Source of the DNA: a virus
Virus record (IMG/VR): IMGVR_UViG_3300035698_001626
Coordinates: 1 to 43,312 of that record
DNA: 43,312 nt
Strand: one strand, 5' to 3'
In this document: positions 1-43,312 of the stretch, piece after piece
How positions within the stretch are numbered: the stretch's first letter is position 1
Layout of the letters: every line of letters begins with the position of its first letter
Program-made: the position numbers and the translations under genes
Notes under the pieces: generated by a model
What the model was told of the DNA's origin: nothing
Databases searched by the model: none
The model's input: the letters and a program-made list of their open reading frames with translations, nothing else

Positions 1-127
1 CCTTGACATGATCGGCGCTGGTCAAAATGACTGAATTTATTTTCAAAGAGCTTGAGCATGAGTATTGGGTTGATGGAGTTCGGTGGCCTTCGGTCACTGA
101 GTTTCTGTCACCGCTGAATGATTTTTC
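1..127. repeat. Terminal overlap, left copy
   Basis: These 127 bases are identical to 43186-43312. They hold the last codons of the annealing-protein candidate and the first codons of the exonuclease, so the two window ends join into uninterrupted, correctly overlapping genes. The exact length of 127 equals a common assembler k-mer, so this is most likely the signature of a circular assembly graph rather than a biological terminal repeat. Confidence 0.95.
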
Positions 128-659
128 TAAGATCAACCCGGCTGTGCTAAAGAAAAAAGCAAAATTTGGAAAACAGATCCATAAAATTGTTGAGCTTGAA
201 GCCCTGGGCGTGTTGGATGAAAGCAGCATATCACCTTTTCAGCTCATATATTTAGGGCATATCCGGCAATGGTGTGCTGATTATAATATTGATATTCACA
301 ACGCAATCGCGGAATTTCCGCAATATCACAGCCCGTTGAAATTTGCCGGGACGCCCGACCTTATCTTTCCAAATCCATTACTTGTGGAGGTAAAGACAAG
401 GCCGTTTAAGGCAGTAATTGACGGTTTACAATTAGCTGGGCAGGAGCTTTTATGCCGTGAAAATCACGGGTTTTCAAGACCGGCAGAACAACGGGTTTTA
501 TCATTAAGCGAAGCCGGGTATAAGTACCCGCTTGTAGCAACCCCGGCAGAAAGAAAAGAAAACATCAACCGTTTTATCTGGTTGACGAAGAAGTGGTGGG
601 CTGAAGGTGGGGAATATTCCCCAGAAACAATCGCACAAATGAGAACATGGAAGGCGTAA
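27..659 (+). CDS. PD-(D/E)XK exonuclease (YqaJ/RecB-like)
   Basis: Predicted 210-residue DNA exonuclease. The nuclease core is visible as GTPDLI followed by LLVEVKT, giving D111, E121 and K123, with a downstream Gln (Q135 or Q139) and a His near residue 52 where RecB-family nucleases carry an upstream metal ligand. Such enzymes resect double-stranded ends for single-strand annealing recombination. The ATG overlaps the stop of the annealing-protein candidate by 8 nt across the circular junction (ATGACTGA), which implies translational coupling and a shared recombination role. The motif assignment is firm; placement in the YqaJ subfamily is inferred from context. Confidence 0.8.
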   Translation: MTEFIFKELEHEYWVDGVRWPSVTEFLSPLNDFSKINPAVLKKKAKFGKQIHKIVELEALGVLDESSISPFQLIYLGHIRQWCADYNIDIHNAIAEFPQYHSPLKFAGTPDLIFPNPLLVEVKTRPFKAVIDGLQLAGQELLCRENHGFSRPAEQRVLSLSEAGYKYPLVATPAERKENINRFIWLTKKWWAEGGEYSPETIAQMRTWKA

Positions 660-664
660 AGATT

Positions 665-1399
665 ATGGAAGATCAAATTGACCCTAAAGAATTGGCAGTG
701 ATGGAAACACGAACCTCAACCCTTGAGGCGGCTATTGACGCACTTCAGGTGTATGATGCTGACAGTTATGCTGTAGCAGGAACCATGCTTTCTGAAATCA
801 ATGAAAACATCCGGTTCGTCCAGGGCAAAATGGCCCCGATTGTTTCGGCGGCACACATCGCCCACAAGGAAGCAAAAAAACTGGAGAATGATTCAGTCAA
901 CCCTGCAAAGGCTTTGAAGCTGAAAATCAATGTCAAGATAAGCGACTACCTGGTTGAACAAGCCCGGCTCAGGCGTGAAGCTGAACGCCTTTTGCAGGTT
1001 GCAGCCGAAGCCGAAGCAAAGATTGAACGTGAGCGCATTGAAGCCGAAGCCGAAAAGGTGCTTGATGCAGGCAATACAGAACAGGCAGAAGAACTGCTGG
1101 TTGAAGCCGAAACCGTTGCGCCGGAGCCTGTTTTTGTTGCAAAGACGGTTGAAAAGAAAGTTGATGTCGGCAGCGGTTCAATGAATGAAATTGTCGGCCT
1201 TGAAGTGATCCTGCCTGAAAGTATTGATGATATCCGTTCAGCTTGCTATGCAATTTCTCAAGGCTATTTGCCGGTTGACTCAGTGACATTTAAAACTGCA
1301 ATCCTGAAATCACATGCCAAAAATAACCGGCTCACAGGCAAGCATCACGGCGTTACTTTCAAGGAAACTCGGAAGGCCAGTATTCGGCGGGATGTATAA
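665..1399 (+). CDS. Coiled-coil phage protein of recombination module
   Basis: Predicted 244 residues, largely helical, with a long Glu/Ala-rich coiled coil around residues 95-155 and a small C-terminal domain. It lies between the exonuclease and the SSB-like gene. Similar coiled-coil proteins with an N-terminal 'A-x-x-M-L-x-x-I' helix are common beside phage annealing proteins, but their function is not settled. An in-frame ATG at 647 would overlap the exonuclease; the ATG at 665 was preferred because GGAAGG lies 10 nt upstream and it starts just after the previous stop. It could be a host-nuclease inhibitor or a DNA-binding accessory factor, but nothing in the sequence proves either. Confidence 0.7.
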   Translation: MEDQIDPKELAVMETRTSTLEAAIDALQVYDADSYAVAGTMLSEINENIRFVQGKMAPIVSAAHIAHKEAKKLENDSVNPAKALKLKINVKISDYLVEQARLRREAERLLQVAAEAEAKIERERIEAEAEKVLDAGNTEQAEELLVEAETVAPEPVFVAKTVEKKVDVGSGSMNEIVGLEVILPESIDDIRSACYAISQGYLPVDSVTFKTAILKSHAKNNRLTGKHHGVTFKETRKASIRRDV

Positions 1400-1466
1400 A
1401 TTGATAACTACTGATTGCGATAGTTGTGCAAAACGTGAAGGTTGCCCAGCGCATCCAGTTAAATAA
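1392..1466 (+). CDS. 24-residue Cys-pair microprotein
   Basis: Short ORF starting inside the end of the upstream gene (overlap ATGTATAA) and ending before the SSB-like gene. The peptide carries a CDSC pair, then a Cys and a His eight residues later (TDCDSCAKREGCPAH), a spacing compatible with a single zinc knuckle. The Shine-Dalgarno is poor (GGCGGG directly next to the ATG), so expression would rely on coupling. It fits the many small Cys-pair proteins of this genome but is short enough to be chance. Confidence 0.35.
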   Translation: MYKLITTDCDSCAKREGCPAHPVK

Positions 1467-1493
1467 ACCAGTTACAGGAAGGATTAAAAGATA

Positions 1494-1772
1494 ATGGCAT
1501 ACGAAGAGCGTGAAGGAAGTGGTTCACTATTCAAAAACGATTACAAGGAAAACGAGAATCAACCGGATTGGAAAGGCAAGATAATGATCGGCGGTAATCT
1601 TGTGAAGCTGTCGGCATGGGAAAAGGGATATGGCTCAGAAGGTAAAATAAGGATGTCGCTTGCAGTTGACACGTTTGAGCCTAAACCTAAAGACGGTTTT
1701 GCACAAGCGCATCAAGCTATTGATGACAATGCAATACAGAAAGATGTACCAGACCCAAGCGTACCGTTTTAA
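1494..1772 (+). CDS. SSB-like OB-fold protein (putative)
   Basis: Predicted 92 residues. A central stretch (PDWKGKIMIGGNLVKLSAWEK, then GKIRMSLAVD) looks like alternating beta strands of a small OB-type domain. The C-terminus is acidic and ends in DPSVPF, which resembles the D-x-x-I/V-P-F tail by which single-strand DNA-binding proteins recruit partner enzymes. Position after the exonuclease and annealing-protein candidate supports a role in recombination or replication. Strong Shine-Dalgarno (AGGAAGGA). The tail and context are visible; OB fold and DNA binding are inferred. Confidence 0.55.
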   Translation: MAYEEREGSGSLFKNDYKENENQPDWKGKIMIGGNLVKLSAWEKGYGSEGKIRMSLAVDTFEPKPKDGFAQAHQAIDDNAIQKDVPDPSVPF

Positions 1773-1783
1773 CTAGCCTACAT

Positions 1784-1837
1784 CCCCCGTCCGCTGCTGA
1801 GGAATTGTCCGACAGTGGCACATTGTAGGGGCGGGGG
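1784..1837 (+). terminator. Hairpin terminator after recombination module
   Basis: Arms CCCCCGTCC (1784-1792) and GGGCGGGGG (1829-1837) pair over 9 bp with one G-U, around a 36-nt loop, and are followed by TATTTTAT. It sits just after the SSB-like gene and before a new promoter, so it probably ends or attenuates the recombination-module transcript. The loop is long and the U tract imperfect. Confidence 0.55.
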
Positions 1838-1865
1838 TATTTTATCAACATATATATTGACTTTA

Positions 1866-1874
1866 TGCTATAAA
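1866..1874 (+). promoter_or_regulatory. Extended -10 promoter candidate
   Basis: TGCTATAAA is an extended -10 box (TGnTATAAT-like) 30 nt upstream of the ATG at 1904, directly downstream of the hairpin at 1784-1837. No good -35 lies at 17 nt, which is acceptable for extended -10 promoters. It would start transcription of the small-gene cluster. Confidence 0.4.
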
Positions 1875-1903
1875 TGACAACAAATATATTGACAGGAGGA
1901 AGT

Positions 1904-2191
1904 ATGGCAAACAAAAAACAAATAGATCAGCTGGAATCACTTCTTGATTGGGAGCGTGAAGACGGGAGGCTGCCAGAAAAAATAGATCTTTTCAATAGAC
2001 AGATTTCTCCGTCTTTGATATTGCGTGAAGTTAGTAGTAAAGCGTGGGAGCTTGAAGTTTTTGAACTAGCTGGCGATGTTAGAAAGCGACAGTGCCTTTT
2101 AATCAAACACACAACTCTCATTAATCTTGGGCTTACAATCTTAGATGCTGTAAAAAAAACAGAAGAACGATATCTCAAAACAGGTAAATAG
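1904..2191 (+). CDS. Hypothetical protein, helical
   Basis: Predicted 95 residues, not recognised. Mostly helical and charged, ending in a basic KKTEERYLKTGK tail. The ATG at 1904 was chosen over an upstream in-frame ATG (1874) because AGGAGG ends 4 nt before it and 1874 lies within the candidate -10 box. First gene of a cluster of short, mostly overlapping genes, typical of phage early regions. Confidence 0.65.
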   Translation: MANKKQIDQLESLLDWEREDGRLPEKIDLFNRQISPSLILREVSSKAWELEVFELAGDVRKRQCLLIKHTTLINLGLTILDAVKKTEERYLKTGK

Positions 2192-2199
2192 GAGACAAA

Positions 2200-2391
2200 A
2201 TGAAATTACCATATTTTTTCACATCACGCAGTAAACTGACTGCACGTATTGCAGAGCTTGAAGATAAAGCTGTAACGTACAGACGCACCATCGGCGGTTA
2301 TGAAGGTGCATATAAACGCTTCATAAACAATCTTGCACCGCATTGTAAAGACTGCCAGCATATTGCAAATAGCAGGGAGGTGGCGGAATGA
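2200..2391 (+). CDS. Small coiled-coil protein with CxxC pair
   Basis: Predicted 63 residues. Residues 10-35 form a heptad-like helix (LTARIAELEDKAV), followed by a Cys/His group (HCKDCQH) able to bind one metal. The helix plus Cys-tail layout matches the small proteins at 38497-38996. GGAG precedes the ATG and the gene overlaps the next by four bases (ATGA). Function unknown. Confidence 0.6.
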   Translation: MKLPYFFTSRSKLTARIAELEDKAVTYRRTIGGYEGAYKRFINNLAPHCKDCQHIANSREVAE

Positions 2392-2555
2392 AAAAATATA
2401 AAGCAATAAGAAATTCCGTTTATGATTCTGATACTGGGAAACAAATATTGGTTTTAGTGGTGTCAAACTGTTCTCATAAGTTTGCAAGGACAGCAACAAA
2501 AGAGCTTGTAAATAAACTAAACAGCATTGAGCGCGGGAAGGAAGGAACAAAATGA
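2388..2555 (+). CDS. 55-residue hypothetical protein
   Basis: Starts at an ATGA overlap with the preceding gene, with GGAGG 9 nt upstream, and itself overlaps the next start by four bases. A central hydrophobic strand (KQILVLVVSN) is followed by a basic helix. Not recognised; the tight overlap on both sides and good ribosome site support it as a real gene. Confidence 0.6.
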   Translation: MKKYKAIRNSVYDSDTGKQILVLVVSNCSHKFARTATKELVNKLNSIERGKEGTK

Positions 2556-2800
2556 GTTGGCTAACAAACATGATCGAGAAACCAGCGTTTACCAATTCCA
2601 AAGACTTTGAGTATCAAGTCCGGCGCAATTGCTTGATACCTGAAGCAGAGGAAATAGCTGATGACTTCTGCGGTGTTGAGCCACCGAATACTGACGTTGT
2701 AGATTACTTGAAATATACAAATAAACATCAGCGGAAGTATTACCGAACAATGGACATGCTCTGGAACCAGGCTTATCCAAATGAGGGGGTGCGGATATGA
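2552..2800 (+). CDS. 82-residue hypothetical protein
   Basis: Not recognised. Soluble, rich in aromatic and charged residues, with a Tyr-rich C-terminal helix (HQRKYYRTMDMLW). GGAAGGAA precedes the start; its start and stop overlap both neighbours by four bases, so the cluster is probably translated as a coupled string. Confidence 0.6.
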   Translation: MSWLTNMIEKPAFTNSKDFEYQVRRNCLIPEAEEIADDFCGVEPPNTDVVDYLKYTNKHQRKYYRTMDMLWNQAYPNEGVRI

Positions 2801-3102
2801 AAAAGCAAATATTCTTTCTACATGTTGGTATACTATCAATTGTGGCGGTATTGGCGTTCCTTGTTAATCGTGATTATACCGCCGAAATTGCCAATCTCAG
2901 ACAATCAAATCTCACTCTAAAAACTAGAGCGGGCGTAAACCAGAAGTACGCAAACGCCGTTGAGAAAGAGTTAATACAAGCATGGATGGATGTATGCTTG
3001 TTCAAGACTGACGCTGATATGTCAGACGATTACGACAAGCGATACATGGAGTGCAAGTGTATTGTGGTTGACGATATGAATAAACTTGTGGAGGGATTAT
3101 GA
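2797..3102 (+). CDS. Small membrane-anchored protein
   Basis: Predicted 101 residues with one N-terminal membrane helix (residues 5-23, FFLHVGILSIVAVLAFLV) preceded by MKKQ, then a charged helix (YTAEIANLRQSNLTLKTR) and a Cys-containing C-terminus (KRYMECKCIVVDDM). It would be inserted with the C-terminal domain outside the cytoplasm. Candidates are an early membrane protein or superinfection-exclusion factor, but the sequence does not decide. GGGGGTG precedes the start. Confidence 0.6.
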   Translation: MKKQIFFLHVGILSIVAVLAFLVNRDYTAEIANLRQSNLTLKTRAGVNQKYANAVEKELIQAWMDVCLFKTDADMSDDYDKRYMECKCIVVDDMNKLVEGL

Positions 3103-3254
3103 GCATTAACAGACTTATAGAAAACGGTTGTGCAATGGCTATGAAAGTGGTGTCAACAGGAGATAAGAACGACCTGCTAGAAGCCATTGAAATGCTAGAA
3201 GAAGCGCATCATAAAATGCGTATGGCTGAGATTGCCAAATGTTTGGCAACCTAA
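3099..3254 (+). CDS. 51-residue helical hypothetical protein
   Basis: Begins at an ATGA overlap with the previous stop, with GAGGG just upstream. The product is an amphipathic, Met- and Glu-rich helix pair (LLEAIEMLEEAHHKMRMAEIA). Unknown function. Continuity of the overlapping gene string supports it. Confidence 0.55.
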   Translation: MSINRLIENGCAMAMKVVSTGDKNDLLEAIEMLEEAHHKMRMAEIAKCLAT

Positions 3255-3255
3255 A

Positions 3256-3543
3256 ATGCCTAGTAAAGAAAGGCGTGATAGATATATTGCTAAAGGCATG
3301 TGTGCTCAGTGCGGTAAACATACACCGTCTGATGGGCGCACTAAATGCGGGATATGTCTATATAAAAATTGCATTACAAGTAGAAAATACTATGAAAACC
3401 ACACTGAGGAAAAATTACTTAAAGCCAGAAAAGACATAATAAAATACAGGCTAAATGGTTGTTGTATATCATGTGGTAATAAGCTACATATGGAAGCAGA
3501 CGCAGGCTATATGACCTGCATAAACTGTAGGGCAAGGGGGTGA
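3256..3543 (+). CDS. Zinc-ribbon phage protein
   Basis: Predicted 95 residues with two zinc-binding knuckles: CAQCGKH...CGIC in the N-terminal half and CISCGN...CINC near the C-terminus, joined by a basic helix. The arrangement (basic N-terminus SKERRDRYIAKGMCAQCG) is a recurring small phage protein type likely to bind DNA or RNA. The ATG at 3256 follows the previous stop by one base; a TTG at 3232 is an alternative. Confidence 0.65.
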   Translation: MPSKERRDRYIAKGMCAQCGKHTPSDGRTKCGICLYKNCITSRKYYENHTEEKLLKARKDIIKYRLNGCCISCGNKLHMEADAGYMTCINCRARG

Positions 3544-3544
3544 T

Positions 3545-4401
3545 ATGAATTTTTAACTCAACACATCTCAGCAAATACAAACGTATTTTTTGGTGGTGAT
3601 AAACATGGTGGAAGTCGTGCAAGCTACAAAAACGGGTTTTATTCAATGCGTGATGCTATACTCAGTGAATATGATGGTGTGTCACCACAAAACAATTGGT
3701 ATATGGACATGGGTGATATAGTAGAAGCAATCACGCTTAATGATCCTAGATACGACCCCGAATCACACAAGAACTATTCTCCCGTAGAACAGATTGGCGA
3801 AGCCGTTGAAGATTATATGCCAATATCAAAAAAGATAATTGGTATCCTTGACGGTAATCATCCTCTGAAGTTATGGCGGGTTGTTCCAGGATTAACAAAA
3901 CACATTTGTAAACTGCTTGATTGTCCGTTTGGTGACTACTCTGCAAAGATAGCATTTAAAGATATGTACGACAATTATCTTTTTAAGATTTTCACAACTC
4001 ATGGTAGAAAATCAATAAATTCCAACCTCCCAGACCCCGCACAACGTTGGGCAGCCATGCAGCGTGGTTTAAAAAATGCGTTGCGTAGACTTGCAGATGA
4101 TTGTATAGTGATGGTACAGGGTCACAGCCATCAACTTGTTCACGTTGAACCGCATAGAGATTTGTTCCTATACGATGATAGTGGAAGTTTGAAACAAGGT
4201 TATTTAGTGCCAACTATAGGAGCTAATTATATTTCACCTGATTTGCGGTGGTACATTAATAGCGGTTCATTCTTTAAAACTCAAATGGAAGGTTTCTCAA
4301 CCTATGCAGAACAGGCACAATATGCACCGTCAGTAATGGGATATTATGTGTTGAAAATAAGAGATTTTGAACCAGTTGGCGTTGACAGAATCACAGTATA
4401 A
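3545..4401 (+). CDS. Calcineurin-like metallophosphoesterase, frameshifted start
   Basis: All five metallophosphoesterase motifs are present if the N-terminus is restored: GDKHG, GDIVE, GNH, THG and GHSH. The best start is ATG 3545, preceded by an excellent AGGGGGTG site, but it reads only M-N-F-stop (ATG AAT TTT TAA). The -1 frame is open from 3544 to 4401 and encodes LTQHISANTNVFFGGDKHGG with no ATG, GTG or TTG before the first metal-binding motif. A single -1 shift on the T5 run gives a 285-residue enzyme. Starting at ATG 3646 would lose the GDKHG motif. Either a programmed shift, an error in the T run, or a disabled gene. Confidence 0.7.
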
Positions 4402-4472
4402 AGCATCAAATATCGTACACTAACACCAATTTAGTAGGTTAATGCGTTAAATATTACACATAGGGGGATGTT

Positions 4473-4652
4473 ATGAAAGAACAGATATTAATGGCGGTTG
4501 ACGAACTTGTTTCTAGCTTTTCATACTATGATCGTAAAGAAGATGAAGATTTATTGCGTGGAGACATTGAAGGTGCTGTGTTTCGTGGAGAAATAACAGT
4601 TGACGAAATCGTTGATAAATTTAGAGCTTCATTAATGGCGGGTCTCCAGTGA
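4473..4652 (+). CDS. 59-residue acidic hypothetical protein
   Basis: Not recognised. Acidic, helical, with GDIEGAVFRGEITVDEIVDKF in the second half. AGGGGG is followed by ATGTT then the ATG, a leader also seen before the gene at 5262. The 71-nt gap before it holds nothing obvious. Confidence 0.6.
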   Translation: MKEQILMAVDELVSSFSYYDRKEDEDLLRGDIEGAVFRGEITVDEIVDKFRASLMAGLQ

Positions 4653-4662
4653 ATAAACCACC

Positions 4663-4691
4663 TTGACAAGTGCGGTAATATCTGGTAATAT
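4663..4691 (+). promoter_or_regulatory. Strong sigma70-type promoter
   Basis: TTGACA (4663-4668), exactly 17 nt, then TAATAT (4686-4691), with TGG just before the -10 giving an extended -10. A start near 4698 would place the tRNA-like RNA within 10 nt of the 5' end. It is among the best matches to the consensus in the window and lies in the gap between genes. Confidence 0.7.
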
Positions 4692-4706
4692 TACTGCCTT
4701 CCTAAT

Positions 4707-4849
4707 GTGTGGTTGACGTGTAAGTGTTAGCCGTTTAAGTGTTGGGGCGTACAGGTGAAGAGAGCTAGTACCCGAATGGCGCAAGTCGAAGCGTGGTAGA
4801 CCTCCCAACAGGTATCTGCCAAAGCAGGTTCGAATCCTGCCAACCACAC
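4707..4849 (+). ncRNA. tRNA-like structured RNA
   Basis: The 3' part has a perfect tRNA T-arm: stem GCAGG (4824-4828), loop TTCGAAT, stem CCTGC (4836-4840). The next nine bases CAACCACAC (4841-4849) pair perfectly with GTGTGGTTG (4707-4715), like an acceptor stem, but the two strands are 125 nt apart and no CCA is encoded. A D-arm-like segment GTC-GAAGCGTGGTA-GAC (4785-4801) and an anticodon-arm-sized gap of 22 nt precede the T-arm, so about 69 nt seem inserted after the acceptor strand. No convincing anticodon. A strong promoter lies just upstream. It may be an interrupted or degenerate tRNA or a tRNA mimic. Confidence 0.45.
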
Positions 4850-4885
4850 ACCCTTTTAAACCATTTTACCAGAGGTATTATCACT

Positions 4886-5245
4886 ATGACAGCGGAACAA
4901 GTATGGAATTTTTGCGAGTTAAACCCGCACATTGAGTGCAAAGACAGCCCTGAAACTGAGCATTTAACATTTAGAAACAATCGCCTTGATTGGTACATTA
5001 ACGATGAAAATAGGCGTACTTGGATTGATTATGCTAAACTTGATACAATTAAGGATGTTGAAGAGCTTGTTTTTGAAATAAACCGTGGTCTTGAGCTTGA
5101 TTGCATAACCCGCATTACCGGATATTTCAGCAAGAAATCACAATGGAATCCAGGTAAAATTGCAGAGTTAAGAGATCGTAAAAAGCATGATGTAGTATTA
5201 AGCGATTGTAATTCAGCATGCCCCGTTGCACAAGCGGTGGGGTAA
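4886..5245 (+). CDS. NrdD C-terminal-like small protein
   Basis: Predicted 119 residues. Residues 74-98 (ITRITGYFSKKSQWNPGK...ELRDR) closely resemble the conserved C-terminal signature of anaerobic ribonucleotide reductase NrdD (RVTGYxS...WNxGKxxELxDR). The protein then ends in DCNSACPVAQ. No catalytic barrel is present, and this genome shows no other reductase gene. It could bind or modulate the host enzyme, supply a substitute tail, or be an adapted remnant. GAGG lies 11 nt before ATG 4886. The motif resemblance is from memory of the family, not from a search. Confidence 0.6.
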   Translation: MTAEQVWNFCELNPHIECKDSPETEHLTFRNNRLDWYINDENRRTWIDYAKLDTIKDVEELVFEINRGLELDCITRITGYFSKKSQWNPGKIAELRDRKKHDVVLSDCNSACPVAQAVG

Positions 5246-5261
5246 CTAGAAGGGGGATGTT

Positions 5262-5558
5262 ATGACAGCATCAGAAGAAACAAAAGTAGCACAAATGCAG
5301 GATGATTATGAAATCCGCATCACCGAACTTGAAGCAGAGCTGGCAAACAGCGTGCCAGTGGAGAAAGTGCAGGGTGCCCTTGATTGTATTATTAAATATG
5401 GCGGGTTTGATGGTGCGCACCATAAAGACTGGGTTCTTGACCAAGTTGTTAGAACCTTAATAGACGATGAAATTAAATATAATGAGTGGGTTGCGCTTGC
5501 CAAGTCAGGTGAAGAGGGTGAAAACACTTATGATTATAGTGAGGGCATAGCACCATAA
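5262..5558 (+). CDS. Conserved phage protein with HHKDWVLDQ motif
   Basis: Predicted 98 residues in two modules. Residues 1-32 (MTASEETKVAQMQDDY, ITELEAELANSV) are a leucine-zipper-like helix shared with other small proteins of this genome. The rest (GGFDGAHHKDWVLDQVVR ... GEEGENTYDYSEGIAP) matches a widespread phage protein family of unknown role. AAGGGGGATGTT precedes the ATG. Just after its stop lies a remnant of the KQNCPLLN tail found in its paralogs, which suggests the C-terminal module was swapped in. Confidence 0.65.
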   Translation: MTASEETKVAQMQDDYEIRITELEAELANSVPVEKVQGALDCIIKYGGFDGAHHKDWVLDQVVRTLIDDEIKYNEWVALAKSGEEGENTYDYSEGIAP

Positions 5559-5580
5559 AACAAAATTGCCCGTTGTTGAA
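5557..5580 (+). repeat. Vestigial KQNCPLLN tail segment
   Basis: These 24 bases match the reverse strand of 38504-38527 with one mismatch, and of 38725-38748 slightly less well. There they encode the C-terminal KQNCPLLN of two paralogs. Here they follow the stop codon of the 5262 gene and are not translated with it. Reads as a leftover of gene-module exchange. Confidence 0.6.
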
Positions 5581-5598
5581 CATTAAAAGGAGAGTACA

Positions 5599-5781
5599 AT
5601 GATTGAGAATCCGAAGGTTGGTATGAAGGTGGTGGTTAGTGGCCATTCCATAATCGTAGAAGAAGGTGATGTTGGTACTGTGGAAAGCTACGATGGAGGT
5701 TCAACTGTTAAAGTTAAAATGGACAAAGATAATGATATTTGGAGTTTTTCCCGCAAGAGTTTAACCGAAATCAAGGAGTAA
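5599..5781 (+). CDS. Small beta protein, N-terminal half of split paralog
   Basis: Predicted 60 residues (KVGMKVVV...EGDVGTVESYDGG, SFSRKSLTEIKE), which looks like a small beta-barrel of the type found in KOW/SH3-like domains. It matches residues 1-61 of the 138-residue protein at 40642. Here the ORF stops at TAA where the fused copy reads GAT, and the second half restarts two codons later. AAGGAGAG precedes the ATG. Function unknown. Confidence 0.7.
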   Translation: MIENPKVGMKVVVSGHSIIVEEGDVGTVESYDGGSTVKVKMDKDNDIWSFSRKSLTEIKE

Positions 5782-5784
5782 AAT

Positions 5785-6012
5785 ATGTATTTAGACGAAG
5801 CACTGAAAGCTGTGAGAGAGGATGAAAACATTGAAATGTCCTGGGGGTGTAAAGCGCGCTGGTATGCACACAAAGAATATGACGAAAGCATGCCGCTTAA
5901 AGACCTTCTTGAGAAGACCTTTTCTGTTAGACGCAGAAAACCACCCGTAATGGAACTCACAGTAGCCGACATTGAAGAAAGGTACGGCTGCAAAGTCAAG
6001 ATTGTTAAATAG
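5785..6012 (+). CDS. C-terminal half of split paralog
   Basis: Predicted 75 residues, matching residues 64-138 of the fused protein at 40642 (YLDEALKAVREDENIEMSWG, then ELTVADIEERYGCKVKIVK). The ATG corresponds to CTG in the fused copy; the same reading frame continues through stop and restart. AAGGAG 10 nt upstream, inside the end of the first half, acts as ribosome site. The C-terminal VADIEE-YGCKVKIV segment looks like a short helix plus strand. Role unknown. Confidence 0.7.
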   Translation: MYLDEALKAVREDENIEMSWGCKARWYAHKEYDESMPLKDLLEKTFSVRRRKPPVMELTVADIEERYGCKVKIVK

Positions 6013-6013
6013 T

Positions 6014-6099
6014 CGATAACCCAAACGTGGAGGCATACTCAAAGTATTTACAACCAATTCAACTGTGCAGGGCGGGTGTTTTACAAGACTCACCCGCCC
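6014..6099 (+). other. Conserved non-coding element, copy A
   Basis: 6014-6076 is identical to 41060-41122 except one base, which is better conserved than the flanking coding sequence. It contains a small inverted repeat ATACT-CAA-AGTAT (6035-6047) and then a 9-bp perfect hairpin GGGCGGGTG / CACCCGCCC (6070-6099). No U tract follows the hairpin, so it is not a plain terminator. Could be an RNA element, a protein-binding site or a recombination site. Confidence 0.6.
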
Positions 6100-6118
6100 A
6101 ACTTTAAAAGGGGATCAA

Positions 6119-6145
6119 ATGAATAAAGCATTAGACCGTGAATAA
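6119..6145 (+). CDS. 8-residue ORF with strong ribosome site
   Basis: ATG preceded by AAAAGGGGATCAA, the same leader as the gene at 41159 after repeat copy B, but it encodes only MNKALDRE before TAA. It is the last ORF before the terminators. Either a truncated gene remnant or a bare initiation site left by the duplication. Confidence 0.35.
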   Translation: MNKALDRE

Positions 6146-6178
6146 AAACCCCCTCAGTAGATGGGGATACTGAGAGGG
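6144..6178 (-). terminator. Terminator of leftward late operon
   Basis: On the minus strand the hairpin CCCTCTCAGTA / TACTGAGGGGG (TCAGTA/TACTGA core plus G-C base with one bulge) is followed directly by TTTTTATT (complement of 6141-6148). It lies 77 bases beyond the stop of the last leftward gene. Confidence 0.75.
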
Positions 6179-6180
6179 CG

Positions 6181-6206
6181 CACCGCTTGTAAAAGAGCGG
6201 TGTTTT
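6181..6206 (+). terminator. Terminator of rightward unit
   Basis: Perfect 7-bp stem CACCGCT / AGCGGTG around an 8-nt loop, followed by TTTTACTTT. Together with the neighbouring leftward hairpin it forms a convergent terminator pair separating the two transcription units. Confidence 0.8.
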
Positions 6207-6255
6207 ACTTTATGTGCTTGTGCAAAAAATGCACATACTGAGCAATAACCCCATC

Positions 6256-6672
6256 TCATGGTGCATACAGGATAGGTCTGCGATTCTTGGGGTCTGCTGC
6301 TCTCTTAGCTAAACGATTGACTGCAAACACCACATACCATGCCCGTATACTGCTCATGCCGTCAGCACGGCACATAGAGCCTAATATGCTATTTACTTTC
6401 TTGAAATAGTTAAGGCTTAATTTACCTTCACGGAATAGCTGAAAAAATCCATCATGTACCAAAGATGGGCGCATGAAATTCCTCGTATTTATTGCACCAC
6501 TTGCGCCATCCCATGCGTAGCCTGCTTTAAAGTGGAACATTCCGTTCTTCTCAAGCATTAAAAAACCGCCTGAAGAAACTATATCTTTAGACAGCCTGAT
6601 AGGTGTTTGTACAGAGTACGGCCTTCTGAGCCAGTTGTCATACCCTTTTGAGTAGTATATCCGGTCAATCAT
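6256..6672 (-). CDS. DUF1353 family protein
   Basis: Predicted 138 residues with the DUF1353 signature: AGYAWDGASGA, then PSLVHDGFFQLFREGKLS and a C-terminal GM-x-x-x-RAW helix. The family is common at the lysis end of phage late operons and has no established activity; the conserved W-D-G and H-D residues hint at a catalytic site. Last gene of the leftward operon, overlapping the lipoprotein gene by four bases. Confidence 0.8.
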   Translation of the reverse strand: MIDRIYYSKGYDNWLRRPYSVQTPIRLSKDIVSSGGFLMLEKNGMFHFKAGYAWDGASGAINTRNFMRPSLVHDGFFQLFREGKLSLNYFKKVNSILGSMCRADGMSSIRAWYVVFAVNRLAKRAADPKNRRPILYAP

Positions 6673-6914
6673 GGCATAACCACAGATTTAACGATTGCAG
6701 ATAGCGTATCAGACAGTAATTGCGTCTGCACCGCGCTTGATTTCTTGTCAATCTTAACCACAGTTCCATCCGGGGCGGTCACTGAAAGACCCTCAAGGTT
6801 CTGATCTTCAAACAATCGCTTGGAAGTAATCTCAACGGGGCCATATTTTATCTTGACAACTGAGCAGGAACATGCAAGGCAAGCTATGAATAAAAGAACG
6901 ATGGCTGATTTCAT
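6669..6914 (-). CDS. Small lipoprotein, possible outer spanin
   Basis: Predicted 81 residues: a hydrophobic signal (AIVLLFIACLACSCS) with Cys residues at 12, 15 and 17, any of which may be the lipidated one, then about 60 exported residues. A lipoprotein next to an endolysin and a small membrane protein is the usual layout of a two-gene spanin pair that fuses inner and outer membranes at lysis. The lipobox is imperfect, so the exact lipidation site is uncertain. Overlaps both neighbours by four bases. Confidence 0.6.
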   Translation of the reverse strand: MKSAIVLLFIACLACSCSVVKIKYGPVEITSKRLFEDQNLEGLSVTAPDGTVVKIDKKSSAVQTQLLSDTLSAIVKSVVMP

Positions 6915-7174
6915 TCGACACCCCCTAATCGTTTGTTAATATGTACAATCTCATTTTGAACCACGGCGAGCTGTGAGGTACTTTTAGTTATTCCTGCTCT
7001 AATAAACCCAATGTCAGTACCAATTGAACCAAACATATAAAGTCCGATTGTCAAGACTGCCAACATGCCACCACCAAACACCCACTTGAAATTTCTCATA
7101 CTTGTCTCCAAACTTGCAATGGCTATAGTTCTAGTTTCATGTTCAGTGCAATGATCTTTCATATCAGGTTCCAT
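6911..7174 (-). CDS. Membrane protein, holin or inner spanin candidate
   Basis: Predicted 87 residues: soluble N-terminal helix, one long membrane helix (WVFGGGMLAVLTIGLYMFG, about residues 31-49), then a C-terminal helix with coiled-coil character (AVVQNEIVHINKRLG). Between the endolysin and the lipoprotein it may act as holin or as inner-membrane spanin partner. ATG 7174 has a poor ribosome site; an in-frame ATG at 7162 is an alternative. Confidence 0.55.
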   Translation of the reverse strand: MEPDMKDHCTEHETRTIAIASLETSMRNFKWVFGGGMLAVLTIGLYMFGSIGTDIGFIRAGITKSTSQLAVVQNEIVHINKRLGGVE

Positions 7175-7200
7175 GTTGAAGCCATTAAAATATTAGCGGT

Positions 7201-7557
7201 TTAACCTATCCACCTTGACATTACATGTCGTGAATCAAAATGTGTAAATGTTTTGTAGCTTCCAATTCCATATGTATCTGGGTACTCATCTGCAAGAAAC
7301 ATATAAACCTGTTCGGGTGTTTTTCCCTTAACCACAATATCAGCGGCCCTTGCTTTAACATGTTGAGATGTGTCTTTGCTGCCAATCTTTCTATTATACT
7401 TCAAACACCTACATGCTGAATTAATATAAACTGGAGCGTTGGCCCAAGCCCGAACCACTTCAAGGACTTCAAGTGTTTCAAAGTCAACGGTATCAAATCC
7501 GCAACCGCATCTGCATTCAAATTCTGACCGGCTGAAATGTTTCTGTCGTAGGGTCAT
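7201..7557 (-). CDS. Endolysin, peptidase M15A family
   Basis: Predicted 118-residue zinc peptidase that cleaves peptidoglycan peptide bonds. Signature EFECRCGCG at residues 12-20; zinc ligands are probably H66 and D73 (SQHVKARAADIV) and H106 (THFDSRH), with a C-terminal SRW. This is the usual length for a single-domain phage M15A enzyme. The ATG at 7557 is chosen because AAAGG lies just upstream and it begins 11 bases after the tailspike stop; upstream in-frame starts overlap that gene. Cytoplasmic, with no signal peptide, so release depends on a holin. Confidence 0.85.
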   Translation of the reverse strand: MTLRQKHFSRSEFECRCGCGFDTVDFETLEVLEVVRAWANAPVYINSACRCLKYNRKIGSKDTSQHVKARAADIVVKGKTPEQVYMFLADEYPDTYGIGSYKTFTHFDSRHVMSRWIG

Positions 7558-7567
7558 GGTGCAACCT

Positions 7568-9736
7568 TTAATTGTCAATCCACAAAGTTTCCTGCCAATA
7601 TGTTCCGTCAAATTTAAGCATTAAAACATCGTCAGCGGTAAACACTCTTGACGTATCGCCGAGCTGAACATTTGACCCGCTTAAAGTGCCTTCATCTTGA
7701 ATTGCAAAAGTGTCACTATCATCTTCGCCAAGAACGGTCATTTCCTGCCCGACAAAACTTCCGTCTGCGATAGTTGGGGTTGCTGTTCCGACAAGCGCAC
7801 CACCGCCACTCGTGCTTTCGATCTGCATGACCGTATTTACGGGGATATCATCACCGACAGCAAGGTCAATTTTATAATATGAATGTGTACCAAGGTTATT
7901 ATCGAAAAGGATATTCTCACCTTGAAAATAAAAAACGCCACTTCCACTCGTGTACCCTGTTGCAATATTGTCAGTAATAATCAGATTTGAAGAGTTTGTG
8001 TGCGCCCAGATTGCGTACCTTAGTGATGGAGCGCCGATGAAAGTATTATGTGAAATGAGCGCATTATCAATATTAGTGCAATCAATAAAGGCAGCACCGG
8101 GGTCAGTTGCGTTAAGATAATAAAATTTATTCCCGATGATTATGCTGTTGTCAGCGTTCGACATTGATAGCGGATAATTAAAAACATTATTTATAACGTT
8201 CGTTTCAGCCGAAACTATAACAGCCCTGTTGGTAGACCCGCCATCATCAACCAGAAACACTGTTGAGTTTTTTATTTCCGATATGGCATTAACGCCTTCG
8301 TGATTACCATCCGTAAGCGTTATACCGTCAACAGTAATATTTGTGGTGGTTGTTGACGCAGCGTGTTTATCAATAGCACCGTACGTCTCATCGGTGGTAT
8401 TCACATTGTCAATCGTACCACCTTTGATTGTCAGCGTATCAACATCGTACATCAAGATAGCGCTGCCGTAAGCATTGCTAATTACATTGTCAACAGCAGA
8501 CACACGTTGACCGGAAAGTCGCATTGCATTGCCCGGCAATACTGCCTCAGAAGTTGCCGCATAGATTACATCTTTTATAACATTCCCTGAAATCACAATT
8601 TCTGACGCATAGGCATAGTTTGCCCCTGCTGCTGTAATCTCAACGGCTGTATGCACCGTGTCTATTGTGTTATTTGAGATTGATACGTTTTTGAAATTGT
8701 ATGCTTGGGATGATTGCTTTGCAATTCCGACATCACAAGTAGAGATAGTATTCCCAGCGATTGACACGTTTTCAATCTCGCCGTTTCCAGTGAAAAGAAG
8801 TATGCCAATGAAAGCGTTTTCTATGGTGCTGCCGGAAACGGTTATGTTGTATGATCCCAAATTGAGATCGGTATCTTGCATTTCAATAGATATTCCCGCA
8901 CCGCCTTTTTTAGCGTCATCCGATGAAAATAAACGGCAGCCAGAAACAACAACGTTTTCGCATCCGTTCATTATATTTATTCCTGCGTTTGTCGAACCGG
9001 ACGCACTGCTGAATAAATTATTTCTTGCCACACAATTATCAAAAAGCACATCGTGACAGTTATCAACGATCATGTATTCATCGCCACAACTATCAACCAT
9101 AACACTGTCGTACGTCACACGATTAGCATACGTTATCCTAAACCCGTGGGTTTCTTCACCTCCTGCTATTTCATGCGTGTCGGGGTCATCATCAGCAACC
9201 CCAAAGTCAACGATTGCAATATCATGCAACCATTGGGCATCCGCCGTAGCAGGATACGTTGTGGTGTGTATTTGCAGGGCATACACAACACTTGAAGCAT
9301 GCATTGCGTTATCACCTGTCCACAACAGCCTTGAAGCATTCCCGCCGTCTCCGGTAATTGTCAGACCACCAAAACCATCGGGAAAGCTGTAGCTAATCCC
9401 ACCGGGGGTATCCGCTTGTGCCGGATTGATAAGCGCATAATCTCCCGTTGGAAAATACAAAGTTGTCTTTGCGTCATTGTCAGCAGTCCACCGAGCCGCA
9501 GCAAAGTCAAGCCCTGAAATTATGGCGGCATTATCGCCCGTTACACCGTCACCTTTTGCGCCAAAATCTTTAATATTATAAGTGGAGTCGTGTGAAAGCG
9601 TACCGAAAGTAGCTTTGCCATCAAGTTCGGCATAAGAACCACCATTATTCACGCCCCAAGGATTCCACCCGAACGCATGTGCTTGAGCGCACATCCCGAA
9701 AATAAATATTACCACCATCACTAAAATCTTTTTCAT
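7568..9736 (-). CDS. Tailspike with pectate-lyase beta-helix and signal peptide
   Basis: Predicted 722 residues. Residues 1-22 are a clear Sec signal peptide (MKKILVMVVIFIFGMCAQAHA). Then comes YNIKDFGAKGDGVTGDNAAI, the start of a Pectate_lyase_3 right-handed beta-helix that continues through many N-x-(I/V)-x-x-N-x-I coils to about residue 620. A C-terminal beta domain ends in KFDGTYWQETLWIDN, typical of phage spikes or fibres. It probably binds or degrades a surface polysaccharide. An exported signal on a spike is odd, because virion parts assemble in the cytoplasm. GGAGG supports ATG 9736 over 9748. Confidence 0.8.
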   Translation of the reverse strand: MKKILVMVVIFIFGMCAQAHAFGWNPWGVNNGGSYAELDGKATFGTLSHDSTYNIKDFGAKGDGVTGDNAAIISGLDFAAARWTADNDAKTTLYFPTGDYALINPAQADTPGGISYSFPDGFGGLTITGDGGNASRLLWTGDNAMHASSVVYALQIHTTTYPATADAQWLHDIAIVDFGVADDDPDTHEIAGGEETHGFRITYANRVTYDSVMVDSCGDEYMIVDNCHDVLFDNCVARNNLFSSASGSTNAGINIMNGCENVVVSGCRLFSSDDAKKGGAGISIEMQDTDLNLGSYNITVSGSTIENAFIGILLFTGNGEIENVSIAGNTISTCDVGIAKQSSQAYNFKNVSISNNTIDTVHTAVEITAAGANYAYASEIVISGNVIKDVIYAATSEAVLPGNAMRLSGQRVSAVDNVISNAYGSAILMYDVDTLTIKGGTIDNVNTTDETYGAIDKHAASTTTTNITVDGITLTDGNHEGVNAISEIKNSTVFLVDDGGSTNRAVIVSAETNVINNVFNYPLSMSNADNSIIIGNKFYYLNATDPGAAFIDCTNIDNALISHNTFIGAPSLRYAIWAHTNSSNLIITDNIATGYTSGSGVFYFQGENILFDNNLGTHSYYKIDLAVGDDIPVNTVMQIESTSGGGALVGTATPTIADGSFVGQEMTVLGEDDSDTFAIQDEGTLSGSNVQLGDTSRVFTADDVLMLKFDGTYWQETLWIDN

Positions 9737-9759
9737 CACTACCTCCATCTTGTTAGTGT

Positions 9760-12700
9760 TTATCGCTCTTTATGGTTATCTCGTATTAACAGCTTAAACC
9801 ATGCAGAAAAACCATCGTCATCTTTAAACTGCTCATACCCTGCATCAATATCTTTTATTGCTTTGACCGCAGGTATACCCCTAAGTGAAAGAGCTAGGTC
9901 GGCAAGTGCAATTGCTGCACCCATTGCGTCATTGTCACCAGAAAAGAAATCAGATATTTTATTCATGTTGTTTTCAAACGCATCTGGTAATGCACCAAGC
10001 GGTACTCCAAAAGCAGAGAATCCTTTGTAGTCATCATCATACGCATACCGAGCTGTGTTGGTTAATGCTACTGCAAGTTGTCTATATATTGGATAACCAA
10101 TAACTTGATACAGTAATAAGTCCCATGCCATATCTTCTAAGTCTGGTTCATCACCACGCCCTAAAGTAAAGAGCAAGTTCATAAGTATTGGTGGTAATAC
10201 CCGTTCGATAAGAACCTGAGATAAAACTTTTTTGATTGGGATTAAACCCTCGACTGCCCCCCTGTTATAAACACGGTTTCTGTTTTCAAACTTAGCCACT
10301 GCCGTTGTGAAAAATGTAAGCATACGAGATAATGATCTGCGGTCTAACTGCATCTTAGACATATCCATCGCACGACTAATAGGCTGCGTGTCAATCAGTA
10401 CTTTTTCAGTTTCTCTCAACGACTTCACACCGGGGCCATACTTTCTATCCATCAATATTTTTGTGCCATAGTATGCTGGCAACACGGCCATAGTATCAAA
10501 CGCTCTAATATACATAAATATAACTGCATCTTTAACCCTGCCAGGTACTCCGTCCCATTTACTTTGTGCTGTCAACTTCCTGCGTTGCTTTTTAACCTCA
10601 CGGTCTATACTGTTATCTCCAAACCGCTGCTGCATTGCAGGGCTTTCTTTCATCATGTCGTTCCATGCACTGATTGGGTTTCTAAAAACCCTCATAGCTC
10701 CACGATGCCATGATCCGTTTTCTTGATATATATGTGGAATAGAAAAACCCTGTTTAATACCAACACCACGATTGAGACCAAGGATAAGACTGGATGCTGT
10801 TCTTCCCATATAACTAAACATTTCATTCGCAGCCGATATGTTCCCATCCTGCCCAGGGTTTGCTACGCTTGCCAAAACATCACGCATTGTAGGCAACCAT
10901 TCCTTGCCAACTTTTCTCTCAATAACATCCGCAACTTCTTGGTTCTGCATTATCCTTGATATGTCACGGATTGTTTCTGCAAATGCGATGTACTGCATGT
11001 TATAGTCAAACTGTTTTGCTATCCCAGACATATCAAGTCTGATCTGCATTCCCCCGGCACTCGCAGCCCTTTGGTGTGTGGCACGTGCGTTTACTGAAGC
11101 ACGCTTAAAAGCTGCGCCTGTAGTTTCCTTGAGTAATTGTTTATCATCAATCTCTTTTGCTTTAACGCTTGAAGCGTCATAACTAGCTGGCACATAACCA
11201 CCAGTCATCGCCTTACCTGACGATGTTACAAACTTCCTATGCTCAATTGTAACCGGCTCTACGCCGTGTATTCTCTCACTTGTAGCAAAAAACTCAGGTC
11301 GCATCTCCTCGAAAATATCCCATATTTCCTGAACAGCATCCCACTCTGAATCGTCAAGCAAAGATACAATTTGATTTAACTGTGCGTCTGTCCAGCCATA
11401 CCCTTCTTTTAATCTTTGTAGGTTTGATTCATTACCAATGTTAAGCGCAACAGCAATCACTGCCTGCCAACCCCAATCTCTTCCATCTTTCTTCATTGCC
11501 TCTGTGGCGGGTACGCCAACAAGTTTGTTTAAATTCTGCGGTAATTGTTTTTGATCCATTCCCCGCTTAAACAGTTTTTGAAAAGCATCCCTTACTTTTG
11601 GTTCGTAATATGTGTTTAACTGTGTGCGTTTTGCATATGCTTTTTCAAGATTGTCTCTAAGATACATCTCAAACGGCCCTGCTTCTCCGTTTCTATAATA
11701 TGAGAACCCGTCAAGTATTCTGATCATCGCCCACAACTGAAATGTGTCCGCATGGTGATTCCGTGCCTTGTCTTGTATCCACCGCAGGGCAGGCTTAACG
11801 TCCATTCCGAAGAATTTTTCCCCATGCCTTTTCCATACCGGCCTGTCTGATAACTGCTCTGTTGCTGTTATTAGTTCTGGTACGGTCTCACCCATTGTTT
11901 TTCCAAGGCTTGTGAGTTTTGGGTTGATAATGTCACGCCCTTTTTTCATCAGAGTTTTAACCAAAACACTAAGCTCTTTTAGGCTGTCCGCTGTAAGGTC
12001 TTTATAGCTTATATCTTCACCGCCGCTTGTAAGTATCGGATCGAAACCAAAATCATCTGGCCCCATATCACCGGACTCAAAAAAAGCGTTGCGGATACCG
12101 TCAGTGGTGTCAACCAAAAGTGTGTTAATATCCTCGACATGCTTGAGTACAGGTGCAAAAGAAGGCCCAAGCTCAACAAGTCCAAACCTCCGCAGTAGGT
12201 TTAATGTTGTGCCAAGATATGCCGGTTCAACCTTCAACGGTGATGCTTTCTTTAAGCGTTTGGCGTTTCGCTCAATCTTTGCAACCTGCTTTTCTATACG
12301 TCTGGACTCTTTTGCAAATTCAAAGTTAAGGCGCATCTGTTCGTTGGCTTGTTGTGCAGCAGCCATATCGCCTTTTTTGATTGCTTTCTTTTCAGCCTGT
12401 GCAGCCTTCTTCATAGCACCTATAAATAAATCAGCTCTCAGTGCATCACGCAATGGCATATCCCGCATAATATTTTGGGCATACTTCTTAAATGCACTCC
12501 GGGCAAGTACGGTTTTTGTTGCCGTACCACCCTTCTTCTTTGCAAGTTGAGCGTCAAGTTTAGCGTCTTCGCCCATCATACCGCTTGTGTAATTTCCAAC
12601 CACACCGAGGTATTCAGCGAACTCATCAGTCTCAAAAATGAAATCAGACGGGTTTAGGCTTTCTTGAAGCTCGGTCTTTTTGTTTGCGATATAATCACGT

Positions 12701-15700
12701 ATCTCTTGCTTGCGATTAACATAGCCCTCAAGAGCGTCAAACATTTGCTCTACTGTTTCAAAGCCATAATATGCAGCAGCTTCTTCGGGGTGCAATCCTC
12801 TTTTTTCTGGATTCCTTACACCGCTATCTTTCAGTGCTGTTATTTCACCATCAATCTCAGCTATTGCACTATTCTCTCTTGCTGCATCTTCTTCTATATT
12901 TTTAACTGCGGCATCAAGCATCATCAATTCATCAACGTACGCTTGTGGGCTTTCATAACCGTTTTCCATCGCAGCTATGTCAAGTGCTGAAGCTGTAACT
13001 TTTTTGGTTTTGAAATGTGCAGGAAGGTCACGCAGCTCATTATTTTTAAATGAAGGCGTTATTTGGATACTGTTTAAATGCGGTTTTCTTGCTTCAACAA
13101 CAGGTTTAAGAGACTCATTTGTTGCTGCCAACAGTTCCGCATGTATGGCTTTTTGTTCAAGCAATTCCTCTATTCTGACTTCATTAATATCTGTGCTGCC
13201 CCTAAAGATACGCTTTAAGCCTTCAGGCATCCTGTCAATTACGCCCTGCCCCCAAACATCAACAACCTCTCTGCGGTCAATACCATCTTTGTTTCTAAGG
13301 TTTTCAACTATCCCGTGCATTGGATTATCGGCGGCTTGCTTCTCAGCCTCTTCATTCCACTGCGGTCTTTTAGCTTTAATCTCACGCCGTATCGCTGCGC
13401 CCATCTTGCGCTCGGCTTCTTCTTGTGCATCATCGTGCAGGCGATACAGATAGTCCTTATCTTCAGGCAGTATGCCAAGAGCGTTCATCTGAGACTCGCT
13501 CATCATTGCAAGCCCGGCATCGGCGGTGGCATCGTCTATTTTTGCCTCAACCGTGAGCATCCGGTCAAATACTTCACGAATCTCAGGGGTCAGTTTTACG
13601 TTGAGATTACTAACGTGCGAGTAGACTTTTTTCATCCAACGTGCAAACCGTTTAAATGCAGGGATAAGCTCAGCAGTAGGTGCCTTGCCTTCCATCAGAT
13701 ACGCTTCAAAGCCTCTTGCAAATTGCTCCTGCTGTTCGGTTCCGATCTGGTCGATTGATTCAACTTTAAGCCAACTAAGCACAGTACCGAGTTCGTTCTG
13801 TAAAGACTCATCAGCTACACCAGACTGCACCATTGCGGTCATTTCATTCAGGAACACATGACCGAGTTCGTGAAACGGAGTAGACTCGTCTGCTTTCTCA
13901 AACAGGCTGATAAGGTATTGGTCGTTGGAAATTTGGACGGAGCCTTTTGCTTCTTGAAACAGTGATTGCCCCTGCTCCAGGACATCGGCTTTCATCGAGT
14001 CGGTTACAGGGAATGCGTGGACGACATCTTTGTCTTCGGTAACTTCTTCAAGAAAACCTATTGCCTGATTAGCAAATTCTTCATCCTTGTAACGTGTACC
14101 ATCTTCGCCAAAAGACTCTTCTTCCTCGTCCCAATATTCGCCTTGGTCATTCTTTAGAACGTAATCACCGTCAAGCGTTTTGTAGGGGAAAACATTTGGC
14201 TTGCCAATACTCCCCTTCCCAACCTTACTGCCCCACTTCTTCAGATACTTCTTGAGGAAGCCGGGGAGCTTCTTGTCGTAGAAGGACTTCATGCCCTCGC
14301 CGCCAACTTGGAGGTCAACGCCTTCAAACTTTTTCCACTCACGGTAGGTGTGATCTTTATCAACCACATGGCCTTCATCAGCTTGTATCTTTTTCGCCAT
14401 CTCCTTCCCGACAAGAATCTCCACCCGGTCAAGCTCAACCTCGTCCTCGTGAAAAACCTCACTGCCGTCTTTGCCATAGGCAATTATTTCATACTTCAGA
14501 ACTTCGCCCGTTTCTTCATCCGTGATGTTTTCATAGTGGATACTGTCAAGCTGCTTACTCAGATCATACCGATCAGCCTGCTGCTGCCCTGTCGTGAAGC
14601 CAATGCTCTCAGCACCGTTCTCAACGGCATATCGGATCGCTTTCTTCATTGCGAGTTCGTGCCAGTTGTCTTTAAATGGGAAGGGGGGGACAGGAGATGC
14701 TACCGTGCCTCTCGCCTCGTCATTAAGATCGTTTATTGCTGAAGATATTGCAGAATCTTTATTATATGATACAGAAGAAAAAGGTTCTCCAGCGGCATCT
14801 ACAACCCAATATCTAGTTATGTTAGCATCGCCATCTTCTTTTTTCTCCTTTACCGTGTACCCTTCTGGAAGTTCGGTGTACGCAGGAGCATCACCAACAA
14901 ACCCCTCCTTCTTGCCCTGCTGCCCCCAATCGCTCTGGATCTCCTCGATGAAGAACATGCGCTTACCGTTGGAGTCGGTACGCCAGTTGCCTCGAAACCA
15001 TGCCATGATGTTGGGCGTGTCGGTGAAGTGGGGGCCGGTGTAGGCAGTTTTGTCTCTTTTTATGCTCTGTATTCCACTATCAGAATAGGAATCTTTTGCC
15101 TCTGCCAAAGCGGATTCTTTTGTTTTGTGTAACGCGTCAGAAAGTCCAAAGGTAGAATCGACTTGAAAAGTGCCATCATCATTCTTTAAAATGCTGTAAT
15201 CTGTAGACTTACCATTTGCAAGAATATCAAGACCGAACTTGTCTTCATTGGCGAAAGTTACTTTTATTTTAACCGGCAAAGTCAGCAGCACCTCGACAGG
15301 TTTCTCTCCACCGGGGAGTTGGTAGGCTGTGTATTGGGTTCCACCTTCATCAGCTTGGGGATTTGACAACCTATCATACTCTTCGATAAGAGGTTTAAGT
15401 TCGGTGTCTACCGCTACAGCATCATATTCAACGGTCTCACCCTCTTCATCGGAAAAATATACGCTCCCATCCATATCACGTTCTATTACAATGCCTTTCT
15501 GTTTAAAGGCATCCTCAATCTCTTCCATGCGAACATCTGGCGAAGTACCCTGCTGCTGAATACCACCGCCCAGAACCTTCTCTTCAACCACAATGCTATT
15601 CTCAGCCAGATAACCTTTGAAGGCTTGCGGGTCAATCTTGCCCTTGACTGCGTTATCTTTAAGCCACTGTTCAACACCCATCTCGGCAATCTCAACAGGC

Positions 15701-18210
15701 TTCACGCCTTGCTTGATGAGCCAGTTTGGTATCGCCTGTGCTTTGGTTGGCATACCTTCTTTATCGACAACAGTCTGAAGTGTAGAAAAGAATGTTGGTG
15801 CGGTCTGTGTAGGTGCGGATTGAAAAAGTATATTCGGATTGCTACCGTCCTTCAACCCCTGCGCCTTGTTATACGCTTCGGTGAGTTCAGCACGTTTCTT
15901 TTCTACCACATCTAACTGAGATTGCATCTCATCACGTTTAGCACGATTCATTGACACACGACCAACTTCACCAAGGTTCTCAGTGCTTACCCTGCGGTCA
16001 GTCTTTACGGGAACTGACTTTGTGCGTTCATCTCTTACCAGTGGTTCGCCTTGAAGTTTGCTGCTCAGAAAATCTTCAAGCGTACCATACGATGATGCTT
16101 CTTGAACAAGCGGGTCTTTAGCGGCGTTGTTGTTTTCAGTGTTAACCCTAACCTTTTTAAGCATATCGGATGCTGTGATCTGTGAATAACGACTTGAAAG
16201 CGACATTGCAATACGAGCATTGGTCTCGGCAAACTGCCTTGCAACCATTGGGTCAGAATACCTGCCTTGCAATGCTTCTTCCAAACGTGCCATCTCATCA
16301 GTTACAGCTTGGTTCTCTGCAACAAAGCCAGTATAGCGTTCTTCAAATTCGGCCTCTGACAAGTCAAGACCTTCCTGAACCTGCGAAACAGAATAACCAC
16401 CAGGGGTTGCTTTAATGTTTGGGAATAGCACCGCTTTGGATTCAGGAGAAATGTGGGCATGGAAAGCACCAAGTGGCATAACAATAGCTTGCCCTGCCTG
16501 TGCTGATTGCACTATATTCTCAGGGCTTTTATTCACAACAGATGCTATTTCATTAATAACGCTCTGTTCAAGCTCAACAATCACATCACCGTCAATATAA
16601 GCGTTCTGATCCTTGAGGCCCATCTCGGTATTAAGAAAGTTCTCCATGTGAACAGGGCTTGCTTCAGCCGTTGCTGTTGCCTGAACCTTTTGGTCAATGC
16701 GCTCTTGCTGTTCAGTGAATTTCTCGGATGTTTCTAGGTCTGCAAACGATTTAACTGTTCCAACAAAAGAAGGCACTCCAATTAGTCCAACCGAACCAGA
16801 AGCAGTTTTTAGAGCGAGAGACATATATTTGTCAATTGGGTTTACACCGAATGTCGGGTTGAAAAATGCAGTGTCATCCTTCCAATTTAAATACTCTTCT
16901 CCGAGCTTACGGATAAGGTCTTGTGTGCCTTGCTGTACAATCTCTTCACCAACCTGAACACCAACACCACCAATAATCTTCTTACCAAAGTCAAATAAAA
17001 GTTTGCGAGCAGTGGGATTATTTATGGCAAGTTTAACGGCAGACCTTTTAGCTGGGCCAGCCACCATTGACATTATCTTTCCCATTCCCGGGATAACTCT
17101 TAACGCTGCTAATGTTTTCAGGCTAGCAACCTCAACGGTTGTTGATAGAGTACCATACGCAAGACCCATCCCAACAACCAACTCGCGGGGTAACTTTTCG
17201 CCATTTGCATCTTCTAGCTCAGAGTACTCCTTCATTGCCGAGCCAGCTTCCATGTAAAACATATCCATAATTGTTCCTGCTGCCGCACCTGCTGTCGCTC
17301 CAGAAATATATGTTCCAGCGCCTACAATTGGCCCACCAGAAACCATTCCAGCTAAACCTGACGGTACACCCCATTGGGTTGCACCACGACTACCCCCTTG
17401 CGTTATAGCATCAAACATCATGGTCGCTTGTTCTGCTGAATTGAAAAAGACATTATAGTTTTCAGCAGCACCAACTTCTCTTTTATATTTGCTTTCAAGT
17501 TCTGCAATGCGGACATCATTCACATCTGTGTTAAACACTGTTTTATTGTAATATAAATGTGAAAGCTCCCTTATTTCTTCACGCCCAGATGATGCACCAG
17601 CAGCGACCTGCATTAATGATTCAGAGTTATTTAACCCACTTTGGGTTCTAACTCGCTCAATATCTTCATAGGCTGCTATACCCTGAACTGAACGCCGGGT
17701 GCCTGCAAAGTCTTGGGCTTTCTGTATGGCTGTAGGCGTACCCATTCGAGCTTCAGCAGCGATATATCCGGGTATTGTAGTACCATCGTCAAGCGTGACC
17801 GGAGCAATCTCATCCTCAATCTCTCCAAGCGCCTCATAGTCATCTTTTGAAATCTGTGCATTGGTAAGATCGCCACCGTAGTATTTTGATAAACCAGAGT
17901 ATTGACTTATGAAATCATTGGCAATTTTATCTTTTGCGGTCTGGGGAACTTCATTGACCACGTTAAGAGGCAGGCCAGACTTTGTTGCTGTTCGCATGTT
18001 GTCTGCAAGAGCAGATGGCTGTACTCCCATCTCAGAAGCAACGTTGATATTGGTGGTGTGGGCTTGTGGCTCTTCAAACGTATCTAACCACGACAGCTTA
18101 TCAGGTTCAGCAACAGTATCGGATGCTACATTGGGAACTGACAATGGTGCGCTTGTAGATGGTTTATCACCGTCATCATCAAACTTGTCTAACCAATCCA
18201 AATCAGCCAT
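9760..18210 (-). CDS. Giant polyvalent ejection protein with zincin motif
   Basis: Predicted 2816 residues, about a fifth of the genome. N-terminus has two short repeats (LDWLDKF, LSWLDTF). Small hydrophobic Gly/Ala-rich segments follow at about 280-430. Residues about 1055-1350 form a domain with MAWFRGNW and EEIQSDWGQQGKKEGF that is frequent in very large phage proteins. HELGH (about 1447-1451) with a later E-x-x-A-x-x-F-E-A-Y is a metallopeptidase-like site. Long helical segments fill the rest. By position after gp14/gp15-like genes it should be an internal virion protein ejected into the host, carrying several effector domains (the 'polyvalent protein' idea of Iyer, Aravind and colleagues). 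Confidence 0.75.
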   Translation of the reverse strand: MADLDWLDKFDDDGDKPSTSAPLSVPNVASDTVAEPDKLSWLDTFEEPQAHTTNINVASEMGVQPSALADNMRTATKSGLPLNVVNEVPQTAKDKIANDFISQYSGLSKYYGGDLTNAQISKDDYEALGEIEDEIAPVTLDDGTTIPGYIAAEARMGTPTAIQKAQDFAGTRRSVQGIAAYEDIERVRTQSGLNNSESLMQVAAGASSGREEIRELSHLYYNKTVFNTDVNDVRIAELESKYKREVGAAENYNVFFNSAEQATMMFDAITQGGSRGATQWGVPSGLAGMVSGGPIVGAGTYISGATAGAAAGTIMDMFYMEAGSAMKEYSELEDANGEKLPRELVVGMGLAYGTLSTTVEVASLKTLAALRVIPGMGKIMSMVAGPAKRSAVKLAINNPTARKLLFDFGKKIIGGVGVQVGEEIVQQGTQDLIRKLGEEYLNWKDDTAFFNPTFGVNPIDKYMSLALKTASGSVGLIGVPSFVGTVKSFADLETSEKFTEQQERIDQKVQATATAEASPVHMENFLNTEMGLKDQNAYIDGDVIVELEQSVINEIASVVNKSPENIVQSAQAGQAIVMPLGAFHAHISPESKAVLFPNIKATPGGYSVSQVQEGLDLSEAEFEERYTGFVAENQAVTDEMARLEEALQGRYSDPMVARQFAETNARIAMSLSSRYSQITASDMLKKVRVNTENNNAAKDPLVQEASSYGTLEDFLSSKLQGEPLVRDERTKSVPVKTDRRVSTENLGEVGRVSMNRAKRDEMQSQLDVVEKKRAELTEAYNKAQGLKDGSNPNILFQSAPTQTAPTFFSTLQTVVDKEGMPTKAQAIPNWLIKQGVKPVEIAEMGVEQWLKDNAVKGKIDPQAFKGYLAENSIVVEEKVLGGGIQQQGTSPDVRMEEIEDAFKQKGIVIERDMDGSVYFSDEEGETVEYDAVAVDTELKPLIEEYDRLSNPQADEGGTQYTAYQLPGGEKPVEVLLTLPVKIKVTFANEDKFGLDILANGKSTDYSILKNDDGTFQVDSTFGLSDALHKTKESALAEAKDSYSDSGIQSIKRDKTAYTGPHFTDTPNIMAWFRGNWRTDSNGKRMFFIEEIQSDWGQQGKKEGFVGDAPAYTELPEGYTVKEKKEDGDANITRYWVVDAAGEPFSSVSYNKDSAISSAINDLNDEARGTVASPVPPFPFKDNWHELAMKKAIRYAVENGAESIGFTTGQQQADRYDLSKQLDSIHYENITDEETGEVLKYEIIAYGKDGSEVFHEDEVELDRVEILVGKEMAKKIQADEGHVVDKDHTYREWKKFEGVDLQVGGEGMKSFYDKKLPGFLKKYLKKWGSKVGKGSIGKPNVFPYKTLDGDYVLKNDQGEYWDEEEESFGEDGTRYKDEEFANQAIGFLEEVTEDKDVVHAFPVTDSMKADVLEQGQSLFQEAKGSVQISNDQYLISLFEKADESTPFHELGHVFLNEMTAMVQSGVADESLQNELGTVLSWLKVESIDQIGTEQQEQFARGFEAYLMEGKAPTAELIPAFKRFARWMKKVYSHVSNLNVKLTPEIREVFDRMLTVEAKIDDATADAGLAMMSESQMNALGILPEDKDYLYRLHDDAQEEAERKMGAAIRREIKAKRPQWNEEAEKQAADNPMHGIVENLRNKDGIDRREVVDVWGQGVIDRMPEGLKRIFRGSTDINEVRIEELLEQKAIHAELLAATNESLKPVVEARKPHLNSIQITPSFKNNELRDLPAHFKTKKVTASALDIAAMENGYESPQAYVDELMMLDAAVKNIEEDAARENSAIAEIDGEITALKDSGVRNPEKRGLHPEEAAAYYGFETVEQMFDALEGYVNRKQEIRDYIANKKTELQESLNPSDFIFETDEFAEYLGVVGNYTSGMMGEDAKLDAQLAKKKGGTATKTVLARSAFKKYAQNIMRDMPLRDALRADLFIGAMKKAAQAEKKAIKKGDMAAAQQANEQMRLNFEFAKESRRIEKQVAKIERNAKRLKKASPLKVEPAYLGTTLNLLRRFGLVELGPSFAPVLKHVEDINTLLVDTTDGIRNAFFESGDMGPDDFGFDPILTSGGEDISYKDLTADSLKELSVLVKTLMKKGRDIINPKLTSLGKTMGETVPELITATEQLSDRPVWKRHGEKFFGMDVKPALRWIQDKARNHHADTFQLWAMIRILDGFSYYRNGEAGPFEMYLRDNLEKAYAKRTQLNTYYEPKVRDAFQKLFKRGMDQKQLPQNLNKLVGVPATEAMKKDGRDWGWQAVIAVALNIGNESNLQRLKEGYGWTDAQLNQIVSLLDDSEWDAVQEIWDIFEEMRPEFFATSERIHGVEPVTIEHRKFVTSSGKAMTGGYVPASYDASSVKAKEIDDKQLLKETTGAAFKRASVNARATHQRAASAGGMQIRLDMSGIAKQFDYNMQYIAFAETIRDISRIMQNQEVADVIERKVGKEWLPTMRDVLASVANPGQDGNISAANEMFSYMGRTASSLILGLNRGVGIKQGFSIPHIYQENGSWHRGAMRVFRNPISAWNDMMKESPAMQQRFGDNSIDREVKKQRRKLTAQSKWDGVPGRVKDAVIFMYIRAFDTMAVLPAYYGTKILMDRKYGPGVKSLRETEKVLIDTQPISRAMDMSKMQLDRRSLSRMLTFFTTAVAKFENRNRVYNRGAVEGLIPIKKVLSQVLIERVLPPILMNLLFTLGRGDEPDLEDMAWDLLLYQVIGYPIYRQLAVALTNTARYAYDDDYKGFSAFGVPLGALPDAFENNMNKISDFFSGDNDAMGAAIALADLALSLRGIPAVKAIKDIDAGYEQFKDDDGFSAWFKLLIRDNHKER

Positions 18211-18211
18211 A

Positions 18212-19891
18212 TTAGTCCCGTGGTGCTTTAAGGATTATGTACTTTTTGTATTCACGAATTTTCTGCTCAGTTACCTTAACGTCTTTAGCTTGCAAGATTT
18301 TTATTATTCTCTTCTCTTCATCACTGTCAACGTCCGGCAACCAATCGGCTCCCTCTCCAGCTTTAACGGCTTGCAGGTATGTCATATCTTCACCATAACC
18401 CAAACCGCCACCCTTTGCCTCACCGTCTGCAATTCCTAGTGCAATCATGTGGCGCAGCTTTTCTCTTGAGTACAACTCCCCTTTAGGCCAGTTTTCAACA
18501 ACATAATTATACATGCCGGGATAGTTTTTGTCTATATTTGTTGGCGTATCAACTTTACCCTTGTCTGACACAATGCTTCTCAGGGCATCGTTTATTTTAG
18601 TTTGGTCTATCTCACCAGATGCACCGCCCTGTGCAATATAGTCATCAATGCTTTTCCAATGGGCAAGGTCTGAAAGGCCGAGATTCCTAGCAACAAGATT
18701 TGCCTGTGCAGGTGTCTCCATAGGCCATTTTTTCTCGACACCATCAGCATCGGGTAAGACAAGAAAGCCTTGGTCAACTCCGTTCCGTATGGTGTTCATT
18801 ACTTTTTCGTTGTGGTAATATTTGTCTACATTATCATCAGCCGTATCAGCATTTGAAATAAGCGTGTAAAGGTTATTTCTGGTTTCCTGATCTGGAATGC
18901 TTTCAATATATTTCTTCGCACCAGCCAAATCCCCAGCATCCATAAGTTTCCGCACGTTCTCAGTACCAGCTTCAAAGAGATTGCCACGCCATTCGGTTTT
19001 CGCTTTTTTGTTCTGGGAGTCCTGATATTCAAGCTGTGACATAAACTCTTTTTCTGCTGTACCCGAAAGGTTATCACGACCCCAATCTACCTTTTGACTA
19101 TATGACTGCCCATCAAGTGCGCCGACCTGTGCCTGCGCTTTAGTGATACTGCCAATACGGTCAACCGTTCCCATGAGCTTTGTGTGTTGCTCACCATTCA
19201 TGTTATCTTTCACTTCATCACGGCTGAGATATTCCTTTGCAGCCTGTGGGTTGTCATTGTCAATATAGCTTTGAACAATAGATGCAGATACTCTGCCCAT
19301 AGAGCCTTGAATAAGACCATTATAAATTGGGCTACCCTGCGATATGCCCTTACGTCTTGCATAGCTATCAATGTTTGCTCTAATCTCATCAACAGAAACC
19401 GCTTCCAGCTCTGTGCCTACATGCTGAACAGCTTTACCCTCTGATATTTTTTGAGCAGCAGCATCGGTTGCATCAAACAACGCCTCAGTCTGTCCTCTCT
19501 GGTGATTGAAAATAGTTGATTGATAACCAGTCTGTGCTGAATCCATAAACTCGATCGCACGGCGAGAAGCGCGACCAGACAAACCACCAAGATATTTATC
19601 CCTTATCTCTTTCTCTTTTTCAGCATACATATCGTTGATACCAAAAACCGCCTCACCTTTTAGGTTTATTAAGCCGGTCTCTGGGTTCTTGATTAAGTTG
19701 TTCATTTCAACGGAATACTGTGTGTATGCAGACTTTGACTTATACGAATCAAATCCATCTTTAGCCTGTTGGATATCTTGTGCAAAACCCTCAATATTCG
19801 GGCCAAATGTTCCCCTTGCGTCTAAATTCTGCCGTACCCTTGGAGCAGCATTAAGGCGCTGAGTGGATTGATATTCTGGTATTATGGGCAT
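18212..19891 (-). CDS. Internal virion protein (gp15-like)
   Basis: Predicted 559 residues, almost entirely helical, no signal or membrane segment. Length, composition and place between a gp14-like gene and the giant protein match the middle ejection protein of T7-like phages, which helps build the channel through the cell envelope. N-terminus MPIIPEYQSTQRLNAAPRV is typical of phage internal proteins. Family assignment rests mainly on gene order. Confidence 0.65.
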   Translation of the reverse strand: MPIIPEYQSTQRLNAAPRVRQNLDARGTFGPNIEGFAQDIQQAKDGFDSYKSKSAYTQYSVEMNNLIKNPETGLINLKGEAVFGINDMYAEKEKEIRDKYLGGLSGRASRRAIEFMDSAQTGYQSTIFNHQRGQTEALFDATDAAAQKISEGKAVQHVGTELEAVSVDEIRANIDSYARRKGISQGSPIYNGLIQGSMGRVSASIVQSYIDNDNPQAAKEYLSRDEVKDNMNGEQHTKLMGTVDRIGSITKAQAQVGALDGQSYSQKVDWGRDNLSGTAEKEFMSQLEYQDSQNKKAKTEWRGNLFEAGTENVRKLMDAGDLAGAKKYIESIPDQETRNNLYTLISNADTADDNVDKYYHNEKVMNTIRNGVDQGFLVLPDADGVEKKWPMETPAQANLVARNLGLSDLAHWKSIDDYIAQGGASGEIDQTKINDALRSIVSDKGKVDTPTNIDKNYPGMYNYVVENWPKGELYSREKLRHMIALGIADGEAKGGGLGYGEDMTYLQAVKAGEGADWLPDVDSDEEKRIIKILQAKDVKVTEQKIREYKKYIILKAPRD

Positions 19892-19923
19892 AGTAACACT
19901 CCGTGTCTTTTATTGCTTTATTG

Positions 19924-20862
19924 TCAACCCCAAAAACTTAATGCCGTAGTGCCTGCTGCTCCCAACACACCAGTTCCAAGAGCATTCCACCCTTTTTTCT
20001 TGTTTAGTCGGCTTTGAGTCATCCAATTTCTGCTTTCTTCTTTAAAGCCATATACTTCTGATTCAGTGTTAGAACGACTTGTTTCAACGTCAAGTGCAAC
20101 CTTTTCTGCTGTATCCATTTCCCACGAAAGAGGCGAACCGCTACCAAGCGCAATACCTGAAGCACCCCATGCAGCCCTTCCTTCTCCTATCGTTTTTGCA
20201 CCTGCAAGCATGATATCTTGTCGTTCAATCTCACCACGTTCTTCCGCTGAATTAGCAGCCCACTTCGCACTCTTGGCATTATTCTCTGCAATATCAGCTT
20301 CGGTATCAGCTTCCATCTTTTTTTGGTATCCAGTAAGCAACTTTGACCCAGCTTTTAGACCAAGAGTTGCCCATTGACCAGCAGACATGCCAGGGGTTGC
20401 TACGGCCGGTGTAGCGGTAGCTGGTAGAGCTGAGTTTATGCCAGCACCCTGAGTGAGACTCCCCCACGTTGCACTTCCACCTGCACTTCCACCTACACTT
20501 CCACCTACACTTCCACCTACACTTCCACCTACACTTCCACCTACACTTCCACCTACACTTCCACCTACACTTCCACCTACACTTCCACCTACACTTCCAC
20601 CTACTCCGGCACCTACTCCGCCACCAGCTCCTGCACCTGCTCCGGCACCAGAGGCTGAGCCGAAAAGGCTACTAATAAACCCTGGAATAAATGGAGTTGC
20701 AGCAGCAGTTACACCGCCAGTTACACCGCCAATTGCACCGTTAATTGCAGCAGCATTTCCAGCATCACCCCATGTTCCACCTTGTGCTTTTGTAACGCCA
20801 GCACCCATTGCAGCACCAGTTAGCACTCCAATGGTTATAGGCCCGCTTACAGGTCCACACAT
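19924..20862 (-). CDS. Internal virion protein (gp14-like) with GGSV repeats
   Basis: Predicted 312 residues starting MCGPVSGPITIGV, similar to the MC-hydrophobic start of T7 gp14-type proteins. Residues 40-75 are Gly/Ala-rich and membrane-seeking; then eleven tandem (V/A)GGS units form a flexible linker. The C-terminal half is a long helix (AENNAKSAKWAANSAEERGEIERQD... GEGRAAWGASGIALGSGSPLS) with the Q-x-x-x-x-G-x-x-R-A-x-x-G-A-S-G-I pattern of gp14 relatives. Probably ejected to form the outer-membrane part of the DNA channel. GGGAG supports ATG 20862. Confidence 0.7.
   Translation of the reverse strand: MCGPVSGPITIGVLTGAAMGAGVTKAQGGTWGDAGNAAAINGAIGGVTGGVTAAATPFIPGFISSLFGSASGAGAGAGAGGGVGAGVGGSVGGSVGGSVGGSVGGSVGGSVGGSVGGSVGGSVGGSAGGSATWGSLTQGAGINSALPATATPAVATPGMSAGQWATLGLKAGSKLLTGYQKKMEADTEADIAENNAKSAKWAANSAEERGEIERQDIMLAGAKTIGEGRAAWGASGIALGSGSPLSWEMDTAEKVALDVETSRSNTESEVYGFKEESRNWMTQSRLNKKKGWNALGTGVLGAAGTTALSFWG
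20472..20603 (+). repeat. Eleven 12-bp tandem repeats
   Basis: Unit CACTTCCACCTA repeated eleven times (the first copy has a G variant), encoding GGSV units on the minus strand inside the gp14-like gene. In-frame and nearly perfect, so copy number may vary by slippage. Confidence 0.95.
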
Positions 20863-20863
20863 A

Positions 20864-21328
20864 TTATTCTCCCATCGTAAAATGACTAAACGGTAAATTG
20901 TCAAACCCAAAAGGCTTTGGTTCTTCTAATTTAAAACCACACCATTGAAGCCACCGCATTGACTTCGTATTTCTAACATCAACCCAATTCTCAAGCACCG
21001 CATAGGATTGCTGCATAAGATTGACATAATACCTTGAAAACCTCAGAAATTCTCTCGTTATGGCATACATCCCATCCGTTCCAAGCAACCAAGGATATCC
21101 CGTATCGCTTAATACTCCACCAGAAGCCACTCCAAACATCGCAACCGGAAAACCCTTGTGGTGTATCGTCCAAGCAAGAGAAGATTGCTGAAACGCATTA
21201 ACAACCGCCTTCAATGGCTTATGCCTGTGACTTGACCAGACCTCATTGCGGTCAGATTCACGCATATTCTCAGCAATCACAAGAATATCGCCTATAACTG
21301 CCTTTTTGACTATCTTGCTACCCGCCAA
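20864..21328 (-). CDS. GNAT-like internal virion protein (gp13-like, DUF2833)
   Basis: Predicted 154 residues. The pattern of an N-terminal helix with ESDRNEVW, a central strand pair (GFPVAMFGVASGG) and the C-terminal VDVRNTKSMRWLQWCGFKL matches the acetyltransferase-like fold of T7 gp13-type proteins. The W-C-G-F near the C-terminus is typical of the last strand. It sits between nozzle and gp14-like genes as in T7. Assembly-factor role is known for gp13 in T7; no catalytic claim is made here. Confidence 0.65.
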   Translation of the reverse strand: MAGSKIVKKAVIGDILVIAENMRESDRNEVWSSHRHKPLKAVVNAFQQSSLAWTIHHKGFPVAMFGVASGGVLSDTGYPWLLGTDGMYAITREFLRFSRYYVNLMQQSYAVLENWVDVRNTKSMRWLQWCGFKLEEPKPFGFDNLPFSHFTMGE

Positions 21329-24300
21329 AAGTCACCTCCGGTATTACAGCAGATATAGTTTGAGGGAGTGGGTCTTTCTGTTGTATAACAAGCCCTGTCT
21401 GAAACCCCCATTTTGTACCCACCACAACCTCCGTGTCACCACTAACTAGCGTATCTGGATCTGCTGTAAGCGTTCCAGCAGTGCGCCATTTTGCTTCATA
21501 CATATTATCTTCGTCCTGCCCACACCATAAACCCCTTGTGTTTTCAAGACGTACTAGAACTTTCCCAATTGTACGTTTTTTACCGTAGGCATCCTGATTT
21601 TCAAGTGGTAGCATCTCCAAAGTTGGTGTGGGAATTGGTAAACCGCAAATCACATGGCTTCCTGATGTAACTGTCGTGCCAAGCGTTACCTCGCCATTTA
21701 GAACTATTAAATCTTTTATTACTACACCGCCAGCAAGCACCCAAACCTCTTTACCTTCCAAATGATCCATCCCTGTCAATATAGTGGCATCAGCTTCAAG
21801 CGTTACCTCAAGTGCAGAGTCAAGAAAAACACCTAGAGTATCATCGTCATCAGGTAGCCGTTCAGCCATAGATTCAACATAATAAACTGTTTCACCATTA
21901 ACCTCACGCTTAATAATAACTGCTACCTCATCATATGTTCCCTGCCCCGGTATAGCAGAAATGCTCTCAAATGTACCGCTAGTTGAATGCTGCGCCCAAG
22001 CCCAAACCTCTTGTTCTTTGATGTAAGTAAAACTTAACAGTGTACCATCAGACATAACGCACCACACAACGCTGTTTGGCTTCTGTTGATATGCCCATTC
22101 TTTAATGGTACGATCTTCAAAGAGATGTTGTGCCAGTACTGTCATGTTCTGTGTTTCATATCTATCGCTTGCGTAGAAATAACCAAAATCATACACGGTC
22201 TGCCCATCTCTTGAATTAAACAATACCGTTGAGCCGACTACTAAAGGGGGAACATGGGAGCAACCACGATATGATTGCACGTCAAGCCTCATAGATGTTG
22301 GTGCTACCGCGTTATCATTAACCCCGGGCCTTAATACCCACTCACTTCCGCTTGTCAGAATAGCAAGGCCATTTAGCGGTATCATGTGCCGTATCTCGTC
22401 AACCTGCATACTGGCAAGTATCCCCTCATATGAATCATTAGCTTGCAGTGGTCTGCTCTCGGTAAAATTATCCCATATCCCGGTCACGCTTCCATTAAAC
22501 TGTGTTTTGTCGTTTACAAGACCAGCATGAATCATTCGCTGTTGATGAATAGCTACGCAACCAGGGTGGTTGCTATCTTCAAACGGATTGTTCGGTCTAC
22601 GGTGAGAATCAGCCACATCTGGATCAACATTATCATCAGAATATTTTGTTTCTCCCGTGTCTGAGTGAATAGTCCCAATCCACCCATAAAACCCACGACT
22701 TGACTTATATATTTTGTATGATGTTGCTCCTGTTACTGCTGTCCATGTAAGATCAACCGTTATCCCCGCATCCCAAGGCCGATCAACCGCAACAGTTATA
22801 GAGGCAGATGGTAAGGTTTCTTCCTCGGTATCCTCCATTACAGCAGCAATTTTGTATTTAATATCTCTAGGGCGATCAGCCTCAGCAGCATAATCACCGG
22901 CAAAGTTCGTAACAGCAGATGGTAATGCTGTAAAAACTTCATCAGTAAACGCCCACTCAAAATCATCTGTCCTAGATAGCCTAGCTGGAGCATAGCCAGT
23001 GTGGTCAATATACATTACATCTGCGGTCTGGGCATATTTTAAAAGAGCTAAATCCTCAAAGGCATATGCTGTTGCTGTCCGTGCTACACAGCAGTATGCG
23101 TAATCGCTATCTCCGATTATTATGGTCTCGGTAGAAAGCCCCCATAAAGTAGCGGCTGCTGATGTTGGGGTCTGACCACTAACATATGTAGCTGTAACCT
23201 CTGTTGTAGATGCAGTTGCGGTAATTAAAAATGTTCCAATAGTAATACCAGATGTAGAAATAATAATTACATGCTCCCCAATATCTGGAGTTCCTACTGT
23301 AAAATAAGCAGTCCCGCAAGTCAGTGTAAAATCACCTGAAGAAATAAAGGTTTCTGTTGAAAAATCCCACATTGCGGCTGCAACAGGAGATGAAGGTGCT
23401 GACCCATTAGTAAGATTAGCGGTTACTGCTGTTACACTGTCATATTCTTTAATCTCGTAGGTAGCGAGTGTTGTACCACTTGTATTGATAATATTTATAA
23501 ATTTACCAACATCACCACTCCCAAAGAAACTGCCACTTGAAGTAAGTCTTGTTGTTCCGGGTGCGATTATATCATCAGTTGAAAACCCCCACTCGCCAGC
23601 ATTAATATACGCACCACTCGGCGCTGTCCCGCTTAATTTGTGGGCTGTTGCTCTACCACCAGACGAAACTTCATCTATAATAAAACTTGACGTAATATCG
23701 CCAGCAGTATTGATAACTACAATTACCTTATCCTCATCTGAGCTTTGGAAAGTAGCCAAATACACATTAAAAATATACTCTGGATCAGTGAAACTAATAC
23801 TTACCTTTTGATTATATGTTGCATCCACATAGGCTTCTTCAGAGTTTGCAGACAATGCAAGGGTTAAACCTGCCGTATCTGCATAAGACGCACCTGATCC
23901 ATCGTCTGATATTGTAAGAGCGTTTCCAGTTGTTGCGGCGATATTAGAAACACCGCCAGCCCCTAAGATTGGTGATGATATTTGTTCACCGTCTGGGTCG
24001 GGGGCATCCCACTCTCCCGGCACGAAATAAACAGTGTTAAAACCAAGCGTGTCAAGATTACCCCAATACCATTTACCGTAATAAGATTCTGAATCAAGGC
24101 CAGTCGTTACCTTTTCAGCCCCATATCCGACATAATAAAATTCATGCACTCCCGGTTCAACTAACGCTGGGTCTGCATCGGCATCGGTTGTTAAATACCA
24201 AGCAAGCGGGTTTACAGTGCTTCTTGTCCACTTATAGTCATCAGTGTCAGACAGAGGTCTGAGGACAAACTGACCATCTTTTATAACCCTCATCATTAAA

Positions 24301-24374
24301 TCAGTAAACAGCAAATGATAAGACTGTTCAGTGTTGTATGAAAAAGGGATTAATCTACCTTGTCTACTACCCAT
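21318..24374 (-). CDS. Tail nozzle protein (gp12-like), main part
   Basis: Predicted 1018 residues. It begins RLIPFSYNTEQSYHLLFTDLMMRVIKDGQ, a motif that in relatives follows a 60-residue N-terminal segment; that segment is here a separate ORF (24382-24579). The middle carries an insertion with about 75-residue repeats starting W-(G/D)-(F/L)-S-T at W codons 23591, 23369 and 23144, then a fibronectin-like stretch (WTAVTGATSYKIYKSSRG). The C-terminal half (HQQRMIHAGL, RHMIPLNGLAILTSGSEWVL) is typical of nozzle propeller domains. GGGGAG lies 10 nt before the ATG. Confidence 0.8.
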   Translation of the reverse strand: MGSRQGRLIPFSYNTEQSYHLLFTDLMMRVIKDGQFVLRPLSDTDDYKWTRSTVNPLAWYLTTDADADPALVEPGVHEFYYVGYGAEKVTTGLDSESYYGKWYWGNLDTLGFNTVYFVPGEWDAPDPDGEQISSPILGAGGVSNIAATTGNALTISDDGSGASYADTAGLTLALSANSEEAYVDATYNQKVSISFTDPEYIFNVYLATFQSSDEDKVIVVINTAGDITSSFIIDEVSSGGRATAHKLSGTAPSGAYINAGEWGFSTDDIIAPGTTRLTSSGSFFGSGDVGKFINIINTSGTTLATYEIKEYDSVTAVTANLTNGSAPSSPVAAAMWDFSTETFISSGDFTLTCGTAYFTVGTPDIGEHVIIISTSGITIGTFLITATASTTEVTATYVSGQTPTSAAATLWGLSTETIIIGDSDYAYCCVARTATAYAFEDLALLKYAQTADVMYIDHTGYAPARLSRTDDFEWAFTDEVFTALPSAVTNFAGDYAAEADRPRDIKYKIAAVMEDTEEETLPSASITVAVDRPWDAGITVDLTWTAVTGATSYKIYKSSRGFYGWIGTIHSDTGETKYSDDNVDPDVADSHRRPNNPFEDSNHPGCVAIHQQRMIHAGLVNDKTQFNGSVTGIWDNFTESRPLQANDSYEGILASMQVDEIRHMIPLNGLAILTSGSEWVLRPGVNDNAVAPTSMRLDVQSYRGCSHVPPLVVGSTVLFNSRDGQTVYDFGYFYASDRYETQNMTVLAQHLFEDRTIKEWAYQQKPNSVVWCVMSDGTLLSFTYIKEQEVWAWAQHSTSGTFESISAIPGQGTYDEVAVIIKREVNGETVYYVESMAERLPDDDDTLGVFLDSALEVTLEADATILTGMDHLEGKEVWVLAGGVVIKDLIVLNGEVTLGTTVTSGSHVICGLPIPTPTLEMLPLENQDAYGKKRTIGKVLVRLENTRGLWCGQDEDNMYEAKWRTAGTLTADPDTLVSGDTEVVVGTKWGFQTGLVIQQKDPLPQTISAVIPEVTFGG

Positions 24375-24381
24375 CGTTTAC

Positions 24382-24579
24382 TTACTCCCCAAGATAATCA
24401 CCAATATCCATAGCGAATTTGAAACCGGGCCTATTTTCTAAACCGCCCTGTGGCTTAACGATATAATTAAGTATCTTCTTTGCACCGTTCTCGTATTGCA
24501 GCATTCCTATCTGCCCATACATTGATGGTGCTATCTCTCCAGAATTAAACGCTCCCTTAAAAGATGTTAGCTTTGCCAT
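24382..24579 (-). CDS. Tail nozzle N-terminal segment, separate ORF
   Basis: Predicted 65 residues (FKGAFNSGEIAPSMYGQ, ENGAKKILNYIVKPQGGLENRPGFKF), the N-terminal signature of podoviral tail nozzle proteins, where it is normally followed directly by RLIPFxFxTEQSY in one chain. Here it ends with TAA seven bases before the ATG of the next ORF in a different frame. Stops in both relevant frames lie between, so one simple frameshift cannot join them. AGAAGG supports ATG 24579. Probably a true split gene with the two parts associating. Confidence 0.7.
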   Translation of the reverse strand: MAKLTSFKGAFNSGEIAPSMYGQIGMLQYENGAKKILNYIVKPQGGLENRPGFKFAMDIGDYLGE

Positions 24580-24583
24580 AGCT

Positions 24584-25174
24584 TTACCTTCTCGCATTAA
24601 TAAAGGTTTGATTTACATTAGCTACTTCATGCCCTTCGTTTGCATCAACGGTTGTTCCAAGACTCAGCATAGCCCTGTATTGACCATACAAGTAATTTGT
24701 AAACGCTTTATCTCTGTGAATTGGCATTGAGATGTAGGCGGCTAACCTATGTGCGACAGCAGAAGCAAACAGATCATCAAACAAGCTGGGATCATCACAA
24801 TCATATGTATATTTACACCACGGGTCATCACCCTCATTGGTATAGATGAACACACCCATTGGCTCATATTCAATTCGGTTGCTTTCGTCTGTTACGCTGT
24901 CCACTGGTTCAACAGTTATAAATTTAAGGCAGTCTGTTGGTTTTTCATAGACATATTCCCATTCGTTACTATCCTCAGTTTCGTCAACAGCAAGATCAGC
25001 ATTCTTCCTAGCAAAATCCCAATCATATAGCTTTAAACACTCGATTCGAGCTGAATCATAGAAGGTGGTGCAAAGAATACGCTCTCTAGATGCTTCTGTT
25101 AAACCACTTGTTCCTAATTCCTGCTGTCCGTTGAGCAGGAGGGCTTCGTTGTAAATTGATAATTCGGTTGCCAT
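24584..25174 (-). CDS. Tail tubular protein A (gp11-like)
   Basis: Predicted 196 residues. The N-terminus (LSIYNEALLLNGQQELGTSGLTEASRERILC, then YDSARIECLKLYDWDFARKNADL) is the characteristic start of adaptor/tubular proteins that form the ring between portal and nozzle. Length is normal for the family. Followed closely by the nozzle genes, as in T7-like tails. Confidence 0.8.
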   Translation of the reverse strand: MATELSIYNEALLLNGQQELGTSGLTEASRERILCTTFYDSARIECLKLYDWDFARKNADLAVDETEDSNEWEYVYEKPTDCLKFITVEPVDSVTDESNRIEYEPMGVFIYTNEGDDPWCKYTYDCDDPSLFDDLFASAVAHRLAAYISMPIHRDKAFTNYLYGQYRAMLSLGTTVDANEGHEVANVNQTFINARR

Positions 25175-25183
25175 GCAAGCTCC

Positions 25184-25672
25184 TTATCGTGTAGCCTTAA
25201 TCAATCTCACAGTTACGACATCAGTAGGCGTACCACCGGTTGTAGCCAGAACACACTTGACCCTTCGTATTGACTCTGGGAAGGGTATCGGTTCAATCCA
25301 ATCCATACTTGCCGCTGGCATCTGGACCGCATATGTCACTGGAATAGTTGACACCGCATTTCTTGGAGCGTAAATCGCCCAATCGCTATCACCGCTTGCA
25401 TACTGAGATGTGTACCAAGTCAATGTCATTGTAGTGGAATCACCAAGCGTGTATTGAATCCAGAAATACCCACCTACTGCATAACTAGCAAACCCAGCAT
25501 CAAGGATTGACCATGTAAGGATTGTATCCGAAGTCTCAACGCCAACATCACCCGGTGGGTTTGTCAACTCACTTCCATTGGTTAAAGTTCCAGCAGCAGC
25601 GGCGCAATAACCATTACCTGCAAACATAGACAGGCACAATAAAATTGTCACCCCACAAAATAAGTTTTTCAT
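25184..25672 (-). CDS. Secreted-type tail-region protein, unknown
   Basis: Predicted 162 residues with an N-terminal Sec signal peptide (MKNLFCGVTILLCLSMFAGNGYCA) and a beta-rich remainder (DTILTWSILDAGFASYAVGGYFW, VTVRLIKATR). GGAGAA precedes ATG 25672; longer in-frame starts overlap the previous gene. The same signal-peptide feature occurs in its upstream neighbour and the tailspike. Not recognised; could be an exported host-surface modifier or a fibre-associated virion part. Confidence 0.6.
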   Translation of the reverse strand: MKNLFCGVTILLCLSMFAGNGYCAAAAGTLTNGSELTNPPGDVGVETSDTILTWSILDAGFASYAVGGYFWIQYTLGDSTTMTLTWYTSQYASGDSDWAIYAPRNAVSTIPVTYAVQMPAASMDWIEPIPFPESIRRVKCVLATTGGTPTDVVTVRLIKATR

Positions 25673-25691
25673 TGCGTTCTCCATAATATTA

Positions 25692-27314
25692 TTATTGAAG
25701 TGTGGCGTCAATTTCAAGTACCACGTTTATCGCTTCGTTTGTACCATCTTCCTGTGTAACCAAAACTCCCAACGTGTTTCCTGCGGAAATAGATAGCGCT
25801 GCCGCCAGAGTCCATTGATCCTGCTGTTTGTCCTGTGCAAATGTCAACTCACCTGAATGTGCGCCTGTGATCTGGTTGATAAGTATAAACTTAATGTCAG
25901 CGGTAGTGTGCAGCGTAGTAGCGCTATCAATTAAGCGAACATCGGTAATACTCATTGCCTGTTGTGCCGTATAGGTATCTATAGCTACTGCCAACTCTGG
26001 TTCATCCGACAATATCCCAACAGTTGTTACATTTGCAGTTGTTGACACAAGAAACCGAACCCAGTATGCAGCCTGACTATCGAGAGTAGTTTCTGCCCAA
26101 TCAGCAGGTGGAATGAATGATATAGCTCCGTCACGCTCTCCGGTCGTTGTTCCAGTGGTTGCGGTAGTTCCACTATTATCAATCACAAGCGTTAAAGTTG
26201 ACCATTGTGTCCCATCCCAATATTGGGGAGTCAGAGCAGCACCACCATACTCTCCAACGGTTGCAGACATTGGCAGACCAACCTCAAAAAACGGGGTACT
26301 GGAACCAAACGCAAAGTAATCACCATTAGGAGAAGCATCAGCAAACATTTGGAAGTTAGAAGTAGCGCCAGTAAGCGCAGATGTTAAAGAACAGCTAGAC
26401 GATTCAGCATTTGCACTATCGTACACTTTACAGAATGCAGCGGGCAAAGACACTGTTAAAGTATCACCAACAATTCCACCGCCATTTGTCTGAAGACCAT
26501 CACCGTCAACAGCCCACGTACCACCAAATCGAACTGGAATCATGGTGTCAGGTGTAAGTGTAACAGCTCCGGTTTCGTCCATCTCTGCATCACCACTCAA
26601 TACTGCAATAAGGTTGTTGGTTGCTGTTCCATCAACACCGAGTATGATTTCACCAGCAGCAAGACCCTCAATCATGGAGTCCTCTACTGCGCCTGTTGCA
26701 ATGGTTACAGCACCGGTATTTGCCATTGTTGCACCACCAGACATGGCGACACTTGTTATTGTAGTACCGTTACCAACTAACATTTTAGTGTCACCACTCG
26801 CATCAAGAACAACACCAACAGAGCTACTATTCCCGACAACAACATTCCCCTCTGCAATAGCTACATCAGCAGGGACAAGCGAACCGTCTGCCATTACAGC
26901 AACCGATATTCCACTTTCCTTAATCTCAAATCTCTTTTCACCCTCATTGTTTGCCCAGACCTCAAGCACTTTATCCTCTGGCCCAACAGTACCGGTCATG
27001 GTTGCCGCTTCTTTAAAAGCAGAACATCTTGCTCGATAATAGCGCCTATAATCATTATTTGTTATTTCACCACTCTGGGATTCTGTGGTTATAGTGGCAT
27101 ACGTTACCCACCCGCCAACACGGGGGGTTCTTGATCCCTCAATAACAATCTCAGAAGTAGCATTATCGGTTGATGCTGTCCAACTTACAACCTCGTTCAT
27201 AGAAATCGGGATAGCGTCAGTAGCTTGACCTGTTGCGGTAAATGTAGATGCGCTGGCAATTGCAGCCCAAAGCGGAACCAGCAGCACGGCTAAAATCAAT
27301 ATAAGTTTTTTCAT
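25692..27314 (-). CDS. Fibre-like protein with signal peptide
   Basis: Predicted 540 residues: Sec signal peptide (MKKLILILAVLLVPLWAAIASAS), then a fibronectin-like beta domain (VVSWTASTDNATSEIVIEGSR), a repeat-rich fibre segment (TSVAMSGGATMANTGAVTIATG, GDAEMDETGAVTLTPD), and a C-terminal beta domain (TTADIKFILINQITG). The 'GAVT-hash-G-x-V' pattern is common in phage tail fibres. Position among tail genes suggests a fibre, yet the signal peptide would send it across the inner membrane. GGAG precedes the ATG, which overlaps the next gene upstream by four bases. Confidence 0.65.
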   Translation of the reverse strand: MKKLILILAVLLVPLWAAIASASTFTATGQATDAIPISMNEVVSWTASTDNATSEIVIEGSRTPRVGGWVTYATITTESQSGEITNNDYRRYYRARCSAFKEAATMTGTVGPEDKVLEVWANNEGEKRFEIKESGISVAVMADGSLVPADVAIAEGNVVVGNSSSVGVVLDASGDTKMLVGNGTTITSVAMSGGATMANTGAVTIATGAVEDSMIEGLAAGEIILGVDGTATNNLIAVLSGDAEMDETGAVTLTPDTMIPVRFGGTWAVDGDGLQTNGGGIVGDTLTVSLPAAFCKVYDSANAESSSCSLTSALTGATSNFQMFADASPNGDYFAFGSSTPFFEVGLPMSATVGEYGGAALTPQYWDGTQWSTLTLVIDNSGTTATTGTTTGERDGAISFIPPADWAETTLDSQAAYWVRFLVSTTANVTTVGILSDEPELAVAIDTYTAQQAMSITDVRLIDSATTLHTTADIKFILINQITGAHSGELTFAQDKQQDQWTLAAALSISAGNTLGVLVTQEDGTNEAINVVLEIDATLQ

Positions 27315-27634
27315 TCCTTGTTCTCCTTCTTGGGTGTTGTTTTACCTTCAGCATTAGCAAGCAGGACAATCAGCGCCTTGCGCTTTGCCAATCTAGGCAC
27401 TTTAACTGTATATCCTGTGAGCTTCGACCTGATTGCATCATCTGAAAGTGAAGCGTAATTATCATCTTTAGGTGCTGGCATTTTAGCTTTTTTATCAACT
27501 ATTTCAAGAAACTTTGGAAACGGGAAATCTTTACCTGTTTGTGGGTCTACCCCTTGTTCAAAATCAAATACTTTTCCGTCCGCATATCGTATTGAACCAC
27601 CTGCGAAACACTTTTCTTTTGCCCTGACTTTCAT
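27311..27634 (-). CDS. Small head/neck protein with SAP-like C-terminus
   Basis: Predicted 107 residues. N-terminus VRAKEKCFAGGSIRYADGKVFDF is a type seen in small phage neck or head proteins. The C-terminal helix-turn-helix (DDAIRSKLTGYTVKVPRLAKRKALIVLLANA) resembles the SAP/HeH motif and may bind DNA. First gene after the structured region that follows the head genes. Function inferred only from position. Confidence 0.6.
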   Translation of the reverse strand: MKVRAKEKCFAGGSIRYADGKVFDFEQGVDPQTGKDFPFPKFLEIVDKKAKMPAPKDDNYASLSDDAIRSKLTGYTVKVPRLAKRKALIVLLANAEGKTTPKKENKE

Positions 27635-27645
27635 TTAAGTTCTCC

Positions 27646-27685
27646 AAAAAAGTTTGAGGTGGCAGGGGCGGGGGATGCCCCCACC
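27646..27685 (-). terminator. Hairpin terminator after capsid genes
   Basis: G/C-rich hairpin: GGGGC (27665-27669) with GCCCC (27677-27681) and GGTG (27658-27661) with CACC (27682-27685), one bulge. On the minus strand it is followed six bases later by TTTTTT (complement of 27646-27651). A partial terminator here would lower tail-gene expression relative to capsid genes, like the terminator after gene 10 in T7. Confidence 0.55.
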
Positions 27686-27694
27686 TACCTCGTC

Positions 27695-27756
27695 GGTTCA
27701 TCTGTAGAGTGATCTCACTCCGAATCGGCTTTAAAAAGACCGACAGGTGATGAACC
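27695..27756 (-). other. Three-way-junction-like inverted repeats
   Basis: Outer arms GGTTCATC (27695-27702) and GATGAACC (27749-27756) pair perfectly over 8 bp and enclose two smaller hairpins: GAGTG-ATCT-CACTC (27707-27720) and TCGG...CCGA (27725-27743). It lies between the cement gene stop and the terminator, on the late transcript. Role unknown: RNA processing site, stability element or small RNA are possible. Confidence 0.5.
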
Positions 27757-27766
27757 CCGTTAAAGA

Positions 27767-28216
27767 TTAAAGAGCATCAGGCAACGCAACCCAACCAGGA
27801 GGCGGTGACGATTTAAGACCAGCGGTAATCATACCAGCATCAAAACCTTGGGTAACAACAAACTGCAAGCCAAGAAAGCGCTCATAGGTTGCCTGCGGGG
27901 GCAGCACATAAACAAACTGAGCGCCAAGCGTGAGAGCAGCCTTCAGAATGTTGCCACTATCAATATGCCCAGTGGAAGTAGTTGCGTGAGTAACCGCAGT
28001 TAAATCAGACCGGAGCCGAATATTAAGAGTTGCAGAATCGCCACCATCGGTGAACGCTTCGGTCACAGTGCAAACCAAATACATAGGTTCGCCAACTCCG
28101 ATGTTCTTCAGTGTGGGGCTTGCGCCCAAGTCAATCTGATTCGTTGCCAGCAGGGTGGCTGGCTCAGAATCGCAATCAAAATCTTCGCAAAACTCTAATA
28201 GTTCGTCGAGTATCAT
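27767..28216 (-). CDS. Capsid cement protein (Bbp16-like)
   Basis: Predicted 149 residues. LLATNQIDLGASPTLKNIGVGEPMYLV, then LPPQATYERFLGLQFVVTQGFDAGMITAGL, matches the beta-rich cement proteins known from Bordetella phage BPP-1 (Bbp16) and relatives, which clamp the outer capsid surface. It directly follows the major capsid gene, as in those phages. No signal or membrane segment. Confidence 0.75.
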   Translation of the reverse strand: MILDELLEFCEDFDCDSEPATLLATNQIDLGASPTLKNIGVGEPMYLVCTVTEAFTDGGDSATLNIRLRSDLTAVTHATTSTGHIDSGNILKAALTLGAQFVYVLPPQATYERFLGLQFVVTQGFDAGMITAGLKSSPPPGWVALPDAL

Positions 28217-28240
28217 TTGTTTTCTCCTTAAAAGAATTAA

Positions 28241-29242
28241 TTAAGCAACAACGGTTTCTGCATTGGTTATAGCGTCACAGCGTTTAATCGGGACACCATC
28301 AATAGCCATTACCTTCCGACCAGCAACATCTTCCATAGCCAAGGTTGAACTTGCAACCTTGTTAAGTTGCTGTCTGCGCAAGAAACTCTTGATGGTACGG
28401 TTACAGTAGAATACAGGTGTTCCCATGTTCTGACTCGGTAGAAGCTCAAGAGCCTGCGCCATAAGGTCAAACAAGTCTGCGCCGGTTGCAGCATTTTTGA
28501 TAAGTGCGGTATAATCAATGTTGCAAATACGCACAATGTAGCGCCAATCACGAACCGTCAAACCAACATCCCATTTGTAGTGTGTCCGGTATGCTTCCAT
28601 GCGTCCACCGCCACTACCGTCAACATCCTCAATGGTAACTTGACCCTTGTTGGTCATTGCTAAACCAGCCTTGCTACCCTTTGGATAGATACAATGTGCG
28701 GTATTAGCACCCCAACCAACAAGATAAATGGAGGTCAGGTCAGAAGAGCCGCTACCAGTCAGCACATTGCAAGAGTTTTCTGCACTTGCAAGCGAGTTAA
28801 AACGCGGTGCGATGCCTGTAAATGCTTCAGGTGCAGTTGTCTCATCACCATAGAACAGATAATCGGAAAACTTTTGGTTCATACCCTCAATGTGAGCGGT
28901 ATCCTCAGACAGACGGAACGCATTGGTATTGCCATTCAAGTCTGCAAGAGCCTTATCAATCTCAGCATAGGCTTCAAGCATACCGCAGTTATCAGTGATC
29001 TGCTGGGTGCGAGATTTGCCGGGCTGAACGCCACCGTTCATTTTGCGGAATGTCGCCTCGGGAATACCCGTGCGCTGGGTGCTTCGATGTCCAGTGGGCA
29101 GATTACCCTCAATGAACGTAGCATCCTGAAGAACTTCATTAGTCTCAGAGAGTATTTCCACGATAGTGTCAATGTTACCATCAGGATCAAGTCGGCTTGA
29201 AACATCCATCAGGGTCGGACGAATTACACTTAATGCTCCCAT
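28241..29242 (-). CDS. Major capsid protein (HK97 fold, Bbp17-like)
   Basis: Predicted 333 residues. Hallmarks of the podoviral capsid family are visible: SSRLDPDGNIDTIVEILSETNEVL, EGNLPTGHRSTQRTG, YAEIDKALADLNGN and LFYGDETTAPEAFTGIAPRF. Length is normal. Placed between scaffold and cement genes. Well-spaced AAGGAG upstream. Confidence 0.88.
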   Translation of the reverse strand: MGALSVIRPTLMDVSSRLDPDGNIDTIVEILSETNEVLQDATFIEGNLPTGHRSTQRTGIPEATFRKMNGGVQPGKSRTQQITDNCGMLEAYAEIDKALADLNGNTNAFRLSEDTAHIEGMNQKFSDYLFYGDETTAPEAFTGIAPRFNSLASAENSCNVLTGSGSSDLTSIYLVGWGANTAHCIYPKGSKAGLAMTNKGQVTIEDVDGSGGGRMEAYRTHYKWDVGLTVRDWRYIVRICNIDYTALIKNAATGADLFDLMAQALELLPSQNMGTPVFYCNRTIKSFLRRQQLNKVASSTLAMEDVAGRKVMAIDGVPIKRCDAITNAETVVA

Positions 29243-29270
29243 TTTAAATCTCCTTAAAGGTTATTATTTT

Positions 29271-29900
29271 TTACTTGTACATATTATCAGCTTTGTCTTC
29301 AAAGCTGCGAGGCGCACTGACTGACTTATCAGCACCTTCTCTATATTTGGCTTCGGCTGCTAAACCACCGATTTTAGCAAGATAACGAATAACAGCAGGG
29401 TTATCACGCATGTAAATATCGTCCTTAATCGCCTTTGCTTCGTCAGGGAAAAGACCTAGCGCTTGCTTTGCAAGGCCAATTTCAGCGGCAGGAATCTTCA
29501 TTGCTTCGGCTTTCTGGTTTGACATAAACGTGTCTATCTCTGCTTGCCTTCCGGCTTCGTATTCTCCCAAAGCTCCTGCAAGTTTCTGCGCCTTCTCGGT
29601 TGAAAGGTTAAGATCACGCAACACTGGTTCAAACTTCTCCATTGCAGCAGCACTTACCTCTTGCCCCTCTGGAAGTGTAAACTCATACTTCTCAGGCGCA
29701 CCATCGGTATCCTTCTTTTCTTCGGTTTCATCGGTTTCTTCAGCCTTGCCTTCCGAGTCATCCTTGGTATCGCTATCGTCAAGCACACCTTTATCAGTGT
29801 CCTTTACTTCAACTTCTGCATCTCCAAGTACGCTCGTCTGGTCAGTCGCTTCAGTAGCCGCAGATTCAGTGGGTATTTGCACTGCGCTTTCTTCGCTCAT
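29271..29900 (-). CDS. Head scaffolding protein
   Basis: Predicted 209 residues, very acidic at residues 25-70 (runs of Asp, Glu, Thr, Lys), then PEKYEFTLPEGQEV and a long helical C-terminal half. This composition and position just before the major capsid gene are typical of phage scaffolds that template procapsid assembly and are then removed. Overlaps the preceding gene by four bases. Confidence 0.75.
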   Translation of the reverse strand: MSEESAVQIPTESAATEATDQTSVLGDAEVEVKDTDKGVLDDSDTKDDSEGKAEETDETEEKKDTDGAPEKYEFTLPEGQEVSAAAMEKFEPVLRDLNLSTEKAQKLAGALGEYEAGRQAEIDTFMSNQKAEAMKIPAAEIGLAKQALGLFPDEAKAIKDDIYMRDNPAVIRYLAKIGGLAAEAKYREGADKSVSAPRSFEDKADNMYK

Positions 29901-30184
29901 AACATATCCTTTTTAAAGTTCTCGGTTTGTGCCTTTGCCCATAGTTCAGGGCAGGCTTCCATAACGTCTTGATATAACGGGATCATAAAATCACGCTTAC
30001 CAAGCAGGTAAAATGTGTTGCTGTTTCCGGTCATACATGGCCTAAATATATTGCCCTCCTCCATCATTCGCCACATTAACCGCCGCCCTGTAATAGTTCC
30101 CATGACAGCCTTAATATCGGCAAGTTGATCTTTATGCTCTAATATCTCTTGAGCTGTTAATTCTGCTTTTCGCTGGTCTTTCAT
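29897..30184 (-). CDS. Bbp19-like small phage protein
   Basis: Predicted 95 residues. GRRLMWRMMEEGNIFRPCM and the C-terminal GKRDFMIPLYQDVMEACPELW follow the pattern of a small conserved protein found between portal and scaffold genes in BPP-1-like podoviruses. Function unknown, probably in head assembly. Its ATG overlaps the portal stop. Confidence 0.65.
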   Translation of the reverse strand: MKDQRKAELTAQEILEHKDQLADIKAVMGTITGRRLMWRMMEEGNIFRPCMTGNSNTFYLLGKRDFMIPLYQDVMEACPELWAKAQTENFKKDML

Positions 30185-31893
30185 TATCCCTGTACACCGC
30201 CCATAATTGCATCAAGTGCGCTGTTCTTACCCATCTCTGTTTCACTGAGAACCTTGGCAGACTGTGCAGCACCAGCGCCCATTTGCGCCATTTGCTCAGC
30301 TTTTTCTTTCTGCATTGCGACTTCTTGATCTGCTTTCATGTTCTCTCGAGCGACTTCGGAGTCAATAATGCTAGTAGGGGGTGCGCCAACCTTGTCAAAG
30401 TATTTGTCGATTATGTCAAACTCATCAATCTTGTATGCAACGCTTGGAAATGCCGCAAGCATATTTCCTGCAAACGACATACCCTGCTCGATTGACTTTG
30501 TGCCAAGCATCTTCTGTGCTTGAGATAACAGGCTTGTGTATTCAACAGCAAGGTTCATTCCCTGTATCTCTTCGGGTGGCTCTGGAATCATGCTCTCACC
30601 ACGGGCATCTGATTCGCCAGCCATAATGCTAAATGTTCTGTCAATCGTTTCATCAAGCCCCTCAGTGTGAATCTTGCCAATAACAGGGCCGATCTGTGTG
30701 AGGTTCTCTTGCTCTCGTTTAATCCATTCGGTTGCAGTTCTCTGCGTCTGGTCTGGAAGTGAATCCATCATCCTAAACAAGTGATTAAAGCAACCCTCCC
30801 TAATCTGGTTACGCAGGTCTGCTATGTCTGCCTGAAGCGCTGGCATATCTGCCCGAACGTCATGCAATACACGTAAGCCAGGAGTATTGCTCATCTCATC
30901 TACCGCAGTGATACCGCCCGGCATTGCATTTACCGCAGTTCCGTTTTTGAGAGATGCAGGGCCGATAAGAGGTGGCTTAGTCTGCTTGTCAACAATCTCC
31001 ATCTTGCGCTCTTGTGCAACCTGTAACTGCTTGCAATGACCAATAATATCGTGACCGCTACCATTACCCCATGCTCTACCGCCAACAGTGTTCCACCGGA
31101 CAACAACAATTGGGAACGTCCAGAATCCACTTACTTCAAGTATCTTGTTCTCAGTACATGTTTTCTCCCAATACACAGACCGATAAGGCCGCTGCATAAA
31201 GTCTTTAGAATCAAACCGGTCATCATTTGGCTCAACTATCCAGCATACTTCAAACAATTCCTCGGGTTGTTTGTTCCTGTACGCAACCCTTACAGGTTCG
31301 GATACGTTCTCTTCGCCCCACCATTGCACAATCTGCTTTGCGCTTAACCATTGGCTTTGAACGAATGTGTCAACTTCAAGGCTTGCATTTAATGCAAACC
31401 GGTACTCACCCATTGTGTAGGTGCGGCATCTTATACCATTGTTGAAATCCTTCAGTATTGCCATTGCAGCAGTACCGTAATTGCTCAGTTCGTGATATAG
31501 GCTATGAATTGCTTGATAAAAGTTTGACCTAGCGAACACTGTTTGCATCCGCTGCTCAACAACATATAACCATTCTTTTACGGGCCCTGAGCTGTTTAGT
31601 TCTGGGTCTGAGAATTGCAGTTTAAACCAAGGCATTGCAGGGGAGGTAAGACCGGACATTAAGCCAGCAGCTTCAACATTCATCGCGAAAGTTGCAGTCG
31701 GATCGTATATCTTCCCATCCTTTCGTGCGCCATCTTTCTTTTCGTCTTTAACGTTACCTGACAACCCTTGACCCGTGTACGGGGAGATGTATTCCTGAAT
31801 ATCCCTGAATACCCCACGTTGCAGTTCAAAGTCTGCATCCAATTCGCCAACACGGGCATTAAGATATGTACGCATTTCTGTGTTGTTAGACAT
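30184..31893 (-). CDS. Portal protein (head-to-tail connector)
   Basis: Predicted 569 residues, normal for the podoviral Head-tail_con family. Typical segments: YISPYTGQGLSG near residue 34, LMSGLTSPAMPWFKL, and RTATEWIKREQENLTQIGPVIG in the long C-terminal helix domain. It forms the dodecameric DNA channel at the capsid vertex. Positioned between the terminase and scaffold genes. Confidence 0.88.
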   Translation of the reverse strand: MSNNTEMRTYLNARVGELDADFELQRGVFRDIQEYISPYTGQGLSGNVKDEKKDGARKDGKIYDPTATFAMNVEAAGLMSGLTSPAMPWFKLQFSDPELNSSGPVKEWLYVVEQRMQTVFARSNFYQAIHSLYHELSNYGTAAMAILKDFNNGIRCRTYTMGEYRFALNASLEVDTFVQSQWLSAKQIVQWWGEENVSEPVRVAYRNKQPEELFEVCWIVEPNDDRFDSKDFMQRPYRSVYWEKTCTENKILEVSGFWTFPIVVVRWNTVGGRAWGNGSGHDIIGHCKQLQVAQERKMEIVDKQTKPPLIGPASLKNGTAVNAMPGGITAVDEMSNTPGLRVLHDVRADMPALQADIADLRNQIREGCFNHLFRMMDSLPDQTQRTATEWIKREQENLTQIGPVIGKIHTEGLDETIDRTFSIMAGESDARGESMIPEPPEEIQGMNLAVEYTSLLSQAQKMLGTKSIEQGMSFAGNMLAAFPSVAYKIDEFDIIDKYFDKVGAPPTSIIDSEVARENMKADQEVAMQKEKAEQMAQMGAGAAQSAKVLSETEMGKNSALDAIMGGVQG

Positions 31894-32093
31894 TAGGCAC
31901 TCCCAAGTTTAGAACCACCACCTAGCTTGGCATTGGATACTTTTCCTTTGGTAATGTTGGATGCCTGAAATCCTGCGGCAGCCTGCTGTCTGCGAGCTGC
32001 ATCATCCCGCGCGGTCTGCATTGCTTCGTCTGCTTTTTTTAAAGGCTCCGGTGGTTTCTTGCTCATTCCTGTTTTTTTACCGCCTCCACACAT
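31893..32093 (-). CDS. Small MCGGGK protein before portal
   Basis: Predicted 66 residues, basic and Ala/Gly-rich, with a Pro/Lys-rich start (KKPPEPLKKADEA). Small proteins of this kind often sit between terminase and portal genes of podoviruses; role unknown. ATG 32093 is chosen because GGAGG lies 9 nt upstream and longer forms overlap the terminase gene. Its last base overlaps the portal start. Confidence 0.6.
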   Translation of the reverse strand: MCGGGKKTGMSKKPPEPLKKADEAMQTARDDAARRQQAAAGFQASNITKGKVSNAKLGGGSKLGSA

Positions 32094-32094
32094 C

Positions 32095-33633
32095 TTATTG
32101 TCCTCCCATAGTTTGAAGTGGATTATATTTGCTGTTTGCGAATATCGGTGCGTCTGGTGCGCCATATTCGTTCGGTATAGTCGGGAAACACGTCATCATT
32201 TCAGGTGTATTTATACGTGCCATACAGTCAAGAATATCGTCATGTGTTGATACGGGAAAGAATAGATACTCTTCATGCACAAATTCATGCGTTAAATCAC
32301 GCACAACCTTGTCTTCATCAATAAAATGGAGATGATCTGGGATATAAAACTTGCCCTGCTCAAATTGAGGCACAAGTGACCCAATGCGATCCTCTTTCTT
32401 TGCCATGCCACCAAGCTCTGTTATGTTGAACCGATAAGCCTCAGTCTCCATAACAGTCTTGATATGCTCAATGTCTGAATCCTTACCGTATTTCTCATAA
32501 CCTGTGTGTATCGGTTTCCACTTGCGGTGCAGCGCCAGAAGCCTATTTGCTCTACCGGTGAGATTTAACCGCACACGACACCCGTCTACCAAGTACATAT
32601 TGCCATCATCTGCCAATGCAACCACAAGCATTACAGTGTAATCACTGCCCTTCTTGCGACTACCAGCAGGGTCACACATTAAATATTTGTTCCAATGCGC
32701 TTTAGGTGGGCTTGCTTCCTTGTTGTAATATTTCAGCCATTCCTTCTTGAATCCCATAGCCTTGTCAGCAACGGGGTCAAGTAACATCTGAGCAGCAAAG
32801 ATATATGGCCCCATTGCTTTTCGCTTATCACGCAGTTCTTCACGGGTAAGCAGTACGGGTTCACCTGTCTCAGTTCCATCGTCTGTTGCTGCGTGTATGC
32901 GGGTCGTAGCAGCTTCACGGCTTATAATCTCACCATAGGTATCAAGCATGTGGTAACGTGTCCCTGCGTAGCGTATACGCCCACCACGAGCGCCTAAATT
33001 CAAGGACAGTGACCACGCATCTGTTGTTTTCTTGATTTGCTCTGGAGTTGACACTGATTCAACCGTTACAACGTCATCATAAAGCAGGATGTCATAGTGT
33101 TTTGATGTGGGCTGACCATCTACTAACCCATGCGCTGCAACCGTTGAAGCATTTGGATTACTGTTACGCTTAACAATAATGCCATCATCCTCAGACCACT
33201 TCGGGCTTTCCTTTTGGGGATTGTCCCAGAATATGTCGGGATACAACAAAGACAAACCAGTGTTGAGTTCAAGCTCAAGTTTGATCTGCCTGAGAAAGCC
33301 TTTAGCAATTGATTTAGTGTGTGAGAATATCCCAACCGTTACCTCTGGGTTTTTGATTATCTCTTGAATTGTAAGTGCGAAGGTTATGATGGTTGACTTA
33401 TAATGTTCCCTTGCCCAAAGATCGAGCATGTTATTTGGATTGTCCTGCACCTCCCGGCAACGGTCATAAATCCAATCCTTGTTTGCATCTTGTCGTTTGA
33501 GTATTACGGTAAGCAGGAAGAATAAGTCAGAGCGCCCGACTTCAGCCAGGTACTCTATTTCACAACCAGCGGCTTTCGCTGTATCAAGTCCAGCCAGAAA
33601 TGTCTCGTTTGCCTGTTGTCTATTCAGGGCCAT
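32095..33633 (-). CDS. terL: Terminase large subunit
   Basis: Predicted 512 residues: ATPase plus nuclease motor that packages DNA. Walker A-like AREHYKST (74-81), Walker B DILLYDD (181-187), C-terminal RNase H-like nuclease acids in CDPAGSRKKGSDYT and the late STHDDILDCMA. The Walker A departs from GxxGxGKS/T but keeps the Lys-Ser-Thr, as in podoviral relatives. ATG 33633 is used; an adjacent GTG at 33636 is equally possible. Overlaps the zinc-ribbon ORF upstream. Confidence 0.9.
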   Translation of the reverse strand: MALNRQQANETFLAGLDTAKAAGCEIEYLAEVGRSDLFFLLTVILKRQDANKDWIYDRCREVQDNPNNMLDLWAREHYKSTIITFALTIQEIIKNPEVTVGIFSHTKSIAKGFLRQIKLELELNTGLSLLYPDIFWDNPQKESPKWSEDDGIIVKRNSNPNASTVAAHGLVDGQPTSKHYDILLYDDVVTVESVSTPEQIKKTTDAWSLSLNLGARGGRIRYAGTRYHMLDTYGEIISREAATTRIHAATDDGTETGEPVLLTREELRDKRKAMGPYIFAAQMLLDPVADKAMGFKKEWLKYYNKEASPPKAHWNKYLMCDPAGSRKKGSDYTVMLVVALADDGNMYLVDGCRVRLNLTGRANRLLALHRKWKPIHTGYEKYGKDSDIEHIKTVMETEAYRFNITELGGMAKKEDRIGSLVPQFEQGKFYIPDHLHFIDEDKVVRDLTHEFVHEEYLFFPVSTHDDILDCMARINTPEMMTCFPTIPNEYGAPDAPIFANSKYNPLQTMGGQ

Positions 33634-33769
33634 CACCCTTCCGAAGTATTTTTAGACATAACTCTTTCCACTCGGGCCCGGTCATATATAGCAAGCACTG
33701 CTGACACACAAGTTGTGAATCTGCTATAATAACGCCGCAAGCAGGGCATACACGATTATCAGCCATCAT
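33620..33769 (-). CDS. 49-residue zinc-ribbon protein between terminases
   Basis: Starts ATGATG overlapping the small terminase stop and ends inside the large terminase start. Carries CPAC (residues 8-11) and CQQC (22-25), a compact zinc ribbon, followed by a helix (GPEWKELCLKILRKG). A tight fit between two packaging genes and a conserved-looking metal site support it. Might be a packaging accessory or a DNA-end-binding factor, but this is speculation. Confidence 0.6.
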   Translation of the reverse strand: MMADNRVCPACGVIIADSQLVCQQCLLYMTGPEWKELCLKILRKGDGPE

Positions 33770-34176
33770 TTATCCTCCCGAAGTGACCCAATCACATCTT
33801 TAAGCGCCGCAGGGAGTTCACCCAAGCCAAGAATTTCAACCTCTTTCTTCTCAGTAAACAGTTTGAGATGCTTACCGAGCAATTCATAGCCTTTAAGGGC
33901 AGCAGACTTCTCAGCAGTGTCACAGTCCTCTATTACCTTTTGAATGCCCTGAAGCACGTATTCTGCCGTTATACCAGTCTTTTCTGATCGTTTATCAAGT
34001 GCTATTTGAATTGCATCAGCAATGTTAGGTTTTCTTAGGTTTTCAAATCCTATTATTTCTGCTGTTTTTTTACTATATCCTGCTCTTATTGCTGCTTGAG
34101 TAGCATTTAGATCAATAAGATATTCTTTTACAAACATCTCCTGTTTTCTGGTGAGTTGTTTTTTCATATAGCCCAT
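33766..34176 (-). CDS. terS: Terminase small subunit
   Basis: Predicted 136 residues with the Terminase_2 signature: LTRKQEMFVKEYLIDLNATQAAIRAGYS (helix-turn-helix), then FENLRKPNIADAIQIALDKR. It recognises phage DNA and regulates the large subunit. An in-frame ATG at 34167 is the other possible start and would be required if the promoter-like box at 34176-34181 is used. First gene of the late leftward operon. Confidence 0.85.
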   Translation of the reverse strand: MGYMKKQLTRKQEMFVKEYLIDLNATQAAIRAGYSKKTAEIIGFENLRKPNIADAIQIALDKRSEKTGITAEYVLQGIQKVIEDCDTAEKSAALKGYELLGKHLKLFTEKKEVEILGLGELPAALKDVIGSLREDK

Positions 34177-34257
34177 ACATAGACTATTTTTGACAGAATG
34201 TCAAGGACTTTTTGTCAATGTTGTCAATTTGGCAAATTAGGTGTGACAAAATGGCAA
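34176..34257 (-). promoter_or_regulatory. Operator-like repeat cluster and promoter candidate
   Basis: Repeated TGTCAA/TTGACA words: palindrome TTGACAGAATGTCAA (34190-34204), further TGTCAA at 34213-34218 and 34222-34227, TGACA at 34244, and TTTGGCAAA-like words at 34228-34236 and 34251-34258. On the minus strand TTGACA at 34199-34204 is 17 nt from TATGTA (34176-34181). TTTGCCAAA next to TTGACAA also occurs at the leftward early promoter (40497-40516). Reads as a repressor-controlled late promoter. Confidence 0.5.
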
Positions 34258-34269
34258 ATGGTAGGTAAT

Positions 34270-34292
34270 AAAAAAGCCCCGGTTAGGGGGCT
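34270..34292 (-). terminator. Terminator of leftward early genes
   Basis: On the minus strand AGCCCC-CTAACC-GGGGCT followed by TTTTTATT: a perfect 6-bp G/C stem with a U tract. Lies between the last early gene (stop at 34314) and the late promoter region. Confidence 0.85.
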
Positions 34293-34313
34293 AAATGCTT
34301 AGGGGCGGGGATA

Positions 34314-34526
34314 TCAAACAGATTCGAACGTCCGTTTGGCGTGTAATGCGAAATCGTATAAGTATCCTCTTATGAAATTGCTAACACCAGCAGGGCCAAA
34401 CTCTACTAAAATTTGACTGTCTATTAATTTCATTATTTCATCGTCTGTTGACATGCACAAACCGGCAGGCTTGAGATTTAAATCTGGCAACGGTATCTTG
34501 CTTGATCCACATTCAATCACACTCAA
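34314..34526 (-). CDS. 70-residue hypothetical protein
   Basis: Not recognised. N-terminus Pro/Leu-rich (KIPLPDLNLKPAGLC), C-terminal helix. Overlaps the preceding gene by 14 bases and is the last gene before the early terminator. Confidence 0.5.
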   Translation of the reverse strand: MSVIECGSSKIPLPDLNLKPAGLCMSTDDEIMKLIDSQILVEFGPAGVSNFIRGYLYDFALHAKRTFESV

Positions 34527-34713
34527 CCCCCAAACTTTCTTTTAGTATTTCAAAGTCAATATCTTTGCGTCTCTTTGTGTTAAGATACATTTTATGCAGA
34601 GCATTGTCAACAGCATCCCTTTTCCATATTTCGTATGCTTCCCCGGCTTGTGCTAATAGCGTACGGAATTCAGTTGCCAGTGCTTCAAGTTCTGCAATAC
34701 GTTCTGGGTTCAT
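34513..34713 (-). CDS. 66-residue coiled-coil protein
   Basis: Begins MNPERIAELEALATEFRTLLAQAGE, one more instance of the I-x-E-L-E-A-L helix found in small proteins of this genome, followed by a basic helix (YLNTKRRKDIDFEIL). Function unknown. Confidence 0.55.
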   Translation of the reverse strand: MNPERIAELEALATEFRTLLAQAGEAYEIWKRDAVDNALHKMYLNTKRRKDIDFEILKESLGVECD

Positions 34714-34716
34714 CTT

Positions 34717-34938
34717 TCAATCCCTCGCATCAAGCAAATCATCAAGCATGCGGTGTAAATCTTCACGGGCGGGTTTAAGCTTTATTGGTTTGAAATCACA
34801 ACAAAAAAAATCATCGTTTTCTCGCATATAATAATCACCATCATTGCATTTTGCGATATTAGATATCACCGATCTTCCATCACTAAGTATTTCAATATTC
34901 TCCCGATCCCAAAATTTACAATCTCCACATTTACTCAT
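34717..34938 (-). CDS. Cys-rich conserved phage protein
   Basis: Predicted 73 residues: CGDCKFWDR at the start, a middle Cys, and FFCCDFKPI, a four- or five-Cys pattern of small phage proteins that probably bind one metal ion. The C-terminal helix is charged. GGGGGAAG precedes the ATG, which overlaps the upstream stop. Function unknown. Confidence 0.6.
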   Translation of the reverse strand: MSKCGDCKFWDRENIEILSDGRSVISNIAKCNDGDYYMRENDDFFCCDFKPIKLKPAREDLHRMLDDLLDARD

Positions 34939-35075
34939 ATCACTTCCCCCGTTAAATAGTATTCGATTTTAGCTATTGCCACTTTTGATCCATTACATAT
35001 TAAAGCACAATATCCCTGAGTGCGCAAGTATTCTATCCACCTTTTCTGATCTTGTATTTCTGCGGTTTGGGGCAT
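34935..35075 (-). CDS. 46-residue protein like VRR-NUC C-terminus
   Basis: Sequence WIEYLRTQGYCALICNGSKVAIAKIEYYL follows the pattern (W-I-x-x-L-R-x-Q-G-Y ... A-x-x-x-I-x-x-Y-L) that ends phage VRR-NUC nucleases, but the catalytic part is missing. The gene follows an unrelated-looking endonuclease by 10 bases and overlaps the next start (ATGA). Either a free-standing accessory domain or the remnant of a nuclease replaced by the neighbour. Confidence 0.55.
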   Translation of the reverse strand: MPQTAEIQDQKRWIEYLRTQGYCALICNGSKVAIAKIEYYLTGEVI

Positions 35076-35085
35076 GGGTTCATTA

Positions 35086-35442
35086 TTATTCTTTATCCCC
35101 CCGTTTCATTTGTATAGCAAGTTCAATCAATTCAACGCCTGATTCGCCTATTCTTTTTGGGTCTGCCCTGAGCATGTCGGAAGTAACCCGGATCACACAC
35201 CAGCCGTAAATGGCAGCTAAACTGTATTTCTGACAATCCTTTGAATAGCCCTTGCCCCTGCTATGACCGCCATGAATAAAAGTTCCACCTTCATACTCCA
35301 CTGCAATTTTTAAATCTGGTATGGCAAAATCAAACCGGAACCGCCTGCCCGGTATTGCTTGATATTCCCGTTCAAATTTAACCTTCATACATTTCAGCAG
35401 CAGATTTATTGTTTCTTCGCCTTTACTGCGTTGTCTTTTCAT
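35086..35442 (-). CDS. PD-(D/E)XK endonuclease (Vsr/DUF559-like)
   Basis: Predicted 118 residues. Core FEREYQAIPGRRFRFDF and LKIAVEYEGG gives E26, D38, E49 and E51, the acidic set of a compact restriction-like fold; HGGHS and the C-terminal GWCVIRVTSDML are shared with DUF559/Vsr-type nucleases. Phage versions may act as junction resolvases or nicking enzymes. ATG 35442 is preferred, with AAAGG just upstream. Confidence 0.75.
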   Translation of the reverse strand: MKRQRSKGEETINLLLKCMKVKFEREYQAIPGRRFRFDFAIPDLKIAVEYEGGTFIHGGHSRGKGYSKDCQKYSLAAIYGWCVIRVTSDMLRADPKRIGESGVELIELAIQMKRGDKE

Positions 35443-35480
35443 CCAGCACCTTTCTGCTCGGTTATTTATCAACACGGTTC

Positions 35481-35498
35481 GCTTGCGCTTTTGCGCCT
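35481..35498 (-). repeat. Partial intergenic cassette, fourth copy
   Basis: Carries only the AGGCGCAAAAGCGCAAGC part of the repeat found at 36109, 36552 and 37027, right after the stop of the methyltransferase-like gene. Confidence 0.5.
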
Positions 35499-36108
35499 AA
35501 CTCCATTGGTTTGCCATTTCGCGGGCTATACCAGGGAATGTCTTCGATCTTACTTTTGGGTCACGGGTTGCCCCGTCTGCAAAATATGTTGGCTTACCAT
35601 TTGTCTTTAAGAATGAATGTGGTTTTGGTTTATCAACGTGCGTTTTACTGTGAAATAATCCGCTATCTTTCTCATGTTGCAGTAACGGCAAGTTTTTTAA
35701 AAACAGACAAGTGGTTTTTTGCTCACTGTCCCCAAAATAGTATGGTTGTATTACTTGGCTATATTTTGCTATTACAGGTGACGCACACCCTTTAGGATTT
35801 TCAAGGCATATTTTATCAATATCTGCAAGCCATAGCTTTGAAAAGAAATTAAGCGCATCCAACCTCAATTGTAGTCTCCCCAGGTTGTCCCAGTGCCGTG
35901 TACCGGCATACGTTAAATATGTGCATGGCGGAAAACCTATAAGCATATCCCATTTTTGTTTTAGCTGTTCCAACACATCGCCATGTATGTGCCATTCAGG
36001 ATGTCCACCTGAACATTCTTGCGTGTCGCATGAATACGCTTCATGTCCACGTTTGCGGAACTCAATACACACGGCTTGGCTTTCTTCACATGCTACAAGT
36101 ACGCGCAT
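35497..36108 (-). CDS. Phage DNA cytosine methyltransferase-like protein
   Basis: Predicted 203 residues. N-terminal RVLVACEESQAVCIEFRKRGHEAYSCD is an SAM-binding-like start, and WDMLIGFPPCTYLT (F-P-P-C at 59-62) matches motif IV, with C62 the presumed nucleophile. The protein is much shorter than host C5 methylases, as usual for this phage family, whose activity is not well established. May protect phage DNA from restriction. The ribosome site lies in an intergenic repeat cassette. Confidence 0.7.
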   Translation of the reverse strand: MRVLVACEESQAVCIEFRKRGHEAYSCDTQECSGGHPEWHIHGDVLEQLKQKWDMLIGFPPCTYLTYAGTRHWDNLGRLQLRLDALNFFSKLWLADIDKICLENPKGCASPVIAKYSQVIQPYYFGDSEQKTTCLFLKNLPLLQHEKDSGLFHSKTHVDKPKPHSFLKTNGKPTYFADGATRDPKVRSKTFPGIAREMANQWS

Positions 36109-36166
36109 CCCACCCCCTATAAAGTTTTTTCTCTACCCATCTGCCTGCTGCGCTTTTGCGCCTGTC
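36109..36166 (-). repeat. Intergenic cassette, copy 1
   Basis: On the minus strand: GACAGGCGCAAAAGCGC, then GGCAGATGGGTAGAGAAAAA, then CTTTATAGGGGGTGGG and the ATG of the methyltransferase-like gene. Copies at 36552 and 37027 share the same order. It supplies the ribosome site, and the GCGC-AAAA-GCGC part can fold into a small hairpin. Confidence 0.7.
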
Positions 36167-36167
36167 G

Positions 36168-36551
36168 TTAGTTTGTGGACTCTCCATAAAGTTCAATATG
36201 CAGTTCTAGATCTTTGCCTTTAAGGTCGTTAAATTCTTCTGCATTTTCACAATCGCCATCAAGGTATGCAGGGCACTCCAAACCACAACCACCATTTATA
36301 CCAACAATAAAACAAGTTGACATTCCCCGTGGATAGCTACCGTCTATCTCAGACATCGCATTACCCATATTATTAACATCTGCATGGGTGACTATTTTTT
36401 TATTAGTAAGTGGCTTGGTAATCGTAACACCAAAACCACCGTAAACCTCATTAGAACATTCAATGAGTTTCTGTTTATTAAACCCCTTAGGGTATTTTTC
36501 TTTTGCTATTTTTATAGATTTTTTTGCTAATTCAGTTTTTGGGTTAAACAT
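36168..36551 (-). CDS. 127-residue hypothetical protein
   Basis: Not recognised. Basic N-terminal helix (AKKSIKIAKEKYPKGFNKQK), a Gly-rich middle and a Cys cluster (GGCGLECPAYLDGDCENAEEF) that might hold a metal. Expressed from the repeat-cassette ribosome site. Function unknown. Confidence 0.6.
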   Translation of the reverse strand: MFNPKTELAKKSIKIAKEKYPKGFNKQKLIECSNEVYGGFGVTITKPLTNKKIVTHADVNNMGNAMSEIDGSYPRGMSTCFIVGINGGCGLECPAYLDGDCENAEEFNDLKGKDLELHIELYGESTN

Positions 36552-36608
36552 AACACCCCCCTATAAAGTTGATTCTCTATACATCTGCCGCTCACGCTTT
36601 TGCTGTCT
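36552..36608 (-). repeat. Intergenic cassette, copy 2
   Basis: Same order of elements as copy 1 with a few changes (GACAGCAAAAGCGTGAGC, GGCAGATGTATAGAGAATC, CTTTATAGGGGGGTG). Its first part encodes the last residues (TAKA) of the upstream gene. Confidence 0.7.
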
Positions 36609-36759
36609 CTATTATTTTATATAGTGTGCTTTGTAAATGTGCTTCTGGGCAAGTTTTAGCTTCAAATTCCACTCCCTTACATAGCTTAATAATCGCATCC
36701 ATTTTAGTTTCATATATATCAACCATTTGCGCAACTCTTGTTTCTTCATTTGGTGTCAT
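36592..36759 (-). CDS. 55-residue paralog of the 5262 N-terminal module
   Basis: MTPNEETRVAQMVDIYETKM is clearly related to MTASEETKVAQMQDDYEIRI of the gene at 5262, at DNA as well as protein level; the rest (KLCKGVEFEAKTCPEAHLQS) has its own Cys pair. Supports shuffling of small modules between the two early operons. Function unknown. Confidence 0.6.
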   Translation of the reverse strand: MTPNEETRVAQMVDIYETKMDAIIKLCKGVEFEAKTCPEAHLQSTLYKIIETAKA

Positions 36760-36765
36760 AATATG

Positions 36766-37026
36766 TCACTCCACTCTTCCATTTTGGTTAGGGATAGTCC
36801 CCGCAAGGTTATTGTTGTCTTCTTCCATAATAAACCACTCAGTGCCAATTTTTTGTTCAAGTATGCACTTATCTTCCGGGCCACATCTTGATAAATATTT
36901 AATCTTGCTTTGAGGTACGTTGTTTTCCCAAACCTCAACCATTCCGTTCCAAGTTGGAAAAGCAATATCGTGCATTAGTTTATTTTCAATATCCCAAGCC
37001 CTAAACATAATCTTAATACCTTTCAT
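36766..37026 (-). CDS. YopX-like protein
   Basis: Predicted 86 residues beginning MKGIKIMFRAWDIENKLM, the signature start of the phage YopX family, followed by a Tyr/Trp-rich beta region. YopX proteins are common in phage early regions and have no established role. Ribosome site is in cassette copy 3. Confidence 0.7.
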   Translation of the reverse strand: MKGIKIMFRAWDIENKLMHDIAFPTWNGMVEVWENNVPQSKIKYLSRCGPEDKCILEQKIGTEWFIMEEDNNNLAGTIPNQNGRVE

Positions 37027-37088
37027 CCTACCCCCCCCTTATAAAGTTTTTTCTCTAAACATCTGCCTATCACGCTTTTGCGCCTGTC
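37027..37088 (-). repeat. Intergenic cassette, copy 3
   Basis: GACAGGCGCAAAAGCGTGAT, then AGGCAGATGTTTAGAGAAAA, then CTTTATAAGGGGGGGG before the YopX-like start. Here the cassette also encodes the end of the preceding gene (KRDRQMFREKTL), so it spans a gene boundary in frame. Confidence 0.75.
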
Positions 37089-37596
37089 CTGGGTCTTCAT
37101 GCTCACGTTTTGTAATCAGTTTTACCACGTCCTCAACTATGTGCTTTCCACACACCATTTGCTCCGGTGTCGAATGCGGACGAATATCATCTTGCGGAAA
37201 TATCTCATTGTAGTACGGTAAATTGATATACTCCGAAGTCTTGCACTTATGACAGCGTGCTGAATACTGATATTTAACATTGTTGATCTCTTTCCAGTAA
37301 TCTATGCACCCCAATGAATCACAATAAGTACATCCGATAGTGCCTGTATTCTCACGCTTCGGCGTAACCTCAGTGATTGCGTCTTTGATAACACGCCACG
37401 TTATACGCTTAGTGTCATTTTCTCCTATGCGCTTACATGCCTTAACAAGTATTTCTTGTGGGTATGTGCCAAAATCTTGATACCATTGCTTGCCCTGTCC
37501 TGTAGCAAGGCGTAAACTGCAACGGTTATACATCACGGTTATCATGTCAAGAAAACCGTCCTCAGTCATTGATTTGTTTTGTGATGTGTAGGTCAT
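37039..37596 (-). CDS. Zinc-finger replication accessory, possible helicase loader
   Basis: Predicted 185 residues. N-terminal helical part (DGFLDMITVMYNRCSLRLATGQ, WRVIKDAITEVTPKREN) and a central Cys4-type zinc site (CTYCDSLGC ... CHKC), then a helical tail. Placed 8 bases after the replication initiator, as helicase loaders commonly are. No Walker A is present, so it would be of the ATP-independent, lambda P-like type. The C-terminal residues lie in cassette copy 3. Assignment is inferential. Confidence 0.55.
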   Translation of the reverse strand: MTYTSQNKSMTEDGFLDMITVMYNRCSLRLATGQGKQWYQDFGTYPQEILVKACKRIGENDTKRITWRVIKDAITEVTPKRENTGTIGCTYCDSLGCIDYWKEINNVKYQYSARCHKCKTSEYINLPYYNEIFPQDDIRPHSTPEQMVCGKHIVEDVVKLITKREHEDPGQAQKRDRQMFREKTL

Positions 37597-37604
37597 AATA
37601 TCGC

Positions 37605-38333
37605 CTAATAAATTGACAAGTCTCTATCGGTTTGTTTTTCAACTTCATCGTCCCAACCACCTGCTCTTAACCATGATGCAGGGTATGGGATAAATTGACC
37701 GCTATCTTTTGTCCAATCTTCGCACTTCTTTAAAAGCAATAGCTTTGAAATAATCATGTCTATAAATTCAACCGTTACTTTAATCTTAATATCATACCAA
37801 GCATTACGAGCGTCAATTTTTGCTTTTTTCTTTGGGTATGCAATCCAAAAACTTTCAAACCCTTGCTCTAATATCTTCTCTTCTATTAACTTAACTTCTC
37901 TTAACTTAACTTCTCTTATGGGTGTCACTGGTAAACCTGTGGGTGTCACTGGTAAACCATCGCATTTACGGGTATTTACATCGGTGCGCTCTGGAAACAT
38001 TGGAATGTGCGCTCTGTCCTTTCTGAGCGTCTGGTGGTCAGTAAATCCAACAATCTCTAAAAATGGGCCTTCACCGTAGATGATTATAAGGCCAACTTGC
38101 TCTAAAACATCAAGCGCATGTTTAAAGTCTTTTACTTTACGATCTGAGCATGGCAACACTTTTGCCTTAACAACTCTAGGGTCAGCGTCAAAATGTCCGA
38201 AGTCGTCAGTCTGTGGCATAATCCATGAATAAAGAAGCCATACAAATTCGTGCATCTTGGGTTCAGCATCCATCACGGCAAGTATTTTCTTGCTATTTTG
38301 GATTGTGTTAGAAATCATTCTACCCCTAGCCAT
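37605..38333 (-). CDS. Phage replication initiator (DnaD/O-like)
   Basis: Predicted 242 residues. N-terminus MARGRMISNTIQNSKKI ... LLYSWIMPQTDDFGHFDADPRVVKAKVLP is the winged-helix start of phage replisome organizers; C-terminal FESFWIAYPKKKAKIDARNAW and FIPYPASWLRAGGW are typical of the same family. The linker has two in-frame tandem duplications (37886-37915, 37920-37958). Probably binds the phage origin and recruits host helicase through the next gene. ATG 38333 fits the family start; its ribosome site is weak. Confidence 0.75.
   Translation of the reverse strand: MARGRMISNTIQNSKKILAVMDAEPKMHEFVWLLYSWIMPQTDDFGHFDADPRVVKAKVLPCSDRKVKDFKHALDVLEQVGLIIIYGEGPFLEIVGFTDHQTLRKDRAHIPMFPERTDVNTRKCDGLPVTPTGLPVTPIREVKLREVKLIEEKILEQGFESFWIAYPKKKAKIDARNAWYDIKIKVTVEFIDMIISKLLLLKKCEDWTKDSGQFIPYPASWLRAGGWDDEVEKQTDRDLSIY
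37886..37915 (-). repeat. Two 15-bp tandem repeats in initiator gene
   Basis: Unit TTAACTTAACTTCTC twice, encoding REVKL twice in the linker. A second duplication, GGGTGTCACTGGTAAACC at 37920-37937 and 37941-37958 (21-nt period, LPVTPTG), lies next to it. Iterated repeats inside a replication initiator gene can be origin iterons, but these are few. Confidence 0.85.
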
Positions 38334-38352
38334 TATACTGCACCAATAAAAA

Positions 38353-38421
38353 CTCGAAAAAAATCCACCTGCTGACAATAGAATGCACGGGGCAAATCTA
38401 AACAGGTGGACTTAATTCGAG
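38353..38421 (-). terminator. Hairpin terminator or attenuator before initiator
   Basis: On the minus strand TCCACCTG (38371-38364 complement side pairing with 38403-38410) forms an 8-bp stem with a 31-nt loop followed directly by TTTTTTT (complement of 38357-38363). Outer arms TTCGAG/CTCGAA extend the inverted repeat past the T run. It lies 24 bases upstream of the initiator start, so it may attenuate replication-gene expression. Confidence 0.6.
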
Positions 38422-38496
38422 TAGTTTTCATTATTAAACCTCATGCAAGTTTCTATTGTCAAATACAGTATTACACACATAGCCGATCAAGTCAAG

Positions 38497-38709
38497 TTAT
38501 TTATTCAACAACGGGCAGTTTTGTTTTGTGCAAAACGAGCTTGTATTTTTTGTGTGGTGACATATTGCAGGGGTATTGCGTATACACTTAAATTGTATAG
38601 TGTTAAATTTTGCAATGTTTGCCAGCTCAGCTTTAAGTTCAGTGATTTGGTTAGTTAGATCGGCAATAGTTTCTACAAGTGCTCTCATGTGATCTTTTCG
38701 CAATTCCAT
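38497..38709 (-). CDS. Coiled-coil Cys-tail protein, paralog 1
   Basis: Predicted 70 residues: helix with ADLTNQITELKAELANIA, then KC...C...FCTKQNCPLLNK. Its tail is shared with the neighbouring gene (CTKQNCPLL) and, as an untranslated remnant, with 5557-5580. The conserved Cys spacing suggests metal binding. Starts at ATG 38709 after GAGG. Function unknown. Confidence 0.6.
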   Translation of the reverse strand: MELRKDHMRALVETIADLTNQITELKAELANIAKFNTIQFKCIRNTPAICHHTKNTSSFCTKQNCPLLNK

Positions 38710-38711
38710 CC

Positions 38712-38996
38712 TCACACCTTACCTTTCAACAACGGGCAGTTTTGTTTGGTGCATTCGGTTGAATATTGACCGTTGGTGCAGAAGTTTGTCGGGTAATAAA
38801 TATCACCCGATTTTGTCTTTCCAGGCTTCCGCATATCACAGCGGTATTTAAAATCATCAAACGACACACTATTTGCCAGCTCCGCTTCAATTTCGTTGAT
38901 GTATTGCCCGACTTTATCCCATGCGTTTTTTGCATAGCGGGGGTATTCATAAGCAACATCACGAACTATGTCCATGTATTTTACTAGCTTATCCAT
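38712..38996 (-). CDS. Coiled-coil Cys-tail protein, paralog 2
   Basis: Predicted 94 residues: helical start (MDKLVKYMDIVRDVAYEYPRY), the shared INEIEAELANSV helix, then RCDMRKPGKTK and FCTNGQYSTECTKQNCPLL. Same architecture as its downstream neighbour and, in its N-terminal helix, as the gene at 5262. AAAGGA precedes the ATG. Function unknown. Confidence 0.65.
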   Translation of the reverse strand: MDKLVKYMDIVRDVAYEYPRYAKNAWDKVGQYINEIEAELANSVSFDDFKYRCDMRKPGKTKSGDIYYPTNFCTNGQYSTECTKQNCPLLKGKV

Positions 38997-39020
38997 AACA
39001 ATCCATCCTTTCAAAAGCGG

Positions 39021-39224
39021 TTAACGTTTTTTAATATTTAGTAAACTTTCCACGCTCAATCCCGTGAACTTGGCAATCTTTTTGATAATATCACGGTGTG
39101 GGTTCGTTTTAACGCCCCTGCATATCTCTGAAAAGTAACCCTGCGATATATCGCAAAACTCGCAACAGTCAATTTTCTGCCCAGGTGACATATACTTATA
39201 ATATTTCTGCGGTGTCGTTTTCAT
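39021..39224 (-). CDS. HTH regulator (Cro/CI-like), nested start
   Basis: Predicted 67 residues. SPGQKIDCCEFCDISQGYFSEICRGVKTNPHRDIIKKIAKFTGLSVESLLNI follows the XRE helix-turn-helix layout, with Cys20, Cys21 and Cys24 in the recognition region. AAAGGGAAACA gives a very good ribosome site for ATG 39224. The ORF is open upstream in the same frame to ATG 39491, so a longer fused form is possible. As the only clear repressor-type protein here it is the candidate reader of the TTGACA/TTTGCCAAA operators. Confidence 0.7.
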   Translation of the reverse strand: MKTTPQKYYKYMSPGQKIDCCEFCDISQGYFSEICRGVKTNPHRDIIKKIAKFTGLSVESLLNIKKR

Positions 39225-39491
39225 TGTTTCCCTTTCTAGATTATTAAATTCATAGTTTGTAAGGTGTGACCAAAAACAAATGCCACTGTTAAAATACATT
39301 ACAGCTTTATGGTTAATTTTAGGACGGCACACTAGGTTTTCTGCGTCACAATAACCTATTGCATGTTTTACTAAAACGCACCGATTCTCAAGAATAAACT
39401 TTTCACGATTACATAAAACACCTAAATCTAAAAGATGTCCCGCGCGCCATTCCTGCCAAGTAAACAAGCTGGGATCAATTTTCGGTATCAT
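39021..39491 (-). CDS. Cys-rich radical-SAM neighbour, in frame with HTH
   Basis: ATG 39491 lies 17 bases inside the end of the radical SAM gene and opens a 156-residue frame. The first 89 residues (MIPKIDPSLFTWQEWRAGHLLDLGVLCN ... GYCDAENLVCRPKINHKAVMYF) form a Cys/aromatic-rich domain; the last 67 are the HTH protein. No stop separates them although the HTH part has its own strong ribosome site. Overlap with the radical SAM gene suggests the N-terminal domain is its partner or substrate. Whether one fused protein or two products are made cannot be decided from sequence. Confidence 0.5.
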   Translation of the reverse strand: MIPKIDPSLFTWQEWRAGHLLDLGVLCNREKFILENRCVLVKHAIGYCDAENLVCRPKINHKAVMYFNSGICFWSHLTNYEFNNLERETMKTTPQKYYKYMSPGQKIDCCEFCDISQGYFSEICRGVKTNPHRDIIKKIAKFTGLSVESLLNIKKR

Positions 39492-40440
39492 AAAACTTAA
39501 CCATATTATTATAATCAACGCAAACATCAAGACAGTTTTTATTACATATCGGGTCGTTAAAACAATTATGGTTTTTATGCCAATCAATGCGTTCTTTCCT
39601 CATGGTATTAGAAACTATACCTATGGGCGCACCATTTTCACGCATATGTATAATACATGGGTAGTGATGATTCCCGCGTATTGCACTATCGTCTATAACT
39701 AGGGGGCATCTAATATTGTCAGTGCTTTTAAGTCCCCTAACATTGCGACCAAGTTTAAAATTATTAACCCGATAATTTAATATTCTATGTTTTTTTAATA
39801 TATATTTTGGTATCTGTGAAACAAACTCAAGTGTTTTATTATATTGCGCTGCTGTTAATATACGTATATCCGCAACCCCGAGTTGGCTTGCAAATTTTAT
39901 TGTTTCAACAGATTGAGCAATGTTTTTTTCATCAAACACGCATCCAGTAGTAACGTATGTGCGCTTGGATAGCTCTCTTATATTATTCACAACGTTATTC
40001 CATTGCCCACCAACACCATCCATTTTATCACCAAAAGATGAACAGCAGGCATCTAGTGAAATAGAGAAATCATTGCACCCGTGTTTTAATAAATCTAAAT
40101 AATATTCTAGCGACTTTGAACCATTGGTTGAAATAGCAATGCGCTCAACACCTCTTTTTTTTGCATGTTCTACAATATCATCTAACCAACTAACCATTGT
40201 AGGCTCACCACCAGAAAATCTAATATTTTTTAACCCATCATCACACCATAGATCAACTACTTTCTTGGCATACTCAAAAGAAATATCTGCATCTTTTTTT
40301 GTGCCCCGACAATAAGGACACTTGAAATTACATTTTGACGTTACTAACAACTCGCATCTTTGCATCGGCGATGTTGGCGATAAATTTTTTGCTCGATAGT
40401 TTGATAGTGTATAAAATCCAATATCGCTTAAATCTTTCAT
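39475..40440 (-). CDS. Radical SAM enzyme with SPASM-like Cys tail
   Basis: Predicted 321 residues. C37-x3-C41-x2-C44 (CNFKCPYC) binds the SAM [4Fe-4S] cluster; FSGGEPT is the SAM-contacting GGE motif, and STNGS and SLD follow in order. C-terminal Cys residues (RCPLV, PCIIH, NHNCFNDPICNKNCLDVC) look like a SPASM/twitch auxiliary-cluster region, which is linked to peptide or protein modification; viperin-type enzymes lack it. First gene of the leftward early operon, directly under its promoter, and overlaps a Cys-rich partner ORF. Substrate unknown. Confidence 0.8.
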   Translation of the reverse strand: MKDLSDIGFYTLSNYRAKNLSPTSPMQRCELLVTSKCNFKCPYCRGTKKDADISFEYAKKVVDLWCDDGLKNIRFSGGEPTMVSWLDDIVEHAKKRGVERIAISTNGSKSLEYYLDLLKHGCNDFSISLDACCSSFGDKMDGVGGQWNNVVNNIRELSKRTYVTTGCVFDEKNIAQSVETIKFASQLGVADIRILTAAQYNKTLEFVSQIPKYILKKHRILNYRVNNFKLGRNVRGLKSTDNIRCPLVIDDSAIRGNHHYPCIIHMRENGAPIGIVSNTMRKERIDWHKNHNCFNDPICNKNCLDVCVDYNNMVKFYDTEN

Positions 40441-40472
40441 GGTTCCCCCATTGCTAAATTAATCTTATATTA

Positions 40473-40502
40473 TATATAGCCTACAGCGTATCGGTTTGTC
40501 AA
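40473..40502 (-). promoter_or_regulatory. Leftward early promoter
   Basis: On the minus strand TTGACA (40502-40497) is 18 nt from TATATA (40478-40473), itself overlapping a TATAAT. A TTTGCCAAA word lies just upstream (around 40508-40516), as in the late operator cluster. It would drive the radical SAM gene 33 bases downstream. Confidence 0.65.
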
Positions 40503-40570
40503 GCGGAATCTTTGGCAAACAGCATAATAGTTTCCTATTCTAAAGCTCACACTTAATTTACAATAAAAAG

Positions 40571-40599
40571 TTGCAATTTATATTTCAATCAGCTATAAT
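40571..40599 (+). promoter_or_regulatory. Rightward early promoter
   Basis: TTGCAA (40571-40576), 17 nt, then perfect TATAAT (40594-40599). Start expected near 40606, about 36 nt before the first rightward gene. Diverges from the leftward promoter; the gap between the two -35 boxes (about 70 bp) is the likely control region. Confidence 0.75.
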
Positions 40600-40641
40600 T
40601 TTAAATAGAGATTGAGAACACAAACCGCAAAGGAGAGTACA

Positions 40642-41058
40642 ATGATTGAAAATCTGAAGGTTGGTATGAGGGTGGTAGTTAATAGCCATTCCAGCATCGA
40701 AAAAGAAGGTGATGTTGGTACTGTGGAAAGCTACGGAAACGAACGCCTAACTGTTAAAGTTAGACTTAAAAAAGACAACAATATTCGCGGTTTTTCCCGC
40801 AAGAGTTTAACCGAAATCAAGGAGGATAATCTGTATTTAGACGAAGCACTGAAAGCTGTGAGAGAAGATGAAAACATGGAAATGTCCTGGGGGACTAAAA
40901 CTTTTTGGTATACACACAAAGAATATGACGGAAGCATGAAGCTTGAAGACCTTCTCGAAGAGACCTTTTCAGTTAGACGCAAAAAACCACCTGTCAAGGA
41001 ACTCACAGTAGCCGACATTGAAGAAAAGTACGGCTGCAAAGTCAAGATTGTTAAATAA
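40642..41058 (+). CDS. Fused two-domain paralog, unknown function
   Basis: Predicted 138 residues. First half (MIENLKVGMRVVV...EGDVGTVESYGN, FSRKSLTEIKE) is a small beta domain; second half (LYLDEALKAVREDENMEMSWG ... ELTVADIEEKYGCKVKIVK) is helical then beta. The two halves are separate genes at 5599 and 5785. AAAGGAGAG precedes ATG 40642. As the first gene of the early transcript it may be expressed immediately after infection. Not recognised as a known family. Confidence 0.75.
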   Translation: MIENLKVGMRVVVNSHSSIEKEGDVGTVESYGNERLTVKVRLKKDNNIRGFSRKSLTEIKEDNLYLDEALKAVREDENMEMSWGTKTFWYTHKEYDGSMKLEDLLEETFSVRRKKPPVKELTVADIEEKYGCKVKIVK

Positions 41059-41059
41059 C

Positions 41060-41143
41060 CGATAACCCAAACGTGAAGGCATACTCAAAGTATTTACAAC
41101 CAATTCAACTGTGCAGGGCGGGGGTGTCCAAGCACCTTCGCCC
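41060..41143 (+). other. Conserved non-coding element, copy B
   Basis: Differs from 6014-6076 at one base over 63, then ends in an 11-bp hairpin GGGCGGGGGTG / CACCTTCGCCC (two G-U pairs, loop TCCAAG). Stem sequence, stem length and loop differ from copy A while pairing is kept, which suggests selection on the RNA structure. Confidence 0.6.
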
Positions 41144-41158
41144 AACTAGGGGGATCAA

Positions 41159-41368
41159 ATGAGACAACGTGTAGCAAACGATCTTATAGAGGACATAAAT
41201 GACATGCTTTTTGTCAAGCCGAAACAGCTACACAAGACATCTTATCTGCACTGTAGTCGTGACAAGCATTATGTTAATCATGGAGTATGTGAGACTTGCA
41301 AGAAAGCTAAATCAAAAAAAGGTTGTGCGGACTATAACGAATATTTATATAAAGGGGAGGGGCTATGA
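41159..41368 (+). CDS. Small zinc-binding-type protein
   Basis: Predicted 69 residues: helical start (RVANDLIEDINDMLF), then LHCSRDKHYVNHGVCETCKKAKSKKGC, a Cys/His set fit for one zinc ion, and a Tyr-rich end. TAGGGGGATCAA precedes the ATG. Overlaps the next start by four bases. Function unknown. Confidence 0.6.
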   Translation: MRQRVANDLIEDINDMLFVKPKQLHKTSYLHCSRDKHYVNHGVCETCKKAKSKKGCADYNEYLYKGEGL

Positions 41369-41856
41369 AAACTATTGAAATGAAAATTGAATGCCAATCT
41401 TGCAAAGGTACTGGATTATATTGCGGCATTGCTGAAGGAGAAGGAACCGCAGTTATTTGCAATAAATGTAATGGTTCCGGCGCATATAATTATAAGTTTA
41501 AATACAACGACTTTACAGGTAGGAACAAAACAAAAAGCGTAAAGCGTGTGTACCTTAATGGAACTCAATATAAAATTGGGTTGGGCATCATTAATTATAG
41601 TGGAGTCGGCAAGGTTAATATGGACAAAGAGGGCGTATCATACGATGATTTTTTCAGCGGCGCAATGCCCTCACATATCAAGCAGCTAGGCTGCCCAATG
41701 ATGGCAGACCAGGGGGCATGCCACAAGATTAATGGTTTTACAGATATGTGTAACGATCTTAACGGTGGATGGCTTGACTTAATAACATCATGTAAAAACA
41801 AGTGTAACGCGTCACAATGTTGGGAGCGTTTTGAGATCGGGAGTAAATCATTATGA
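41365..41856 (+). CDS. DnaJ-type zinc-finger phage protein
   Basis: Predicted 163 residues. Two CxxCxGxG motifs (CQSCKGTG at 10-17, CNKCNGSG at 32-39) form one DnaJ-like zinc hairpin; the C-terminal half adds six more Cys (LGCPMMADQGACHK, CNDLN, CKNKCNASQCW). No J-domain, so it is not a full co-chaperone. Unknown role, possibly protein or nucleic acid binding. Confidence 0.65.
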   Translation: MKTIEMKIECQSCKGTGLYCGIAEGEGTAVICNKCNGSGAYNYKFKYNDFTGRNKTKSVKRVYLNGTQYKIGLGIINYSGVGKVNMDKEGVSYDDFFSGAMPSHIKQLGCPMMADQGACHKINGFTDMCNDLNGGWLDLITSCKNKCNASQCWERFEIGSKSL

Positions 41857-42008
41857 ACAAATTCGACATACCGATAATTTCTTATGTAATATTTTTCTTT
41901 CTACGCTGCTGTATGCTGGTGCTTGTCAACAGTGCTTTTATAGAGCCGAGATATTCGATGGATTTAACACGCACTCATACAGCGCAGGAAAGGACGGTGG
42001 TGGAATGA
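41853..42008 (+). CDS. 51-residue membrane protein
   Basis: One membrane helix near the N-terminus (IPIISYVIFFFLRCCMLVLV) and a short polar tail. ATGA overlaps on both sides tie it into the operon. Could be an early inhibitor or exclusion protein; unknown. Confidence 0.55.
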   Translation: MNKFDIPIISYVIFFFLRCCMLVLVNSAFIEPRYSMDLTRTHTAQERTVVE

Positions 42009-42178
42009 TATTAACAGACAAACAAAGAGCTGAATTTCTAGAACTATCAAGACCAATGATGGAATGGCTTAATAATAATTTTCATCCGCACGTTGATGTT
42101 ATTATAAGTCCCGTAGACGCAAGGCTTCTTGAGGGTGTTTCATCGACCGGGCATATATATGATTATGTCAAAGACTAG
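42005..42178 (+). CDS. 57-residue hypothetical protein
   Basis: MILTDKQRAEFLELSRPMMEWLNNNFHPHVDVIISPVDARLLEG: a helix followed by a predicted strand. Resembles small phage proteins with the 'E-x-x-x-P-x-M-x-W-L' pattern, function unknown. GGTGG upstream; starts at an ATGA overlap. Confidence 0.6.
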   Translation: MILTDKQRAEFLELSRPMMEWLNNNFHPHVDVIISPVDARLLEGVSSTGHIYDYVKD

Positions 42179-42190
42179 AAAGGAAACCAC

Positions 42191-42343
42191 ATGAGTGATT
42201 ATTACCTAGACCGTATAGTTTTAGATTTCGTAGATGAACAACCTTATTATACTTGTTCATGCGGCGGGTGGAAAACTCAATACCCGCAAAATTATAATGT
42301 GTGCCCGTACTGCGGCGCACCGGTTGAAACTGAAGAAGCATAA
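42191..42343 (+). CDS. 50-residue zinc-ribbon protein
   Basis: CSCGGWK and CPYCGAPV form a classical zinc ribbon (residues 22-24 and 38-41) after a helical start. Good ribosome site (AAAGGAAA). One of the many tiny zinc proteins of the early units. Confidence 0.6.
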   Translation: MSDYYLDRIVLDFVDEQPYYTCSCGGWKTQYPQNYNVCPYCGAPVETEEA

Positions 42344-42367
42344 TAATAATTTGAAAGGGGAACGATC

Positions 42368-43219
42368 ATGGGTGAAGAAAAAATTATAGACGCTGTTGAG
42401 GTAAGAGAACAAAGCAACCTTTCTATTGCAGACGATAGCTTGTTGCAAGTTGCAATGCGGGCAGAAGAACGTATTGATGCTGTTGTTAAGATCAAAAACA
42501 TGGCGCTCAAGGTGACAAACTCCGGCGACTGGGTAGACCAGAACGGCAAGCCGTATCTTCAGGTCAGTGGATCTGAAAAGATCGCTAACCTGTTTAGTGT
42601 TTCATGGACAATTGGCGAACCAACATGCGAATTTGAAGATAGTGGACATTTCACATATACATATAAGGGGCGGTTTTCAATCCCCGGCAGGAGTATCGAA
42701 GTAACCGGGAGCCGGTCAAGCAAAGACCCGTTTTTTAAGAGATATGAATATATTAATAATGTCAAAACAGAAAAGCCCATCTCTGAAATTGACAAGCGTG
42801 ATGTGAAAATGGCGGCAATGACAAACCTGCTTGGAAACGGTATCACGCGCCTGCTTGGAATTCGAAACCTCACCTATGCTGACTTAGAAGAATTTGCCGG
42901 TATACTAAAAAGCCAACTTGGAAAGGTAGAATATAAAAAGAAAGCTAAGTCTCAAACCCAGCAGGAACAGCCGGACCCGCAGGCCAAAACAAAAGAGCAA
43001 AGTTCTGGTGATCAAGAAAAAACAACATACCCGCCTTCTGGTAAAAAGATAACAACAGGGCAAGTTGGCCTGATTCAAGCACGATGCGCGGCAACCGGGC
43101 ATAAAGAAGAAGCTCTGAAAACCATCAAGGATTTTTACAAGGTTGAAAGCACAAAAGACCTTTTGATGGATGATATGAACACAATCCTTGACATGATCGG
43201 CGCTGGTCAAAATGACTGA
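42368..43219 (+). CDS. Recombination protein, putative single-strand annealing
   Basis: Predicted 283 residues. N-terminal domain with a beta core (LQVSGSEKIANLFSVSWTIG ... GHFTYTYKGRFSIPGRSIEVTG) and KRDVKMAAMTNLLGNGITRLLGIRNLT, a Lys/Gln-rich linker (about 190-225), and a C-terminal helical domain (TGQVGLIQARCAATGHKEEALKTIKDFY ... LLMDDMNTILDMIG) of the sort that ends RecT/Rad52-like phage proteins. It overlaps the exonuclease, the usual partner of an annealing protein. The specific family was not recognised, so the role rests mainly on context. Confidence 0.55.
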   Translation: MGEEKIIDAVEVREQSNLSIADDSLLQVAMRAEERIDAVVKIKNMALKVTNSGDWVDQNGKPYLQVSGSEKIANLFSVSWTIGEPTCEFEDSGHFTYTYKGRFSIPGRSIEVTGSRSSKDPFFKRYEYINNVKTEKPISEIDKRDVKMAAMTNLLGNGITRLLGIRNLTYADLEEFAGILKSQLGKVEYKKKAKSQTQQEQPDPQAKTKEQSSGDQEKTTYPPSGKKITTGQVGLIQARCAATGHKEEALKTIKDFYKVESTKDLLMDDMNTILDMIGAGQND

Positions 43220-43312
43220 ATTTATTTTCAAAGAGCTTGAGCATGAGTATTGGGTTGATGGAGTTCGGTGGCCTTCGGTCACTGAGTTTCTGTCACCGCT
43301 GAATGATTTTTC
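43186..43312. repeat. Terminal overlap, right copy
   Basis: Identical to 1-127; see left copy. It should be removed once when the genome is closed to 43,185 bp. Confidence 0.95.
43212..43312 (+). CDS. Exonuclease start, duplicate of window start
   Basis: First 33 codons of the PD-(D/E)XK exonuclease, cut by the window end. Same gene as 27-659 in the closed circle, not a second copy. Confidence 0.9.
   Translation, partial: MTEFIFKELEHEYWVDGVRWPSVTEFLSPLNDF

Follow-up and report, generated by a model that had tools for sequence, protein, structure and literature searches.

A gene end carrying a ribosome-binding site as a probable reused border for small-gene exchange among related phages

The window, as the whole analysed stretch is called here, is 43,312 nucleotides of viral DNA (IMG/VR record IMGVR_UViG_3300035698_001626, positions 1–43,312) and carries an epsilon15-like portal and a terminase pair. 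A 127-bp direct repeat occupies its termini (1–127 and 43186–43312), and on the plus strand an exonuclease gene (27–659; phrog_298) directly continues from the gene of a 283-aa protein (42368–43219) across this repeat, an arrangement indicating that the genome is complete or nearly complete. The 283-aa protein, whose gene adjoins that of the exonuclease, is a candidate annealing protein by position only; its relative in podovirus ctQWt234 adjoins a Cas4-like gene, no family match marks an annealing function, and its predicted fold has a pLDDT of 37. Elsewhere in the window, two similar gene copies (40612–41058 and about 5600–6100, both plus strand) were seen from closely similar antisense ORF translations, the early region encodes a radical SAM protein (39475–40440, minus strand; PF04055) that is weakly QueE-like by PHROGs, and a structural-region protein (19924–20910, minus strand) contains a long GGSVGGSVGGS repeat run.

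On the minus strand, a Rep-like replication initiation gene (37605–38330) lies upstream of a gene for a 185-aa protein with a Cys-rich middle (37039–37596), which has no match among named phages or plasmids and is related to proteins in three virus contigs, L047 (71%), L048 (51%) and L049 (48%). Behind it stand an 86-aa gene with a weak YopX-like N-terminus (36766–37026; phrog_98, E 0.003), a 55-aa ORF (36592–36759), a 127-aa gene (36168–36551) for which no family was matched and viral contigs gave no confirmed relative, a DNA methyltransferase gene (35497–36108; phrog_757) and a VSR/DUF559-like nuclease gene (35086–35442; phrog_503), all on the same strand. Further along, a 46-aa ORF (34935–35075, minus strand) matches a VRR-NUC-like protein found in L052 (76%), L049, L055, L056 and L047 at its C-terminal end alone, and represents a truncated or remnant gene. 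At 38497–39014 (minus strand), two adjoining small genes have a common C-terminal tail, TKQNCPLL (29 bp, 97%), and a common 34-bp upstream stretch; the pair is possibly another shared gene end, or a pair of tandem paralogues.

Three copies of a ~58-bp sequence, termed C, B and A and hereafter called the joint, are found on the minus strand at the boundaries of these genes. Copy C (37027–37088) consists of the final 15 codons of the 185-aa gene with its stop codon (tail QAQKRDRQMFREKTL-stop) and a ribosome-site G-run, and is followed by the ATG of the 86-aa YopX-like gene; it reads CAG GCG CAA AAG CGT GAT AGG CAG ATG TTT AGA GAA AAA ACT TTA TAA, then the G-run and ATG. Copies B (36552–36610) and A (36109–36166) are tail-only, their frames (QQKRERQMYRESTL-stop and QAQKRSRQMGREKTL-stop, respectively) being intact and contained in no called gene, and the ATG of the 127-aa gene follows B as that of the methyltransferase follows A. 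All three finish in the G-run directly before the start codon, and A and B share the open frame of copy C (Q.KR.RQM.RE.TL-stop). An earlier, sequence-only reading of the locus had overlooked both that the coding sequence of the 185-aa gene ends in copy C and that the other two copies preserve its reading frame. Copy B additionally supplies the preceding 55-aa ORF with its last codons and TGA stop, in another frame, which fits a joint made within older sequence. The repeat is a copied gene ending with the ribosome-binding site of the next gene, and not a free-standing cassette.

The threefold occurrence of a ~57–62 bp repeat, as that reading had described it, is borne out by searches of the window: the 22-nt core AGAGAAAAAACTTTATAGGGGG has three matches at up to 3 mismatches, with 0.00 expected from shuffles, and AGGCGCAAAAGCGC has three at up to 1 mismatch, with 0.01 expected. 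The genes behind A, B and C are mutually unrelated, again as described. A partial fourth copy proposed at 35481 shrinks to a 15-nt piece (fragment D, 35484–35498, minus strand) at the methyltransferase stop codon, holding the 5′ part of the tail only (AGGCGCAAAAGCGCA) and lacking the ribosome-site part. Each copy was also held to overlap the end of the preceding gene, and while the position before an ATG stands, copy A begins just past the previous stop. Of the ribosome site, start codon and GCGC-AAAA-GCGC hairpin described as kept, the G-run before the ATG is retained in every window copy, whereas the hairpin folds in A and C and not in B or in the copies of relatives, and no copy clearly beats its shuffles.

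Three pattern scans (one constrained only at the final codons and the G-run, two permitting codon choice) returned 10 copies in seven contigs, the window included, hence 7 copies in six other virus contigs; these copies are few, with pairs that are non-independent, several of the contigs are fragments, and six of the seven contigs came from searches partly shaped to the motif. L050 and L052 are one phage sequence (100% over 1209 bp) and were counted once, and L051 and L053, in which the match is confined to the final 19 nt of the joint and the tail is absent, were omitted. Among host genome contigs, the first wobble-pattern scan gave no match, and a second scan gave a single match, in a Lokiarchaeota MAG, which reads as chance. 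The reading frame is open in all 10 copies, and the tail is conserved at the protein level (ERKRERQLxRExTL-stop).

The genes on either side of the joint differ widely between these contigs. In the window, copy C joins the 185-aa gene to the YopX-like gene, B the 55-aa ORF to the 127-aa gene and A the 127-aa gene to the methyltransferase; L047 has the tail both between Rep and a YopX gene and between the 185-aa gene and a YopX gene, L048 has it at the end of its 185-aa gene, and L049 between the 185-aa gene and a 145-aa gene, while the tail separates pentapeptide and 71-aa genes in L052, Rep and 100-aa genes in L055, and Rep and 95/105-aa genes in L056. Four of the 7 copies outside the window are tail-only, placed behind Rep or pentapeptide genes and followed by unrelated genes. 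In L047, L055 and L056, the tail-only joint comes directly after the gene in the Rep position, and in the latter two it occupies the place where the window, L048 and L049 carry the 185-aa gene. At least seven unrelated genes or families stand behind the copies (YopX, 145-aa, 100-aa, 95/105-aa, 71-aa, 127-aa and methyltransferase), and the L056 gene has a 73% identical relative in the window, at 1904–2188, where the joint is absent. The joint is common to phages with different terminase and portal types, as judged by reading their ORFs.

Other repeated sequences were observed in the same contigs. L048 has arrays of a 69-bp unit coding leucine-rich-repeat-like proteins at two places (1–1291 and 6466–7496), as well as a 272-bp segment repeated at 99%. 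Small proteins with common N- and/or C-terminal ends (MTLQDAHKTGRKYRR... and ...GKRTKLTIEVL) and different middles are encoded around L047 6528–6830, L049 7648–7911, L055 3772–4071, and L056 4782–5075 and 5339–5656; their arrangement suggests that exchange may occur inside genes too.

Pairwise blastn placed the end of the shared segment within a few bases of the G-run or ATG. With the copies aligned on the tail, mean identity rises from 0.27 in the sequence before tail-only copies to 0.82 at −30 to −15, dips to 0.56 at −15 to 0, where the variable codons lie, reaches 0.97 at 0 to +14, and falls to 0.28 immediately past the ATG. Taken with the blastn ends, this profile indicates a downstream edge fixed at the start codon and an upstream edge that varies from ~45 to 76 bp. 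The sequence-only reading had called for a search of relatives for different genes behind the repeat; such genes were found, with homology at chance level on both sides of the tail-only copies.

Within the tail, change follows the genetic code even where no called gene contains it. Across 12 codons of the six tail-only copies (A, B and four from other contigs), 29 nucleotide changes produce 9 amino-acid changes, against 20.6 expected (0/2062 simulations reaching so few), and across the 8 codons left unfixed by the search pattern there are 6 amino-acid changes against 15.5 expected (0/1989 simulations). Because the changes are mostly synonymous, each tail-only copy must stem recently from a coding copy, and since such a signature fades without translation, the tails are either young or refreshed by exchange. 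The longest exact matches are 25–38 nt between phages and at most 18–20 nt within one genome; set against the minimum pairing length of 23–27 nt for Red-beta (PMC3945230), these lengths suggest that exchange between phages is easier than recombinational loss within a genome.

The main rival to a role in exchange is that the repeat is a regulatory element, retained as a driver of translation, or of transcription, for the genes that follow, with gene turnover secondary. All copies do lie directly before start codons, and the 3′-terminal AACTTTATA[G/A]GGGG (the last ~14 nt) is invariant in 9 of the 10 copies, wobble positions included, a constancy that exceeds coding need, so that the repeat may owe part of its retention to selection on translation initiation. 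In mycobacteriophages, the start-associated sequences (SAS) likewise overlap the ribosome site and precede genes from several families (PMC3203893). Upstream of those last ~14 nt, however, variation follows codon wobble, in tail-only copies as elsewhere; no sigma-70 type promoter was matched at the copies (this type being the one sought), nor is there a conserved hairpin; and the same methyltransferase occurs without the joint in L049 and elsewhere. Regulation as the principal reason for the repeat is considered unlikely on this balance.

A further rival is that the 185-aa gene and its neighbour were duplicated in tandem and most of the duplicate was then deleted; this would leave tails behind that have no role in exchange, and the order tail–YopX–185-aa gene with its tail–YopX in L047 fits such a duplication and loss. 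Copies A and B in the window, however, are flanked on both sides by unrelated genes, the divergence among copies within one genome is about as large as their divergence from the closest copies in other phages, and L055 and L056 have tail-only copies with no adjoining 185-aa gene, making decay after duplication an improbable account of the whole set. That the ~58-bp element is the site of an integrase, integron attC-like or other, moving one-gene cassettes is very improbable: the length near 59 bp, the presence of one element per gene and the direct orientation agree with it, but there is no attC-like fold, the sequence is an ordinary coding end, and a PF00589 tyrosine integrase is absent from the window and six related records (some of which may be fragments; the control detected 14 of 14 known genomes). 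Equally improbable is a phage RNA-polymerase promoter, for which CTTTATAGGGGG, positioned before genes, offers a superficial TATAGGG likeness to the initiating part of T7-type promoters, given that the upstream tail varies as codons do, the motif in L048 reads ACCTTATGGGGGG, and no T7-type RNA polymerase was matched in the seven records in a search run without a positive control.

The probable explanation is that the gene end with its ribosome site is a reused recombination border at which these phages swap small genes. The unit of tail and ribosome site recurs in related phages, with the gene body or as a tail-only remnant, and with different genes behind it. When a gene is lost or its neighbour replaced, recombinants that retain a ribosome site before the start codon would survive with expression of the next gene intact, and the 45–76 bp of tail that they keep could then provide homology for later exchange between phages, so that the border is used again. 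In the window, the border would have been taken up twice more, at A and B and perhaps also at D, with a new gene behind each. The candidate machinery is strand annealing by a phage exonuclease/recombinase pair; the exonuclease is recognisable and has the 283-aa protein as a candidate partner beside it, and it is plausible that annealing made the joints, the assignment of recombination proteins being a guess. No donor and recipient in a before-and-after state were found among the seven contigs. The swapping joint proposed by the earlier reading is right in outline, in that the downstream gene differs between relatives, but 'built-in' does not describe it: the element is an ordinary gene end, copied, of a kind seen at other borders, and no dedicated device.

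Several known systems resemble the joint in part. Repeated short intergenic elements of T4-type phages, the PeSL cassettes (Arbiol et al. 2010; Comeau et al. 2014), are said to mediate modular shuffling. A PeSL consists of a promoter with a stem-loop or terminator, whereas the joint has no sigma-70 promoter-like site and no conserved stem-loop. Lambdoid boundary sequences are described, in the work as cited in PMC3029335 (Susskind and Botstein 1978; Clark et al. 2001, HK620), as short conserved gene-border sequences at which modules are exchanged by homologous recombination. The joint is likewise a short border sequence conserved between phages, with different genes beside it and homology ending at the border. 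Each lambdoid boundary sequence occurs once in a genome, at a fixed place, whereas the present border can be demonstrated to be a gene end and has been copied to further sites in one genome. Most similar among published cases is the gene 67–68 region of Island3 and Brujita (cluster I mycobacteriophages), where the end of an extra gene repeats the last 18 codons of the upstream gene, ~50 bp, and recombination between the ~50-bp sequences was inferred in Island3 (PMC3029335). The 3′ end of an upstream gene is repeated beside an inserted gene in both cases, but in Island3 a single phage has a single extra gene, whose C-terminus the repeated end encodes, whereas the tail described here stands alone, outside called genes, in copies A and B, L055 and L056, carries the ribosome site of the next gene, and is distributed over seven contigs, with two or three tails per genome. 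SAS of cluster K mycobacteriophages are 13 bp long, number 11–19 per genome in the non-structural half, and are accompanied by ESAS with inverted repeats (PMC3203893). Both SAS and the joint belong to the non-structural half and overlap the ribosome site a few bp from the starts of several gene families; the main part of the joint varies mostly at codon wobble positions, its last ~14 nt being invariant in 9 of the 10 copies, whereas PMC3203893 describes no gene-end origin for SAS. What is new is the form: lone tails with the ribosome site of the next gene, in several copies per genome and shared across phages.

Other gene ends behave similarly in this phage group. The last ~65 bp of the VSR-like gene (35086–35150) form a second joint, recurring tail-only in L056 (80% over 65 bp), again directly before a start codon, and as 31 identical bp, also tail-only, directly before another start codon in L052. 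In L049, it is the tail of an unrelated 83-aa gene that precedes the relative of the window's methyltransferase; the 12 nt GGGGGTGGGATG are identical there, and are absent from the other methyltransferase loci listed. The tails of the 185-aa, VSR-like and 83-aa genes all recur before different genes elsewhere, two of them also without their gene bodies. With the first joint excluded, 16 of 87 right ends of shared segments lie no more than 6 nt from a called gene start (2.5% expected; P 4.6e-10), and left ends do so less often (10 of 104), counts that come from six contigs with mechanical gene calls and segments that are not fully independent. A tentative generalisation, held with less than even confidence, is that gene ends with the ribosome site of the next gene are portable joints in general in this group, accessory genes docking behind any of them at a shared G-run and ATG, as with GGGGGTGGGATG. 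If so, selection for an upstream ribosome site would set the module borders, and breakpoints would directly precede start codons and not be scattered between genes.

Exchange at such borders gives a sequence-level picture of how small genes may be swapped without breakage of the operon, the upstream tail and ribosome site remaining in place as the gene behind them changes. It connects two old ideas, that of boundary sequences and that of illegitimate joints among which selection acts as a filter, and yields a prediction of breakpoint positions. For annotation, it is a warning that repeats preceding start codons may be remnants of gene ends and not regulatory motifs.

Follow-up and report, generated by a model that had tools for sequence, protein, structure and literature searches.

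The locus described here raises the question of what a virus does with a radical SAM enzyme whose gene overlaps that of a small neighboring protein, and in particular whether the enzyme modifies this neighbor or works together with it on another substrate. The window, by which we mean the whole stretch of DNA that was analyzed, is a 43,312-base IMG/VR virus record with head and tail genes of the podovirus type (a head-tail adaptor of phrog_332, a terminase and a major head protein). An earlier note on this DNA had described a SPASM-like radical SAM enzyme and an overlapping Cys-rich partner as a likely peptide- or protein-modifying system, and had held that homologs of the enzyme in contexts without the partner would count against this view.

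The gene pair in the window

The pair and the elements around it are laid out as follows.

39475..40440, minus strand: radical SAM enzyme, the core of the system (321 aa; Pfam Radical_SAM E 3.4e-19; viral family of at least 130 IMG/VR loci)
40309..40332, minus strand: CxxxCxxC motif (C37, C41, C44), predicted to bind the [4Fe-4S] cluster that binds SAM; all three Cys 100% conserved in 85 aligned relatives
40201..40212, minus strand: GGEP motif, residues 77-80, 98-100% conserved in 85 relatives with GGE invariant
39520..39708, minus strand: C-terminal region with C245, C262, C299, C303 and C307, probable auxiliary Fe-S cluster (twitch/SPASM-like); Cys 97-100% conserved in 85 relatives
39475..39491, minus strand: 17-base overlap of the two genes, read from the sequence
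39225..39491, minus strand: partner domain, 89 aa (31-sequence alignment A3; AlphaFold2 pLDDT 93.6; no PDB or BFVD match at E<=0.001)
39021..39224, minus strand: HTH-like C-terminal tail of the partner ORF, 67 aa (HTH_3 E 5.8e-4, below the Pfam gathering score; phrog_4, transcriptional repressor, E 1e-4)
40469..40502, minus strand: candidate sigma-70 promoter (TTGACA 40497-40502; TATATA 40473-40478, 18-nt spacer; overlapping TATAAT 40469-40474), read from the sequence and graded weak because a consensus scan did not list it

The reading frame of the enzyme and its 17-base overlap with the next frame, which starts at 39491, are as the earlier note had given them, and the 89-residue domain with its WQEWRAG, CNREKF and GYCDAENLVC stretches is present. 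The second ORF as a whole (39021-39491) is nevertheless longer than this domain, for it runs to 156 codons with the HTH_3-like tail in frame behind it. This tail has its own internal ATG at 39222-39224 with a ribosome-binding-site-like AGAAAGGGAAAC ahead, and it is seen in none of the other partner domains that we aligned. It could either be fused to the partner as a domain or be translated by itself in frame, in which case one ORF would give two products, and it may link the window partner to DNA or regulation. The enzyme gene is the first of a leftward run, but the further claim that this run is an early operon is not established because genes for replication, terminase, head and tail belong to the same run.

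Overlapping genes recur in 14 of the 18 close unfused enzyme-partner pairs of other viruses, with a few start codons uncertain, so the arrangement in the window is not a matter of chance. Both genes are also absent from 10 records with related terminases (44-57% identical), as judged from searches that had no positive control of their own but whose models do match elsewhere, and for this reason the gene pair behaves like movable cargo.

The enzyme and its viral distribution

The enzyme exhibits the hallmarks of the radical SAM superfamily, namely CxxxCxxC, a GGEP-like motif and a match to Pfam PF04055 (Radical_SAM) of 70 bits against a cut-off of 29.5. As to its description as SPASM-like, the Pfam SPASM model gives no match in the window enzyme, and the five C-terminal cysteines are nearly invariant in its relatives. 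Because that match is absent we infer the auxiliary cluster from the residues themselves, which plausibly hold one such cluster. Eight Arg residues (R16, R28, R74, R193, R224, R235, R267 and R284) are 100% conserved among the 85 aligned enzyme sequences. R74 and R193 are presumably at the positions of the usual conserved Arg of radical SAM cores, and the six that lie beyond this pair suggest that the substrate is polyanionic or phosphate-rich, such as a nucleotide, a nucleotide sugar or RNA.

A one-protein search followed by a search with a 10-sequence alignment recovered at least 130 relatives from IMG/VR, of which 80 with 48-68% identity were kept. The same 10-sequence alignment yielded 8 loci on 8 contigs among 84,980 prokaryote species, each represented by one genome. 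One of these loci, L097, is on a contig that also bears a terminase, which suggests a viral origin for this locus alone among the 8. This enzyme family is therefore nearly confined to viruses. A collection of phage records provided only three full-length matches, each from an uncultured phage with a genome between 485 and 735 kb. One of the three, in a 485-kb phage (L012:7947-9005; LR745208.1), has no CxxxCxxC N-terminus and is truncated, chimeric or misassembled. The family stays about 50% identical among phages whose sizes range from roughly 40 to over 700 kb, and it is not described in the open papers that we searched.

The partner domain and its association with the enzyme

A profile of the 89-aa domain located the partner at 32 of 86 non-redundant enzyme loci, where it is found downstream of the enzyme as in the window, upstream of it, or fused to its C-terminus. 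The fusions (L056, L058 and L084) are scattered on the enzyme tree, each in a different part. On this tree at least 22 changes in the presence of the partner and at least 7 in its position can be counted, figures that are approximate because many branches are weak. Of the 48 enzyme-bearing records that have no partner nearby, 47 proved to be without one when the whole record was searched, and eight further enzyme-bearing records are also without it, giving 55 enzyme-bearing records in total that do not have an intact partner. The 48th record is a 179-kb contig of a Candidatus Borrarchaeum weybense MAG (L094/L103), possibly an archaeal virus contig, which has the enzyme and a stop-codon-bearing copy of the partner about 130 kb away.

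The reverse search of IMG/VR, which was run with two closer sub-alignments of the partner family, gave 24 partner loci, with the enzyme within 8 kb at 23 of them; the single window partner sequence as query gave no match among viruses. At the remaining locus (L116; IMGVR_UViG_3300041402_000314, a 204-kb record) there is only a distant radical SAM relative about 70 kb off. The dependence is therefore one-sided, with the enzyme required by the partner and the partner dispensable for the enzyme. That the enzyme and its small neighbor form a genuine functional pair, as the earlier note had supposed, is upheld by repeated gain and loss, by the three arrangements, by the three fusions and by the reverse search, and it is well supported that the partner is a dedicated but optional accessory of the enzyme.

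The partner domain itself has no family match in Pfam, PHROG or NCBIfam. Its invariant residues across the 31-sequence alignment are F10, W15, G46, R56, K58, A63, W74, H76 and E81, and its median pI is 7.9. Richness in Cys is not a family trait, as no Cys of the window partner is invariant, C48 being present in 18 and C55 in 22 of the 31 sequences, while C27, C38 and C72 are hardly common to relatives. The AlphaFold2 model built from the 31 sequences (pTM 0.85) predicts a compact domain in which four short helices lead into three strands and a final helix. No fold in the PDB or in BFVD, a viral library, matches this model at E<=0.001, and SRP9/14, which is in its fold list, is not a significant match (TM about 0.35, E about 1).

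Neighboring genes, related enzymes and the substrate

Approximately 14 loci add a third gene to the cassette, coding for a 140-aa GGDEF protein; this gene usually overlaps that of the partner or of the enzyme. The protein scores 47 bits against the Pfam GGDEF cut-off of 23.8, and with its metal, guanine and GDEF residues conserved it appears to be of the catalytic type. Its carriers include L019, L027 (GGDEF at 5246-5668), L049, L041, L028, L016, L066 and L095; on the enzyme tree it is restricted to a single part (4 changes), and it is absent from the window. In the viral search, all 12 of 12 close members were on enzyme-bearing contigs. A candidate GGDEF-enzyme fusion in a 735-kb phage (L011:7512-7991; LR756501.1) has N-terminal motifs in register but is not counted as a fusion because the hhalign probability is only 7.8%. 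At two loci (L016:3502-4215 and L066:3627-4349), genes for homing-type endonucleases of the GIY-YIG/NUMOD kind are located between enzyme and partner.

Most enzyme neighborhoods contain no RNA or nucleotide gene. Those neighbors that do recur are a glycosyltransferase (7 loci), RtcB (7) and a T4-type RNA ligase (6), while NAD synthase, nicotinate/nicotinamide phosphoribosyltransferase, adenylosuccinate synthetase, IMPDH and cREC domains each turn up once or twice. The two RNA ligases are no more than 2.5 kb away from the enzyme in 8 of 25 cases against 1.6 expected (P 2.5e-5), a P value that is too small because the record set deliberately took in near hits, and the general clustering of phage accessory genes weakens this enrichment as well. 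For example, an RNA-kinase-like gene and an RNA ligase directly precede the fused enzyme-partner gene at L084:1844-5251, and a CCA-adding-like enzyme and RtcB directly precede the enzyme at L029:755-4975. The glycosyltransferases belong to one family (L012, L025, L059, L078, L089, L100 and L011) and may hint at nucleotide-sugar chemistry, but the partner is present at none of these 7 loci. A survey of 224 jumbo phages covers RNA repair and NAD/nucleotide counter-defense without mention of radical SAM enzymes (PMC7824862). The RtcB, T4-type RNA ligase, cREC and NAD synthesis genes near the enzyme resemble the genes described in that survey.

A model of the natural L058 fusion (pLDDT 92.8, pTM 0.90) has BlsE, SkfB, DesII, MoaA, SuiB and viperin as its best solved structures. 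We take the substrates of four of these to be cytosylglucuronate (BlsE), a TDP-sugar (DesII), GTP (MoaA) and CTP (viperin), and since nucleotide, nucleotide-sugar and peptide enzymes are mixed among the matches, the substrate is not settled by them. The best whole-fold match is BlsE, a cytosylglucuronate decarboxylase (PDB 7vob/7voc; E 5e-13, TM 0.68 by target length), with which the phage enzyme shares a radical SAM core with GGEP. However, the two are only 18% identical, BlsE is a bacterial enzyme with a role in antibiotic synthesis, and we know of no BlsE partner of the kind found here. SkfB and other peptide-maturing radical SAM/SPASM enzymes share the core fold and the C-terminal cluster cysteines, whereas the phage system has neither a recognition domain nor a conserved substrate peptide and its partner is missing from most loci. 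A second Fe-S cluster has been proposed for BlsE (PMC3715490).

The earlier proposal that the enzyme modifies the partner itself, as in RiPP maturation or another form of protein modification, could draw on the gene overlap and on how strictly the partner depends on the enzyme, on the appearance of SkfB and SuiB in the list of similar structures, and on a small partner that has several Cys in some members. However, homologs of the enzyme without an intact partner proved common (the 55 records given above), the Cys are not conserved while the invariant residues are of other kinds, and no leader/core divergence, recognition domain, protease or exporter was noted. Nor does a precursor peptide with conserved modifiable residues always stand beside the enzyme, as a RiPP-maturing system would have it. 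A compact predicted fold and fusion to the C-terminus of the enzyme in three lineages fit an accessory domain better than a substrate, and we consider the partner very probably an accessory subunit; that it is itself the substrate is highly improbable. The partner might instead be a targeting adaptor that directs modification by the enzyme to some protein of the host or the phage. Peptides are the substrates of many twitch/SPASM enzymes, SkfB ranks second among the structural matches, and an optional adaptor is consistent with the patchy distribution of the partner. The modified protein may possibly be elsewhere in the host. We nonetheless regard this as unlikely, as neither enzyme nor partner has a Pfam match to an RRE/PqqD-like recognition domain, no PqqD-like fold is among the 50 listed partner matches, and the many invariant Arg would favor a phosphate-rich substrate.

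Core similarity to MoaA and to viperins raises the alternative of a divergent member of either family that makes a modified nucleoside triphosphate. The top NCBIfam hit is MoaA (E 2e-20), the top PADLOC profile hits are prokaryotic viperins (E 6e-17), and over the core no sequence matches better than MoaA, the GTP 3',8-cyclase (PDB 1tv7, E 9.9e-18). These matches are confined to the common core (residues 28-173 of the phage enzyme for MoaA), and the scores of 73.1 bits for MoaA (TIGR02666) and 49.7 bits for viperin (NF038283) are far under the equivalog cut-offs of 284 and 180, by which membership in either family is rejected. Furthermore, the GTP-binding Arg17 of MoaA has no exact counterpart in the alignment, the context is viral and not defensive as for viperins, and the phage enzyme has an additional C-terminal region with five auxiliary Cys in a pattern of their own, which together leave this alternative quite improbable. 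A narrower form of the reading that we prefer holds that the enzyme modifies tRNA or other RNA, with the partner as an RNA-binding module, in protection from or restoration after host anticodon nucleases. Nearby genes for RtcB, an Rnl1-type ligase, and kinase-like and CCA-adding-like proteins point in this direction, and the helix-strand-strand-strand-helix order that ends the partner resembles small RNA-binding folds, SRP9/14 being in the fold list. Yet that fold match is not significant, the median partner pI is 7.9, and RNA-repair neighbors are missing at most loci, such that this specific form is a doubtful one.

The reading that we prefer, which we advance tentatively and as a whole with somewhat less than even confidence, is that of a radical SAM enzyme which is specific to viruses, acts on a nucleotide or RNA, and has an accessory subunit that is dedicated to it but optional; the presence of SkfB, SuiB and other peptide-modifying enzymes among the structural matches argues against it. 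The enzyme would have a MoaA/BlsE-like core with one SAM-binding [4Fe-4S] cluster and probably one auxiliary cluster. It would cleave SAM to give a 5'-deoxyadenosyl radical that takes a hydrogen atom from the substrate, after which the electron would settle on the auxiliary cluster. The partner, judged from the natural fusions alone, would most likely dock at the C-terminal side of the enzyme and would present or select the substrate without being the substrate itself, and some phages would supply the small GGDEF nucleotidyl-cyclase-like protein in addition. With RNA ligases and nucleotide/NAD genes as recurring neighbors, this system may serve to restore or alter nucleotides or tRNA when phage and host are in conflict.

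Viral radical SAM enzymes are mostly regarded as borrowed host genes, for example those that are QueE-like. Cellular genomes all but lack the family described here, and its dedicated partner, which has no known fold, has been fused to it three separate times. While the class of chemistry is known, a virus-only family with such a partner is new. It is conceivable, if improbable in this full form, that phages possess an exclusive system of enzyme, new-fold accessory and sometimes a minimal GGDEF cyclase that makes a novel modified nucleotide or tRNA modification to counter nucleotide-based or tRNA-cleaving host defense. As the family is virus-only, the enzyme likely does something that is needed only by the virus.
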